Counted from the stretch's first letter, positions 1-64,000 are shown. The stretch is DNA of 64,000 nt from Candidatus Thorarchaeota archaeon (GCA_029855935.1 JAGSHN010000027.1:121348-185347); one strand, 5' to 3'. Numbers and translations are program-made. Notes: generated from the letters alone by a model not told the origin.

Positions 1-741
1 GCCGGGGGAAATCCGCGGCAACTCTACAACAAGCTGACCGCACGAGAGAACCTGCGATACTGGGGACAGCTCCACGGAATGTCCGGGTGGAGGCTCGAGA
101 GGAGGATTGACGAACTGATAGAGCTCATCGGGCTGAAGGACCGTGCGGACGACGTTGTGGAGAAATTCAGCATGGGCATGACTCAGAGAGTCATCCTCGC
201 AAGAGGACTGCTGCACGACCCCGAAGTGCTGCTGCTCGACGAGCCGACAGTTGGACTCGACCCGAAGGCAAGCAGGGAGATGAGGGCCTTTATCCGCCAG
301 AGGCTTGTGGACGAGCGAGAGAAGACCGTAATCCTCACGACTCACGAGATGCACGTTGCCGAGGAGCTATGCGACCGCATCGCAATCATAAACCACGGTC
401 GACTCGTCGCGCTGGGGACACCCGGGGAACTGAGAAGGCAGGTCATCGGAGGGACACGTCTTGAGGTGGACGTAGAGAACCCCGATGACGATCTGATCGA
501 GACGATGCGGGGGATGGGGCTTGAGGTCGTTGGCGAGGTGACGGTCCAGAATGGAACTGAGTTGACACGGTTGACCATCAGGACCGAACGTGAGGAGGAG
601 GCGCTCCAGACCGTGGTGGAAGCAATACTGAAGAGCCCGGCGGCGCGGCTACGCAGGATGACACTGCGAGAACCAACTCTCGAAGATGCCTTTGTATCAC
701 TGACGGACGAGAGCGAAACGGAGGCGGAGGTCAATGCATAG
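1..741 (+). CDS. ABC transporter ATP-binding protein (5' truncated by window edge)
   Basis: Frame is open from base 1 (AGGNPRQLYNKLTARENLRYWGQLHGM...), then signature FSMGMTQRV, Walker B VLLLDEPTVGLD and H-loop TTHE; the listed ORF start at 79 is internal. Confidence 0.93.
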   Translation, partial: AGGNPRQLYNKLTARENLRYWGQLHGMSGWRLERRIDELIELIGLKDRADDVVEKFSMGMTQRVILARGLLHDPEVLLLDEPTVGLDPKASREMRAFIRQRLVDEREKTVILTTHEMHVAEELCDRIAIINHGRLVALGTPGELRRQVIGGTRLEVDVENPDDDLIETMRGMGLEVVGEVTVQNGTELTRLTIRTEREEEALQTVVEAILKSPAARLRRMTLREPTLEDAFVSLTDESETEAEVNA

Positions 742-1546
742 CGCTGTCGAATGGTTCACTGCAATGAGGGGAACTCTTGTCAAGGAGTTGAAAATACAGA
801 AGCGCTATGTGGGCTGGATGGTCGCGAGCCTGATCCAGCCAATAATCTGGATGGTGCTCTTCAAGCTCATAGGAACCGGCTTCGGAATCGGACAGACGGC
901 GTCAGGATACGATTTCACGAGCTACCTGATACTCGGCGTCCTGCTCCTGATGATTCTCTCTCAGTCGCTGTGGGGTGCAGGACTGGCCCTACGCACGGAG
1001 CAGTACAGAGGGACGCTGGAGTCGCTGTTTATGACCCCTGCAAGACTGACGGCCGTGCTCGTGGGATTCGCCCTCTCGGACCTCGTCTTTGCTGGATATC
1101 TACTCGCAGTGGGATACGTGATAGGCACGTTCGTCTTCGGTCTCAGTCTTGTTGTGACCGACCCGGTCGGACTTGCTGTGGCATTCATCGTCACGATCTA
1201 CGGTGTGACAGGGTTTGCGTTCCTCTTCGCTGCAGTGACTCTAGTCATCAAGCAGGCGAACGCACTGGTCAACACACTCCAGCCTGTGCTGTTTATGATC
1301 ACCGGCGTCTTCTTCCCTATCACGGCCCTACCGACAGCACTGCGACAGTTCTCTCTTCTGTTGCCGCTCACCCAGGGATTCCTTGCGATACAAGAGATAA
1401 CGCTAAAGGGCGCGTTGCTCATTGATGTGCTGCCGCTCCTGATTGGCACAATAGTTTCGGGAACGGTGCTCGCATTGATCGGGATAGCATCACTGCGGGC
1501 GACGATCAAGTCTGCGAGGCGAAGAGGACTGCTGGGAGCATTCTGA
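734..1546 (+). CDS. ABC-2 type transporter permease
   Basis: Overlaps the end of the ATPase gene; about 6 hydrophobic segments; ABC-2 style sequence. Confidence 0.85.
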   Translation: MHSAVEWFTAMRGTLVKELKIQKRYVGWMVASLIQPIIWMVLFKLIGTGFGIGQTASGYDFTSYLILGVLLLMILSQSLWGAGLALRTEQYRGTLESLFMTPARLTAVLVGFALSDLVFAGYLLAVGYVIGTFVFGLSLVVTDPVGLAVAFIVTIYGVTGFAFLFAAVTLVIKQANALVNTLQPVLFMITGVFFPITALPTALRQFSLLLPLTQGFLAIQEITLKGALLIDVLPLLIGTIVSGTVLALIGIASLRATIKSARRRGLLGAF

Positions 1547-1576
1547 GGGTTCCCTCGCGACAGGGGAAGAGACAGA

Positions 1577-1966
1577 ATGGCATCGGGCGAGAAGGACAAG
1601 CAGGTTCGATTCGGAGAGGCGGAGACGCTGAACGAACTTGCCGATGCTCTGACTCTTCTCGGCAACCTCACAAGACTGAGGATAATAGCGGCGCTCAGCG
1701 AGAGGCCGATGTTCGTGCAAGAGCTGAGCACCCGGCTAAATGTCTCATATCCACTCCTGCATCTGCACCTGAAGAACATGGAGAAGCACGGCCTGGTCAG
1801 GTCAGAGTATAGAGTTGGGACAGACAAGACGAAGAGATACGTCAAACGGTATTTCGAGCTCGTCGACTTCCGAATAGAGGTCACACCTATGAAGATCACG
1901 AGGCTTGCCAGAACAGGCGGAGAGGGGCCCAAGCCATCTGACGAAGAGGAGGTCAAGAGAGAATGA
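1577..1966 (+). CDS. ArsR-like winged-helix transcriptional regulator
   Basis: LGNLTRLRIIAALSERPMFVQELSTRLNVSYPLLHLHLKNMEKHGLV is typical ArsR-type wHTH; same operon as the ABC genes. Confidence 0.8.
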   Translation: MASGEKDKQVRFGEAETLNELADALTLLGNLTRLRIIAALSERPMFVQELSTRLNVSYPLLHLHLKNMEKHGLVRSEYRVGTDKTKRYVKRYFELVDFRIEVTPMKITRLARTGGEGPKPSDEEEVKRE

Positions 1967-2280
1967 GTGCTGACAAAGTCTTGAGTGCGCTGGCGATAGC
2001 TTTCTTGGGATTCGGATTGCCGGTCTATTTGGCATACTTGGGGGCTGTCTATCAGCTCAACATCTGGTACGTCGGGATATTCACGTTCCTGTCACTTCTC
2101 GGAGGCGTGACAATCCCATTGGCACTACACGCAATTACAGAGGCGCTTGAGCATCCAGACGAGGACTATGAGGAGCAGCTCGACGATATGGTGAGAGCGT
2201 TCAGAGCGTTGCTGTCGAGGATGGACGATGTGTTGCTCGAACTGAGAGAGATTGATCGGATGTTGAACGTGGAGGGATAG
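1963..2280 (+). CDS. small membrane protein, unknown function
   Basis: ATGA overlap with the preceding gene; two N-terminal hydrophobic segments and a C-terminal helical region. Confidence 0.6.
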   Translation: MSADKVLSALAIAFLGFGLPVYLAYLGAVYQLNIWYVGIFTFLSLLGGVTIPLALHAITEALEHPDEDYEEQLDDMVRAFRALLSRMDDVLLELREIDRMLNVEG

Positions 2281-2285
2281 AGGAT

Positions 2286-2417
2286 ATGAGCGAAGACCAA
2301 TACAAGAAGCTGGGTGCGGCAGAACTCATGCGCCTTGCAGAGGAGAAGGTGTCTGAGATGCAGCATCTGGTCAAGTCGATAATTGCGTCGCTGAAGAGGA
2401 TTGGCGGGTTTGAATAG
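2286..2417 (+). CDS. 43-aa small protein, unknown
   Basis: ATG 5 nt after the previous stop; MSEDQYKKLGAAELMRLAEEKVSEMQHLVKSIIASLKRIGGFE*; absent from the ORF track because it is short. Confidence 0.5.
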   Translation: MSEDQYKKLGAAELMRLAEEKVSEMQHLVKSIIASLKRIGGFE

Positions 2418-2421
2418 TCCG

Positions 2422-3183
2422 CTACACGAGTCTCACGTTCGCCTCATTATAGACCCATACTCTCTCAGTCCCCACCGAGCCGACGAGCGTGAGACGGCTC
2501 TCGCGGGCAATCCGGATCCCTGTGTCCGTCGCCACGGCCAAGGAGAACACGGCAGCCACTCCTGCCGTGGCGCACTGGGACACGATCTCCGAAGTGAGTC
2601 GGCCTGTGAAGAGTAGCACTGTCCTGTGAAGATTCATTCCAGCAAGCACTGCCGCACCTATCGCCTTCCTCAAGGCATTGGTCCGGCGTATGTCCTCTCT
2701 CACTATGATCTCGCCAGTGTTGAGCGACATCACGAGACAGCCGTGGGCGCAGCCCGTCCTGTTCAGTATCTCTTGAGAGACGCGGAGCTGATGGAGCAGG
2801 TCAGTTACTTTGGCCCACCGCAAGTCGGTCGGACAGGGGGAGCCAGACATCGCCGCTCGACCCTCGTATGCTCTGACACCATCACGTTGGACAGTCACTG
2901 TCGCAAGGTCCTCCGACTCCTCCACCGACACGGCACCAGAGTCGACAGTCATACGCCGCGTCAGCAGGAGCACGCCTGCAGCGAGTTCGGTCAGGTTCGC
3001 AGGTGTTCCCGTTGTCTCCTCGATGATGTCACCGTCGGACCAGACCAGTCTCAGCCTTGCCTCAACGGCAAGTTCCTCAATGACCGCTGACCTCTGACCG
3101 TTGACTACGGATTCCACCTCAGTTCTCCTCGTGACTGGCATCCCTACTATCCTCCGTGCCCGATACGCAGGCAGTTCACCCAC
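2422..3183 (-). CDS. FdhD-like sulfurtransferase family protein
   Basis: FdhD layout: TGCAHGC...IIVREDIRRTNALRKAIGAAV...FTGRLTSEIVSQCATAGVAAVFSLAVATDTGIRIARESRLTLVGSV. Confidence 0.75.
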   Translation of the reverse strand: MGELPAYRARRIVGMPVTRRTEVESVVNGQRSAVIEELAVEARLRLVWSDGDIIEETTGTPANLTELAAGVLLLTRRMTVDSGAVSVEESEDLATVTVQRDGVRAYEGRAAMSGSPCPTDLRWAKVTDLLHQLRVSQEILNRTGCAHGCLVMSLNTGEIIVREDIRRTNALRKAIGAAVLAGMNLHRTVLLFTGRLTSEIVSQCATAGVAAVFSLAVATDTGIRIARESRLTLVGSVGTERVWVYNEANVRLV

Positions 3184-3204
3184 CGATGCTGCAGCTCTGG
3201 CAAT

Positions 3205-4161
3205 TCAGTCTGGGACGAGCCTCGTTCCTGTTTCGCCATTCAGTGCCCGCGTGATGTTCGGTGGGTCTGTGATGATTGCAAGGTCGCCACCGTGTTCGAT
3301 GAACTGAACACAGGCCTCAATCTTCGGCAGCATGCTCCCTGCGGCAAAGTGACCCTCCTTGACGTATTTGCGGGCCTCGGAGACGGTCATCGAATCAATA
3401 GCCATCTGATTGGGAGTGTTGTAGTGGAGATAGACCTGCTCAACGGCTGTTGAGATTAACAGGACATCCACATCCAGGTCGCTGGCCAGCAGGCTTGACG
3501 CAAAGTCCTTGTCGATTACAGCATAGGTCCCCTCGTACATCCCGTCGTCCCGCCGAATGACGGGAATGCCGCCACCACCGACCGCGTATACGATGATGCC
3601 GCGACTCACGAGCTCCCTGATGGCCTCGAGTTCAAGAATGCGCTTTGGACGGGGTGAGGGAACCACACGGCGCCAGCCGCGACCGGCGTCCTCGACCACA
3701 TGCCATCCGAACTTCTCCCTCTTGCGCAGTGCCTCCTCGCGCGTCATAAACAACCCTATCGGCTTGGTGGGGTTCTGAAACGCAGGGTCTGAGGGGTCGA
3801 CCTCCACGCGAGTGATCACACCAGTCACAGTCCTGTCGACGCCGCGGCGGATGAACTCGTTCTTCAACGCCTGTGCAATCATGTAGCCTATCTGACCCTG
3901 GCTCTGCGCGCCACAGTAGTCCAGCGGCACAGGATGTACCTCGTGCTCAGCGAGCTCCGACCTCCGTAGTATGGCACCGACCTGGGGGCCATTGCCGGAG
4001 GTGATCACAATGTCCCAGCCCTGAAGTATCATGTCTGCAATATGTCGCGCAGTCTCCACGGCAGCCTTGTACTGATCGGGAATGGTCCGATGGCTCTTGT
4101 CGCGCATCAGTGAGTTCCCGCCGATGGCCACTACTCCCGTCTTGGTCGTCGATGAAGCCAC
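3205..4161 (-). CDS. arcC: carbamate kinase
   Basis: VVAIGGNSLM, ITSGNGPQVG, PLDYCGAQSQGQIGYMIAQAL, VVPSPRPKRILE, GGGGIPV, DKDFASSLLA, HFAAGSMLPKIEA are all characteristic. Confidence 0.96.
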   Translation of the reverse strand: MASSTTKTGVVAIGGNSLMRDKSHRTIPDQYKAAVETARHIADMILQGWDIVITSGNGPQVGAILRRSELAEHEVHPVPLDYCGAQSQGQIGYMIAQALKNEFIRRGVDRTVTGVITRVEVDPSDPAFQNPTKPIGLFMTREEALRKREKFGWHVVEDAGRGWRRVVPSPRPKRILELEAIRELVSRGIIVYAVGGGGIPVIRRDDGMYEGTYAVIDKDFASSLLASDLDVDVLLISTAVEQVYLHYNTPNQMAIDSMTVSEARKYVKEGHFAAGSMLPKIEACVQFIEHGGDLAIITDPPNITRALNGETGTRLVPD

Positions 4162-4427
4162 TATATCACCTCAGCAGAGAGGCTTGACCGGGCCAGACGC
4201 ACCTTTTAAGGGGTTCGACAACAGCCACTGGAGTACCAGAGAACGACACACAAGGGCGGACACGACCTCTCATTGCTCTGGCCAGATGCGATACCGTGAG
4301 ATTGAGGCCGTAGGGGGCCAGCACAGCAGCTCTCGAGCCGTGAGGGCACTGGAGAGAAATATCTGGGCGCTGATATCGGGTGTTAACTCTATTTAAATCG
4401 CATCTTGAAGCGAGAGAATAAAGAGAA

Positions 4428-4435
4428 TTTATAAA
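4428..4435 (+). promoter_or_regulatory. candidate archaeal TATA box for the caspase-like gene
   Basis: TTTATAAA about 50 nt upstream of the TTG start at 4486. Confidence 0.45.
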
Positions 4436-4485
4436 GGGGGTTTGTAGTCATTGCAGGCGGAGATCTATCTCCGAGGAGAAGGACA

Positions 4486-5589
4486 TTGAAGAAGAAGACA
4501 CTCATAGCAATTGGGTTGCTGTTTGTATTCGCGCTTGCCTTTGCGCTCCCGCAGGCTGCGGCCGTTGTGACTGACGATAATCAGGCAATGGCCCGCAGGG
4601 GTGGGTCCGGAGGTGGCCGACGGAACACCGCTCCGACCGTGACCATAACCTCGCCGGAGGACCTCTCGACAGTGAGCGGTACAATCACCATCACGGCCAC
4701 AGCCACCGATGCACAGGACGGGACTCTCATACCGACCATATACATCGACGGCGTGGCAGTGGCGACTGCGACATCGTATGTGTGGGACACAACTACCGTG
4801 GCCGATGGCACGCACACCATAGACGCCAAGGCCACAGACAGCGGAGGCCTAGTGGGGCAGGACAGCGTGATAGTGACCGTTGACAACGTTGAGGAACCGC
4901 CCCCGCCGCCTGGACAGAACAAGTACGCTGTGATAGTCGGGATATCAGACTACCTTGCGGTCAATGATCTGTCCTACTGCGACGAGGACGCTACTGACTG
5001 GTACAACTACCTATCAGGCCTCGGTTACACTATCAAGCTGTTCGGCGATGGCACCAACTACTATCCCCAGTGGGATGGCTATGCCACTGAGTACAACATC
5101 AAGAACGCTCTGGCAGACTTCATCGCGCTCGCTGACGAGGACGACATCTTAGTCTACGCCAGCTCTGGTCACGGTACCACCTACAGCGGTGGAGAGACTA
5201 TCTGCTGCTGGGACTATGGTGCTGGACAGGATGGTGAGGATGGGTCCTTTACCGACGTAGAGATGGCTGATGTCTTCGCCCCGGCTGTCTGTAACATCTT
5301 CATCTTCCTCGACCACTGCTATAGCGGTGGAATGAATGAGGTGATGTACAACTCGAACTCGGCAAAGATCTACCTCACAACGACCTGCACGGCCACCGGA
5401 TACGGATACGATGAGCCGACCTATCAGAACGGTGCGTGGACCTACTGGTTCCTCGAGGCCGGCCTCGTGGGTCAGGGCTTCACAACGATGGAGGACTGCT
5501 TCGCGTGGGCAGTTGCTCAGTATCCGTACGGCGGCGCGGACACACCGCAAGAGTTTGACGGAAACCCCAGCGTCCCCTTCACTCTCTGA
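4486..5589 (+). CDS. secreted caspase-like (C14 superfamily) peptidase with Ig-like domain
   Basis: Signal peptide; Ig-like APTVTITSPEDLSTVSGTITITATATD...; caspase fold NKYAVIVGISDY with catalytic-type SSGHG and FLDHCYSGG. Confidence 0.85.
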   Translation: MKKKTLIAIGLLFVFALAFALPQAAAVVTDDNQAMARRGGSGGGRRNTAPTVTITSPEDLSTVSGTITITATATDAQDGTLIPTIYIDGVAVATATSYVWDTTTVADGTHTIDAKATDSGGLVGQDSVIVTVDNVEEPPPPPGQNKYAVIVGISDYLAVNDLSYCDEDATDWYNYLSGLGYTIKLFGDGTNYYPQWDGYATEYNIKNALADFIALADEDDILVYASSGHGTTYSGGETICCWDYGAGQDGEDGSFTDVEMADVFAPAVCNIFIFLDHCYSGGMNEVMYNSNSAKIYLTTTCTATGYGYDEPTYQNGAWTYWFLEAGLVGQGFTTMEDCFAWAVAQYPYGGADTPQEFDGNPSVPFTL

Positions 5590-5801
5590 GATGAGACAGC
5601 TCTCCACCTCTACAATGTAGAGTGGACCGCCAACAGGATGGGACGCCCTCTCGTCCCATCCGCCATCTCCTTCTCCTGGTTTCTGCCAGACCACAACGAC
5701 TAGAGTAGATTCTTGTAGGACCCCGAAAACCAGATAACGTCCGCTGGTAGAGACAGCTGGAAGCGCCACGCTGATTCTCAACGGGCTAGGAGAGCAGTCA
5801 G

Positions 5802-7253
5802 ATGGAGAGGTCCAGAGCGCAAGTCAATCCCTATCTCGTGGTGGCGGCGACAGGCGTGGGAGTCTTCCTCAGTGCCCTCGACTCGTCTATCGTCAACGTG
5901 TCGCTCTGGACAATGGCGAGGGACTTCGGGGTCGGGATGGCCGACATACAGTGGGTGACCGTGGCGTACCTACTGGTGCTGACCTCTCTGATGCCTCTCG
6001 GAGGAAAGATGGGAGACAGAGTGGGAAAGACCCGGATCTTTCAGATGGGTATCGCACTGTTCACTCTCGGCTCACTGTCATGTGCCCTATCGCCGACACT
6101 GGCACAGCTCGTTGCCTCTAGAGTGTTCCAAGCAATCGGCTCAAGTATGATGACGGCCAACGGGCTGGCCCTGGTCACATACTTCACAACGCCTGAGAAT
6201 CGTGGGCGGGCGATGGGACTCAACTCAATCACACTTGCTATCGCTCTTGCAGCAGGACCTGTCCTCGGCGGCATTCTCACGCAGTTCTACGGCTGGCCAA
6301 GCATATTCCTTGTCAATCTCCCGCTCGGCGTGCTGGGCTATCTGCTCGTACGCCACATCGTCCCTCGCACAGAGCCTGTACGAGAGGTCAGCTTTGACGT
6401 GGTCGGCGCCGCTCTCTTCTTCCTCTGCCTGTTCTCACTTGTATACGCTGTCTCTGTGGCGAGAGACGTCGCAGTCGAACAGACCGTACTCTTCGCCGTG
6501 GTCTCGATTGTCTCCTTCGTAGTGCTGCTGATCAGAGAGAGGAGATTCATCTCGCCAATCATCCCCACCCGAGTAATGGCCGACAGGAGAATCTGGACAA
6601 GCATCGTCTCAGCCATTCTCTCCTTCATGGCAATGATACCCATCTCCTTTCTGATGCCCTTTCTGCTGCAGGACGCACTCGGGCTGACACAGGGCGCAAC
6701 CGGACTCTTCCTCACAGTTCACCCGATTGTGATCTCCGTCTTTGGGCCGATTTCAGGGGTTCTATCGGAACGCGTGCAGGCGAGAGTACAGACGGTCATT
6801 GGATTGATCATTCAAGCCGTGGGACTGTGGGCCCTCGCGCTCAGCGTTCCCAATCTTGCCCTGATGGTAGCAAGCATCATCGTGCTGGCGATTGGTCTCT
6901 CACTCTTTACGGTCGCCAATGGCAACTTTGTGATGACGGCCGCACCGAAGGAGTATATGGGTGTCATGAGTGCCCTCACCAACATAGCTCGCACAACTGG
7001 CTTCTCGGTGGCCACGGCCCTTGCCACAACCGTCTTCTCCTTCTACTTTGGATGGTTCAATCCTCTCGGACTGACCAGTGGCACCGAGTACGTGACTGCA
7101 TACGTCGAGGGATACCGGCTGACAGCCTGCTCGTTCTCAGTCTTCCTCATCATCGGTGCTATTGTGTCGTGGCTGCGCGGAAGACTCCATCCATCTGAGG
7201 AGGCAAGGAGCCGTCCGAAGACGAATCTCGGCCTGACGCCCCCGCCCGTTTGA
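5802..7253 (+). CDS. MFS transporter, DHA2/EmrB-QacA-like
   Basis: ALDSSIVNVSLWTMARDFG...IQWVTVAYLL, GGKMGDRVGKTRIF; about 14 TM segments. Confidence 0.9.
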   Translation: MERSRAQVNPYLVVAATGVGVFLSALDSSIVNVSLWTMARDFGVGMADIQWVTVAYLLVLTSLMPLGGKMGDRVGKTRIFQMGIALFTLGSLSCALSPTLAQLVASRVFQAIGSSMMTANGLALVTYFTTPENRGRAMGLNSITLAIALAAGPVLGGILTQFYGWPSIFLVNLPLGVLGYLLVRHIVPRTEPVREVSFDVVGAALFFLCLFSLVYAVSVARDVAVEQTVLFAVVSIVSFVVLLIRERRFISPIIPTRVMADRRIWTSIVSAILSFMAMIPISFLMPFLLQDALGLTQGATGLFLTVHPIVISVFGPISGVLSERVQARVQTVIGLIIQAVGLWALALSVPNLALMVASIIVLAIGLSLFTVANGNFVMTAAPKEYMGVMSALTNIARTTGFSVATALATTVFSFYFGWFNPLGLTSGTEYVTAYVEGYRLTACSFSVFLIIGAIVSWLRGRLHPSEEARSRPKTNLGLTPPPV

Positions 7254-7258
7254 CGATC

Positions 7259-8602
7259 TCAGAGGCCAAAGACATCAGCGAGAAACAACACCCTTCTGCG
7301 GAAATCGGGATGGTCAAGGACCAGAATATTCTTTCCAATCTCATTGTCGAAGAGGAGCCCTGAGGGGTCGTTCCTTAGTTCGGCAACGAGTCTGCGGAGT
7401 TCCGACTCGGAGAGCCGTCTGTCGCCGTCAATGTCTGCAGAGCGCCAGTCAATCTTCTTTGGCACACTGGTGTCGGCGACGATGTCGCGCGACCTCCTCC
7501 TCACCAGTTCAACCGCTGCAGGCCGGACCAGTTGCTGAATATCAGAGTCCGTCAGAGGGAGCCCGTATGCGTCGCGGAGCACCTCTAGGCGTCTTCGCAG
7601 GAACAGGTGCGGGGCCTTGACCCTCGCAACCCTGTCGTCCAACTCATCGGGGCCGAGGGCAATGACCATCTCACGGATCTCCCTGTCCGTCAGTGGCATG
7701 ATGCCGCTCTCGTTCAGCGAGTCAAGCCACCTCGCCTCCTCGACAAGGGTGTGCAGTGCCTCAATCCTCTGTCCAAGCCGGAGAAGGGCATTGACTGTGA
7801 CAACCGGACCAAGGAGGGTTGCAGCGTGATAGTCGGCAAGCAGTTCCGCAGCGCGGCTTGCGGCCTGAATCAACGCAGTGCCCACAGTCAGAACGCCACG
7901 CGACAGAATGAAGAACACTAGAAGCGCGGCAGTCCGAGCAATGACCGCCACCGGATCACCTGTGACCAGCAGGGCATCGACCACGCCCAGCAAAAGACGC
8001 GCATAGATGTACAGGTAGACGACCTGGATGAAGAACTCTGGCATCCTTGCGAGGATCTGAACCAGCGTGTCACGGTTCTTGATGTGGGCGGTCTCGTGGG
8101 CAATGACCGCGCGGACCTCAGATGGGTTGAGCAGACTCAGGATGTTGTTGTGAAGCACGACAATATTGCCAATAAGAGGAAGCCCGAAGGTGAACGCATT
8201 TGGAATTGGTGAGTCAAGGAGATAGATTCTGTCGACACTCACATCCGACTGCTTGGCAAGGTCAAGTGTCCACTGCACGACGCTGTCTCGACTGTGCCGG
8301 CATGTCCATCCCTGCGGGGGAGGAGAGGAGGGCCATATCTCCACCACCCCCTGACGATGCGTCATTGATAGAGCCATATAGTAGAGCAGCATCACTTGAA
8401 CAAGGACAATCCCGACGAACAGTCCGCCAGAGACCACTGGGCTGGTCCTTGACGGATCGAACCCGATGATGAAGAGCGAGGATGAGTCCAGCGTCAGGAC
8501 GGATACGAAGGCAATCTGGAAAAGGTCGACAATCACGAAGAGAATCAAGAACTGCCACTTGCGGCGTTCCACCTCTCTGACAGGGGCCGGCTGCGTGCTC
8601 AT
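7259..8602 (-). CDS. M48 family (HtpX/Ste24-like) zinc peptidase with C-terminal EF-hand-like motif
   Basis: Multi-TM; zinc motif VIAHETAHIKNRDT; C-terminal SADIDGDRRLSESELRRLV resembles an EF-hand loop. Start could also lie upstream, as far as 8668. Confidence 0.85.
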   Translation of the reverse strand: MSTQPAPVREVERRKWQFLILFVIVDLFQIAFVSVLTLDSSSLFIIGFDPSRTSPVVSGGLFVGIVLVQVMLLYYMALSMTHRQGVVEIWPSSPPPQGWTCRHSRDSVVQWTLDLAKQSDVSVDRIYLLDSPIPNAFTFGLPLIGNIVVLHNNILSLLNPSEVRAVIAHETAHIKNRDTLVQILARMPEFFIQVVYLYIYARLLLGVVDALLVTGDPVAVIARTAALLVFFILSRGVLTVGTALIQAASRAAELLADYHAATLLGPVVTVNALLRLGQRIEALHTLVEEARWLDSLNESGIMPLTDREIREMVIALGPDELDDRVARVKAPHLFLRRRLEVLRDAYGLPLTDSDIQQLVRPAAVELVRRRSRDIVADTSVPKKIDWRSADIDGDRRLSESELRRLVAELRNDPSGLLFDNEIGKNILVLDHPDFRRRVLFLADVFGL

Positions 8603-8717
8603 CGTTCTCACGTTGTCTGCCGGGGGGAGCATTTTACTGTATCTGAAGGGGCGGCGGCCATAGCCCAATCCTCATATAGGCCACCCACGGAGGAGGTCCA
8701 GCAAAGGAGTTGATACA

Positions 8718-9212
8718 ATGACACGACTCACAGGTGTGAACCTCGACGATATTAGGTCTCGGACAAAGACCGTAGGTGAGTACTTGGACAGCATTCAGGG
8801 AAAGGACAAGGACGCCATGCTCAGGATCTACGAGCACTACAGGCCCAAGGAGGACGTTGTCGATCGCCTACGGAGGCACGTGAACGACATAGTCATAGTC
8901 GTCTTTAGTGCAGCATGGTGCAAGGACTGCAAGAACGCCCTGCCGGTGCTAAGGCACCTAGAGGAGCGGATTGGCTTGAACGTGAGAGTCTTCGGGGGAA
9001 TCAAGACAGCACCACTCGACCCGAACCACCAGTGGCGAATACCGCCCTCTCCGCCCGAGATGGAGGAATGGGAGATAACACACATCCCCTGGATAGTCAT
9101 ATTTGACCTGGAGGGCAACGAAATAGGAACAGTCATCGAGAAGCCGACGGTCACGGCGAGCCTCGAAGAGGAGATACTGTATCACCTGGAGCGCCCGAAG
9201 ACCGATAGCTAG
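8718..9212 (+). CDS. thioredoxin-fold protein
   Basis: VFSAAWCKDCKNALPVL (WCxxC) within a thioredoxin-like pattern. Confidence 0.8.
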   Translation: MTRLTGVNLDDIRSRTKTVGEYLDSIQGKDKDAMLRIYEHYRPKEDVVDRLRRHVNDIVIVVFSAAWCKDCKNALPVLRHLEERIGLNVRVFGGIKTAPLDPNHQWRIPPSPPEMEEWEITHIPWIVIFDLEGNEIGTVIEKPTVTASLEEEILYHLERPKTDS

Positions 9213-9358
9213 AATGGCGCTCGATGCGGTCCACGATTGTCACTCCGGTAGCAGATTCTGAGCCCCCCGACCACACGAAGATGGAGCACTGCAACCCTTC
9301 AAAAGATAGATAACGGACCATCCTATACGAAGTGTAGTCATCCGAGGAGATATGCACA

Positions 9359-10696
9359 ATGGAGATACCAATTCTGAGCTCATTCATCGAAGGTCTTAGA
9401 CTGTTTCTCAGCAACAAGCGCCTGAAGTGGTTGACGGGAGTCTTCCTCCTAAGCCTGGTAGTCACATCGCTGTCAGGAGGCGTAGGCCTCTACCTCGTTG
9501 GCAGAGATCCGACCCTTCGGGGCGCTGCAATGTTTCTCGTTGCACTGACGTCCGGTGTGTGGCCGGTCTTCTTCATGCTGGCCTCCTTCATGGCGCTGGT
9601 CAGACTGGAGAGGTTCGTCGCCAGTGATGAGTCCTACAAGAGGTCTGCCATTCTGTTCATTCCGTGGATTGTCATCAGCTTCTTCGCTCTGTTCTTCCTT
9701 GTCACCTTCTTTGCGGCCTTCCTCTTCGTTATGGTGTTCATCATTGCATTCCTCGGATGGATTGTGTTTCAAGCGTATTTCTCCACAAGGACCGCCCTGA
9801 GATACGGTGGCGCAGTACATGTCGAGTCCACGTCGAGGCTCACGAAGGCACTGTCTGTCTTCAGCAATGCATTCAACTACATTGTCATCATCGGCGCGCT
9901 CGCCTATGTTCTGCTCACCAATATTGCCGAGCTGCTGGGCTTTCTCCCACGGCTCGGGCTCCTGCTGCTAGGGACTGGTTTCGCGCTACTGTTCAACATG
10001 CTCAACTCAATGATCATGGTCAGGGAACGCAACAGTCCAAAGTTGGCGAATGTCGCTCTGATCGGGATGTTCATCTCACTGTACTCAGCCTACTTCATCT
10101 ACAATGCCGGTAAACCTGTCGACACGTCACCGGACATTGTCAGCATAGCCATCTCGATATTCTTCGTCTTCTACACAATGAGCTCCGTGGGGAGGATGCT
10201 CAAGCCACAGGTTGCGTCTGAGTCGTTCTTCAGGATCTCGGCAGACTTCGCCGCGATGCTGACATTCTTCCTCGCCTCCGGATACTACTTTGCTGACGTG
10301 TGGTTTCCGATCTCCCTACCCGACCCGACATTTGGGGCCACCCTCTCAGACCTCATCAAACTGATCATCTTCCCGTTCATCGCTCTGATAATGGAGCTAC
10401 TCTATCTCAGGCAGGCCAAACGCGTACCACCTGAGGTCGTAGCGGTGCCCGAGGCTGGAGCCGAGGAAGAGATGCCACCCGCCGAGGAGGAAGAGCCGAC
10501 CCCCGAGGCCGAGATGCCGCTTGAGTCTCCAGAGGAGACTGGCGAGGACGAAACGGGTTCGAGTGCTGTTGGGCCCGCGCCCTCCCCGGAGGAAGAGCCT
10601 GAGCAGAGTTTCGGCGTAGAAGAGGGCGAGGGGGAAGAGGAGATAGACAGCGGAGAGGTCATCAGCTCCGACTATGACGGCGAAGAGAGTGGGTAG
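9359..10696 (+). CDS. polytopic membrane protein with acidic C-terminal tail
   Basis: Many hydrophobic segments followed by a Glu-rich low-complexity tail. Confidence 0.7.
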   Translation: MEIPILSSFIEGLRLFLSNKRLKWLTGVFLLSLVVTSLSGGVGLYLVGRDPTLRGAAMFLVALTSGVWPVFFMLASFMALVRLERFVASDESYKRSAILFIPWIVISFFALFFLVTFFAAFLFVMVFIIAFLGWIVFQAYFSTRTALRYGGAVHVESTSRLTKALSVFSNAFNYIVIIGALAYVLLTNIAELLGFLPRLGLLLLGTGFALLFNMLNSMIMVRERNSPKLANVALIGMFISLYSAYFIYNAGKPVDTSPDIVSIAISIFFVFYTMSSVGRMLKPQVASESFFRISADFAAMLTFFLASGYYFADVWFPISLPDPTFGATLSDLIKLIIFPFIALIMELLYLRQAKRVPPEVVAVPEAGAEEEMPPAEEEEPTPEAEMPLESPEETGEDETGSSAVGPAPSPEEEPEQSFGVEEGEGEEEIDSGEVISSDYDGEESG

Positions 10697-10921
10697 GCAA
10701 ATCCCTCAAGTACACGTGAGGCTCGGTTCGATACTCAGTCCATCATAGTGGCCTGCCTGTTCCGTGAGAGCTATCTTGTCGCCGGTGGATGAGACCGCCT
10801 CCCTTCGACATTTCACACCAGACCGCGGACCCGGCCTATGCGAATGCTTTTATCCCACGCAGCGGGAGTTTCAGCCACAACGCCTCTCAGGCGTGTCGTA
10901 CTGAAGGAGTGAATCGATAGA

Positions 10922-11083
10922 ATGGCAAAGTACGAGTGTCAGGTCTGTGGCTGGGTATATGACGAGGAGCTCGGAGACCCAGACAGTGGGATTGCGCCTG
11001 GAACAAAGTTCGAGGACCTACCCGATGACTGGGTCTGTCCGATGTGTGGCGCTGGAAAGGAGGACTTCGAGAGAATCGATTGA
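10922..11083 (+). CDS. rubredoxin
   Basis: [53 protein letters not shown]; two CxxCG knuckles; missing from the ORF track because it is only 53 aa. Confidence 0.97.
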
Positions 11084-11228
11084 AGGGTCGCCCTGTTCGC
11101 GGTCGGCCGTACCGTGCGAGCATAGGGTGACTCACCTCTGTGTGTTAGGAGAACCGTTTTTTCATCGGCAACATTCCAGCGGTCTACTTTGGATAGAAGC
11201 CAGACCAGTAGGATGAAGGGGTGTCGGA

Positions 11229-11780
11229 TTGACGATCGTAGAACGACTCAATGGACTGTACTCGAGGGGAAGACTTCTCTCTGTCTGCCTACTCTTTCTG
11301 CTTCTCTCTGTTGTGATGATGTTGATCGTGGCCCCAGCTGTACAATCGGCAACGGGCCTGCCGCCACTGGACGTTCGCTTCGGCTATACGGCGGATGACG
11401 TGGCACAGTTCTTTCAGGCACTGGGTCCCGAAGGAATCTCTACCTACCACGCTATGTGGGGACTCGACATCGTATATCCTGCGGCGTACGGAATGGGCGC
11501 TATGATGGCGATGGCTGTACTGGGGAGAAGGCTATTCTCGCCCGACTCGCAACTTCAATGGATCATGGTGGTCCCACTCGCGGCTATGCTGATGGACTAC
11601 GTGGAGAACGTGTGTCTTCTCATATTGTCCCTCTCCCCCACCAGTGTGAATCCACTGCTTGCAGCTGTGGCAAGTGGTGCCACCATCACTAAGTGGGTTC
11701 TGATCATCATCACAGTGCTGGCTCTGCTGGTCGAGCTAGTTGCCCACCTGATTATGTCGAGGAGGGGCGAGCCGAGATAG
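11229..11780 (+). CDS. membrane protein, unknown
   Basis: 4-5 hydrophobic segments; TTG start. Confidence 0.6.
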   Translation: MTIVERLNGLYSRGRLLSVCLLFLLLSVVMMLIVAPAVQSATGLPPLDVRFGYTADDVAQFFQALGPEGISTYHAMWGLDIVYPAAYGMGAMMAMAVLGRRLFSPDSQLQWIMVVPLAAMLMDYVENVCLLILSLSPTSVNPLLAAVASGATITKWVLIIITVLALLVELVAHLIMSRRGEPR

Positions 11781-11861
11781 TGTGTGCCTCGGTGTGCTGG
11801 AGGACACATCGAAACCATTTTGTGAGCTGCCGAGAAGGCCGTTGGCAGAGGATTGAACGCA

Positions 11862-13598
11862 ATGGATGAGAAGCTTCTCAGGCTCCGCCATTCATTGGCA
11901 CACGTTATGGCTCAGGCCGTTCTCGAGCTGTTCCCAGATGCAAAGCTGGGAATAGGTCCTGCGATTGAAGACGGCTTCTACTACGACTTTCTCCTTCCGC
12001 GGCCTCTCACGCCCGAGGACCTGAAGGAGATAGAGACCATTATGCGACGCAGCATAAAGGAGAAGCACGACTTCATCAGGGAGGAGATAACACGAGAGCA
12101 GGCCCTTGAGATGTTCAAAGATCAGCCGTTCAAGATTGAACTCATCAACGACCTCCCGCCTGACGAGACAATCAGCATCTACCGGCACGACGGCTTCGTC
12201 GACCTGTGTCGCGGACCACATGTGTCAAACACTGGAGATATCCCGCCGAAGGCCTTCAAGCTACTTGAGGTGTCGGGTGCGTACTGGCGGGGCAATGAGA
12301 AGAATCCACAGCTCCAGAGAATCTATGGGACGGCCTTCTTCACGAAGGATGAGTTGAGGGCCTATCTCGACAGGCTGGAGGAGATACGCCAGAGAGACCA
12401 CCGGAGGCTTGGCAAGGAGCTTGAGCTGTTCCATATGTCGGAGGCCATCGGGTCGGGTCTGGTACTATGGTTGCCAAAGGGCGCAGCCGTGAGAGCTGCT
12501 CTGGAGGACTACTGGAGACAGGCACACTTCAAGGCGGGCTACGAGTTGGTGTACTCGCCTCACATCGCACGGCTTGACCTGTGGAAGACGAGCGGACACC
12601 TCGACTTCTACCGCGAGAATATGTACTCGCCCATCAAGATTGATGAGCAGGAATACCAGATCAAGCCGATGAACTGCCCGTTCCACGTGCAGATGTACAA
12701 GATGCGAAAACGCAGCTACAGGGAGTTTCCCATTCGCTGGGCGGAGCTCGGTACCGTATATCGCTACGAGCGTTCCGGTGTCCTCCACGGTCTGCTGAGA
12801 GTGAGAGGATTCACCCAGGACGACGCACACATCTTCTGCAGGCCAGACCAGCTCAACGATGAGATCACCAACATCCTGAACCTCAATCTCGATATACTGA
12901 GAACCTGCGGCTTTGAGGACTATGACATCTACCTGAGTACGAAGCCAGAGAAATACGTCGGGTCGGACGAGTCCTGGGAGAAGGCCACAGACGCCCTCAG
13001 GAGGGCTCTTGAGACCATGGGACTCGAGTATCAGGTCGACCCCGGCGAGGGAGTCTTCTATGGTCCCAAGGTTGACATCAAGATACGCGATGCCCTAGGC
13101 CGTTCCTGGCAGTGTACGACCGTGCAGGTTGACTTCAATCTCCCCGAGAGGTTCGACCTGACCTATATCGCCGAGGATGGCGCAGAGCACCGTCCGATAA
13201 TGATTCACCGTGCGCTGATGGGCTCGATGGAGAGATTCTTTGGCGTGCTGATCGAGCACTACAAGGGGGCATTTCCTGTCTGGATGGCGCCAGTGCAGGC
13301 GAGGCTCATTCCGATCACCGACGCCCAGCTCGACTACTGCTACGAAGTTGCGAGAGAGCTGCGCGATCTTGGTGTCCGTGTCGAGGTGGACGACGGACCA
13401 GAGAGAATGCAGAAGAAGATTCGAAATGCGCAGCTGGAGAAGGTGCCGTATCAGCTCGTCGTCGGAAAGCGAGAGGCGGAGAAGAGACAGGTCGCCGTTC
13501 GGCTCAGGACGAACGAGAATCTCGGGCCGATGTCCCTCGACGACTTCAAGGAGATGGTCCTGCGCGTGATCAACACACGTTCTCTCAACCTGACATGA
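11862..13598 (+). CDS. thrS: threonyl-tRNA synthetase (bacterial-type, no TGS domain)
   Basis: SAD editing-domain motif RHSLAHVMAQAV; class II core MNCPFHVQMYK, YRYERSGVLHGLLRVRGFTQDDAHIFC, HRALMGSMERFFGVLIEHYKGAFPVWMAPVQ. Confidence 0.97.
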   Translation: MDEKLLRLRHSLAHVMAQAVLELFPDAKLGIGPAIEDGFYYDFLLPRPLTPEDLKEIETIMRRSIKEKHDFIREEITREQALEMFKDQPFKIELINDLPPDETISIYRHDGFVDLCRGPHVSNTGDIPPKAFKLLEVSGAYWRGNEKNPQLQRIYGTAFFTKDELRAYLDRLEEIRQRDHRRLGKELELFHMSEAIGSGLVLWLPKGAAVRAALEDYWRQAHFKAGYELVYSPHIARLDLWKTSGHLDFYRENMYSPIKIDEQEYQIKPMNCPFHVQMYKMRKRSYREFPIRWAELGTVYRYERSGVLHGLLRVRGFTQDDAHIFCRPDQLNDEITNILNLNLDILRTCGFEDYDIYLSTKPEKYVGSDESWEKATDALRRALETMGLEYQVDPGEGVFYGPKVDIKIRDALGRSWQCTTVQVDFNLPERFDLTYIAEDGAEHRPIMIHRALMGSMERFFGVLIEHYKGAFPVWMAPVQARLIPITDAQLDYCYEVARELRDLGVRVEVDDGPERMQKKIRNAQLEKVPYQLVVGKREAEKRQVAVRLRTNENLGPMSLDDFKEMVLRVINTRSLNLT

Positions 13599-13620
13599 GT
13601 CATTGCGAACACACTGAAAG

Positions 13621-13628
13621 GTTATATG
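13621..13628 (+). promoter_or_regulatory. candidate TATA box upstream of the DUF4139 pair
   Basis: GGTTATATG about 40 nt upstream of the ATG at 13664. Confidence 0.35.
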
Positions 13629-13663
13629 CCCAGCAGGTGTGCGAACTCTGAGGAAATGGGTCG

Positions 13664-15184
13664 ATGAGAGAGGCAGAGGCACCAATATCGAGAGTCACTG
13701 TCCTTACGGATGGCGCCCGCATCACACGTACAGCGAGAGTCTTGTTGCCGAAGGGAACACATCATCTCGTGGTCAAGGGTATCACAGGGCTTGCCCTTGA
13801 GGACAGCTTTCGTGTGACTGGAAGAGGTCCTGCCGTCCTGTCGTCAATCGATGTCAAGAGCGAGTCGAGAGTGTACTCTCCCGAGGAGGAGAGGAGAAAG
13901 GCCCTTCTGGAACAGCTCAGGTCATTGCAGAAGAAGAGGCAAGAGGTCGCAGACGAGATAGACGTGGACAATGCAAGCGTCGTTCAACTCGATATGATGG
14001 CGTCTGAGTTCGCAGCGATAGCAGCACCTCTGCTCGCCAGCGGTGAGTCAGCGGCTGAGGACGCGCTGGGGTTCTACAGGGAGATCACCGAGGCCAAGAC
14101 CGAACTGCAGCGCAGAATTCGGACTAATGAGCAGGAGCTAGGAAGACTCGATGAGCAGATCGAGGCGGTCAAGGACAATCTCACTGAGATTGGCGCAGAT
14201 GCGAGAACGGAGCCGGTGTACAATGTCGAGATTCATATCGAGATGAAAAGTGAGGGAAGTCTTGAGCTCGACGTGACGTACCACGTCTCCGACGCGTTCT
14301 GGACGCCAGCCTATGATGTCCACCTCTCAGACAGAACTGCCCGTATCACCCGCCTTGCGATGGTGACAAATCATACCAGAGAGGATTGGTCGAAGGTTCC
14401 ACTTGTTGTGTCCACTGCATCATCAAGACCTGTGGAGATTAGAGAACCGACACCGTGGTTCGTCGATGAGGCGGCACAAGTCGAGCTAGATGTTCTTGCG
14501 CGCTCCATTGAGGCTGGCGCTCCGCCGGGCGTGGCAGGAGCACCACGGGTCAAGGAGTCCCGCGAGATTGGTGGAACAGTGACATACGAGGTGGAGAAAC
14601 CCGTGACAATCCCGACTGGTCGGAGCCGGCATCCAGTTCGGCTCGCTGAGGAGGTCCTCGATAGCAAGACTATGTACTACTGGTACGCCGACAAGATGGC
14701 CGATGTTGTTGCCCACGACGAGGTGACCAATGGCCAGAGTGTGTTGCTCCGGGGCGAGGCAAAGGTCTTCCAAGACGGAGAATACGTGGGCCAGTCCGTC
14801 ATCCCGCTAGTGGCGCCGGGCGAAACGTTCAAGGTGGGCACAAGGCGGACCTACGACGTACGTGCGGAGAAGAAGCTGAAGAAGCGGGTTGTTGAGAAGG
14901 CAGGCATCACACGAGGGAAGAAGAGGCGGTCCTACGAGTACGAGCTGAGAGTCGAGAACCACTCAGAGAACGAGATTGAGATCGAGATCCTAGACAGAAT
15001 ACCCCACAGCGAGGACCCGGAGATAGAGGTCCATATCGATGTCGATCGACTCGGAGTCGAGGAGTTCAGACTTGGGATACTGAAGTGGAGACGAACGATA
15101 TTGCCGGGAGAGAGCATCACAATCACGTATTCCTTTGAGGTCGTCTGGAACAAGGACATCACCGTCGTGCCCCCTCTCCCCTGA
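13664..15184 (+). CDS. DUF4139/DUF4140 (mucoidy inhibitor MuiA family) protein
   Basis: N-term ITRVTVLTDGARITR-type DUF4140 start, coiled coil, C-term DVTYHVSDAFWTPAYDVHL DUF4139 core. Confidence 0.82.
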   Translation: MREAEAPISRVTVLTDGARITRTARVLLPKGTHHLVVKGITGLALEDSFRVTGRGPAVLSSIDVKSESRVYSPEEERRKALLEQLRSLQKKRQEVADEIDVDNASVVQLDMMASEFAAIAAPLLASGESAAEDALGFYREITEAKTELQRRIRTNEQELGRLDEQIEAVKDNLTEIGADARTEPVYNVEIHIEMKSEGSLELDVTYHVSDAFWTPAYDVHLSDRTARITRLAMVTNHTREDWSKVPLVVSTASSRPVEIREPTPWFVDEAAQVELDVLARSIEAGAPPGVAGAPRVKESREIGGTVTYEVEKPVTIPTGRSRHPVRLAEEVLDSKTMYYWYADKMADVVAHDEVTNGQSVLLRGEAKVFQDGEYVGQSVIPLVAPGETFKVGTRRTYDVRAEKKLKKRVVEKAGITRGKKRRSYEYELRVENHSENEIEIEILDRIPHSEDPEIEVHIDVDRLGVEEFRLGILKWRRTILPGESITITYSFEVVWNKDITVVPPLP

Positions 15185-15226
15185 CTATATGTGATGAGAT
15201 GAGAGACACAGGAGGAAGACTGAGGG

Positions 15227-16798
15227 ATGATTGAACTCAGGACAAAGACGACCGAGGTCACGGTCTTCATCAATGGCGCTCGCGTGACGCGTGCCGGTCA
15301 GATAGAGCTCGGCGAGGGAAGACATGACGTCAAAGTCACTGGTCTCAGTCCTTGGACTGACGAGAGCAGCATCAGAGTCCGTGGGCTTGCCGACGCGATG
15401 CTGATAGGTATCGCCACTGGAACTGAAACAGCACCAATCGAGGACAGGGAACGGATTGCAGAGCTTGAAGAGAGGCTCAGGGAGCTAGAACTGGAGAAGG
15501 CGAACATCGAGGATATCATCAGTGCCGACCGTGCCGAGCAGGAATACCTCACCAACTTGGCTAGGGGTGCTGCGCTCGACGTCGCACGCACAGCCGCACT
15601 GTCGAAAGACGTCAAGGCGAAGGATGTCCTGAACTTGTCAAGAGGAATACGCGAGAGGATCATGCGCATCAAGGAGGCCGGAAGAGAGAACGCCTTTAGG
15701 CTTGAAGACATTAAGAGGCAGATCGAGGCCCTGCGTCAGACCATTGATGAGATGAAGGCCGGGCACGAGAGGGTGAAGCGGACAGTAGTCATACTCACTG
15801 TCCAAGTGCCAAAGAAGACAACGCTAGACATTGGACTCTCGTATCAGGTCGACGATGCCGGGTGGTCACCGAGGTACGATGTCGACCTCGGACGAGAGAA
15901 GTCGACCATACGAAGGATTGCGATGGTCAGGAATCGGACCGAAGAGGACTGGACTGATGTCCAGATGGTGGTCTCGACCGCATCCGCGCAGCCTGCTGAG
16001 GCAATAGAGCCCACGCCATTCTATATCAGAAGGTTCGTTCCGAGGCCTCGCCCCATGCCGAGAGCTCGTGTCAAGAAGAAACGCGAGAGGCCCGAACCTG
16101 CCATGGCATATGCTGCTGCAGCCCCACCTGCGCCTCCAGAGATGCCCAACATTGAGGAGGAGTTCGCGGAGGTGGAGACAGGAACGGGGGGCGTGATGAG
16201 TTACAAGATACCCGGCGCCATCACCATTCTGTCGGGGGAGTCGCCCCAGCCTGTGACTCTGATCGAGGAGGAGTTGGAGTCGGAGAGGCTGTACTTCTGG
16301 AACGCAGCAGAAGAGGACGTGGCTGTGGTCGCAGAGAGACTGACGAACGGCGATGCGACGTTGCTGGAGGGCCCCGCCAAGATCTACGCAGGGGGTGAGT
16401 ACATTGGCGAGAGCAGGATAGGGCTTGTGGCCCCCCGGGAGGAGTTCAGGCTTGGTGCGCGAACCGCCCACGATGTCCGCGTCGAGAAGAAGCTCCTGTC
16501 CAAGAAGGCAGAGAAGGCTGGTGTGCGAGGCAAGAACCGAATAGAGTACGAGTACGAACTGATTGTGAAGAACTTCTCGGGAGAGAGAATCAAGATCGAG
16601 ATAGTAGACACGATACCTCATAGTTCGTCAGAGAAGATCCGCGTTGAACTTGAGGACGTCTCCGTCCCATACAAGTCGATGGAGCTGGGAGTACTTACTT
16701 GGGAGATTGAGATGGAGAAGGGACAGGAGACCAATGTCAGGTATCGCTTCGAGGTTGAGTGGGAACGTGACGTGATGGTCACGCCACCACTGCCGTAG
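15227..16798 (+). CDS. DUF4139/DUF4140 (mucoidy inhibitor MuiA family) protein, tandem paralog
   Basis: TEVTVFINGARVTRAGQIELGEGRHDVKVTGLS, LSYQVDDAGWSPRYDVDL; same architecture and same ...TPPLP end as the preceding gene. Confidence 0.82.
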   Translation: MIELRTKTTEVTVFINGARVTRAGQIELGEGRHDVKVTGLSPWTDESSIRVRGLADAMLIGIATGTETAPIEDRERIAELEERLRELELEKANIEDIISADRAEQEYLTNLARGAALDVARTAALSKDVKAKDVLNLSRGIRERIMRIKEAGRENAFRLEDIKRQIEALRQTIDEMKAGHERVKRTVVILTVQVPKKTTLDIGLSYQVDDAGWSPRYDVDLGREKSTIRRIAMVRNRTEEDWTDVQMVVSTASAQPAEAIEPTPFYIRRFVPRPRPMPRARVKKKRERPEPAMAYAAAAPPAPPEMPNIEEEFAEVETGTGGVMSYKIPGAITILSGESPQPVTLIEEELESERLYFWNAAEEDVAVVAERLTNGDATLLEGPAKIYAGGEYIGESRIGLVAPREEFRLGARTAHDVRVEKKLLSKKAEKAGVRGKNRIEYEYELIVKNFSGERIKIEIVDTIPHSSSEKIRVELEDVSVPYKSMELGVLTWEIEMEKGQETNVRYRFEVEWERDVMVTPPLP

Positions 16799-16890
16799 AG
16801 GAAGATAGGCACGAGAGAGACTCGTCAGTCCTACTACGAAACGGGCAGGCCGAGAGGCCAGATAGGCCTCAGGCCACACGAAGTGTCACA

Positions 16891-18237
16891 TCACATCTTC
16901 GCAAGCTCGTCCATCACAAAGACGGCGCGCTTGGCCGACCTGACAAAGTTGTCGATCTTGATGCTCTCGTTAGGGGAGTGAGCCCTCGAGTCATAGTCGC
17001 CACATCCGACGGACACGAAGGGCACAAGGCCTCTGAACAGGTAGAGCGGGCCTGAGCCTGCACTGGTCGGATGGATGACAGGACGGTGACCAAATGCTCT
17101 CTCCGTCGCCCGCGAGACGGCCTCCACGAACGGGTGGTCGACAGGGGTCTTTGCTGCAGGGTAGCCTTCCGACCAGGCGATCTTGACGTTCTGGAAACCG
17201 TGCTGGTCGAGATGTTTCCTGAGCAGTCTCAGGATGGTCTCAGGGTCCTGCGACTCAACGAGCCTGAAGTCCACCTTCGCGCTTGCCTCTGCGGGAAGCA
17301 CGGTCATCGATCCGGGTCCCTGATATCCCGTGGTAATTCCACGGATGTTGCAGGACGGGGATCCATAGTATCTCTCCTTGAGAGCATCGCCGCTCAGACC
17401 GAGAACGAACTGGTCGATGCCGTAGTGATGCTTCATCTCCTCCTCGTGAACATCGATTACAGCAATGGCCTCCCTCTCTGGCTCGGTGAGGGGTCTGACA
17501 TCGTCATAGAACCCCTCAATCAGGATATTCTCTTCCGGATCCTTCAACGAGTCGAGTGCGCGAACGAGGGTGTAGGCCGCGGAGGGCAGTATGCACGACA
17601 TCGATGAGTGGGCGTCGTGGGAGAGGCCTCGGACCTCCAGCTGAACGTACACTATTCCCTTCAGGCCCAGCCAGGCCTCTTGCCGCCCGTCCAGTCCCTC
17701 GCCACCAAACTCCCAGATCCCACCATCAGCACTCACAAAGTCCCGGTTGGCACGTACGAACTCCTCAAGATGGGGACTGCTAATCTCCTCCTCCCCCTCA
17801 ACAACGAAGCGGACGTTGACTGGTGGGTCAAGTCCCGACTCTGTGAGAGCACGGACTGCCCAGATTCGGGAGACAAGGTCGCCCTTGTTGTCAGCCACGC
17901 CACGGCCGTAGATCCGCCCATCCCGAATCTCCGGTTCAAAGGGCGGGCTATCCCACATGTCCAAGTCACCGGCGGGCTGGACATCATAGTGGTTGTAGAA
18001 CAGTAGTGTGCGCTTGGCATCGACATCGAGTTCTGCAGTGACCACCGACGCCCCCGAAGTGGGATGGATTGTGGCTTTCATTCCGGCCGCCTCAAGCATC
18101 TTGGCAACGGCCTCAGCAGCCCGTTCCATACTATCTCCGCCCTCGGCCGCGACCGAGGGGATGCGAACCAGATGAATGAGATCGCGAAGAGCGTCCTCAG
18201 TATGATTGTCGATGAAGCTCAATATCTCCTCGTCCAT
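16891..18237 (-). CDS. M20 family metallopeptidase (dipeptidase/ArgE-DapE-like)
   Basis: LLFYNHYDVQP, GRGVADNKGD, EGEEEISS, LSHDAHSS. Start chosen at MDEEILSF, not the ORF-track start 18336. Confidence 0.93.
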   Translation of the reverse strand: MDEEILSFIDNHTEDALRDLIHLVRIPSVAAEGGDSMERAAEAVAKMLEAAGMKATIHPTSGASVVTAELDVDAKRTLLFYNHYDVQPAGDLDMWDSPPFEPEIRDGRIYGRGVADNKGDLVSRIWAVRALTESGLDPPVNVRFVVEGEEEISSPHLEEFVRANRDFVSADGGIWEFGGEGLDGRQEAWLGLKGIVYVQLEVRGLSHDAHSSMSCILPSAAYTLVRALDSLKDPEENILIEGFYDDVRPLTEPEREAIAVIDVHEEEMKHHYGIDQFVLGLSGDALKERYYGSPSCNIRGITTGYQGPGSMTVLPAEASAKVDFRLVESQDPETILRLLRKHLDQHGFQNVKIAWSEGYPAAKTPVDHPFVEAVSRATERAFGHRPVIHPTSAGSGPLYLFRGLVPFVSVGCGDYDSRAHSPNESIKIDNFVRSAKRAVFVMDELAKM

Positions 18238-18413
18238 TTCTCTCTCCGTCTCTCTACTGGGGACAGACTGTGTGATATTCTCTGCGGTGTCCACAGTGGA
18301 ACAACACGCTCTGCTCTCCGGAGGCCGGACCGTCACTGTGTAGGAGAGCCAAGACCATAGAGGGAACGCTAGGAGAGGCCTGGGTCTCGGGTCCGAGCGG
18401 AGTCACGTGGATA

Positions 18414-18731
18414 CTACGTCACGGCCTCGACCTTGTCTTCCATCTTCCGTGGCTTGTCACGCCGATCGTCAATCCTCAGTAGAGTGGACACTCTCTTCGC
18501 GCCCGCCCTGAACATTGCTTCGTGTGCAGCCCTTGTGACCTCCAAGACCTGTTCCACTGTGTCTGCCTCGATGATTGAGCTCATAGGTGTATGCAGGACC
18601 CGTATTCCCGGAAACGAGTCTATGGCCCTCACCGACTCGCGAACGTACTTGCTCAGGCTGGTACCGACCCCGAAAGGGGCCACTACAAGCTCAGCGATGA
18701 CCTTTGTACTCGTCTCATCACTTTCCGACAT
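18414..18731 (-). CDS. MTH1187-family (DUF77, thiamine-binding-like) protein
   Basis: AELVVAPFGVGTSLSKYVRESV...LHTPMSSIIEADTVEQVLEVTRAAHEAMFRAGAKRVSTLLRIDDRRDKPRKMEDKV. Confidence 0.88.
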   Translation of the reverse strand: MSESDETSTKVIAELVVAPFGVGTSLSKYVRESVRAIDSFPGIRVLHTPMSSIIEADTVEQVLEVTRAAHEAMFRAGAKRVSTLLRIDDRRDKPRKMEDKVEAVT

Positions 18732-18904
18732 CGCACAGACTGGCCTCCTTCTGTCACTAAGGGCCACCCCGCGCGGCCGACGCCCGCTGGCCGAGCCCTG
18801 ACCGCCGAGTCGGTGGCCAGTGTGACCGTCGTCCTCCTATTGCAGTCTCTGAGTGAAACCTCAAGGGCGCCATATTAATATCGCTGAGAGTGTTCTGATG
18901 ATGC

Positions 18905-19558
18905 ATGGGAAGACGGAAGGCTGGGATTATCATTGTCCTGCTCCTTATCGCAGCTGGCGCACTGTGGTACCTGAGGTACCGTCCGGGAGACGGCGCCCCA
19001 CAGTCATTTGACACGGGAGGACGCTACGACGATTCCGTGCTGGATGATATGGGAGTGATCTACACCAATAGGTCCGACATCTACGCCTTCAATGAGGGAT
19101 ACAGCGAGAGCGACAATTGTCCCTGGGGATTCGTGCACAACGGGATAGACTACTTCTTCAGGAACAGTTCCACAGTGATAGCCGCTGCGCCAGGCCGAGT
19201 GGAGAGAATCGAGCCGACAGACTACGGGGAGGGCGCGTTCAACAGATATCGGATAGAGGTCGCCATCAGGTTCAACGCGACAGTAGAGGTGATCTACAAC
19301 TTCGAGCCCTTCACCCAAGACTCTAAGATGAGAGATCTTCAACTGTCTATGCTCAAGGTCGAGGTCGGTGACTGGGTGGCCAAAGGCGATGCCATTGCGA
19401 CGTTTCTGTACTGCGCCGAGGGCGCGCACATCCACTTCGGTGTGGTCCAAGACAACGAGTGGCGATGTCCTGCCCTGTATCTGTCGCAAGATGCGTACGG
19501 GGAGCTCCTCACTCTCGTTCACACATTTCACCCGGACTGGGACCTATGCTACCCCTGA
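18905..19558 (+). CDS. membrane-anchored M23/LytM-like protein
   Basis: N-terminal TM; HNGIDYFF and GAHIHFGV resemble the HxxxD and HxH zinc ligands of M23 peptidases. Confidence 0.65.
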   Translation: MGRRKAGIIIVLLLIAAGALWYLRYRPGDGAPQSFDTGGRYDDSVLDDMGVIYTNRSDIYAFNEGYSESDNCPWGFVHNGIDYFFRNSSTVIAAAPGRVERIEPTDYGEGAFNRYRIEVAIRFNATVEVIYNFEPFTQDSKMRDLQLSMLKVEVGDWVAKGDAIATFLYCAEGAHIHFGVVQDNEWRCPALYLSQDAYGELLTLVHTFHPDWDLCYP

Positions 19559-19639
19559 GACCAACACTCGAAACTACGGTCCCGCCTTCGGATCTCCTAG
19601 GATAGGATTGCACCAGACGTGTAGTTGACACAGGCCGAT

Positions 19640-22417
19640 TCACGCCGCCTGTGAGCGTTGATGTCTGTCATATGCAATGGCAACGGCTATGCCTATGACT
19701 GCTCCGACACCGGCCGCCCCCGCTGTGATCAGAACGGTTGTCAATCCAGGCTCCTCACCTGTGACATTGCTGATCATTGTAGAGGTCGTGCCACCAGACG
19801 ATGGTTCCACGATGAATGAGTAGTACTGGCCGCCGTTGTTGTCCAATGCCTCGTTGGAAACGGGCGAGGAGTCCGTAGCAGAGACATAGTACTCCACGCT
19901 CGCACCTGCCACAAAGGGTCCGAGTGTGACAATATAGGTTTCACCGTTCTGAGAATACATCATTGCGACAGACCACGTGCCCCGATTCACACGGTAGTGG
20001 AGCGCCACAGAGGCAACTCCTGAGTTGTCCGTCACGTTGGCGTAGAATGTCACAGTCTCGTTGTCAAGCACTGCCGCCGGGCTGTGACGGACACCCAAGA
20101 TTGTCGGGGCCACCGCGTCGGAGGGGATGACCGTGAAGGCATAGTAGACACCGTCGTTGTTGTCAAGTATGCTGTTGACGCCAGTCAGGTCGACCGCACG
20201 CAGGTAATACTCCACGGTCACACCAGCAGCAAATGGTCCGATTCTGCACGTGTACAGCTGACCCGAACCTGTCGAGTCCATCTCAACAGCCGTCCACGCA
20301 CCCCCGTCGATCCGGTAGAGCAGCTCCACCGTGGCCACACCAGTGTCGTCCGTGACCATCGTGGACACCGTGACGACATCGCAATCATCCGGAATCTCGG
20401 GCGAGTGGTCTGTCCTCCAGACCGCTGGAGAGCGCGAATCGGGCAGGAGATTGAGTATCTCCAGACCGTCTTTCTGATCCGCGACGTACGCATAGTCGCC
20501 CACTACAGCCACCGCGTAGGCTGCGCCACCATCGAAGAACTGGCCCACCTTCTCTGGGTTGGTGGGATCGCTGATGTCCACAATCTCAAGTCCGTTCCAA
20601 TAGTCTGCCACATAGGCATAGTCTCCGACGACGGAGATGCCCATTGCAATCTCACCGTCATAGAACTGGCCAACCTTGACCGGGCTTGTTGGACTGCTGA
20701 TATTCAGTATCTCCAACCCGTCTACTCCATCGGCGACGTAGGCCAAGTCACCAATGACGCAGACGTCCCTCGCAGCCCCGCCGTCGTAGAACTGGCCGAC
20801 CTCTACGGGGTGAGTCGGATCGCTTACGTTGAGAATCTCCAGACCGTCGTCATCGTCAGCAACATACGCGTAGTCACCCGACACGTAGACACTCCATGTC
20901 CATCCGGTGCTGTCCCAGAACTGACCGACTTTCGTCGGGCTTGTCGGGTCGGTCACATTCACGATGGCCACTCCAGACCACGTCTCCGCAACGAAGGCAT
21001 AGTCACCGTCTACACAGACATCACACGCCCACCTACCGTCGTGAAACCTGCCAGCCATTACCGGACTTGTAGGATTGGTGACATCCACAATGACGAGTCC
21101 GTGATAGTCTTCCGCGACAAAGGCGAGGTCGTTGGTCACAAAAACACCCTGCGCGAATCCCTCACCATCGTTGTAGGCTCCAGCCAAGAAGGGGGTCGCG
21201 GGATCAGTGATATCGACTATCTGAAGGCCGTCATCCCAACCTGCCACGTAGGCGTAGTTCCCGACCACATCTATGCTCATCACCTCTGCGGCGTCATCGT
21301 AGTGCCCTACCGTCACAGGTGACGCAGGGTTGCTGACGTCAACAATCTCCAGACCATCAACGTGGGACAACTGACTATCACCCACAAAGAAGGCGTAGTC
21401 TCCGGCTGCACACACACCCCACACATAGCCGTATTCATAGAGCTGACTGACTATGGTGGGCCTCGTCGGGTCACTTACGTCAACAACCTTGGGGCCGCCA
21501 CCATAGTCGGCGATGTAAGCGTAGTCTCCTGATACGTGTACACCAAAAACGTCCCCGTTCTCGTCGAATACTCCGACCAGAGCCGGAGCCGTCGGATTGC
21601 TGATATCAAGTACCTTCACGCCGCCACCGTAGTATGCCACATAAGCATATTCGCCCAGGACATACACATCCCAGGCCCAGCCGCTGTCGTCATGCCATTG
21701 TCCCAGCTCCACAGGGTTGCTTGGGTCACTTATGTCAACAATCTCAAGGCCATCGTCGTAGTCAGCAACGTAGGCGATGCTCCCCGATACAAACACAGCC
21801 AAGGCCTCACCACTACCGTCATAGAATCGGCCATCCTTCACAGGGTTTGCAGGGTCACTGACATTGAAGATCTCAAGACCATTGGCCCCATCAGCAACAT
21901 AGGCGTACTCACCTGATACGTAGACACTCCAGGCCTCTCCTCCGTCATAGTAGTGGCCAACAAGAGTGGGATTGGCTGGGTCGACAATGTCCACTATCAC
22001 AAGACCGTTTCTCTGGTCTGCAACATAGGCGTACTCACCCGATACATAGACGCCCCTCACCTCGCTTGCGGTATCGTACTCGCCTACGAGGCGTGGCATC
22101 GTAGGGGCCGAGACGTTAATGATCTTCAGACCACCAAACGAGGCGGCCACGTAGGCAGACTCGCCCACGACCATCACGTCATAGTAGATGCCATCAAGCA
22201 CATCAGATTCCTTCTTGAGAGCCACCTTTTCCTCTCCGGCAACTGTGTACGGTGCGACCACTCGATGCGTCTTCATCGCGCCGGCAGACTCTGGCGTCAC
22301 TGTGACGCTTGCCCCCGAGAGCAGTGCGGCGCCTGCAACAGCAACCACGATGAGAAGAGTCATCAGCAGATTCAGAGACCTACTCATTCTGCCAGCCTCC
22401 ATCCGAGATCCCCACAC
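19640..22417 (-). CDS. secreted LVIVD-repeat beta-propeller protein with C-terminal Ig-like repeats and TM anchor
   Basis: 13 full plus 1 partial copies of a ~43-aa unit (YAYVADxxxGLEIVDISDPxxPxxVGxxxDGG...V); two repeats of an Ig-like region; C-terminal TM and basic end. Confidence 0.88.
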   Translation of the reverse strand: MWGSRMEAGRMSRSLNLLMTLLIVVAVAGAALLSGASVTVTPESAGAMKTHRVVAPYTVAGEEKVALKKESDVLDGIYYDVMVVGESAYVAASFGGLKIINVSAPTMPRLVGEYDTASEVRGVYVSGEYAYVADQRNGLVIVDIVDPANPTLVGHYYDGGEAWSVYVSGEYAYVADGANGLEIFNVSDPANPVKDGRFYDGSGEALAVFVSGSIAYVADYDDGLEIVDISDPSNPVELGQWHDDSGWAWDVYVLGEYAYVAYYGGGVKVLDISNPTAPALVGVFDENGDVFGVHVSGDYAYIADYGGGPKVVDVSDPTRPTIVSQLYEYGYVWGVCAAGDYAFFVGDSQLSHVDGLEIVDVSNPASPVTVGHYDDAAEVMSIDVVGNYAYVAGWDDGLQIVDITDPATPFLAGAYNDGEGFAQGVFVTNDLAFVAEDYHGLVIVDVTNPTSPVMAGRFHDGRWACDVCVDGDYAFVAETWSGVAIVNVTDPTSPTKVGQFWDSTGWTWSVYVSGDYAYVADDDDGLEILNVSDPTHPVEVGQFYDGGAARDVCVIGDLAYVADGVDGLEILNISSPTSPVKVGQFYDGEIAMGISVVGDYAYVADYWNGLEIVDISDPTNPEKVGQFFDGGAAYAVAVVGDYAYVADQKDGLEILNLLPDSRSPAVWRTDHSPEIPDDCDVVTVSTMVTDDTGVATVELLYRIDGGAWTAVEMDSTGSGQLYTCRIGPFAAGVTVEYYLRAVDLTGVNSILDNNDGVYYAFTVIPSDAVAPTILGVRHSPAAVLDNETVTFYANVTDNSGVASVALHYRVNRGTWSVAMMYSQNGETYIVTLGPFVAGASVEYYVSATDSSPVSNEALDNNGGQYYSFIVEPSSGGTTSTMISNVTGEEPGLTTVLITAGAAGVGAVIGIAVAIAYDRHQRSQAA

Positions 22418-22705
22418 TCTTGAGTCCGCAGAGAGACTCCCATCTATCTCTGCAGTACCGCCTACCCCACCTCAGGACACTCCTCGCATAGTGACGACCA
22501 TTGGCGGGACAGCCGCATCACATCTCAGGCGTCCCGTGTTGTACATACTACGATCACTCTGCAGGAGGCCCGATGCGAACATAGGACAATAATGGCAGGA
22601 GCACATCTCGGCTATTTGTCAAACGGTTTCAGTAAGACAAGTGCGTTGGCCATTCCTACTTCGACAGATGCGTCCTCGGGTGACCCCGCACACGAGTCAT
22701 ACGGG

Positions 22706-23782
22706 CTAGTACGCAACTACAAACGGAAATGAGGAGTCCACGAGCACGTCCCCGTCTTCAAAGTTCGTGGGTGAGGACCTGTCCTCCAGAAGCTGGTCGC
22801 CAAATCGTTCGCAGAATCCCTCAGCGAATATCGTCAATGCCCGCTGCAACATCGGGCTCGACCGTGTCGCTACAAGAACAAAGGCTGCGTCCCACCTGGC
22901 CCGGTGGTCTACCATCAGCACTCCCTGCTCGAATACTATGTGCTTGATCGCACCGCGACTGACTGACTCATTGAGCAGCTGGTTGATACCAACAAGAGCA
23001 CCCGTGAAGAGGGTCTCATCGACCAAGCCCTCAGAATCCCAAGTATAGGTGTACATCGGCAAACCACTCTCCATATCGACGGCAGTGAGACGAAACACCT
23101 TGTACGGTAGTACATAGGCGAGCTTGGGCTGTCTCGCAAAGGCATATGTTGTCAGGAACGAGCCTATCCCAATTAGCATGTAGTCAGTCCCTGGTACTAT
23201 CCATACGAAGCCCGTCGCGAAGGCAAGTATCGAACCAGGTCCTGCAAGAATAGCACCAGCCAGGCTGATACTGGAATAGGACTTCAGCACGGGCGGGGAA
23301 CGTAGATGGATCATAGCCATATAGTATAGCCAGAAGGCCCCGGCAATCAGGAAGACAACGGAACCTGCAACCGCGAAACCGCCTGTCATAGCAAGGCCCG
23401 TCTCGCCAAGCGCTGACACGCTGGTCGTGACGACATCAGGCCCCAGAGACAGAATGGCAAGAGCGGTGGCTGCCGCAGTGACGACTATCAGCTTCCTCGC
23501 GTCCACACTGTCCCTAGAGACAGAATCGACGAGGAGCATTATCCCAAAGAGCAACAGCGCCGACGTAGCAATCCCAACCCTGTACAGCTGAGTGTCGAGC
23601 GTGAGATACGAGATCCCAATCAGCACGTTGCCAATCCACAAGAAGAACCATGTCACGAACATGAAGAGATACTCGCGGTATCCGCGCTCAACATATCCTC
23701 TCAGACTTGTGAGAACGGCCAGTGCCTCTGGCACAGTGGCGATGAGCAGCATGGCAGCTCCTAACGTGATGTTCAGGGCCAT
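22706..23782 (-). CDS. multi-TM protein with C-terminal soluble sensor-like domain
   Basis: About 7 hydrophobic segments, then AVDMESGLPMYTYTW...DETLFTGALVGINQLLNES...HIVFEQGVLMVDHRARWDAAFVLVATRSSPMLQRALTIFAEGFCERF, a longin/roadblock-like pattern. Confidence 0.6.
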   Translation of the reverse strand: MALNITLGAAMLLIATVPEALAVLTSLRGYVERGYREYLFMFVTWFFLWIGNVLIGISYLTLDTQLYRVGIATSALLLFGIMLLVDSVSRDSVDARKLIVVTAAATALAILSLGPDVVTTSVSALGETGLAMTGGFAVAGSVVFLIAGAFWLYYMAMIHLRSPPVLKSYSSISLAGAILAGPGSILAFATGFVWIVPGTDYMLIGIGSFLTTYAFARQPKLAYVLPYKVFRLTAVDMESGLPMYTYTWDSEGLVDETLFTGALVGINQLLNESVSRGAIKHIVFEQGVLMVDHRARWDAAFVLVATRSSPMLQRALTIFAEGFCERFGDQLLEDRSSPTNFEDGDVLVDSSFPFVVAY

Positions 23783-23850
23783 AGAAGAGGCGGGTCCGCG
23801 CTACATTATAGTCGTTTCTCGTACAGCTGGGGTGAGGGGAACGCGTGTGA

Positions 23851-24957
<1,107 letters not shown>

Positions 24958-25007
24958 TTGGCGAGTGGCGTTCAGCCTGTCCATCGTAACGTCTCAGAGG
25001 AGTGCCG

Positions 25008-25997
25008 ATGGAGCCCATAAGCCGCATCGACGTAACAGAAGGGCGTCTGTACTTTCGAGGTATTGATGCCACCGAGCTTGCGGCTAAGAGAAAGTTTGAG
25101 GATGTCTTCCATCTCCTTGTGACAGGGCGCCTCCCCTCACCCAGAGAGGCCAGAGCAATGGTCAGGGAGATGATTGATGCATGAGATCTGCTACAGTCAC
25201 AGTGGTCGCACAGTAGTCTGTCGGCCCTTGCCGAAGCACTGGACGATCTCGCGGAAGCTGTGGGACTCCGAGAGGCACTCAACTCTTTTGTTGCGTGCGT
25301 CCCCATTATCGTTGCAAATGAGTGGAGAGAATCAAGAAGAGAGGCGCCCATCGAGCCATACCGTGACAAGCGACAGGTTCCCAATCTTGCGGCTATGCTT
25401 GGGCTCAATCCAGACGGAGAAGATGCGAGTGTTCTTGAGATGCTCCTCATCCTTGAGATGGATGATCCCGACAATCCCCCTCTGACAGCACTCACTGATA
25501 CGTTCGAGGCCACTGGATCGGTGTCCCGCGCCCTGCAGGCCGCGCTGAGCGTCCATGGCGATCCGCTGCATCACGGAGCTGGCCACCATGCAGTGAGGAT
25601 GATATACGATGTAAGAGAAGTCGAAGATTTCAGAGCCGCACTGGACCGACGCCTCGATTCAGGTGAGAGAATCTACGGTATTGGTCACCGGATATCCAGG
25701 ACGATCGATCCGAGAGCCGTCGTATTGCGGCAAGTTCTCAGGCAACGGGTCAAGGGAACCGAACTCGAGTGGTTGGTGGACACAATAGAGGAGATTGCAC
25801 TCATCGGTGCGGACCTTCTGAGACAGAGAAAGGGAGTCACAGTGTTTCCCAATTTAGACCTCTACAACGCTGCTGTCGTCTCAACACTCGGCCTGCCGCC
25901 GGAGATGAATACACAGCTGTTTGCGGTGGCCCGGTCGGCTGGCTGGACCGCACACCTCATCGAGATGCACCAGCGAGGGGTACCCCCTCATCTCTAG
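25008..25997 (+). pseudogene. citrate synthase family gene interrupted by an in-frame TGA (25182-25184)
   Basis: Listed ORFs 25002-25184 and 25260-25997 share one frame; the 75 nt between them is open (DLLQSQWSHSSLSALAEALDDLAEAV) after the TGA. Conserved HGDPLHHGAG, GIGHRISRTIDPRA and PNLDLYNA. Confidence 0.75.
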
Positions 25998-27235
25998 GTC
26001 GAGATCTGTTCTGAGACTCCTTCATCAATCATGTGCGCAGGGGCTAAATCCACCGCCCCCTTCTGGGCGCGGATACGCTTGACAGTGCCAATCAGCGACA
26101 GCGAGAGCAGCAGTGCTAGGAGATTGAATCCCATAGTCAACCACACTACCGGGTGGGCGCTGAGAAATACGTTGTCTGCAAACCAGCCTCCGACGATTGG
26201 TCCGATAGCATTGCCCCCGTTCTGTGCCCCATTGACAAGCCCCATCGCACGACCGCGCTCCTCCTCTTGGGAAACGAGTGCGGCAAATGCGGATGCGGCC
26301 GTCGCAACGAGGGGATAGAGTGGGAGTGAGTACAGAATCACAGCCGTCAATGGATCCGTGACAAGAGCAAATGCCACAGAGAACAGGACATATGACAGAA
26401 AACCAGTGACCAAGACTCTGGCGGGGCCCTGTCTGTCGGTGATCCGCCCCACGTAGCCAGTGATCAGAGCCGCCAGTGCGGTGGCCCCAGCGTTGGCGAA
26501 GCCCACAAACGAGGTGGGGCCTCCGAGCTCGTCGGAGATTATTATGGCCATTATTGAAGTGATGCTGCTCACGCCGAGCGTGCTCAGAGTCACAGCAAGA
26601 ACCAGTACGGTCATTCCTGGCCTTCTCAGTATGTCGAACAAATGCGCGGGGCGACTCCGCAACGACGGCGCGGGAGGTATGTCATCGACAAGGATGACGC
26701 CAGCCACAAGTGCTCCGAAGCATAGCATTGCCGAGATACGAAACAGGACGAACATCCCAATCACGTCGTAGAGAAGACCACTCGACAGTGCACCCGCAAA
26801 CCATCCGGCAGACCGAGCGGCCAGCAGGAGGCCGAGTCTCTCACCCCGCGCCTCAGTGCCAGACGTTATCAGCGCCTGGCCCGTGGGAAGAGCAGCCGAC
26901 GCAAAGATAGTGCCGACAAGCGACACGACAAAGAACTCGGCACTGGTCCTCACAAGAGAAGAGAAGAGATACATGCTCCCCCAGCCCACAAACCCCAGAA
27001 GCAGGAAGGGCTTGCGTGTCCTGAAGTGATCGGAGACCGCACCCCAGAAACCCATTGCTATCATCATTACAAGAGGTGGAGTGGCGAAGATTGCCGTCAT
27101 CACGAGGAATGATGTCACTCCAAGATCGTGCTTCAGGAAGTATGTGGTATATTGCCAGCCGATGGCTATCCCCGCAGACTGCAGCCCAAAGGCGAGATAG
27201 ATGCCAATGGTTGTGCCTATCTGTCCCTGTGTCAT
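25994..27235 (-). CDS. MFS transporter
   Basis: About 12 TM; GAVSDHFRTRKPFLLLGFVGWG; convergent 4-nt overlap with the citrate synthase gene. Confidence 0.88.
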   Translation of the reverse strand: MTQGQIGTTIGIYLAFGLQSAGIAIGWQYTTYFLKHDLGVTSFLVMTAIFATPPLVMMIAMGFWGAVSDHFRTRKPFLLLGFVGWGSMYLFSSLVRTSAEFFVVSLVGTIFASAALPTGQALITSGTEARGERLGLLLAARSAGWFAGALSSGLLYDVIGMFVLFRISAMLCFGALVAGVILVDDIPPAPSLRSRPAHLFDILRRPGMTVLVLAVTLSTLGVSSITSIMAIIISDELGGPTSFVGFANAGATALAALITGYVGRITDRQGPARVLVTGFLSYVLFSVAFALVTDPLTAVILYSLPLYPLVATAASAFAALVSQEEERGRAMGLVNGAQNGGNAIGPIVGGWFADNVFLSAHPVVWLTMGFNLLALLLSLSLIGTVKRIRAQKGAVDLAPAHMIDEGVSEQIST

Positions 27236-27356
27236 CGGCGGCCCACAGCCGTAGACGCCATTACTCTCTATATTAACCGTACCGATGCCAGCGACGAGTC
27301 ATCGGAGAACGCGTGAGCCGATGATGTTATCAGGAACTTGGCTCAACGCAGTGGGG

Positions 27357-28475
27357 ATGACAGCAGACGAAGTTCTCCGTGTCGAGAGGCTCCGTGCGTA
27401 CTACACCTCCAAGCGCGGACTAGTGAGGGCTGTAGAGGATGTCTCGTTCTCGGTCAACAAAGGACAGTGCGTGGCGTTGTTCGGCGAGTCGGGAGCTGGC
27501 AAGACATCCGTCGCGCTCGCCATACTGGGTCTGTTCGATAGGGCCGCTCGGTACTACGCATCAGTATCCGGGGACGAGGAGAACAAGCAGCTCTGGAGAC
27601 TCCGCGATGAGGCAAAGGCCAAGGGCCTCACTTCGCGCGAGATGGGCTTGGAACTCCCCGGTGTAGAGGGACACATCTGGTTCGAGGGCAGAGATCTTCT
27701 TAGTCTCGACGAGACAGAATTGAGGAGGATTCGCGGCAACCGTATCACCTACGTCCCACAGGGAACGCGCAAGTCGATGAATCCATACTTGACGGTCGAG
27801 CAGCAGACCGCTGAGCCGATGAGGGTGCACGACGAGGACGGGACACTGACCAGGGACGAGGCAATGAGGAGGGTACTCGAGGCGCTACGGCTCGTCGAAC
27901 TGAACGAGGTGGACATAAGACGCCTGCAAAAGCCACCCGACCTGAGCGTCGGCGAGGACCAGAGGGTGCTGATAGCAATGGCCCTTGTGACCAGGCCCTC
28001 ACTGCTGATTGCCGATGAACCAGCAACAGCGGTGGACGTCGGCGTCAGGAGCAGAATCATCGAGGCGCTTGAGATCGCTCGGAGTGAGATGGGGCTTGCA
28101 ATGCTTCTGATCAGCAATGATCAGGGCATAGTTGCGGATCTTGCGGACCAAGTCGCTGTGATGTCCGCGGGCAGGATAATGGAATTCGGGACCGCAGAGA
28201 GGGTGCTCCTCTCGCCCGGACACCCATTCACCCGTGCGTTCCTGATGAGCAATCCATCAATGGAGATTCTGAGAAGGATAAGGGAGAAGGGTCTGAGGAT
28301 AAGGGGGATTCCTGGTTCCCCACCAGACCCAGTGTCGCCGCCGCAGGGATGTCCTTTTCATCCGCGCTGCCAGTTCGCCGACGACCTCTGCGGGAGGGAG
28401 GTACCGGAGTATAGACAGGTCGAAGAGGGACACTGGGTATTCTGCCACAAATACGAGGAGCTGCCCGAGTGGTAA
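27357..28475 (+). CDS. dipeptide/oligopeptide ABC transporter ATP-binding protein (divergent)
   Basis: GESGAGKTS, LSVGEDQRV, LLIADEPATAVDV; C-terminal PGSPPDPVSPPQGCPFHPRCQFADDLC Opp/Dpp cysteine motif. Confidence 0.93.
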   Translation: MTADEVLRVERLRAYYTSKRGLVRAVEDVSFSVNKGQCVALFGESGAGKTSVALAILGLFDRAARYYASVSGDEENKQLWRLRDEAKAKGLTSREMGLELPGVEGHIWFEGRDLLSLDETELRRIRGNRITYVPQGTRKSMNPYLTVEQQTAEPMRVHDEDGTLTRDEAMRRVLEALRLVELNEVDIRRLQKPPDLSVGEDQRVLIAMALVTRPSLLIADEPATAVDVGVRSRIIEALEIARSEMGLAMLLISNDQGIVADLADQVAVMSAGRIMEFGTAERVLLSPGHPFTRAFLMSNPSMEILRRIREKGLRIRGIPGSPPDPVSPPQGCPFHPRCQFADDLCGREVPEYRQVEEGHWVFCHKYEELPEW

Positions 28476-28514
28476 GACAACTCTCCGCGTGCAAACCGTG
28501 CGCCCTAGGCACCA

Positions 28515-28523
28515 CTTATATGC
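28515..28523 (+). promoter_or_regulatory. candidate TATA box
   Basis: CTTATATGC about 40 nt upstream of the 28556 start. Confidence 0.35.
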
Positions 28524-28555
28524 GCCACAGCAAGGGTCAGCCACGGTGACTGCTC

Positions 28556-29650
28556 GTGGCGAAGGGTGACCCTCTGCTGATTGTGAAAGACCTCCGAGCA
28601 TACTACACCTCTGTGAAGGGACTTGTGCGTGCCGTGGATGGGGTGTCGTTCGAGGTCAGAGAGGGCGAGTGCCTGGGGCTGCTTGGTGAGAGCGGATGCG
28701 GAAAGAGCTCTCTCGCACTCGCAATAATGGGGCTCTTCGAGAAGCTGGCAAGGTTTAGCGCAGGCACCTCCGGACGGCCCGAGCTGCTGAAGGAATTTGA
28801 GGGGGAGGGGGCTGACCGCCACGAGGAACGGCCGGGTGTTCAGGGCAAGGTCTTCTTCCGCGATATCGAGCTGACGACCTTGTCTGACGAGGAGTTTGCA
28901 AAGCTGCGTGGAAAGCATATCGCTCTGATTCCACAGGGACTCCAGCACGCCCTCAATCCCCAGTTCAGTATCGGGTACCAGACCGGCGAGCCTGTGGAGG
29001 TCCACGAAGAGAATATCAGACTGATAGAGTTGAAGAGAAAGGTCCTTGAGTATCTTCGGCTCGTGAGTCTTGCTGACGCCGGCACTCGCTTTGTACTTGA
29101 CCCGTCCAGCTTCAGCGGAGGAGAGGCTCAGAGGATATTGATTGCGATGTCACTGATAGCTGGGCCAGAGCTGGTCATTGCAGATGAACCGACCTCTGCT
29201 CTCGACGTGAACATTCAGCGCCAGATAATGAATGTCCTCTCAATGGTGCGGGATGAGTTCGATATCTCACTCTTGCTTATCAGCCACGACGCGGGGGTGG
29301 TCGCAGAGCTGTCGGACCGAGTGGCTGTCATGTACGCGGGTAAATTGATGGAGATTGGCGATGCCAAGCAGATGTTCCTTCAACCAGGACATCCATACAC
29401 GCGGGGACTGATGGCCTCCTTCCCGACCATAGCTATGATGAGAATGAGGGCCGGCAAGGGCCGTCCCAGACTGAGAGGGATTCGAGGCAGTCCACCCGAC
29501 CTGACCGACATTCCCAGCGGCTGTCCGTTCCACCCGCGATGCGACTACGCTATCGAGGTATGCAGGACGACTGTACCGGAGTTTAGAGAGGTGGAGCCGG
29601 ATCACTCCATAATGTGCCACAGGTACGAAGAGTTGAAAGAGGAGGGGTGA
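28556..29650 (+). CDS. dipeptide/oligopeptide ABC transporter ATP-binding protein
   Basis: GESGCGKSS, FSGGEAQR, VIADEPTSALDV, LISHD, SGCPFHPRCDYA. Confidence 0.95.
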   Translation: MAKGDPLLIVKDLRAYYTSVKGLVRAVDGVSFEVREGECLGLLGESGCGKSSLALAIMGLFEKLARFSAGTSGRPELLKEFEGEGADRHEERPGVQGKVFFRDIELTTLSDEEFAKLRGKHIALIPQGLQHALNPQFSIGYQTGEPVEVHEENIRLIELKRKVLEYLRLVSLADAGTRFVLDPSSFSGGEAQRILIAMSLIAGPELVIADEPTSALDVNIQRQIMNVLSMVRDEFDISLLLISHDAGVVAELSDRVAVMYAGKLMEIGDAKQMFLQPGHPYTRGLMASFPTIAMMRMRAGKGRPRLRGIRGSPPDLTDIPSGCPFHPRCDYAIEVCRTTVPEFREVEPDHSIMCHRYEELKEEG

Positions 29651-29771
29651 GCGTCGCGGGGACGCTCACCAGGGGCGATGAATTCCCTGCTGTCATTGGC
29701 TGCGTCACGCGTGAGAATAGATTGATCAACAGGACACGGAGTTCTCCAAAACGCATCTTGCGACGGTCAAA

Positions 29772-29794
29772 GGTGTCATCATCTCGATGACACC
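29772..29794. repeat. perfect inverted repeat (9-bp stem, 5-nt loop)
   Basis: GGTGTCATC-atctc-GATGACACC in the gap between 29650 and 29980. Confidence 0.7.
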
Positions 29795-29979
29795 AGACGG
29801 ATCAAGAGGTGGAGTCACGGGGGCAACGCCTTCTGGGCAATTACGGTTCGAACGCCCACCTGAATCCGCAATCACCCAACCCCACATACGAGGAACCACC
29901 TGACTCTCATTAGGCAGAATCGGTTCAAGTCCTCCCGGCAAGAACCTACTGGGGACGTGTTCCCCGCATATATATGAGT

Positions 29980-30933
29980 TCACGTTGACTCATTCGCACG
30001 TTCCCGTTCCGCGCGGAATGACCCCGGTAGGTGGCATAGCTCAAAGTCGAGCTGATAGATGTTGCCAGCAACTCTGAGCCCCATCTCTCTCAGAAGGAGA
30101 ACGTTCGCCCGATCCGCCGGAAGCTCAATGGCCACGCTCCTGCAGCCGCGCTCCCTCAGGACAGAGAGGACATAGGAGATCTCATCCAACGTCGGGCCAC
30201 GAGGCCAGATCTCGCGGTGTGGCGTGGCAAAGACGATTCGTCCTTGCCGCTGGTCGCGTCCTGAGAGATAGCCAACAATGAGCGCGTCCGGCTGGAGATG
30301 TGGTCTAACACCGACAACAGGAATCCAGCGCGCCCTCAAGGCATTGACGAGAGCGACCACAGAGAGAGATCCCTCGCGACTGGCACTGATGAAGGGAGGC
30401 AGGTCAACCGGAGGTACAACGTGGACCGCACGCTCGGAAACGTTGTGGCCGTCGTCATCCGGAATCGCCCCAGCAGAGACTATGTCAATTCGCCACAGAT
30501 CGAAAGTAAAAGAGGCAAGAACATCGGCAATGGCGGAGTCACCGGATGTCATCCATATGGTCACGTGTCGCAGGTGCTTCGAGCGCGCCCGTGCCAATGC
30601 CTCATAGACCAGCGGACCGACGTGCTCTATGCGCCCTGGGAGCGAGGCGATCTCGGATATGATACCAACCGACCCATTCGACAATGGCCGAAGAGCAGCC
30701 TCGGCCACCGGACGGCTGCGGTCATACGCCACGAGTAGACCCTCTCTATGGAGCACTCCCTTTGAGAATAGATTGCGAAGGTCGCGCGCTGTAAGACAGG
30801 CCTCTACGGAACGGGCCTGTGAGTTATGAACTGCCAGCCAGTCTCTCACGTCCGCCCGTGTCAGAGGCAGGACCCGATCAGATACTATCAACACGATGGC
30901 CAGCGGTAGCTCTTGCTTTTCAAGGTATCTCAT
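29980..30933 (-). CDS. possible tandem GNAT-like protein, unknown function
   Basis: Two segments with a GNAT-like layout (LVAYDRSRPVAEAAL...VGPLVYEALARARSKHLRHVTI; ...VLRERGCRSVAIELPADRANVLLLREMGLRVAGNIYQLDFEL). Weak. Confidence 0.5.
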   Translation of the reverse strand: MRYLEKQELPLAIVLIVSDRVLPLTRADVRDWLAVHNSQARSVEACLTARDLRNLFSKGVLHREGLLVAYDRSRPVAEAALRPLSNGSVGIISEIASLPGRIEHVGPLVYEALARARSKHLRHVTIWMTSGDSAIADVLASFTFDLWRIDIVSAGAIPDDDGHNVSERAVHVVPPVDLPPFISASREGSLSVVALVNALRARWIPVVGVRPHLQPDALIVGYLSGRDQRQGRIVFATPHREIWPRGPTLDEISYVLSVLRERGCRSVAIELPADRANVLLLREMGLRVAGNIYQLDFELCHLPGSFRAERERANEST

Positions 30934-31065
30934 CCCACTCTACTGGGAACAGCTGTAGCGACTTCTGGACAGCCAAGGAATCAGGATAGAGCCCGGAATT
31001 GAAAACAGCCCTCGCCACTGAACAGACCGCAAAGCCTATTCGCGAGATTAGTAGACGAGGCTGAC

Positions 31066-31938
31066 GTGTCGACTCGATGTACGTTTGACCCAGAGGCAAT
31101 TGATGGCTGCAGCAGATACTTGGGCATTGATATACCACTCATACCAGAACAACGCACCAACCTCCGGAAACTGGGCAAGACAAGCCTGCGCATTGACCAG
31201 ATGGAGCAAGTTGTCACGGGGCTCTGCCCTGACGCAGATGAGCTAGGTCAGTTTATTCTCAAAGAGGGCAAGAGGCTGCAACCGCTCTCTCTATCACTGT
31301 TTGTCATAAACGATATGGTGAAGAAACTGATGAGGCGTAAACCTCGACACCCACACGCCATCCTGCCAATGGTGACAGTTCCGTGGTTCTACTGGAAGCA
31401 GAGTGCGGTGGACCGGAACAATCCGTTTGGCATCGTCCGACACAAGAACACAGGCGTTGAGATCGAGCTCGACGCTAAGAAAGAGATGCTGGTGTTCTCT
31501 GGCACCGGAGGGGACTTTGCGGGTATTCTTGAGGCGCAGGTGGCGGAGGGAGTATGGAGCTCGCGTCCTCTGATAGTACCGGGATCGCTGCCCAATCGCC
31601 AGCCTGTGCCAGCATATCAGAGGAAACATATCAAGGTAGGAGTCAATCTGGGTGCACAGCGTGTGACGCTCTATCCGAAACCGCGCCGAGATCTCGACTA
31701 CACCTTCTCAGAGAGCCCGCGAGTCTTCGCTGTCCACGGTGCCGAGATTGCTGGAGCCGGACAGGCTTTTAGACTCAAGACCGGCACTCGCAGCGAAACG
31801 GCACTAAGGGGCAATGTTCTCATGCTCATCGGCCGAAGACCCGAGCGTGAACAGCCTGATGCCATTTCGCTGACGTTTCACATCTGGTTGGCTGCTCTGG
31901 CAAGACTACTCAGAACAAGGGAGGACATCGAATGGTAG
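31066..31938 (+). CDS. hypothetical protein
   Basis: 290-aa ORF overlapping the next gene by 7 nt; no recognised motif. Confidence 0.6.
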   Translation: MSTRCTFDPEAIDGCSRYLGIDIPLIPEQRTNLRKLGKTSLRIDQMEQVVTGLCPDADELGQFILKEGKRLQPLSLSLFVINDMVKKLMRRKPRHPHAILPMVTVPWFYWKQSAVDRNNPFGIVRHKNTGVEIELDAKKEMLVFSGTGGDFAGILEAQVAEGVWSSRPLIVPGSLPNRQPVPAYQRKHIKVGVNLGAQRVTLYPKPRRDLDYTFSESPRVFAVHGAEIAGAGQAFRLKTGTRSETALRGNVLMLIGRRPEREQPDAISLTFHIWLAALARLLRTREDIEW

Positions 31939-32726
31939 TTGTGGCAGCAGCAATCGCGGCGGCAGCAACAGGTGCCGCAATTCTCGTAGTGACGATGCTT
32001 CGTGTCAGGAGGTTGAGAAGGTACCGCGAGTTTCTGCGCTATATGGAGGACAATTTCGACGTCAGTGACCTTGACCTGAGTGGCGAGACCGCCTACACGG
32101 ACTGTCTGGCCCAGGAGTGGGTACTGGACAACGTCGCAAGAGGATCCTATGGTCGTTTCGCCAGAGGCGTCCAGTCGTATCTCGCGGAGAACACGCTCGC
32201 CGGGGCCATCCTGCTTGCCATCGTTGCCGGGTCTGCGGCGGTCCTCCTAGGTCTGTTGTTTGTGGAGGGATCCGCCGCGTTGGGGGCTGCGGCTGGTCTG
32301 TTCTTCATAGGTGGACTCGTAATAGTGGGGCCCAGTGAACCGAGAGTCTCTGAACAACTGCTTACTGCACTGATGTCAAACAAAGACCGACTCTGTGAGC
32401 GTGACTACGTCTACGCAAGGCTAGCGTACGACTCCGTCCGAGGCTGGGAGAGGACATCAACTGTGGCTGGCTTGGCGCTTCTCGCAATCTCGCCGTGGGC
32501 CGACCTCGTACCGACCACCCTAGCGGCAATCATCGCCATAGTGTCCGTGGGGATGATCATCAGGCCAGCTATGTGGATTGCCACGTTCAACCCTGCTCTC
32601 GCCATCGGGTATGTCGGGGTCGTTGTGGTGATCGTCTTCTATCTCATCCCGAAGACGATGTGGCGCCTGATCAAAGGACCACCATCTGAAGAGGAGAGAG
32701 AACTGGAGAGCATGTCCCGCTGGTAA
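31932..32726 (+). CDS. polytopic membrane protein, unknown
   Basis: Multiple TM segments; overlaps the upstream gene. Confidence 0.65.
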   Translation: MVVVAAAIAAAATGAAILVVTMLRVRRLRRYREFLRYMEDNFDVSDLDLSGETAYTDCLAQEWVLDNVARGSYGRFARGVQSYLAENTLAGAILLAIVAGSAAVLLGLLFVEGSAALGAAAGLFFIGGLVIVGPSEPRVSEQLLTALMSNKDRLCERDYVYARLAYDSVRGWERTSTVAGLALLAISPWADLVPTTLAAIIAIVSVGMIIRPAMWIATFNPALAIGYVGVVVVIVFYLIPKTMWRLIKGPPSEEERELESMSRW

Positions 32727-32744
32727 TGGGCTCGAACTCCACTC

Positions 32745-33089
32745 TCACGGCAGCAGCAGAGGAATGGTAGCAATCATTCCGTAGAGAAACACAAAGAGTC
32801 CGACAAGGACAAGTCGTCTTCCCGTCACAGCAAGCTTATAGCTCAAGACTGCCCTGCCCTCGTCATCATAGCGGTGGCTCTCGTCGAGCGGTTCTCTGAG
32901 TCCTAGGCATCCGCCCATGAGAATGAGAACGCCAAACTCGAGGATTGATATCCCAGAAACGAATCCAAAGAGTTCGAATCCTGGCAACAACAACAGGCCG
33001 ATGAGTCCGGCAGCGAAATCGGTGCCTACAATGAGTGCTGCAATTGCGGCCGTGTAGATCACGGTCCGTGACCTCGCTGCCATAGACAA
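32745..33089 (-). CDS. small membrane protein
   Basis: 3 hydrophobic segments. Confidence 0.55.
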   Translation of the reverse strand: MSMAARSRTVIYTAAIAALIVGTDFAAGLIGLLLLPGFELFGFVSGISILEFGVLILMGGCLGLREPLDESHRYDDEGRAVLSYKLAVTGRRLVLVGLFVFLYGMIATIPLLLP

Positions 33090-33093
33090 GCAA

Positions 33094-33378
33094 TCACCCC
33101 AGAACTCCGAGCAGGATTCCTACTACAAACAGCGACACGCCAAGAATGACCAGCGGGAGAAATATCGTTTCAAGGGCAGCAATGAAGAGCGCCACATAGT
33201 CGCTGCGTTCCAGAGTGACGACCGTGGGGGGCTCTTCGGGCGCCTCATAGTAGACGATACCGTCCACCGGTATGGAGTCCTCTGGGCCCTCTGGCTCCCC
33301 AAATGACCTGTCATCTTCGATCATCAGTTCACACATCCACAGGGCCAGGCGCCCACGCATCACCTGACATCTACGCAA
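33094..33378 (-). CDS. small membrane-anchored protein
   Basis: Acidic N-terminus and one C-terminal hydrophobic region; 4 nt from the next gene. Confidence 0.5.
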   Translation of the reverse strand: MRRCQVMRGRLALWMCELMIEDDRSFGEPEGPEDSIPVDGIVYYEAPEEPPTVVTLERSDYVALFIAALETIFLPLVILGVSLFVVGILLGVLG

Positions 33379-33428
33379 CCGACCAGATAAAGACTTCGAG
33401 GGGGGAATGCCGGGCCGGGGCGCGGTGA

Positions 33429-34466
33429 CTACATCGCCGCGCCGTTCTCAGCGGCCTCGGCATACTCCTGCTGAACGCTCTTACCAAAGTCGAGTGCTCC
33501 AGCGAAGTGGCAAGCCACTAGATGCCCGTCCCCCATGTCGCGGAGAGGAGGTTCCTCCTCTGAGCAGACCTCTTGGGCGAAGATACAACGCGGGTGGAAT
33601 CTGCAACCCTTCGGAGGATTGACCGGACTTGGAACCTCACCCTTCAGTATTGTCGCCTTTCCCGCAAAGCGCGGGTCAGGAATGGGAACTGCGGACACGA
33701 GAGCGAAGGTGTAGGGGTGCAGTGTAGTCCGGAAGATGTCGTGCGGAGTGAGCTCGACGATCTTGCCCAGGTACATCACCGCGACGCGGTCGCTCATATG
33801 TTTCACAACGCTGAGGTCGTGAGAGATAAACATGTATGTGAGTCCGAGCTCGTCCTGCAGGTCTTTCATCAGGTTCAGAGTCTGTGCCTGCACGGAAACG
33901 TCCGTACTCGATGTTGGCTCGTCCATCACTATGAACTTGGGATTCAGTGCAAGAGCGCGAGCGATGCAGATCCTCTGCCTCTGACCTCCACTGAACTCGT
34001 GCGGGAACCTGTTCAGGTGGTCTTCGTTGAGTCCGACCTTTCGGAGCAACTCAAGCACCATCTCACGCATCTTAGGCCCTCGCGCGATACCATGGACCAC
34101 GAGCGGCTCGCCAACCGAGTTCTTGATGGTGACACGCGGGTCGAGAGATGCCATGGGATCCTGAAAGACTATCTGCATCTGTCGCCGGATGTGCCTGAGT
34201 TCGCGATGTCCAAGATGGGTTATGTCCTTTCCATCGAACTCAATAGTGCCCTCCGTTGGGTCAAGCAACCTCAGAATGGTCCGTCCGAGTGTGGTCTTTC
34301 CACAGCCGGATTCGCCCACAACGCCGAGGGTTTCCCCCGGATAGATGTCCAGGTCCACTCCGTCTACCGCGTGAACCCTGCCAACAACCTTCCGGAACAC
34401 TCCTCCGGTCAGCGGAAAGTGCTTCTTGAGGCCCCGAACCTTCACCAATGGTCCCATTTCGCTCAT
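33429..34466 (-). CDS. oligopeptide/dipeptide ABC transporter ATP-binding protein (OppF-like)
   Basis: [55 protein letters not shown]. Confidence 0.95.
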
Positions 34467-35653
34467 TACCTCTTACCTCCTTTATCAGGCAGTGGGTGAT
34501 GACAGGCCACCCAATGTCCTGGACTGATCTCCTTGAGATGTGGCTTCTCTGTCTCGCATATGCCCGTCGCGTAGTCGCACCGAGGATGGAACCTGCATCC
34601 CGGCGGCGGAGTGATCAGGTTGGGGACGCTCCCACGAATCTGCGGAAGTCGCTCTCTATTCTCGTGGAGCTTTGGTACCGCGGTGAGCAGTCCAGCCGTG
34701 TAGGGATGCCTTGGGTTGTAGAAGAGCTCCTCAGTGGCACAGCTCTCCACAGTTGTCCCCGCATACATAACCGTCACCCATGAGCAGGTCTCTGCAACAA
34801 CACCCATATCGTGCGTGATTATGATGATTGACGTTCCAACCTCCTTCTTCAACTCGTTGAGAAGGTTGAGGACCTGAGCCTGCACAGTCACGTCGAGAGC
34901 TGTTGTCGCCTCATCACATATGAGTATCAGAGGATTGCAAGCCAGAGCCATAGCGATGAGGGCTCTCTGTCGCATTCCCCCAGATAGCTCGTGCGGGTAT
35001 TGCATCATCACCTTGTCAGGGGCAGGCATCTTGACGAGTCGGAGCATGTCCTCTGCAATCTTCAATGCAGCCTTCTTCTTGTACTTCGGGTCCGGTTCTG
35101 GAGGATCATCCAGCTGTGACTCGTAGTGCGCAAGCCGTTCCCGTATCTTCTCCCGTCGGGTGGACGACACGAGACCGCCCTTCCCCTCCAGCTTGTCCAG
35201 CGCGTTTCGCAATTCCTCGATGCGAATCTCCAGCGCCTCTTTCCTCAGGTCCTGGTGAAGCATCACCACCTCTGCAATCTGGTCGCCTATGGTGAAGACG
35301 GGGTTCGGAAAAGTGGCAGGATCTTGAAACACGATGGACACCAGTCGCCCTCGAACATGAAGCATGTCCTCCTCGCTGAGCTTCAGAAGGTCAACCTCCT
35401 CAACGTTGCCTGACTCCTCATTGGGCACGTAGAGGAGGATACGCCCGCCTTCTATTCGTCCCGGGGGCTCGACGAGTCGCAGAATCGACCTAGCCGTTAC
35501 TGACTTCCCACAGCCCGTCTCACCGACCAGTCCCATTGTGTCGCCCTTTCGGAGAAACAGGTTGACACCGTCAAGGGCTTTTACCACACCCTCGTAGGTG
35601 TAGAAGTTCGTGACCAGATCCTCGACCTTCAGTACAAGTTCATCATCTGACAT
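34466..35653 (-). CDS. oligopeptide/dipeptide ABC transporter ATP-binding protein (OppD-like)
   Basis: [57 protein letters not shown]. Confidence 0.95.
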   Translation of the reverse strand: MSDDELVLKVEDLVTNFYTYEGVVKALDGVNLFLRKGDTMGLVGETGCGKSVTARSILRLVEPPGRIEGGRILLYVPNEESGNVEEVDLLKLSEEDMLHVRGRLVSIVFQDPATFPNPVFTIGDQIAEVVMLHQDLRKEALEIRIEELRNALDKLEGKGGLVSSTRREKIRERLAHYESQLDDPPEPDPKYKKKAALKIAEDMLRLVKMPAPDKVMMQYPHELSGGMRQRALIAMALACNPLILICDEATTALDVTVQAQVLNLLNELKKEVGTSIIIITHDMGVVAETCSWVTVMYAGTTVESCATEELFYNPRHPYTAGLLTAVPKLHENRERLPQIRGSVPNLITPPPGCRFHPRCDYATGICETEKPHLKEISPGHWVACHHPLPDKGGKR

Positions 35654-35660
35654 CTATGTC

Positions 35661-36992
35661 TTACCTCCGCCTCAGCTTGGGATCAAGGATGTCACGGATG
35701 CCGTCTCCGACCAGGTTCAGAGCTAGGGATACGAGGAGTATTGCAAAACCGGGGAAGAACACGGCCCAGGGACTTATCGAGAAGTACTCCTGCCCCTTGG
35801 CAATCATTAGACCCCATTCCGCGATACCCGCCGGAGGTCCAAATCCGATGAATGATAGACCCGCTGCGACAAGCAGCACAGCACCCGTGTCCATCGTCGC
35901 CTGAACAATTATGGGTTGAATGGTATTGGGTATGATATGATAGATGAGAATTCTCGCGTCACTGGCGCCGACAGAACGGGCTGCCTCGACGTAGAGCTTC
36001 TCTCTCTCAAGGAGCACTTGGCCTCGGACTAGCCGTGCATAGGTCGGCCACCATGTGACCATCAGAGCCACTGAGATGTTCTCGAGACTACGAGAGCCTA
36101 GAGCCATCACTATCGCCATTGCGAGGATTAGCCCTGGAAATGCGAAGAAGACATCAGTCACGCGCATCAGGAGTTCATCGAGCTTGCCACCATAATAGCC
36201 CGAAACCGCACCGAGAAAGGTCCCGATGACGATGGCAACTATGACAACGGTGATGGCAACTCGTAGATCCACTTGCGCGCCGTAGAGGATTCTACTGAAT
36301 ACGTCACCGCCAGAATTGTCCGTGCCCCAATAGTGGACTGGATTTCCAGGAACGTTGCTGGGCGATCCTGGTGGGAGGTTGGTGTCAGCCCATATACGCT
36401 CCTCTGGGCCGTACGGTGCTACCCAGGGAGCGAGGAGCGCGAGAATGACGAAAGCAACAATTATCACGATACCGACAACCACGAGGGGGCTTTTGCGCAC
36501 AAGGTGCATGCTGTATCTAAACTCCCTGAGCCGCGGGACCATGTCCTCGACGAAGGTTTCCCACCAGTAGGACTTGACTCCCGGAAGGAAAAGAAGGACC
36601 ACTGGAACAAGAACGAATACAGCGGCATAGAGCCCTGTCGAGAGTTCTGTGAGTATGAGAGAACCAGCAGAAATCAGATTCACATACAAGAGCGCTGAGA
36701 AAGTCCACATTTCGTAGTTCTCAAGCGCCGCAGCAATCCTCACCGCAATCAATCCCAGTACTGCGATTGCGAAACCTATGGCGAACTTTCCAATTATCCA
36801 GTCTGGAGGCACGACAGGATAGCCCAGCCGTTCTATGATTGAGTAGGTCACGTCCCCAACGAACAATATTCCCCCAAGTATGGTGAGCATGATTGAAACG
36901 ACAAGCTCAAGGAACCAGAGGACACGAAACTGACCGACTGTACTCGGGTCGATTGGAATCTCGTCAGAACGAAGGTGATATTCTTCAGTCAC
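35661..36992 (-). CDS. oligopeptide/dipeptide ABC transporter permease (OppC-like)
   Basis: HYWGTDNSGGDVFSRILYGAQVDL...YVEAARSVGASDARILIYHIIPN. Confidence 0.94.
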   Translation of the reverse strand: MTEEYHLRSDEIPIDPSTVGQFRVLWFLELVVSIMLTILGGILFVGDVTYSIIERLGYPVVPPDWIIGKFAIGFAIAVLGLIAVRIAAALENYEMWTFSALLYVNLISAGSLILTELSTGLYAAVFVLVPVVLLFLPGVKSYWWETFVEDMVPRLREFRYSMHLVRKSPLVVVGIVIIVAFVILALLAPWVAPYGPEERIWADTNLPPGSPSNVPGNPVHYWGTDNSGGDVFSRILYGAQVDLRVAITVVIVAIVIGTFLGAVSGYYGGKLDELLMRVTDVFFAFPGLILAMAIVMALGSRSLENISVALMVTWWPTYARLVRGQVLLEREKLYVEAARSVGASDARILIYHIIPNTIQPIIVQATMDTGAVLLVAAGLSFIGFGPPAGIAEWGLMIAKGQEYFSISPWAVFFPGFAILLVSLALNLVGDGIRDILDPKLRRR

Positions 36993-37006
36993 TCTTCTCT
37001 ACCTCC

Positions 37007-38041
37007 TCAACCAAAGCGTATCCTAGGATCCAGAGTTCCGTAGACCAAGTCTACTATCAAGTTCGCCGTGACAAAGATGAGGGCAACCAGCAGAGTGAAC
37101 CCATTGATTGCCGCAAGGTCGGCACTCAGAATAGCTGACACCGCCCATTGCCCCAGTCCGTGCCACTGGAATATGGTTTCGGTCAGAACTGCTCCCGTCA
37201 TCAGACCACCAAATGCGAGCCCAATGACAGTCACTGTTGGAATCAGTGCATTGCGGAGCGCATGGCGGTATATCACGACCTTCTCGGAGAGGCCCTTTGC
37301 ACGTGCCAGAGTTATGTAGTCTTCACGCAGCACTTCAAGCATACTCGAACGCATCATCCTTGTTATGATGGCCATAGTGAGGTAGCCCAGACAGAATCCC
37401 GGCATGACTAGGTGAGTCAGTGCGTCTACAAAGAGCGGAATACTGTGAGCATAGACCAATGAGTCTATCAGAATGAAGCCGGTCGTGTACTGGAACCAGT
37501 AGAATCGATTAGAGTCGTACCTGTATCCACCAGGCAAATGGGGGAGGCCCATTATGGCGAGCTGATAGTAGAGGACGTACTTCAGCATAATAGCGAACCA
37601 GAATATGGGCATCGACACGCCTGCAAGAGAGAATATTCGTGTGAAGTGATCAATCATCTGATCTTTGCGGGTTGCAGAGATTATTCCAAGAGGAATGCCC
37701 AGCAGCACGGCAAAGACCATCGCGACAAGTGCCAGCTCAATTGTTGCCGGAAACCGCTGTGCTATCACCTCAGTCACTGGTCGAAAGCTCATCGAGGTAC
37801 TCTCACCCCAATCGCCGTGAAAGAGGTTGTTCAAGTATATGAAATACTGAATGTGTGGGGGCTGGTCCAGTCCGTGGCTCCTGATGATTCCAGGTATTGC
37901 ACTGGCTGGCGTGTTCGTATTAATGTACATGACCACAGGATCGCCAACCATGTGGGAGAGAAACCAAGTAATAGTCAGCACTCCAAACACGACTGGTATA
38001 GCCAGCAGGATTCGCCTGATTATGAAGTCGCGTAACCTCAT
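37007..38041 (-). CDS. oligopeptide/dipeptide ABC transporter permease (OppB-like)
   Basis: IIRRILLAIPVVFGVLTITW...DYITLARAKGLSEKVVIYRHALRNALIPTVTVIG. Confidence 0.95.
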   Translation of the reverse strand: MRLRDFIIRRILLAIPVVFGVLTITWFLSHMVGDPVVMYINTNTPASAIPGIIRSHGLDQPPHIQYFIYLNNLFHGDWGESTSMSFRPVTEVIAQRFPATIELALVAMVFAVLLGIPLGIISATRKDQMIDHFTRIFSLAGVSMPIFWFAIMLKYVLYYQLAIMGLPHLPGGYRYDSNRFYWFQYTTGFILIDSLVYAHSIPLFVDALTHLVMPGFCLGYLTMAIITRMMRSSMLEVLREDYITLARAKGLSEKVVIYRHALRNALIPTVTVIGLAFGGLMTGAVLTETIFQWHGLGQWAVSAILSADLAAINGFTLLVALIFVTANLIVDLVYGTLDPRIRFG

Positions 38042-38342
38042 TTGACCACCGCATTCAGATACGGGTTGGTGTGTCCCGGAGGAATGGGATACTTAAGCAT
38101 TTGCTTCAGTGTTGCCTTCATGGAGCAGCGGGGTCTTGTCACGCAATGCGCATTCTGACGCGCTTCTGCCAGCAATCCCGTAATGTATATTAGACTGAAC
38201 CCGACTTCAGATAAGTCAACTCGCCTAACCGCGAACTGCGCGTGCCGAGAGTCTAGTGGCTGGTCGATGCGGCTTCTGCCGGCGACCCGCTATTACTAGA
38301 GCTCGGCATTCGTCTACAAAAGACAAAGGAAGGAAGACCAAG

Positions 38343-40220
38343 ATGGAGAAGACTAAACTCATAGCCATCGTCGTGGTCGTGGTCATAGTCGCGGGAGTCG
38401 GCGGCTACTTTCTCCTAGCACCGCCAGCACCTAGCGGCCAGACCCTGATCTGGGAGACTATTGGTAACCCAGACTATATGGACCCCCACGTGAACTATGA
38501 GTCATTTGGTTCGTGGATACACTACAATGTCTACGAAACCCTATTCACGTACGAATGGGACAGCCTGAACACCGAGCCGACTGTGCCTCTGCTGGCACAG
38601 AGCGTAGAAGTCTCGGCAGATGGACTGAACTACACCTTCCACCTCCGGCAGGGAGTGACCTTCCACGATGGGACTCCGTTCAACGCGTCCTGCGTGAAGT
38701 ACAACTTTGAGAGAATCCTTGCCGTGTTCGACCCTGGTGGTCCGGCGTGGATGGTGGCAGAGCCCATACTCGGTGGCCAAGCCATTGAGGACGCAGTCTA
38801 CGGATACGGTGCGGGCTCGGCTGCGCACATAGGCAACTACACTGCGTGGAAGGCAGCCAATGATGCCGGCACTGGCGCAATCATCGTTCTTGATGACTAT
38901 ACTGTCATGATTCGTCTGGCATACCCGTACACTCCGTTCCTCGCGGCAATCACCTACGAGGTCGCGGCCATTATCAGCCCGACCTACATCGAGAACCACG
39001 GTGGAATAACCGTCGGTCAACACAATGACTGGATGGACGAGCACACGTGCGGCACTGGTCCGTACATGCTCGACTCATGGGACGTCGGCAACCAGATAGT
39101 CCTTGTGCGCAACCCGAACTACTGGCGTGCTGCTGATGCCAAGTCAATGTTCCCGTACGCGGGTGCCATCGACCGTGTCATCATCAAGACCAACGAGGAT
39201 GTCAACAGCAGGATCATGAACATCCGCGCTGGTGACTCTCATGCGTGCTATTGGCCGACAACGCACGCATTCCAGATCTACAACAACGTCAGCCCGCCCG
39301 CCTTTGACCAGAACGACGGCACGCAGCAGAGCCTTGAGCCTAACCTCCTCCACGTCTGGGCGAAGTATCCGAGCTACACCATCGCATCAATCCACTTCAC
39401 AATGACGGAAACAATTGATGACTTCGCCTCTGGAAAGACCATCCAGAACATGTTCAGTCTCAAGAACGTCAGGAAGGCGTTCAGCCACGCTTTCGACTAC
39501 CAGACCTTCATCGATCAGGTGACCAACGGGTTCGGCATTCAGGGTCAGGGTCCAATACCAAGGGGTATGTTCGGTCATGACGACAACCTCTACGTGTACG
39601 ACTACAACCTGACCGCGGCCCAGTACTACTGGAACAAGGCCATGCATGACGACAACCTGGACGCAATCCTCGCGAACGCATCGTACACGGTTACGTTGTA
39701 CTACAACAGCGGCAACGTCGTCCGTGAGAATGCGATGCTCCTGCTCAAGGACGGCATCAACGCGATGCTCGCTATGGACGACACTGTCAAGCCCAGTGAG
39801 GACTTGACAATCAACGTCCAGGGTGTCGAGTGGTCAAGCTACATCCACGCCGCCATTGCTGGCCAAGTGGGCTGCTGGATGATTGGCTGGGCTCCGGACT
39901 ACGCTGACCCAGACAACTATGTTGGCCCTTACGTGAAGAGCACCGGTACATACGCCTACTGGGCTCACCTTGCTGACTCCGAAGGCTGGGACGCTGCGAC
40001 GATTGATGCCAAGATCCAGCAGGCAGCCCAGAGTCAGGACCCGAACCAGCGAATCCAGCTCTACAAGGAGATCCAGGAGGCCATCGTGGATCACGCTGCC
40101 TACATCTGGGTATATCAGGCAACTACATTGCTGGTATTCCGCGCGGAGGTCATGAACGGCCAGTACGCTGCGAACCCGATGCACGGTGCGTACTTCTACC
40201 ACATGTGGCTGACGAGCTAG
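38343..40220 (+). CDS. ABC transporter substrate-binding protein (OppA/DppA-like)
   Basis: N-terminal TM, DGLNYTFHLRQGVTFHDGTPFNA, NVRKAFSHAFDYQTFIDQV, WAPDYADPDNYVGPY. Start is internal to the listed ORF (38256). Confidence 0.95.
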   Translation: MEKTKLIAIVVVVVIVAGVGGYFLLAPPAPSGQTLIWETIGNPDYMDPHVNYESFGSWIHYNVYETLFTYEWDSLNTEPTVPLLAQSVEVSADGLNYTFHLRQGVTFHDGTPFNASCVKYNFERILAVFDPGGPAWMVAEPILGGQAIEDAVYGYGAGSAAHIGNYTAWKAANDAGTGAIIVLDDYTVMIRLAYPYTPFLAAITYEVAAIISPTYIENHGGITVGQHNDWMDEHTCGTGPYMLDSWDVGNQIVLVRNPNYWRAADAKSMFPYAGAIDRVIIKTNEDVNSRIMNIRAGDSHACYWPTTHAFQIYNNVSPPAFDQNDGTQQSLEPNLLHVWAKYPSYTIASIHFTMTETIDDFASGKTIQNMFSLKNVRKAFSHAFDYQTFIDQVTNGFGIQGQGPIPRGMFGHDDNLYVYDYNLTAAQYYWNKAMHDDNLDAILANASYTVTLYYNSGNVVRENAMLLLKDGINAMLAMDDTVKPSEDLTINVQGVEWSSYIHAAIAGQVGCWMIGWAPDYADPDNYVGPYVKSTGTYAYWAHLADSEGWDAATIDAKIQQAAQSQDPNQRIQLYKEIQEAIVDHAAYIWVYQATTLLVFRAEVMNGQYAANPMHGAYFYHMWLTS

Positions 40221-40433
40221 ACTAGTACAAATGAAATGGCAGGAGCAGAGAGTGCGTCTCTCTGCCTTGCCCTCTGTCTTATTTTTCGGAAGATGCGAAC
40301 TCTCTCGCCTTCCCAGATGCAAATATGGACTCGGCCACAATCCCTTGATCTACGACATCCTCACTCTGGCCAATCATAGTCCCCTGCCGCGTCCATCAAA
40401 AGAGTTAGAAGGACAGAGAAACAATGGCGTGGT

Positions 40434-41354
40434 ATGCTCCGTACGGGGATGTACAAAGAGAACAATTTGCCACAGCGAGTCCCCTTTAGGAGTCTATTCA
40501 CCCTCTGGTGGGGCACAAAATGGGTCAGGAATCTCGTACTGCTCTTCTCGCCTGTAGGCCTGATTGACTCGATCTTCACGCTGATGCTCTACCAAGTACA
40601 CGGTTCTGATGCCGAGTACAACCCCATTGTGAAAGGAGCCCTAGAGTCCTCCTTGTGGCCTATGTGGTTTGCTATCAACACTCTCTCATTCCCAGTCCTT
40701 GTGATGGTCGTAAGCTCCTTCTATCTGGTTCACCGTTCCAAGCCCCGCCTAGGAGTGATGAGGCTGATGATGCTTGTAGTTGCACTGCGCATCTTCGGTA
40801 CGGCCTATGATATCTTTGTGTTCATTTCTCACGTAGACAGCCTTATGTGGGCGACATTCACCGGCCTAGCTACCTTCGTCGCGCTCAACCACTTGTACAC
40901 GCGTGATCACGACATCTCCGTGAAGGGTATGAAGCAGTGGATGCAGAGGTATGTTGACCGGTTCCACGACTACCTCTTGTTAAGAGGGGTAGAGGGTAGA
41001 CCAGAGAAGGAGGCAACAGTATTGGAAGAGAAGACAACAGAGAGCGGACCTGCGAGGGAGGAAAGACCCGAGAGCACAACGAAACCTGCTTCAAGGAAAT
41101 TCTCAGTCAAGATTCGGAGGGCCATGTGGTGTCTGGCAGCAGTAGCAGTACTGATTCTGGTACCAGTGGTGCTCGACTTCGTCGCGCGTATTTTCCGAGG
41201 TGAGCGATGGCACGAGGTCTTCGGTCGCTTCTTCTACTGGAACTACCAAGCCGGACTCATCTTCGTCATAGGGTTCGTCACAGTCATCTTGATGTTCTCC
41301 CTAATGATGTACTTCCTGATGCGGATGTTTGATGAGAGTGAAGGGCCGTGGTAG
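40434..41354 (+). CDS. membrane protein, unknown
   Basis: About 6 TM segments with a charged central loop. Confidence 0.65.
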   Translation: MLRTGMYKENNLPQRVPFRSLFTLWWGTKWVRNLVLLFSPVGLIDSIFTLMLYQVHGSDAEYNPIVKGALESSLWPMWFAINTLSFPVLVMVVSSFYLVHRSKPRLGVMRLMMLVVALRIFGTAYDIFVFISHVDSLMWATFTGLATFVALNHLYTRDHDISVKGMKQWMQRYVDRFHDYLLLRGVEGRPEKEATVLEEKTTESGPAREERPESTTKPASRKFSVKIRRAMWCLAAVAVLILVPVVLDFVARIFRGERWHEVFGRFFYWNYQAGLIFVIGFVTVILMFSLMMYFLMRMFDESEGPW

Positions 41355-41426
41355 TCGCCCTCGCATCACTCCTGTAGGTCCAGTTGGTACCAGAAGAGTT
41401 ATGACCCAGCGCAAGACGGAGGACTT

Positions 41427-42653
41427 GTGACGAACCAGGATGCGGAGCGCAACGAGAAGCGGGTGTCATTTCGCCGTCTTGTGGACCTCCCGTCGACGAC
41501 TTTCGGGACCTTTGGACTCTATCGCTATCCTGCCAAGTTCATCCCCCACATCGTGGCCTATGTTGTGAAGCAATATGCCAGGCCGGGTGATTCCCTGTTC
41601 GACCCTTTTGCGGGTTACGGCACGGTAGGGACTGTGGCCCGTGTCTATGACCATCCATACGAGTTGTGGGACCTGTCGCCACTGCTTGAGGCCCTTCATC
41701 GCACGACACTGACGAGGCCGCGTCAGTTTGAGGTCCGGACTCTGGTCCGTCGGGTCGTGCAGTCGGACAACGAGTTCGTTCCAGACTGGAGTAACTTCCA
41801 GTTCTGGTTTCACGAGAGGTTCAGACCTCTACTCTGCAGAGCGTGGGGATATTATCATCAAGAAGCCAGCGAATACGAACGTAGTCTTCTAACAATTCCG
41901 CTGCTGAAGGTCAGTCGCGTGTTCTCTTACGATGACGAGGGGCGAATGAAGCTCTCTCGCTCGCCGCGTTCTCAACAACGAGTGATGAAATTGCTCCAAG
42001 GCGACTGGGAGGGAGAGTTCTCACTACTCCTTGAGAGGGAGATTCGAGTTCTGCTCAAGAGGCTCCGTGAGAGCTGGGAGCTGTCAGAGGCCTGTCCCCC
42101 GGGGGTGGCAAAGGGCGGGATTGACACTCTCACAGAGAGCCTGAAGACCGAACACGACATTCTCATCACATCGCCACCGTACCTCCAGAGTCAGGAGTAC
42201 ATCCGCTTCGCCAAGATGGACCTCTTCTGGCTCGGTCATAGCGAAGCGGAGGTGAAGAGACTGGCCTCACTGGAGCTACCCTATCGCAGGGTCGAGAAGG
42301 TAGACATTCACTCCCCCACATACTACGAGATCCGGGAGAGGCTCACCGAGCCTCGAATGCGCACCATATTTGACTCGTACTTCCACGGAGTGATTGGGTC
42401 GCTCAGCCGACTTGGTGAACAGATAACAAACAGAATGTGCGTCTTCGTCGGACGTGCCAGTATGAGAGGAATCCCGGTGCCAATAGACCGGATAGTCGCT
42501 GAACATATGTCCCACGATGGGTGGGAGCACGAGGTCACACTGGTCGACAGGATTGTCGCAAGAAGGATGTTCTCCTATCGCGTCAATCCCGCAACGGGTA
42601 GGACCGATCCCAGGACGCAGTCCGAGCGGCTTGTGGTCCTTAGGAGAAGATAG
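41427..42653 (+). CDS. DNA methyltransferase-like protein
   Basis: RYPAKFIPHIVAYVV...SLFDPFAGYGTVGTV (SAM motif I) and later ILITSPPYLQSQEYIRF (catalytic TSPPY). Confidence 0.8.
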   Translation: MTNQDAERNEKRVSFRRLVDLPSTTFGTFGLYRYPAKFIPHIVAYVVKQYARPGDSLFDPFAGYGTVGTVARVYDHPYELWDLSPLLEALHRTTLTRPRQFEVRTLVRRVVQSDNEFVPDWSNFQFWFHERFRPLLCRAWGYYHQEASEYERSLLTIPLLKVSRVFSYDDEGRMKLSRSPRSQQRVMKLLQGDWEGEFSLLLEREIRVLLKRLRESWELSEACPPGVAKGGIDTLTESLKTEHDILITSPPYLQSQEYIRFAKMDLFWLGHSEAEVKRLASLELPYRRVEKVDIHSPTYYEIRERLTEPRMRTIFDSYFHGVIGSLSRLGEQITNRMCVFVGRASMRGIPVPIDRIVAEHMSHDGWEHEVTLVDRIVARRMFSYRVNPATGRTDPRTQSERLVVLRRR

Positions 42654-42693
42654 TCGCTCGGGGAACGCTTTGTCCCTATGACATACGGCCCTA

Positions 42694-43725
42694 TCACACT
42701 CGTGCCATTGTGAGGGCCATTATTGCCTTCTGGACGTGGAGCCGGTTCTCAGCAATGTCGTAGACTATTGAGCGAGGTCCATCGACCACCTCGTCGGTGA
42801 CCTCTGACCCTCTGTCCACAGGACCACAATGGATGAAGAACGCGTCGTTCGTCTTTGCCATCCACTCCTTCGTAGTGATCCACTCGTCGTGCTTCATCGC
42901 CATCTCTATCTCGCGTTTCTTTGCGGTATCCACTCCGTGTCGTCTGGCGTAGTCGTAGAAATGGGGGCTCATCCAGTTTCTCGAGTACACGAAGTCGGCT
43001 CCATCATACGCCTCCTCCAAGTCGTGGACTATCTCAAAGCTCCCACCGGAGATGGCTGCGTTGTCCTCGCACCACTGAATGACCTCAGGGTCGAGGTCGT
43101 ATCCCTCCGGATAGGCCAGTGTCACGTTCATCCCCATCTGGGTATTGATCAGGATGCTCTCCTGTACCGAGCACCACGACCGGACAAGGCCTCCCTTCGC
43201 CCACACCTGGAGGAGCTTCTTTCCTCGGAGGTTTCTCCCCGCGTGCATCCGCATCCCCATCACGTCGGCTAGACCTTGACACGGATGGAATCTGTCGTGA
43301 GCCATACTTATCACGGGAACACTCGCGTAGTGGGCGTACTCTCTCAGAAGCTGATCACCCTGCCCGTACTCCTCAATGGCGGTCTCAAGTATCCTGATAC
43401 CAATACCACAGGCGTAGCGGCTCATCACGTTTGCTGCGTCCTGGACGGTCTCGCCCGCTGTCTTGGCAGACTTCAGACGCATTGACTTGGGCTCCAGAAA
43501 CTGTGCGTGACCACCAAGCTCGGTTGCGGCGCACTCGAAGGACTGACGTGTCCTCACGCTCGGGTTGTAGAAGAACATGAAGAACGTCCTGCGGTCAAGA
43601 CAGTTCCTGAGAGGATGATCGAACCGGTGTTCCTTGAACTCAAATGCAAGGTCGAGAACACGCTCGAGTTCGTCGACCTTCCACTCCTGTGTCGTGATCA
43701 GGTCGCGTCCGTACAGGCTGTTCAT
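42694..43725 (-). CDS. carbamoyltransferase, N-acetyl(succinyl)ornithine carbamoyltransferase-like
   Basis: FFYNPSVRTRQSFECAATELGGHAQFLEP, DRFHPCQGLADVM, ENRLHVQKAIMAL; closer by eye to AOTC/SOTC than to classical ArgF. Confidence 0.8.
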   Translation of the reverse strand: MNSLYGRDLITTQEWKVDELERVLDLAFEFKEHRFDHPLRNCLDRRTFFMFFYNPSVRTRQSFECAATELGGHAQFLEPKSMRLKSAKTAGETVQDAANVMSRYACGIGIRILETAIEEYGQGDQLLREYAHYASVPVISMAHDRFHPCQGLADVMGMRMHAGRNLRGKKLLQVWAKGGLVRSWCSVQESILINTQMGMNVTLAYPEGYDLDPEVIQWCEDNAAISGGSFEIVHDLEEAYDGADFVYSRNWMSPHFYDYARRHGVDTAKKREIEMAMKHDEWITTKEWMAKTNDAFFIHCGPVDRGSEVTDEVVDGPRSIVYDIAENRLHVQKAIMALTMARV

Positions 43726-43932
43726 CTCTCAATCACGGTGCTGTGAGAGAACGGCCGTGCTAATAGATGTGGCGTTGGACCGCTCCAGGCGTCGAATCGG
43801 GGACACAGTCCGGGAGTGTTCCTCTATTGGGTCTGGCCGTCTGTGGACCACAATATGAGATGACCAATCGTGACGGTATGAGAAACCTCATAACGCAGAT
43901 GACAGACTCAGCGCGCAGGAGAGTAGCGAGAG

Positions 43933-45117
43933 ATGCATCGTGAGATAACGCAAGGAGTCTACTACGTCGGTGTTGATGACACTCACACAGAGCTCTTCGA
44001 GGGACTATGGGCACTCCCCTTTGGGGTCTCGTACAACAGCTACCTCATCGTGGATGAGAAGATCGCCGTGGTCGAGACCGTGAAGGAGCCTTGGACAGAG
44101 GAGTGGCTCGACAACATCCGAGAGATCATCGACCCCTCGAAGATAGACTACATTGTTCTCAATCATATGGAGCCAGACCACACAGGCGCGCTGCCGCATA
44201 TAGCGAAGATTGCGCCCAACGCCACGATAGTGTACACTGAGCGCGCGTCAAAGTTCCAGAAGTCCTTCTACGATGTCACGCTCAAAGAGAGGATTGTAGA
44301 GGACCTTGAGGAACTGTCTCTGGGCTCTAAGACATTGAAGTTCGTTCACGCACCGTTCCTGCACTGGCCCGAGACAATGATGACCTATCTTGTCGAGGAC
44401 CAGATACTATTCAGCTGCGACGCCTTCGGGGCCTTCGGAGCACTCGGGGGCAGACTCTTCGACGACGAGGTCGATATGGCGCTGGTCGAGAAAGAGAGCA
44501 AGAGGTACGTCAGCACAATCATCACCAGCTACTTCAAGTTCGTCCAGAGGGGCATTCAGAAGGTGAAGGACCTCGGCATCGGGATAAAGATGGTGGCACC
44601 GTCTCACGGCCCCGTCTACCGAAAAGACCCGATGTGGGTGATCAACAAGTACGCTGAGTGGTCCTCGCCCGAGCTGGAGAAGTACTGTATCATCATCTAT
44701 GGGACGATGTACGGATTCAACCGCCGCGTGGCCATGAAGCTCAAGAGACAGCTGGAGGAGCGCGGGGTCAGAGTCATCATACATAATGTCTCCGTCTCTG
44801 AACCCAGCGAAGTGATCACCGATGCTGTGCGTGCTGGAGTGATAGTCCTCGGAACACCGACCTACGACGCATTTCCTTTCCCCCGTCTGTGGCATTTCGT
44901 AAATGAGATGCAGTGCAAGAGGCTCCAGAAGAGGCCTGTTGCCCTCTTCGGCACTTATGGTTGGGGTGGTGGCGGTGTCAAGAAGACCCGGGAGATGCTC
45001 ACAGAGATGAAGTTCGAGGTCCTCGAGCCAGTCATCCGGGTCAAGGGTCGTCCCACCGACGAAGAGGAGCGGCAGATTGGAGAGCTTGCTGACAGGATTG
45101 CTGAGGCGCTGAAATAG
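43933..45117 (+). CDS. flavodiiron protein (FprA/ROO-like)
   Basis: NHMEPDHTGALPHI metallo-beta-lactamase-type diiron motif and a C-terminal flavodoxin domain (IIYGTMYGFNRRVA...GTYGWGGGGVK). Confidence 0.95.
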   Translation: MHREITQGVYYVGVDDTHTELFEGLWALPFGVSYNSYLIVDEKIAVVETVKEPWTEEWLDNIREIIDPSKIDYIVLNHMEPDHTGALPHIAKIAPNATIVYTERASKFQKSFYDVTLKERIVEDLEELSLGSKTLKFVHAPFLHWPETMMTYLVEDQILFSCDAFGAFGALGGRLFDDEVDMALVEKESKRYVSTIITSYFKFVQRGIQKVKDLGIGIKMVAPSHGPVYRKDPMWVINKYAEWSSPELEKYCIIIYGTMYGFNRRVAMKLKRQLEERGVRVIIHNVSVSEPSEVITDAVRAGVIVLGTPTYDAFPFPRLWHFVNEMQCKRLQKRPVALFGTYGWGGGGVKKTREMLTEMKFEVLEPVIRVKGRPTDEEERQIGELADRIAEALK

Positions 45118-45223
45118 AGACAGGGTGCTCATCCCAACATTTTTCTTCGAGAGCGCTGAAGACGCAGAAGTCCGTAGGACAACTAGTCACTCTTGGAATG
45201 AGTGAGAGAAGGAGAGAAGAGAT

Positions 45224-45808
45224 ATGGATCTGAGAGGAACCGAGACAGAGAAGAATCTGCTGAAGTCCTTTGCAGGTGAGAGCCAGGCAAGAATGCGCTA
45301 CACATTCTGGGCCAGCGTTGCACGCAAAGAGGGGTACATGCAGATATCACAGGTCTTTCTCGAGACCGCCGACCAAGAGAAGGAACACGCAGAACGATTC
45401 TTCAAGTTCCTTGTCGAGGGCGGTGCCAGTCCCGAGGTGGAGATCACAGCTGCGTACCCGGCCGGACCGCTGGGTAGCACCCTTGAGAACCTGAGGGCCG
45501 CTGCAGCTGGCGAGTGGTACGAGCACTCCGAGATGTATCCCGGCTTTGCCGAGGTGGCCGAGAGAGAGGGATTCAAGACCATCGCCTTTGTGTGGCGAAA
45601 GATAGCGGAGGCGGAGAAGTGGCACCACGACAGATACAAGGTCCTCGCCGATAACCTCGAGCAGGGACGCACCTTCAAACGTGAGAAGAAGGTGAAGTGG
45701 CGCTGCATGAACTGTGGCTACATCCACGAGGGCGAGGAGCCGCCTGAGAGATGTCCCTCATGTGACCATCCCAAGGGCTACTTTATGATCCACACGGCAG
45801 AGTTCTGA
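45224..45808 (+). CDS. rubrerythrin
   Basis: [20 protein letters not shown]...[17 protein letters not shown] and C-terminal [10 protein letters not shown]...[11 protein letters not shown]. Confidence 0.97.
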
Positions 45809-45929
45809 CACCTATAGCGACGAGGGAGAGCATACCCGCAGAGGACGCTCTCCCCACCGCTCTGTCACCGTGGGTAAACGCATAACTAGTCTCGCCCAGC
45901 GGAGTAGTGGCAGGAGCGTGGAAGGCACA

Positions 45930-46799
45930 ATGCCAAGAAAGGTCAAGATAGGTCTCGTACAGGCCCAATGGGAAGGAGATGTCCAGTCGGACGACCAGAT
46001 TCGACAGGGCATCGAACAGACGCTTGAGAAGCACGAACGATTCGTCAAGCAGGCAGCGGACCAGGGTGTGCAGATACTCTGTTTCCAGGAGCTGTTCTTT
46101 GGCCCCTATTTTGCGGCAGAGCAGGACAGAAGGTGGTTCAAGTACGCGGAACCAATACCCGGCCCAGTCACGAAGAGGTTTGCAGCTCTTGCTCGCAAAT
46201 ACCGCACGGTAGTAATACTGCCCATATTCGAGATCGAGGCCCCAGGTGTCTACTACAACACATCGGTCGTGATTGACACGGACGGCGAGATAGTTGGGAT
46301 ATACCGCAAGAGCCACATCCCCCATCAGCCTCCTGGCTACTGGGAAAAGTTCTATTTCAGACCGGGAAATCTTGGCTATCCTGTCTTCGAGACCGAGTAC
46401 GCACTCGTCGGAGTCTATACCTGCTATGACAGACATTTCCCCGAGGGGGCACGAATACTCGGTCTGAACGGAGCAGAGATTGTGTTCAATCCCTCAGCCA
46501 CCACAAGAGGCCACTCTGACCATCTCTGGACGCTGGAGCAGTCTGCTCACGCCGTTGCCAACGGATACTACGTGGCCGCCATAAACAGGATTGGTGACGA
46601 GCCGTGGGGTATCGGCTACTTCTACGGATCGTCGTACATCGTCAACCCGAAGGGAGAGATAGTAGTCCAAGGCCCCGATGACAGAGAGGAGCTTGTCGTG
46701 GCTGAGGTGGACCTTGACCTGATAAGAGAGGTCAAGGACTACTGGCCGTTCTTCAGGGACAGACGACCGGATACGTACGATCAGATTCTAGAGCCCTGA
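45930..46799 (+). CDS. nitrilase-superfamily hydrolase, N-carbamoylputrescine amidase-like
   Basis: ILCFQELFFGPYF (Glu), YRKSHIPHQPPGYWEKFYF (Lys), VGVYTCYDRHFPEGAR (Cys). Confidence 0.93.
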   Translation: MPRKVKIGLVQAQWEGDVQSDDQIRQGIEQTLEKHERFVKQAADQGVQILCFQELFFGPYFAAEQDRRWFKYAEPIPGPVTKRFAALARKYRTVVILPIFEIEAPGVYYNTSVVIDTDGEIVGIYRKSHIPHQPPGYWEKFYFRPGNLGYPVFETEYALVGVYTCYDRHFPEGARILGLNGAEIVFNPSATTRGHSDHLWTLEQSAHAVANGYYVAAINRIGDEPWGIGYFYGSSYIVNPKGEIVVQGPDDREELVVAEVDLDLIREVKDYWPFFRDRRPDTYDQILEP

Positions 46800-46859
46800 T
46801 GAGTCTATGCGGACTCGCCGAGCAGAACCGTTGAGAAACGTAAGGAGTGAGAGAGAAAG

Positions 46860-47042
46860 ATGAGCGATGAAAAGGAAAAAGTCTACAAGGTCTTTGTCGA
46901 GGCCGGAAAGCCCCTGCGACCAGGTGAGGCAGCGGAGCTTGCTGGTCTTGAGAAGACAAAGGTGTCCAAGATCATCAAGGAGCTGAAGAAGGAGGGCAGA
47001 ATACACTCGCCCAAACGCTGCTACTATGCCCCGAAGGAGTGA
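46860..47042 (+). CDS. 60-aa winged-helix/HTH protein
   Basis: MSDEKEKVYKVFVEAGKPLRPGEAAELAGLEKTKVSKIIKELKKEGRIHSPKRCYYAPKE. Confidence 0.8.
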   Translation: MSDEKEKVYKVFVEAGKPLRPGEAAELAGLEKTKVSKIIKELKKEGRIHSPKRCYYAPKE

Positions 47043-47085
47043 GCTCATAAGGTTCGGACGACCTAGACGGCACCCTTCCCAACGT

Positions 47086-47105
47086 GTATCGAGTCAACTC
47101 GATAC
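47086..47105. repeat. perfect inverted repeat (9+9, 2-nt spacer)
   Basis: GTATCGAGT-ca-ACTCGATAC. Confidence 0.8.
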
Positions 47106-47151
47106 GTGGGGTCAGCGGCCTATTAAGCTCCACGTGTGACATAGGGAGTTG

Positions 47152-47174
47152 ATCCAGTGGCAATGCCAGTGGAT
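47152..47174. repeat. imperfect inverted repeat (11+11, 1-nt spacer, one mismatched pair)
   Basis: ATCCAGTGGCA-a-TGCCAGTGGAT. Confidence 0.6.
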
Positions 47175-47221
47175 GCCTATTTTGCGTAGGAGGCTTGACT
47201 CCAACTATCCGCACGTGACAA

Positions 47222-47250
47222 TCACGCTCTCCTCTCACAAGAGAGCGTGA
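47222..47250 (+). repeat. perfect hairpin (10-bp stem, 9-nt loop) overlapping the GTG start of the 60-aa repeat ORF
   Basis: TCACGCTCTC-ctctcacaa-GAGAGCGTGA. Confidence 0.8.
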
Positions 47251-47429
47251 CAAAAATGACGGCAACGAACGTCTCATCCGACTTTCCGGACCTCCCGGAT
47301 CCTCTCCCTTGGGAGGCGATGCCAGAGACCCCAGAGCCAGTGACTCCGTGGGAGGCAATGCCTGATCTTCCAGACCCCCTCCCCTGGAAGGCAATGCCGG
47401 AGACCCCAGAGCCAGTGACTCCTTGGTGA
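47247..47429 (+). CDS. short internally repetitive acidic Pro/Trp-rich peptide
   Basis: 75-nt (25-codon) unit at 47289-47363 repeated, truncated, at 47364-47426; DLPDPLPWEAMPETPEPVTPWEAMP / DLPDPLPWKAMPETPEPVTPW*. Start may be the ATG at 47256. Confidence 0.55.
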   Translation: MTKMTATNVSSDFPDLPDPLPWEAMPETPEPVTPWEAMPDLPDPLPWKAMPETPEPVTPW

Positions 47430-47536
47430 GCGGATTCATAGGGTCGCAGGACGCAGAGGGCGCCCTCTGGCCCTATCCCCTCCCCTTTTTTTCTCAAAGT
47501 TGATTAGGCCGAAGCCCAATCGGGAATCGACCCCCC

Positions 47537-49528
47537 ATGGATACTGGCCTTGGCTCGCTGCCCGTTAGAGCATACGTTGAGCGGACACCATACGACGCCA
47601 GTCTCAAATGGACACTGAAGGGGCCAACAATCGATGTGCCCTATGGGCCTGATGATGACGTCTTCATCATCCTCAGGCACAAGGTGCTTCCTCAGAGCGA
47701 TGGCTCATCAAAAGCCGTCCCTATGAGGCATCCCGTGCGAGTTCTCCTGACTCCATTTCTGATGAAATGGAGGCCGTATGTCAAGAGACTCACTGGGCCT
47801 GACCTGATGTATCCTCCAAGTAGCGAGAACTGGGCCACCCGCATGGTGGGCGCATCCACAATGGGGCTATTCGTGCTCCAGCAGACTGTCGATGATGAGC
47901 GCCTGTGGCTCACTGTACTGGACAGGGAGGGGGCAGTACACGAGGCCCATCTGATTGAACCGTATGAGGCGCCAGTCCTGGAGATGGAGGACGACTGGCT
48001 CGTGCTGATGAAACGATGGGACGAGATTCACCATGGGGGAGCATTGAAGGCAATGGCTGACATCCGGAAGTTGCTTGACGGTCCCCCGCCATCTTGGCGT
48101 GACCTCGCCCTCATAACAAGAGGCGCCCCCGTTGAGTCAGTCGAGATTGGTGCATCTATGCGCGAGACATTGCAGAGACTTGTCCCCAGCGAGCTGGGAG
48201 CCCAGATACGGGAGGAGACAATGGCTGCCCTTGCTTGGGTCGTCCGAAGGGGCCAGGAGAGGGGAGACCCTGTCGAGGTATTTCACAAGATTGGTGTGAC
48301 CAAGTGGTTTAGAAGCCTTCTGTTCGTATTCCAGTGGTGCGCGGTCGAGGGTATCAATCCCCCACCAGTGTTGGGAATTCTTCACGATGCTGTACGTGAG
48401 GGTGGGCTCAGCCCGTGGCTGTCTCGATCCTTCTCCATAAAGAGCGCCGCTGAGCTGATTGCCTTCGACAGGATTAGGGCGTCTATTCCAGAACGAGCAG
48501 AGAGGGTCTCAAGATACTCAAGAAACCTCACTAGAAGAGAGGGGGTCAGCCTTGCCCTCCCGGTCACGAAGAAAGAGGCGGCATCATCGGTTGAGAGGAT
48601 GCAGGACAGACTCGCTCTGCTGGCAATGGGGTACCATGTCCGTGTGCTTCTCATACCCCAGTCCGTTGGTCTCGTCGGGATATTGTCCCTCTCTCCAGCA
48701 TTCAGATGGCCGCACGAGCACATGGCATGGTCAGCATTTCTCTCTGGAGAGATTCCCAGCCTGAGATTCATCCAATACATCCTCGTTCCGCCATCCGCGA
48801 TAGAGACGCTGAAACGCGAGCTGAGCAACTCGTTCGAGGTCGGATGGACTGGCTATGTGACGAACGAGGCGCTGATGTACAGGAGAACTGGGACGTGGGA
48901 GTTCCGCAAGTCGAGAATCCTCCGCGCCCTTGGGACCGAGAGAAGCAGAAAAGACCTCGTGCGGCTGATTGGGGGCGCCTCGTCCCGCACGGTTGTCCAC
49001 CTTGATGACGAAGAAGTGAAAGCACTGGATGTTGCATCCAACAACCTGTTCTTGGCCCTCACAGAACTTGAGGAGTTCCAGAGAGTCTACGGTTTCACGA
49101 GCGAGCACCTTGAGGAGATACTGGACCGACTCTATCAGAAGCGAGTGATCGATGTCAGCTATAGAAGCTCGCTTCACGGTCTGACATCTGTACTCCTCCA
49201 CGTGACGGGCGAGCCTGGTGTCGTCCGTTCTGCTGTTCTTGCTCTCATGCGCCACTCCACATCCGCGCTAGGTGCTCTGTCTGGTGATGAGAGAGAGGGC
49301 GTCGTCATCCTCAAGGCCCGGCCCGAGGAGGCCCCATACCTGCTGGGTGATCTTCCTCGCGAGGCCGAGAAACGCGGCATAAGGATTCGCGCAGCACGGG
49401 TGGCGGCATACCGAAGCTATCTGAACAGCATCCTGACGAGGATTCACAGGCCTGACGGTACTTGGAAGGACGACGTGTCAATGGTCGTCAGGCAGCGATA
49501 CAGGTTCAGGCTCAGACCCAAGTCGTAG
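47537..49528 (+). CDS. large hypothetical protein with C-terminal winged-helix-like region
   Basis: 663-aa ORF; C-terminal LALTELEEFQRVYGFTSEHLEEILDRLYQKRVIDVSYR resembles wHTH. Confidence 0.7.
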   Translation: MDTGLGSLPVRAYVERTPYDASLKWTLKGPTIDVPYGPDDDVFIILRHKVLPQSDGSSKAVPMRHPVRVLLTPFLMKWRPYVKRLTGPDLMYPPSSENWATRMVGASTMGLFVLQQTVDDERLWLTVLDREGAVHEAHLIEPYEAPVLEMEDDWLVLMKRWDEIHHGGALKAMADIRKLLDGPPPSWRDLALITRGAPVESVEIGASMRETLQRLVPSELGAQIREETMAALAWVVRRGQERGDPVEVFHKIGVTKWFRSLLFVFQWCAVEGINPPPVLGILHDAVREGGLSPWLSRSFSIKSAAELIAFDRIRASIPERAERVSRYSRNLTRREGVSLALPVTKKEAASSVERMQDRLALLAMGYHVRVLLIPQSVGLVGILSLSPAFRWPHEHMAWSAFLSGEIPSLRFIQYILVPPSAIETLKRELSNSFEVGWTGYVTNEALMYRRTGTWEFRKSRILRALGTERSRKDLVRLIGGASSRTVVHLDDEEVKALDVASNNLFLALTELEEFQRVYGFTSEHLEEILDRLYQKRVIDVSYRSSLHGLTSVLLHVTGEPGVVRSAVLALMRHSTSALGALSGDEREGVVILKARPEEAPYLLGDLPREAEKRGIRIRAARVAAYRSYLNSILTRIHRPDGTWKDDVSMVVRQRYRFRLRPKS

Positions 49529-49536
49529 CCCGCAAT

Positions 49537-52500
49537 CTATTCCAGCTCGTCAAGATGCCGGCTATCGTCATCGCCCCCGTCGTCTGCCAATTTGTCAATG
49601 CTGTCATCCCAGTCCACTGGCAGACGTGACAGGGCCACGTTCATCCTATTTCGGACTACGACTCCGAGGAGAGTAATCATAGGAATACTGATGAAGACAG
49701 GCAATGGGGTAAGGCCGATTCCCAAGCTGGACCCCATTGTGCTCACGGCCACGCTCACCGAATTTGCCACGTCCCCGAGGACAGGAACATCTTCGATTGT
49801 GACATCTATGATGTATTCGCCCTCCGTTGGCGGTGAGAATGTTACAGGCAGCAGTGAACTGGATTCGATTGTTCGATCAAGAGTCTTGAGCAAAGAGCCG
49901 TCCGGACCAAAGATTGCCACCTGAAGACTAGTGTTCCACCCGGGTGCAACACCCGCGATCTCGATTGAGAGAGACACTCTCATCTCTTGGCCTGCAAAGG
50001 CGTTCTCAACACTGAGGACTTCAACTGTGACAGTGGGGCGGACCACAACCTCCATAGTCTCAGTGGTCGAGTTGAAGTCGTCAGATCCCGCATACTCCAC
50101 GCTCACAGTCAGTACGCCTGCCACAGGAGGATAGAACTCCGTCCGCACCGTACCAGTGATATCGGTCTCCTCCGTCAGGACAATCTCATCGCCATACTGG
50201 GGCCGGACCCTAATGACCAGCGTCGCACTGCCGATTCCTCCAAGCGGGCCCCTCAGTCGTGCAGAGACGGGAATGCTGGTCCCGAACTCAGACTCTGCGG
50301 GAATATCGACTTCCATCTCGGTGAGATATCGCACCCGCAGCACGACAGAGAGATTTGCCTGACTGTAGTAGCTGGTGCCGGAGAACACTGCCGTGAGAGT
50401 GTACTCTCCCGGCGTCCCAGGAGTCCACGTGATGTCAGCCTCCTCAATGTCAGTCAGGTTGAAGTCCAAGCCCGAGGTCAACACTCCACCAAGCAACTGC
50501 CGACCATCAGGGTCGAAGACACTCACCGTCAAATGGCCAGCCCACACGGTCGCGTTGAGGAGATCGTGGACCGCTATGACAACTTCGTGCTGCCAACCCA
50601 CAATACCCGGGAGATCCGACTCCAGCAGACAGAGGGCCGTTTCTGCAGTGACTGTGAAGTCTAGGGTGGCGGTTGAGCCCAGCCGCAGACTGGAACCGGG
50701 TACCGTGACGAGGAGGCTGTAGTCTCCAACATCGAGACCGCGAAGGCTCAGCTCTACACAGGTCTCATTGAGTATCAAGCGGGATGTCACATTCACAGGG
50801 TCCAATCCCCGCAGAAGTGTCACCGTCAGGCCAACCTCTGTGGGACCGAGAGGCACGCGGGACTCATCATAGACTCGAATCACAATCTCCTCGTCAGTAG
50901 AGCGGTGAATCGCCGTGGGTCCCGTTATCTCGGGAGAAGTGGTTCCCATCACGAACACCTCGACCACCGTGCTCGCCGGATGGTAGTGATCTGTGCCGTC
51001 AAAGACTATGAAGAGAGAGTAGTTGCCCATTAGCGGAAACTCGATTGTGAGGTTCTCCGGCGTGGTCCCGGACTGCACGAGGGCTCCCTCGATAAGCAGT
51101 CCCCTACTCTGATGATAGGCGAGATACCTCATCGTGAATCCCTCAAGAACTCCGCCATCGAGGTCGGTGAGCAGCAGGCTGAGCCTCAGTGGCACATCAC
51201 CCGCAACCACCTGCTCCTCTGAGATGTCGACCAGAACGACTCTCACCCCGAAGCGCACATCGATGGTTCTCTCCGCAGAGTCGGCAAGATACACTCCAAG
51301 GCCCTCGAAAGTGACCACAAAGTGCCACTCGCCCTCAGAGAGAAGCACCTGTTCCCACCTGCAGTACCCTGTCGCATTCGTTGCAACCGTCTCAGAGATC
51401 GTCGAACCGTCAGGGCCCTGGGCGAGGAAGGTGATGTTGCTTCCGCTCATTGGTGTGCCCGTGTGATCCAGAAGAAGTACTACGGCGCTCAGCGTGTCAC
51501 CCACCTCAAGATCGTCCGTGATGGACAGGATGGTCAGGTTTGTACGCGAATAGGCAATCCACTGACTGCTGAACGAGAAGGAATGAACGTATCTTGAGCC
51601 GGACGAGTCGACAAGCACAGTGTACAGACCGGGTTCGCTCACGGTGGTATCCACGGTCGCAATCCCGTCCACGGTCGTGATGGTCACGGCGTCCGACCAA
51701 GTGCCGAGTCGGACAGGGTCGCCGTACGGGTCGAGAAGCGAGATTGTCACGGACAGACCGTCAATCGCCCCGCCCAGCTCGTCATAGAGGTGGACATTCA
51801 GAACAACAGGCTCGGTAGCACAGGGCGGTTCGGGACTCACGACAACGTTCACTGTGGCGTCAGTCATCACGGTCAGCTGCTGCTGTACGTCGCCGCCCAA
51901 CATGTACTGGTCATCCGCAGGACCAGCCCGAGCAACGAGCGGGCCCACTGCCATGTCGACAGTGACCATTGCCGACACGTACCCGGTGCTGTTCGTGGTC
52001 AGTGATGAGGACCACACCGGAACGAGGTCTACTCCAAGCAGTTCGACCAACACCGTGATGCCCGCGCAGTCTGCGGCGTCCAGCCTATACGTGAGGTCGA
52101 CCGAGTCTGCGAACTCTATGCTCTCGGAGGACAGTATGAGCTGGCCATCTACAATCTCCATCACCGAGACCGACGCAGAGGAGGAGTTCTGATGATAGTA
52201 ATCATCGCCCAGATGCATTGCGATCACTGTGATTCGACCCCGCAAGTTCAGCACCCACTCGACCACGACAGGAACATTGGAGGTCACAATTGTCTCTTCG
52301 TGGAGAGACACTCCGTCCTGCTCAAACCGCACACTCACATTCCTTCCCACAACGGGATCACCGACCTCGTCGGTGACATAGACGCTGACGCGCAGTGTGT
52401 CGTTTGAATAGGAGGAGATGGGTGCCTCAAGGAACACGTCGGGGACACAGTATATCCTCAGGGGGATGCTGGTCTGGGAGGCGGCATTTGTATCATCTCC

Positions 52501-55500
52501 TGAGAACGTGACATTGATGACAAAATCGCCAACAGTACTCATCTCGAAGAGGAATGAAACACTACCGTCCTGCGCAGTCTGTCCAGTGGAGGACAGGTAC
52601 AGCGTGCCATTCGACCACAGAATCTCTGTGCGAATGGTGGCACCTACGAGCGCAGAGTCCCTCCAGTCCGTCAGAACGACGAGAATACCGACCGTCGAGT
52701 TCTGCAGGACAGGTGCCTGAGGTGCGTCAACAGAGAGGGTCGTGATCCCCAGCACATGTACGTTGGCCGAGCTCTTGGAGGCACTGAGGTAGCCCTGGGC
52801 TGGCACGGAGATGTTGACCTGCAACTCGCCAGGATGGGTGAGATTGAGTCCAACCAAGATGGTGCCTGTTGGGTCTGTCACATTGTCGGCCTTGAGTATG
52901 AGGGTAGCATCAAGATGCACCTCAATCTCCACAGTGCAATTTGAGATTGCCTCACCAAGACTGTCAGTCAGAGAAACACTTACGGTGGAGCGGCCTGGTG
53001 CAACGGGATTCTTGGGCATATCAATCATCATTGCAGCCGTGTCGGACACCGCAATCGAGGTGTTCGTCATAGAGGAGGCGTACCAGCCCTGCTGAGGTAT
53101 GACCACAACAACTGCGGCCTCACCGCGCTGACCGGGTGTCCAATTGGCCCTGGCGATGCCCGAGTCCGTGACCAAGAGTGCTGCCACCTCGGCAACACCA
53201 CTCGGTCCCGTCACGGTGACGTTGGTCTGAAGCTGGTCAACTGGGTCTCCCAGGTTGTCCTCTACTGTCACCACGATGATGGATATCTCTCCCACAGAGG
53301 GTGCTGGGTCGACAGTGATCGTGACAGTCAGGGGGATGTACACACTGACAATGGATGATGTCGACGATGGCCCGAGCGAGGGTGAGCCCGCGTAGGAGCC
53401 CGCAACCTCGTATTGTCCCGCTGTCTCAGTCGACCACACAAATGTGGCCACGCCATTGTCATCTGTCGTGACGTCTGTCTCAAGGACGACAGTGGAGGGG
53501 AGGAACGTGACCGTCACGTGAATGATCTGACCAACCACCCGCACACCTGCAGTGTCGGTGAGATTGAATCGAGTCGTGAGCGTGTCGGTCACGAGTGCCT
53601 CCCCGGGAAGACCTGTCGCCGTCAGGGTGGTGACTGAATACGACGTGAACTCGGAGGAGTTGGAGGCCTTGGTGTAGTAGTCTTCGCCTCCAAACTCCGC
53701 TGAGAACACGTACTGGCCATTCTCGCCTAGATATGCTGTGATGGAGGCCAGTCCCAGCTCATTGGTTCTCAGGGGGGCGACCACTACAGTCTGGGAGCTG
53801 GGCGAGACAAGCTTGAGGGTGATGTCGAGGCCAGAGACTACCCCTCCTGAGGAGTCTCTAATGCGCACCTCTAGCGTCACGTTAGTGTACTGATCGTACT
53901 GCCCTGCATTTAGCATCTCGATGACGACTGGTTCCTCCACTACGATCTGGCCGCTCGTCTCTGACGGGGCAAGACTCCGGTTTCCATCGAACGTTATGGT
54001 GAAGTTGTAGACACCTCTTTCCCCCGGCGTCCACACGAATGCACCTGTTCGGTCGTCGGCCGAATAGACGGGCGAACCATTGGAGTCTGTGATTGTGATG
54101 TGAACCCATTGCCCAGAGAGAGCTGAGTCGTTGGCCAAGACTCGTAGTGTCCAGTTCACTGACACAGCGTCGCCCAAGAGGGTCGTGAGGTTCGACAAGG
54201 TCTCAACATAGGTGGGCTCCGGCTCAAACAGCTCAAGCCAATCTGACAGTATGAGGGAGTCACAGTAAGGTCGCTCAAGGAGCACCGACAGGTTGTATCG
54301 TCCGGCCGTCAGATTGTCAGTGGGTAGACTCAGCACGAGAGGCGACGCATTGCAATAGGACCACTGGTGAGCGCCGTCGGCTCCGGTGAGTGACACCGTT
54401 GCATTCGTTGTTCCAGCTGGCCGGCCAGTCGTGAGCTCCCAGCTCACAAGACCTGTTATCGGGCTGCCGATGCGATAGTCGTGTCTATCGAGAGCCATCT
54501 CGCCCGTGAGCGTACCGTTGACTGTCGTCTCCAGGCGACTAGTTGCCCAGATGGCACCATAGTCCTCCACCCGTAGATACAGCACTGCCGGTCCGAGATC
54601 ATCAGCGTCGTCCGGGACGTGGATGACCAGATTGTCCTTCGGACTCACGTTCCCAAATGACGACCATTGCCCGAACGCATAGAGAACAACGGTGGAGTTG
54701 CCCGGGCTTGACGAGATTGATACATTGATGTCCGCAGTGGATCCTAGATGAACGACTGTTTCGACAACTGCTGAGAGCGACCGGGGGTCTGGCTCCCACG
54801 CCTTGACCCGAAGACCCAGTACCGAGAGCATCCGCGAGATGATGCTGGTGTACAGTGGCTGGTATAGGATTGTCGCGTTGAACCACCCTGTGTCCTTCAT
54901 CGACGGACCAAGAGATGAGAGGGCCGCATCGGGGTCAATCACGCTGGCGACGTCAATGGAGATTAGCCCAGAGGATGCCAGCAGTCCCACAGTCAATGAG
55001 TCGAACCCGACTGCCAGAAGGTCGGAGTAGTTGATGCGTGCTTGGATTGTGGAGATAATCTGTGAGGCCATACTGCTGTTCAGGAGACCCAGTCGTAGGG
55101 CCGCCCGGGTCGACAGGTAGTCTATGGCCTGAGGGACTCGACAATACGGACGAAGGGTCCAACCGTCCCGCGACCAGTAGCCATCGCGATACTCTGCCAG
55201 TACGGCTGCTCTCAGCTCATCGGGATAGGGAATCTTCGACAATGAGCCCATCAGGTACAGCGTCTCGACTGCTGCAACAGAGTATTGCATATGAGCGGGA
55301 CCGGGCAGACGTGCATTCCTGAAGTGGCCATCGGCGCTCTGCGAGCCGGTGAGATAGTCAATCACATCAGATCTCTCAGCGGCAGTCAGCTCACGATACA
55401 GATGGTATGACGACTCCACACCAAAGTACTGTGTCCACACGCTCTTCATTCGAAACTGGCTCGGCGAGAACTCGGGTGAGGCGAGGAAGGACATGTTGGA

Positions 55501-57552
55501 GGAGCTCGGATACTCGCTCCAACTCGAGAATGAGTCGAGGAAACTGAAGATGGCCTGGGTATCGACAATCCTGCCTGCGTGCGTGTATCTGCCAAGCTGC
55601 GTCATCCAGTACGTGTTCATCAGCGAGGGCACGCATTCCATCACCTCGAAGCCAGCCTCGGTCTCCACGGAGTTCACGTAGGTGATTATTCCGTCTCTGA
55701 GTAGAGCATCGTCCGCCCCAGTCTCATTGAGGGCCATTGCAACATACGACGTGTCAAGCGTCTTGGCTACCAGGTCGCTTGTCATCGATCCGAGGCCAAA
55801 GCCGCCCGACGCAAGCTGGTTCGCACGGAACCACTCGATGGCGGCCGTCCTGTTTGAGGGCGACAGAGTTCCCATAACAGACATCGCAGTGATGGCCGAT
55901 GCCGTCCCCACTGTCACCTCAACACCCGGATTCATGGTGTCACTGAACGATCCGTCACCCTCGGAGGTCTGGGAGAGTATCCAGTCCGTGAGTTTCGCCG
56001 GGTCGTTGTGGGATGTGCCGAGTATCTGCAAGGAGAGAACAAGCGCACGTGCGTACGAGTTCTTTGGCGTGATTGACGAGGGATTCTGTGCGACACCACC
56101 CCACCGCTCCGGCTCGCTTGTCTTGCTCCCATCGATCACGCAGTCTCGTAGCCAGGACTCAGCAGCAGCTGTGTCAATCTTGTTGAGCGCGCTGGCTGCC
56201 CTGAGCGCCTCCAACACGCAATGAGTAGTCAGTATGTCACTCCCGAAGCCGCCGTCAACATCCTGACGAGATGAGATGTACGAGATGATTGAGTTGACAT
56301 CAAAGCGGTCGGTGAGAGAGAGGAGCTGAATCAGGTAGAGGCCACGAGATGCGCTCAACACGTCAGCTGCTGTGTCAGCCTGTGTGGGAGCAAACCCGGT
56401 CTCAGATGCCCCCGACACAGTCATCGACTGGAGCAACGCAGCAATCGAGTCCTGGTGATTGCTGAGCCACACCGTCCAGTTGATGTCGGACAAGCTGGAA
56501 CGCATTGCGCGCACAGAGTAGTACAGGGCCTCCATTGTGGCCTCGTGCGGATAGAACATACCGCCCTCAGGCTCCCGTCCAAGTACCTGCCACTCGCTGA
56601 GTCTCTGCGCAGTAGACGACTCAGCAATTGAGGCCGCAAGGGATATCACATTGATGGTGAGGTTCTGGCCCGAGGACGTGAGGTAGTCCGGATTTTCCAT
56701 GGCAAGGAGGAACGTGTCCAGCGGCTGGGAGTCATGCCTTAGTGGTGCGAGCAGAGCCGGATCACTGCTGCCAGTGAGATTGACAAGTCGGGACTCCTCA
56801 GTCTGCACTGCATCCACGGGAAGCCGTAGACTGGCCTCGGATGTCAGTTCCGACGGAACATCGACTTTGTTGGGCCAAGAAAGGAAGACAGCGTCCTCAA
56901 GACCTGGAGTAGTGTTGTATACCCACGTCTCGGCCAATGCCGTTTCCAGTGGGGGAGCAAGACCCTGCAGCCGATGCTCCAGCCACGCCGCACGGCCCAG
57001 AAGGACTATAGGCAGATCGGCCCTCACAAGATTGTCGAGCACGGTCTGAGAGAGCTCGCTGCCATTGCCGGACCCTGTGCTGGGGTCGAGAACGACTACT
57101 GCACCGGAGTCCAGCAGTGATGCGTTCGCCTCGATCTGCGAGTCAGTCACGACTCGGCTGACAATCCCGGAGCCCTCTATGAGAGACGCCCACGCCACTG
57201 CACGTGAGACAACGTCTCCACCCACGTGCTCAACAACAAGACACACACGACCATCAAAAGGCACAGGGGGTTCGGCGCTGGGACTGTAGGAACCATCCCT
57301 GAGAGGCCCTATCTGGGTGGAACGTACCGATGACGAGTCCGTGATTGGCCACATTGGGCCCCGCCCTCCGCCCAGGGCGCTCACGCAGATCAGTGACAGA
57401 AGCAGCACCACGCCCAGCAGGCGTACGGGGCCGGATGCGCGCCGAACAATGTTGGGTGAGGGTCTCCGGGACCGGCTCTGATGGCCGGGAAGCATCCGTG
57501 GGTGTGGTCTTCGAGACCGGTCCCGGATTTGGTTGAGTGTTGATTCTGTCAT
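49537..57552 (-). CDS. giant secreted/surface protein: N-terminal GATase-like region, alpha-toroid repeats, many Ig-like domains, C-terminal TM
   Basis: N-terminal hydrophobic anchor; repeats such as RQDVDGGFGSD...CVLEALRAAS and NQLASGGFGLGS resemble prenyltransferase/squalene-cyclase toroids; long series of ~95-aa beta-sandwich repeats (VTVVDxxGxPVxGxxVxVxxxxPxG); C-terminal VFISIPMITLLGVVVRNR. Confidence 0.88.
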   Translation of the reverse strand: MTESTLNQIRDRSRRPHPRMLPGHQSRSRRPSPNIVRRASGPVRLLGVVLLLSLICVSALGGGRGPMWPITDSSSVRSTQIGPLRDGSYSPSAEPPVPFDGRVCLVVEHVGGDVVSRAVAWASLIEGSGIVSRVVTDSQIEANASLLDSGAVVVLDPSTGSGNGSELSQTVLDNLVRADLPIVLLGRAAWLEHRLQGLAPPLETALAETWVYNTTPGLEDAVFLSWPNKVDVPSELTSEASLRLPVDAVQTEESRLVNLTGSSDPALLAPLRHDSQPLDTFLLAMENPDYLTSSGQNLTINVISLAASIAESSTAQRLSEWQVLGREPEGGMFYPHEATMEALYYSVRAMRSSLSDINWTVWLSNHQDSIAALLQSMTVSGASETGFAPTQADTAADVLSASRGLYLIQLLSLTDRFDVNSIISYISSRQDVDGGFGSDILTTHCVLEALRAASALNKIDTAAAESWLRDCVIDGSKTSEPERWGGVAQNPSSITPKNSYARALVLSLQILGTSHNDPAKLTDWILSQTSEGDGSFSDTMNPGVEVTVGTASAITAMSVMGTLSPSNRTAAIEWFRANQLASGGFGLGSMTSDLVAKTLDTSYVAMALNETGADDALLRDGIITYVNSVETEAGFEVMECVPSLMNTYWMTQLGRYTHAGRIVDTQAIFSFLDSFSSWSEYPSSSNMSFLASPEFSPSQFRMKSVWTQYFGVESSYHLYRELTAAERSDVIDYLTGSQSADGHFRNARLPGPAHMQYSVAAVETLYLMGSLSKIPYPDELRAAVLAEYRDGYWSRDGWTLRPYCRVPQAIDYLSTRAALRLGLLNSSMASQIISTIQARINYSDLLAVGFDSLTVGLLASSGLISIDVASVIDPDAALSSLGPSMKDTGWFNATILYQPLYTSIISRMLSVLGLRVKAWEPDPRSLSAVVETVVHLGSTADINVSISSSPGNSTVVLYAFGQWSSFGNVSPKDNLVIHVPDDADDLGPAVLYLRVEDYGAIWATSRLETTVNGTLTGEMALDRHDYRIGSPITGLVSWELTTGRPAGTTNATVSLTGADGAHQWSYCNASPLVLSLPTDNLTAGRYNLSVLLERPYCDSLILSDWLELFEPEPTYVETLSNLTTLLGDAVSVNWTLRVLANDSALSGQWVHITITDSNGSPVYSADDRTGAFVWTPGERGVYNFTITFDGNRSLAPSETSGQIVVEEPVVIEMLNAGQYDQYTNVTLEVRIRDSSGGVVSGLDITLKLVSPSSQTVVVAPLRTNELGLASITAYLGENGQYVFSAEFGGEDYYTKASNSSEFTSYSVTTLTATGLPGEALVTDTLTTRFNLTDTAGVRVVGQIIHVTVTFLPSTVVLETDVTTDDNGVATFVWSTETAGQYEVAGSYAGSPSLGPSSTSSIVSVYIPLTVTITVDPAPSVGEISIIVVTVEDNLGDPVDQLQTNVTVTGPSGVAEVAALLVTDSGIARANWTPGQRGEAAVVVVIPQQGWYASSMTNTSIAVSDTAAMMIDMPKNPVAPGRSTVSVSLTDSLGEAISNCTVEIEVHLDATLILKADNVTDPTGTILVGLNLTHPGELQVNISVPAQGYLSASKSSANVHVLGITTLSVDAPQAPVLQNSTVGILVVLTDWRDSALVGATIRTEILWSNGTLYLSSTGQTAQDGSVSFLFEMSTVGDFVINVTFSGDDTNAASQTSIPLRIYCVPDVFLEAPISSYSNDTLRVSVYVTDEVGDPVVGRNVSVRFEQDGVSLHEETIVTSNVPVVVEWVLNLRGRITVIAMHLGDDYYHQNSSSASVSVMEIVDGQLILSSESIEFADSVDLTYRLDAADCAGITVLVELLGVDLVPVWSSSLTTNSTGYVSAMVTVDMAVGPLVARAGPADDQYMLGGDVQQQLTVMTDATVNVVVSPEPPCATEPVVLNVHLYDELGGAIDGLSVTISLLDPYGDPVRLGTWSDAVTITTVDGIATVDTTVSEPGLYTVLVDSSGSRYVHSFSFSSQWIAYSRTNLTILSITDDLEVGDTLSAVVLLLDHTGTPMSGSNITFLAQGPDGSTISETVATNATGYCRWEQVLLSEGEWHFVVTFEGLGVYLADSAERTIDVRFGVRVVLVDISEEQVVAGDVPLRLSLLLTDLDGGVLEGFTMRYLAYHQSRGLLIEGALVQSGTTPENLTIEFPLMGNYSLFIVFDGTDHYHPASTVVEVFVMGTTSPEITGPTAIHRSTDEEIVIRVYDESRVPLGPTEVGLTVTLLRGLDPVNVTSRLILNETCVELSLRGLDVGDYSLLVTVPGSSLRLGSTATLDFTVTAETALCLLESDLPGIVGWQHEVVIAVHDLLNATVWAGHLTVSVFDPDGRQLLGGVLTSGLDFNLTDIEEADITWTPGTPGEYTLTAVFSGTSYYSQANLSVVLRVRYLTEMEVDIPAESEFGTSIPVSARLRGPLGGIGSATLVIRVRPQYGDEIVLTEETDITGTVRTEFYPPVAGVLTVSVEYAGSDDFNSTTETMEVVVRPTVTVEVLSVENAFAGQEMRVSLSIEIAGVAPGWNTSLQVAIFGPDGSLLKTLDRTIESSSLLPVTFSPPTEGEYIIDVTIEDVPVLGDVANSVSVAVSTMGSSLGIGLTPLPVFISIPMITLLGVVVRNRMNVALSRLPVDWDDSIDKLADDGGDDDSRHLDELE

Positions 57553-58155
57553 CTAGACGAGCACCCCCAGAGCGCGGATGTACACGACCGCAACGAGAAG
57601 CGAGACAATTCCCAGCTCGACCGTACCACTTCGAGGATGACTCTGCAATGATGTCCTGAGCAGGTTGAGGTCCCCGCCACGGACACAGGAATTGAGAAGG
57701 ATTGCAAGGCCAAGGTACCACGCAGCGGCAACGAGAGGCGCCGCCATCTCGACGATCGTGGTCACTATGAGTAGCATCATTCCTGCGTACACGGAGAGGG
57801 TGAGCGTAACGAGCAGAGCGACGACCACAACGCCAACCCGGGGCGGACGTTCAACAACGACATATGGATTGAACTCCAAGAACGTCGTGTCAAGTCCGAT
57901 GTCCCCGAGCTCGATGCCCATCAAGCGTGACACGGCATATCTGATGGCAATTGTCGCAGCCATTCCAGGAGCCGTCAGCCATGAGAAGACCGATAGCCAG
58001 CGACTCCGTGTCCACGTGGCGAACGATCTCTTGCGACCGCTGAGAAGCAGGAGGCTTCTGACAATTGAGGCCACGGCCACGATGATGGGCATCAGGACAA
58101 ATGCAAGGATGAAGGTACCGACCAGCATTGTCGATATGTTAACGCCCACCATCAT
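57553..58155 (-). CDS. multi-TM membrane protein, unknown
   Basis: About 5 hydrophobic segments; its TAG stop directly abuts the ATG of the giant gene. Confidence 0.7.
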   Translation of the reverse strand: MMVGVNISTMLVGTFILAFVLMPIIVAVASIVRSLLLLSGRKRSFATWTRSRWLSVFSWLTAPGMAATIAIRYAVSRLMGIELGDIGLDTTFLEFNPYVVVERPPRVGVVVVALLVTLTLSVYAGMMLLIVTTIVEMAAPLVAAAWYLGLAILLNSCVRGGDLNLLRTSLQSHPRSGTVELGIVSLLVAVVYIRALGVLV

Positions 58156-58380
58156 ACATTCATCTCGCTACTCTGTCACAGAAGCGATTGAGCAGTCTGC
58201 AATGAAAGACTTGACTCACACTCATCGTGAGCAGGCATAGTCCCCCATCTTCCAGAAACGACAGGCATAGATGCATAACAGTCTTGCCAAGTGATAACAG
58301 CTCGAATTCTTCGGGATACATTTATTGGAGGAGCGCGCCACCAAGTTCTCTGCAAGTATGACCAGGAGAGGTCGGAGAGT

Positions 58381-60231
58381 ATGGCCCCTTCAGTGACGCC
58401 ATCAACAGCGGGATGGATACAGCCAGGCCAGATGCATTCGGACCGTGCCATCTACAGGACGATTGCACTTCTGACAGGGCGGTCAAGGGAGATGGGTGCG
58501 ACTGATGCTGAGGTGTTTGAAACAACACACTGCAGGCTCCGTTGGGAGGAGGACGATGTCAGTCCAGACATGCTCAGGTGGCGACTTGGGAGCGAGCGCG
58601 TGACGCAGCGGTTCCGGGGACCAGAACGACCACTGCAGCCGAGGGGATCGACCCTGAGAGAACGGGTCATGTCACTACTACCAACCACTATGGAACCCAC
58701 AGAGGCAACGAGCGTGGCACTCAGCCTTGGACACATCGCGGCAGAGGACATCACTCCTGTAGGTAGAATAGCCTATGACGGGCTTGACCTGCTGGCCAAT
58801 GCCCTCGTTGTCATCTCTGGGGCTGCCAGGTCCATCGGAGCACGGGTTGCTTGGCTTGAGGGAGTCTGGGAGTACTACGTTCAACGTGCAGTCAGAAACG
58901 CGACGAAGGACCTCCAGGCACTACCGGATGGAGTAGCCGTCCGTGACCTCGTCGAGAGGATCAACTCCCACGTGGAGAGACTGACTCAGGATGCACCCAA
59001 CCACCCGACTGTGGCTCTGTTGACGAGTTGGAGGGGCCTGCTCACGTCATATTCTTCGAGAGAGCAGGTCCCCGACCATATACGAGCGAAAATCCGTGCC
59101 AGTGCTCGTGAGGCACTGCGTAGACAAGAGGTACGGCTCGTCGAGTGGGCGTCCCCCACACCAAGAGTGGACTCCATCGTGTTGATACAACACGACCCCC
59201 TTGTCCGCACCTTGAGGGAGAACATCTGCGTCCTCAGAGATAGGCGCGTCCTCAGCCTGCTGAAGCTATTGAGAGGAGTGACTGACCCACACAGACCAAC
59301 TCAGCATGATGTAATTGAGGCCACAGGGCTGGCGCGATCAAATGCCATCAGATGGTCATCGCAAATCGCGCCCTATCTATCGCGGGGATGCGTATTGTCG
59401 GTGGAACGCCTTGGGCTGCAGTACAGATACGTCATCTCGCGTCGTGGCTACACGCGTCGCACAACCTCTCCGACCGTGGCGAAGATGGTCGCGACAAGAG
59501 GACGTCATGTGAACGTATTGCTTGAGGCGGGCAGCGAAGAATCCGATCAGGAACGAGAGAGAGAGGGCTTCGCAGTCAACCGCGAGACGCTTACAATGAA
59601 CCTTGGCGCGTTTGACCCAGACACTGGGGACTGGCGAGACCCGTGGTCGAGAACTCGGGCCTCACGCAACGAGGATACAATCATCACTGCATCCACCACC
59701 ACGGGTGAGAGGATTGAGCCCATTGGTCCCGCCACACTGGCTGCCCTATCTCTGCTGTGGTCCCAGACCGCATTCAAGAGATACTTCGACTGGCTGGTGG
59801 GCGTTGTCGGCCCCTCACGCAGTACGATATCGTCGACCTACAAGAGAATTGTAGCCGAAGGACTTGCGTCCTTTGTGTATCTTCCGGACATAGAGTACGT
59901 GTCCCTACCAGAGGCCCTGCTGGTCGCAGCCCGGGGATTGACTCCTTCAGAGTCGCAAAAGGCCAGCGCGTGGCTGGCCAGGACGTGCCCCTTCGTCCGG
60001 GTGCTGACAGGAGAGAGGAAGGACGGTCGCAGAAGGATGACAATTGTCGCTGAGGCCAGATTGCCGAGAGAGTCTGCTGGTGTGATAGCCGGGGCCGTTG
60101 CCCAGAAACTTGGCCAAATGAGCGATGATGTTGTTGTAGAGAGGATTCGCCGTTACAAGACATATCGCTACTCAGCATTGTTCAGGTCGTACAACGCGCG
60201 AACAAAGACCTTCGGCCAGAGAAGGAGGTAG
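58381..60231 (+). CDS. large hypothetical protein with winged-helix-like regions
   Basis: HTH-like GPSRSTISSTYKRIVAEGL and PTQHDVIEATGLARSNAIRWSSQI. ATG 58381 preferred over the listed 58291. Confidence 0.65.
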   Translation: MAPSVTPSTAGWIQPGQMHSDRAIYRTIALLTGRSREMGATDAEVFETTHCRLRWEEDDVSPDMLRWRLGSERVTQRFRGPERPLQPRGSTLRERVMSLLPTTMEPTEATSVALSLGHIAAEDITPVGRIAYDGLDLLANALVVISGAARSIGARVAWLEGVWEYYVQRAVRNATKDLQALPDGVAVRDLVERINSHVERLTQDAPNHPTVALLTSWRGLLTSYSSREQVPDHIRAKIRASAREALRRQEVRLVEWASPTPRVDSIVLIQHDPLVRTLRENICVLRDRRVLSLLKLLRGVTDPHRPTQHDVIEATGLARSNAIRWSSQIAPYLSRGCVLSVERLGLQYRYVISRRGYTRRTTSPTVAKMVATRGRHVNVLLEAGSEESDQEREREGFAVNRETLTMNLGAFDPDTGDWRDPWSRTRASRNEDTIITASTTTGERIEPIGPATLAALSLLWSQTAFKRYFDWLVGVVGPSRSTISSTYKRIVAEGLASFVYLPDIEYVSLPEALLVAARGLTPSESQKASAWLARTCPFVRVLTGERKDGRRRMTIVAEARLPRESAGVIAGAVAQKLGQMSDDVVVERIRRYKTYRYSALFRSYNARTKTFGQRRR

Positions 60232-60236
60232 TGCTC

Positions 60237-61214
60237 TCAGAGCCACTTCTCAAGCGAGATCTGCTGCAGCCGGAAGGCCTTCCACAATGGCACAGCCTCA
60301 TCCGCCACCTCCTCGGCGAGCGACTGTCCAATCGCTGGCGTGAGAACACGGACCAGACGCGGGCGCAGTGGATACCTCGGTGCAATATCGAGCCCTCGGA
60401 CATCAATAGTGTCCACCTCGTCAAAGACACGCCGTGCCTCCAAGAACGGCTTGCGTTCCGCGGCGTTTAGGCCTCTTGAACGAAGAGCGTTCTCAAGGTC
60501 GCCGTGTCTGCGAAGCAGGGCCATCCCGTGATGAGGACCGACGCCTCTGAGTCCGTCGTGAAAGTCGCATCCCATCAGTATGGCAAGATCACGCAGCTGA
60601 CAGAGAGTGAGGCCCGTGACCCTTAGTGTGTCAGAGAGCGTCGTCCTGAGGATCTGACCGCTGTACAGTGCCAGCTGGCGTGTGAGGTGAGGGGTACCGA
60701 ACAGGAGGGCATCCGCGTCATTAGATACGACAGTGAGCACGCGACCGGCGCGACAGAGAGCAGCTGCGAGAAGCTCAGCCTCCGATGGAGCAACCACCGT
60801 CGGTATCCCAAAGGCCGCTGCAATGTCTCTGACGTGGGCCAATGCGAAGTAGCCATAGAGTGCAGGGCTCTCCTTCAGCCGACCGGCAAGCACGGGGTCC
60901 TCGGGATCCTTGTCCCTCTGGAACCTCTCATAGAGGCCATTGGCCTCGCGTATCAGATCAGGATTTGGTGCCCGTTTCAATACCTCCGGTGGCCCATCGA
61001 ACACCAAGACAGGAAGGACGTGCCTGCGCAGAGTCGCACGGATGATGTTCAGAATCACCCTGACATGTGAGGTCGGTACTCTCTCACTGCCACGCCGAGG
61101 TATCGCCAACATCCGTCTCAGTAGGTAGTTGGGAGTGTCGACCGCAATTGCGCCTGCAATCTCAGAGACATCGGACCACAGCCACGGAACAAAGTTGAAA
61201 CGAGCAACACCCAA
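60237..61214 (-). CDS. XPG/FEN1-like structure-specific nuclease
   Basis: AVDTPNYLLRRML, LVFDGPPEVLK, GIPTVVAPSEAELLAA, VSNDADALLFG, GCDFHDGLRGVGP; C-terminal QISLEKWL. Confidence 0.85.
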   Translation of the reverse strand: MGVARFNFVPWLWSDVSEIAGAIAVDTPNYLLRRMLAIPRRGSERVPTSHVRVILNIIRATLRRHVLPVLVFDGPPEVLKRAPNPDLIREANGLYERFQRDKDPEDPVLAGRLKESPALYGYFALAHVRDIAAAFGIPTVVAPSEAELLAAALCRAGRVLTVVSNDADALLFGTPHLTRQLALYSGQILRTTLSDTLRVTGLTLCQLRDLAILMGCDFHDGLRGVGPHHGMALLRRHGDLENALRSRGLNAAERKPFLEARRVFDEVDTIDVRGLDIAPRYPLRPRLVRVLTPAIGQSLAEEVADEAVPLWKAFRLQQISLEKWL

Positions 61215-61217
61215 GGC

Positions 61218-61962
61218 TCACTCACCAATCCCTATCTCAAAGATCCCGGAGGAGGTAACGCGAATCACAACGGCCTCGTGGGACACGCCGAAGGAGGACT
61301 TCTCGACCGCAAGGCGAACGAGGCCGCCGCTCTGCGACACCCTCACTGCACTCACAATCGTGTCGACGGCGTGGGCAAGGGTCAGCCCACCGAGGGGTAG
61401 AAGTGTCCTGTTCGACCAGTCGACCACACTGTGGTCCAACAACAGGAGGTGGACGGCCGAGCTGGAGACATCGGACCTGACACGTGAAATGGCGTCAAAC
61501 AGCTGGCGCTGACGCGTGCGCGTCGCCGGAGTTGTGCTCAGATTCAGGACTCCTGCCAGACTGTCAACGACTATGAGTGCAACATCGTCCCTTTGACAAC
61601 CGCGGGTCACCAGCTCCTCAAAGTCTGACAGCGACAGCACCCGTCCGATGGCCATCCTACTCAACAGGTCGTCAGATTGGAGGTCAGATGGCGCTATTCG
61701 TCGCACCAGTCTCGGAGAGAAGCTGAGTCCCGAGTCGAGATAGATGACGGTGGAGGGCCTTGCCGCAGCGGCAACGGCGATGTGGTGAGCGAGGACTGAG
61801 AGAATAGCACGCGAGTCGCCGTGTAGCACACTGATCTCGCCTGGGACGAGCAGACGACCCAGAAAGCGGTCGAGCAACGGTGGCTCGAGCGTGATGCGCG
61901 GACCGAGGTCTTCGGCAATCTCTGTGAGTGGAACCCTCTCAATATCATCTCTCAGTGAGAAA
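61218..61962 (-). CDS. RecA-fold protein with degenerate Walker A (start codon uncertain)
   Basis: LLVPGEISVLHGDSRAILSVLAHHIA in the Walker A position, VALIVVDSLAGVLN as Walker B, ...LTLAHAVDTIVSAVRV. The ORF is open up to 62162, but that overlaps the upstream gene; boundary given is approximate. Confidence 0.65.
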
Positions 61963-62799
61963 CACCTCCATCGACTGTCCCTGCCGTAGCGCTTCGGAGA
62001 TGCGTAGGGCTGGGACCTCCAGAGCCAACGACGGCGCAGCGACATCAACCGGAACAGCCACAACAGCCATCGAGGAGGATACGGAAACGATGCTACCCGC
62101 GGGACGCGCCTCAAGCACACTCGACACAAACTGAGGATCACCAGACACGACATAACTCCCACTTGGTCCCCCAGTCCGTAGCACGGGCAGCTCCCACAGT
62201 ATCGCTCTCAGATCAGGCGGACAACCAAAGACCCCGGGCTGACGGGAGAGGATGTCGGCTCGGCTGGAGAGAACTGCGACAAAGTTCTCGGCCGTCACAA
62301 TGGTCAGTGGCACTAGGTCATCCTCTTCAAGTAGCGCAGGGAGGACTGCAGCATCGTCGCTCTGCACTAGAACTATTCGCCGTCCAACCCCCGTGTGAAC
62401 TGGTCCATCCTTGACCCGGGAGGAACGAACTCTCTGTACCGACTGTCTGCCGAACAGTGTAAGCGAGCGAAGCCCACGAGATATTCCATCGGGTCCAGCC
62501 CTGCTCACCATCCGCAACAGCGCAAGCGTGAGAAACATTCCTCCGAGGGCAGGGAGGGCCCCCATATCGAGGAGAATGAAGAAGACCAGCAATGACACGT
62601 ATAGACTGCTCACAGTGGCGATGACCCCGACAACTCTCTGAAGCCTCGGCCTCATAGAGAGTGTGCCAGACATCAGCGTGAGAACGAAGATGGGAACGGC
62701 AGTCAAGATGAACGGGCCCCATGCCCCGACACGAGCAGACAGGGCGACCACCGTGAGCCAGCGGAAGAGTGGTATGCCCACCACAAGGAACACGACCAC
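61945..62799 (-). CDS. membrane protein with cytosolic C-terminal domain, unknown
   Basis: About 4 N-terminal hydrophobic segments then a soluble alpha/beta-like region. Confidence 0.65.
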   Translation of the reverse strand: MVVFLVVGIPLFRWLTVVALSARVGAWGPFILTAVPIFVLTLMSGTLSMRPRLQRVVGVIATVSSLYVSLLVFFILLDMGALPALGGMFLTLALLRMVSRAGPDGISRGLRSLTLFGRQSVQRVRSSRVKDGPVHTGVGRRIVLVQSDDAAVLPALLEEDDLVPLTIVTAENFVAVLSSRADILSRQPGVFGCPPDLRAILWELPVLRTGGPSGSYVVSGDPQFVSSVLEARPAGSIVSVSSSMAVVAVPVDVAAPSLALEVPALRISEALRQGQSMEVFLTER

Positions 62800-62847
62800 A
62801 GCAACCGTCAGTCTGACGATCTGCCGAATAGGTAGTCCAAGCAGTAT

Positions 62848-63519
62848 CTACACCCCCTGGAAAGGTTCGTGCGGACGCATCAACTCAATCTCGAAATAGC
62901 TCCCGGCCGTGTGGTGCAGCCGCGCAATTGTGCGCGTTGGCTTCCCGTCCTCACAGAGAAGAAGGTCGGACACCCCACGTCGGGAAGACCTTCGCATGAG
63001 TACGTCCCAGTCACAGTACCTCCGGATGACGCTGTGGTGAACTGCATCCACAAGACTCTCCTTGACCAGCCTACTCTCACTGATCACTATGATGTTGGTC
63101 CCGCGGGACAACCTGACAGCGGCCAAGAGAGGCATAGTCTCCTCTAGCATCTCTCGTCCCCACATCACAGGGTCATTCCGGGCCATATCGAGGACGCGAG
63201 TGACCGGGTCGATGACCACAAGCTCTGTGTCAGGACCCAGGCTATGAGGCAATGCCCTCACCCACTTCACCGCCCTGCCGTGGTCCGATGTTACCGAGAC
63301 CGCCACATGCGATGGATCTCCGCCGTGACGCGCAACGGCTGCCTGGAGAAGACGCACGGAGGCTCGCTTTCCGTCTAGTGAGTACCACTCGACCAGCCCT
63401 CGACGTGATGCCGCAGCTGCCACAGCACAGGCAAAGATTGTCTTTCCTGTTGCTGGGAGCCCCCAGACGTGAACAAGGCCCTCCAAGCCCATCTGATCGA
63501 GCGACACCGCAGAGACCAT
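62848..63519 (-). CDS. RecA/RadA-superfamily ATPase (RadB/KaiC-like size)
   Basis: VHVWGLPATGKTIFACAVA (Walker A), TELVVIDPVTRVLD (Walker B). ATG at 63519 (MVSAVSLDQ) chosen. Confidence 0.8.
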   Translation of the reverse strand: MVSAVSLDQMGLEGLVHVWGLPATGKTIFACAVAAAASRRGLVEWYSLDGKRASVRLLQAAVARHGGDPSHVAVSVTSDHGRAVKWVRALPHSLGPDTELVVIDPVTRVLDMARNDPVMWGREMLEETMPLLAAVRLSRGTNIIVISESRLVKESLVDAVHHSVIRRYCDWDVLMRRSSRRGVSDLLLCEDGKPTRTIARLHHTAGSYFEIELMRPHEPFQGV

Positions 63520-63523
63520 CCCA

Positions 63524-64000
63524 TCATCCCCCTTCCCGTTTTCTCGTCTCGTTCTTCTCCCGCCCCGGTTCTGAAGACACGGAATTGGCTGCCGCCACAC
63601 TCTCAGACGGGCTGTCCGAGCCGAGCATTCGAAGCACAGCGAGTTCCTCCTCGGTCTGTACGCTGTCCCTCTCCGTGCCAAGAGATGACCCTGAGATCGA
63701 CTCCTCTGAGTCCGTATCATCGGCAGGTGTCTCCTCACCAAGCTCGCGAGAGAGTCTCTGAGCAGTGTATTCCATTGCCCACGCGTTCAGTATGTCGTCG
63801 ACCTCTTCCTTCGCGTCCGGTCCGAGGACACCCATATCAAATAGCGCGTTGGCGAGAGTACCGAGATGCTCAGCAATCTCATCCTCTCCGATGTCTTCAC
63901 TCAGTGAGGCGGATGTCAGTGCCACGTATGCGTGTGCCAGCTGGGCGCGGTCGAAGTGGGGGACAAGCACATCGAAGAGCCCGAGGAAGACGCCCAGTCC
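63524..64000 (-). CDS. hypothetical protein (5' part beyond window end)
   Basis: Frame remains open to the window edge (GLGVFLGLFDVLVPHFDRAQL...); acidic/Ser-rich C-terminal tail; stop 4 nt before the RecA-fold ATPase start. Confidence 0.6.
   Translation of the reverse strand, partial: GLGVFLGLFDVLVPHFDRAQLAHAYVALTSASLSEDIGEDEIAEHLGTLANALFDMGVLGPDAKEEVDDILNAWAMEYTAQRLSRELGEETPADDTDSEESISGSSLGTERDSVQTEEELAVLRMLGSDSPSESVAAANSVSSEPGREKNETRKREGG

Follow-up and report, generated by a model that had tools for sequence, protein, structure and literature searches.

Genes at the locus

The window, i.e. the whole stretch of 64,000 nucleotides that was analysed (G000:C4:121348-185347), ends at base 64000 together with its contig. 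Positions 60237-64000 are filled on the minus strand by five tightly packed genes (Table 1). An earlier reading made without database searches (the sequence-only reading) had described an XPG/FEN1-like nuclease, two RecA-fold proteins of which one lacks Walker A, a polytopic membrane protein and a 5′-most gene cut by the window end. The packing and the truncation were confirmed, as were the nuclease, the membrane protein with its four predicted TM helices and cytosolic alpha/beta domain, and the RecA-fold pair, in which Walker A is missing from the RadB-like protein and present in the protein encoded upstream. The 5′-most gene can now be assigned to a protein with two TM segments, c5, whose C-terminal part it encodes within the window. 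As a correction, the starts of two genes had been listed too early. The RadB-like ORF had been called at 61218-62162, but alignments put the start of its domain near 61943, where no ATG, GTG or TTG was seen in the correct frame. Alignments also moved the start of the small ATPase from 63741 to an ATG at 63519, which is its most likely start and gives a protein of 223 aa.

Table 1. Genes in the window that belong to the operon or lie next to it
Gene	Position	Strand	Description
XPG/FEN1-family nuclease paralog	60237..61214	-	Last operon gene
RadB/Rad51-like protein	61218..61943	-	Degenerate Walker A (HGDSRAIL), Walker B kept (VVDSLAG)
Mem, membrane protein	61945..62799	-	Four TM helices and cytosolic alpha/beta domain (from the model of a relative)
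Small RecA-fold ATPase (RadB/KaiC-like)	62848..63519	-	Walker A (GLPATGKT) and Walker B both intact
c5, C-terminal part	63524..64000	-	Two-TM protein of about 490-600 aa; rest on G000:C10 (L136)
c4, convergent conserved neighbour	58291..60231	+	646 aa, no Pfam match; outside the system
c6, conserved neighbour	57553..58155	-	200 aa with four hydrophobic segments; uncertain whether linked to the system
c7, conserved neighbour	49537..57552	-	Long extracellular-type protein of 2671 aa; uncertain whether linked to the system

In most Thorarchaeota loci, the XPG gene is followed by a relative of c6. The c7 relative at locus L065, in a genome of the same genus, has hydrophobic segments at its N- and C-terminus, and c7 might serve at the cell surface or in adhesion.

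Extent of the operon

The five window genes are the 3′ end of a co-directional operon of about 15 genes that is conserved across Asgard archaea. At L065 the operon order is c14, c15, RadA-like, the Zn-ribbon protein c8, c9, XPD-like, c11, c12, the VirB4/HerA-like protein HerAl, Hel308-like, c5, ATPase, Mem, RadB-like and XPG. In the genome under study, the operon genes up to c5 were found at the end of contig C10, which stops within c5; c12 is absent from the ORF calls on this contig. The window contig C4 likewise ends within c5 and shares an exact overlap of 27 bases with the end of C10 in the same reading direction. Since C10 ends in the same gene with this overlap, the operon continues for about ten more genes, and the two contig ends are almost certainly contiguous. 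What looked like an odd set of five genes in the sequence-only reading is now read as the tail of a much larger operon with RadA, XPD, Hel308 and VirB4/HerA paralogs, and hence as part of a recombination system found throughout Asgard archaea.

Just upstream of the operon, an Mre11-like metallophosphoesterase and a short Rad50/RecF-like ATPase are encoded on the minus strand of C10 (L136:286-2668). A similar phosphoesterase precedes the operon at L065.

The nuclease and the RecA-fold proteins

The nuclease is a clear member of the XPG superfamily (PF00867, 64.5 bits), as had been read from the sequence, and it reached 111.7 bits against the FEN1 equivalog model TIGR03674, a third of the cut-off of 351.95. 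The catalytic acids D26, D73, E145, E147, D166, D168 and D217 are invariant in 9/9 cluster XPG proteins. Most Thorarchaeota copies end in a PIP-like motif of the form Q-x-x-[LM]-x-x-[WF], which in the window protein reads QISLEKWL. In a tree, cluster XPG proteins were split from canonical FEN1 with a support of 99/97, the tree being unrooted with some long branches.

The RadB-like protein scored 48.7 bits against TIGR02237, where the cut-off for the RadB equivalog is 172.4. A Walker A motif of the form GxxxxGK[ST] was found in none of 27 RadB-like proteins from different families, nor in any of 32 HerAl proteins from different Asgard families. RadA-like proteins, XPD-like proteins and the small ATPase keep Walker A, and their catalytic residues are intact. 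XPD-like proteins also have conserved cysteines where an iron-sulphur cluster is expected, and Hel308-like proteins keep the DExH/Q motif and motif VI; by a simple motif search, the standard Walker A pattern was missing in most of the latter. The RadB-like and HerAl proteins, which uniformly lack Walker A, are therefore two conserved proteins predicted to be pseudo-ATPases, and they are encoded in one cluster with ATPases predicted to be active.

Membrane proteins and the VirB4/HerA-like protein

HerAl, which is 784 aa long at L065, has an N-terminal TM hairpin and an ATPase fold that lacks Walker A. By sequence, only weak matches to HerA were obtained. In Foldseek, a structural model of HerAl (pLDDT 79.5) matched VirB4/TrwK from the R388 T4SS with an E of 4e-14 and HerA from Sulfolobus with an E of 7e-14, and it reached a TMt of 0.65 with a VirB4 C-domain. 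The model makes assignment to the VirB4/HerA fold class secure; a closer placement is not secure, with whole-chain TM-scores of about 0.3, as expected of a multidomain model. The protein c11 has two TM segments and resembles the N-terminal half of HerAl, a likeness seen via HerN proteins. In family f2 (L154-L155, L156), HerAl occurs as proteins of about 1270-1340 aa, the copy of G053 has several TM segments, and some genomes carry more than one HerAl. A modelled relative of Mem (pLDDT 82.8) found no match in a PDB fold search, and c5 found none in a PDB sequence search.

Divergence from the housekeeping copies

Canonical RadA (C16:7340), Hel308 (C17:114899), XPD (C14:151595) and FEN1 (C14:45335) are encoded elsewhere in the same genome, as is a HerA-type gene outside the operon (C17:31047). 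Cluster Hel308 proteins did not group with canonical Hel308 (NF040935), the split being supported at 100/100. In an unrooted RadA tree, the cluster copies fell outside the canonical group, with the exception of a long-branched copy from G043. By these sequence comparisons, the RadA, XPD, Hel308 and FEN1/XPG genes of the cluster are dedicated divergent paralogs, separate from the housekeeping copies. The trees would allow the cluster copies to have arisen once but do not prove it, as the splits are unrooted and some branches are long.

Conservation and distribution

Most of the genomes compared were draft metagenome assemblies. The XPG paralog was present at full length in 19 of 36 same-family genomes besides the one under study, and adjoined the RadB-like gene in each. 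The order XPD-like, c11, c12, HerAl, Hel308-like, c5, ATPase, Mem, RadB-like, XPG was fixed, as far as contigs reach, in 20 named assemblies with titles of Thorarchaeota, Lokiarchaeota or 'archaeon'. Some of these loci are cut by contig ends. The same order in 20 assemblies makes chance implausible. Co-conservation in relatives, on which the sequence-only reading had made its proposal depend, was thus borne out both in same-family genomes and in the named assemblies. The single-contig Thorarchaeota genome G024 (77% complete) contained only the half from Hel308-like to XPG and no HerAl, indicating that the second half of the operon may work alone.

HerAl was detected (E<=1e-6) in 107/232 genomes and 38/63 genera of the phylum, the weaker matches to proteins of about 1270 aa in f2 needing care. 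Clusters were read directly in families f12, f10, f5, f24, f23, f2, f8, f7 and f13. In about nine other Asgard families, clusters contained differing subsets of the RadA-like, VirB4/HerA-like, Hel308-like, ATPase and XPG genes; several non-Thorarchaeota clusters had RadA-like, HerAl, Hel308-like, ATPase and XPG on one contig, and RadA-like, Hel308-like and HerAl lay within about 20-31 kb of each other in G053:C35, G206:C11 and G130:C106. The f12 order of Hel308-like, Zn-ribbon, ATPase, four-TM protein and XPG mirrors that of Thorarchaeota. HerAl gave weak partial matches in 2/6 non-Asgard genomes searched (E about 3e-5 to 5e-5), a small control which does not exclude the system outside Asgard archaea.

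Among the clusters outside Thorarchaeota, an XPD-like gene was seen only in one of family f8 (L165, G043:C286), together with RadA-like and HerAl. In f12 clusters, a membrane protein of 878 aa with a Peptidase_M28 domain is encoded between the RadA-like and HerA-like genes (L143:5677-8313) and has a relative in G052; small-GTPase-like and roadblock-like genes follow XPG in f12 genomes (L143:18502-19999, L137:1209-3106). Woesearchaeota loci that had been found via XPG similarity were rejected, being FEN1-like genes without the cluster which grouped with FEN1 in the tree.

Proposed function and alternatives

The sequence-only reading had proposed a membrane-associated module for DNA processing, uptake or defence, or a divergent repair complex. 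Processing, uptake and repair fit the data, while defence is not supported. We tentatively favour a homologous-recombination machine anchored in the membrane, which most likely takes in or exchanges DNA and then recombines it, in analogy to the Ced and Ted import systems but without their defining features. The gene set with its order and conservation, the paralogy to housekeeping copies, the states of the active sites and the fold classes are observed, whereas the assembly of the proteins into a single complex and the import or exchange of DNA are inferred. HerAl, c11 as the homologue of its N-domain, c5 and the four-TM Mem would form a platform at the membrane. DNA would reach this platform, most likely by import or by exchange between cells, and the Hel308-like and XPD-like helicases would unwind and remodel it. 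Pairing with the chromosome would fall to the RadA paralog, aided by the RadB-like protein without Walker A and by the small RecA-fold ATPase, while the XPG nuclease would trim 5′ flaps and bind PCNA through the PIP-like motif at its C-terminus. Since HerAl is without the usual ATP-binding lysine, the import motor would have to be another subunit. This speaks against the reading, as does G024, in which only the second half of the operon is present.

The main and serious rival is a membrane-tethered repair centre that acts solely on the cell's own chromosome, at broken DNA or stalled forks, without any import; we regard this as possible, if somewhat doubtful. Every enzyme of the cluster is of a repair, recombination or fork-processing type, the XPG protein keeps a tail that resembles a PCNA-binding motif, and in the genome under study the Mre11-like and Rad50/RecF-like genes lie just upstream. 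Such a centre would also agree with what speaks against the import reading, namely that no VirB6/CedA-like channel was recognised (with Mem and c5 lacking PDB matches by fold and by sequence, respectively) and no VirB2/CedA1-like pilin (the small TM proteins of non-Thorarchaeota clusters having been read by eye only). It leaves unexplained, however, the need for an entire second set of RadA, XPD, Hel308 and FEN1, as well as the presence of a VirB4-like N-domain anchored by TM segments and of three or more further TM proteins.

The remaining readings fare much worse. Defence against viruses or plasmids, with incoming DNA degraded or remodelled at the membrane, might be suggested by the occurrence of HerA-fold proteins and helicases in defence systems, and the Foldseek matches included SIR2-HerA and DUF4297-HerA. 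It is nevertheless improbable, as PADLOC returned generic helicase matches (HamB, typeIV DinG) with no system-specific model and nothing for XPG, RadB-like, Mem, ATPase, RadA-like, HerAl or c5, and the cluster keeps a stable gene order and stable flanks across 20 assemblies, unlike typical defence islands. A transfer and recombination module of an integrated mobile element, which the VirB4-like fold and the full set of recombination enzymes could recall, is very improbable and already disfavoured, as c4 and c6 flank most of the Thorarchaeota loci and deep, well-supported splits separate cluster XPG and Hel308 from canonical proteins; none of the genes scanned was recognised as an integrase, relaxase or replication gene. 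That housekeeping fen1 and radB simply lie beside unrelated genes would have been unremarkable, FEN1 and RadB being common archaeal genes. This reading is refuted, because the XPG gene is not the genome's only fen1, as the sequence-only reading had allowed it might be, the RadB equivalog score was missed by far and the neighbourhood is conserved across families.

Asgard archaea are the closest known relatives of eukaryotes, and we know of no route of DNA exchange in them. If the exchange reading is extended to the origin of the group, the cluster would encode an ancestral machine that exchanged and recombined DNA at the membrane before Asgard archaea diversified or early in that process, using a complete second enzyme set and a VirB4/HerA platform without an ATP-binding motif. 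We consider this unlikely on present evidence but, if it were true, part of the recombination machinery would already have been specialised for genetic exchange at eukaryogenesis. The timing of specialised recombinases before eukaryotic sex is debated (PMC12722695). For this question as for Asgard DNA exchange the cluster provides a concrete gene set, and it accounts for extra copies of RadA, Hel308, XPD and FEN1 that would otherwise be annotated as redundant housekeeping genes.

Comparison with known systems

The sequence-only reading had found no nameable locus that the genes would fit, and indeed the genes departed in a defining feature from every known system with which they were compared. 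To our knowledge, no system joins these component families, and no description of the cluster was found in the open-access literature on Asgard or Thorarchaeota recombination enzymes, VirB4, DNA import and competence. The XPG protein shares with FEN1 the catalytic acids, the XPG N and I regions and the C-terminal PIP-like motif, but belongs to a separate, deeply split paralog group, canonical FEN1 being another gene of the same genome. RadB and the aRadC-type RadA paralogs resemble the RadB-like protein in the RadA/RadB core fold (by sequence), in Walker B and in a motif of the type GGNVLAHAVDS; unlike these, the RadB-like protein lacks Walker A in all 27 copies and is located in the cluster.

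Two RadA clades have been described in some Asgard lineages, in a study from which long-branch sequences were removed (Matsuo et al. 2025, PMC12722695) and in which no operon or gene context was found. The second clade and the cluster RadA are alike in being extra RadA copies in Asgard genomes. However, f12 genomes carry two canonical-type RadA proteins besides the cluster copy, which therefore seems to represent an additional type of greater divergence.

The HerA-NurA-Mre11-Rad50 operon likewise combines a HerA-fold protein with repair genes, and Mre11-like and Rad50/RecF-like genes precede the operon in the genome under study. In the cluster, by contrast, the HerA-like protein is membrane-anchored and without Walker A, Hel308, XPD, RadA and FEN1 paralogs are present, and Pfam scans of the operon genes gave no match to NurA.

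The archaeal DNA import systems Ced (CedA, CedA1, CedB, CedD) and Ted (TedA, TedB, TedC) rely on a VirB4/HerA-fold ATPase in the membrane together with a channel and a pilin, and are sometimes adjoined by recombination genes (PMC9905601, PMC11868833); Ted loci carry HerA and Rad50 genes (PMC9905601). As in these systems and in T4SSs, the cluster has a VirB4/HerA-fold protein with a membrane anchor, identified by Foldseek and by its TM segment. The N-domain is split or duplicated between c11 and the N-terminal half of HerAl, as CedB and CedD span different parts of the VirB4 N-domain (PMC11868833), and recombination genes are near by. The cluster differs in that its VirB4/HerA-like subunit is not an active VirB4-type ATPase by its motifs and in that the recombination enzymes lie inside the operon itself. 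The component families are thus all known and the novelty is their assembly, with FEN1, RadB, Ced/Ted/T4SS, HerA-NurA and defence systems each having failed a tested feature; if the import reading is right, the cluster could count as a far variant of the archaeal DNA-exchange systems.
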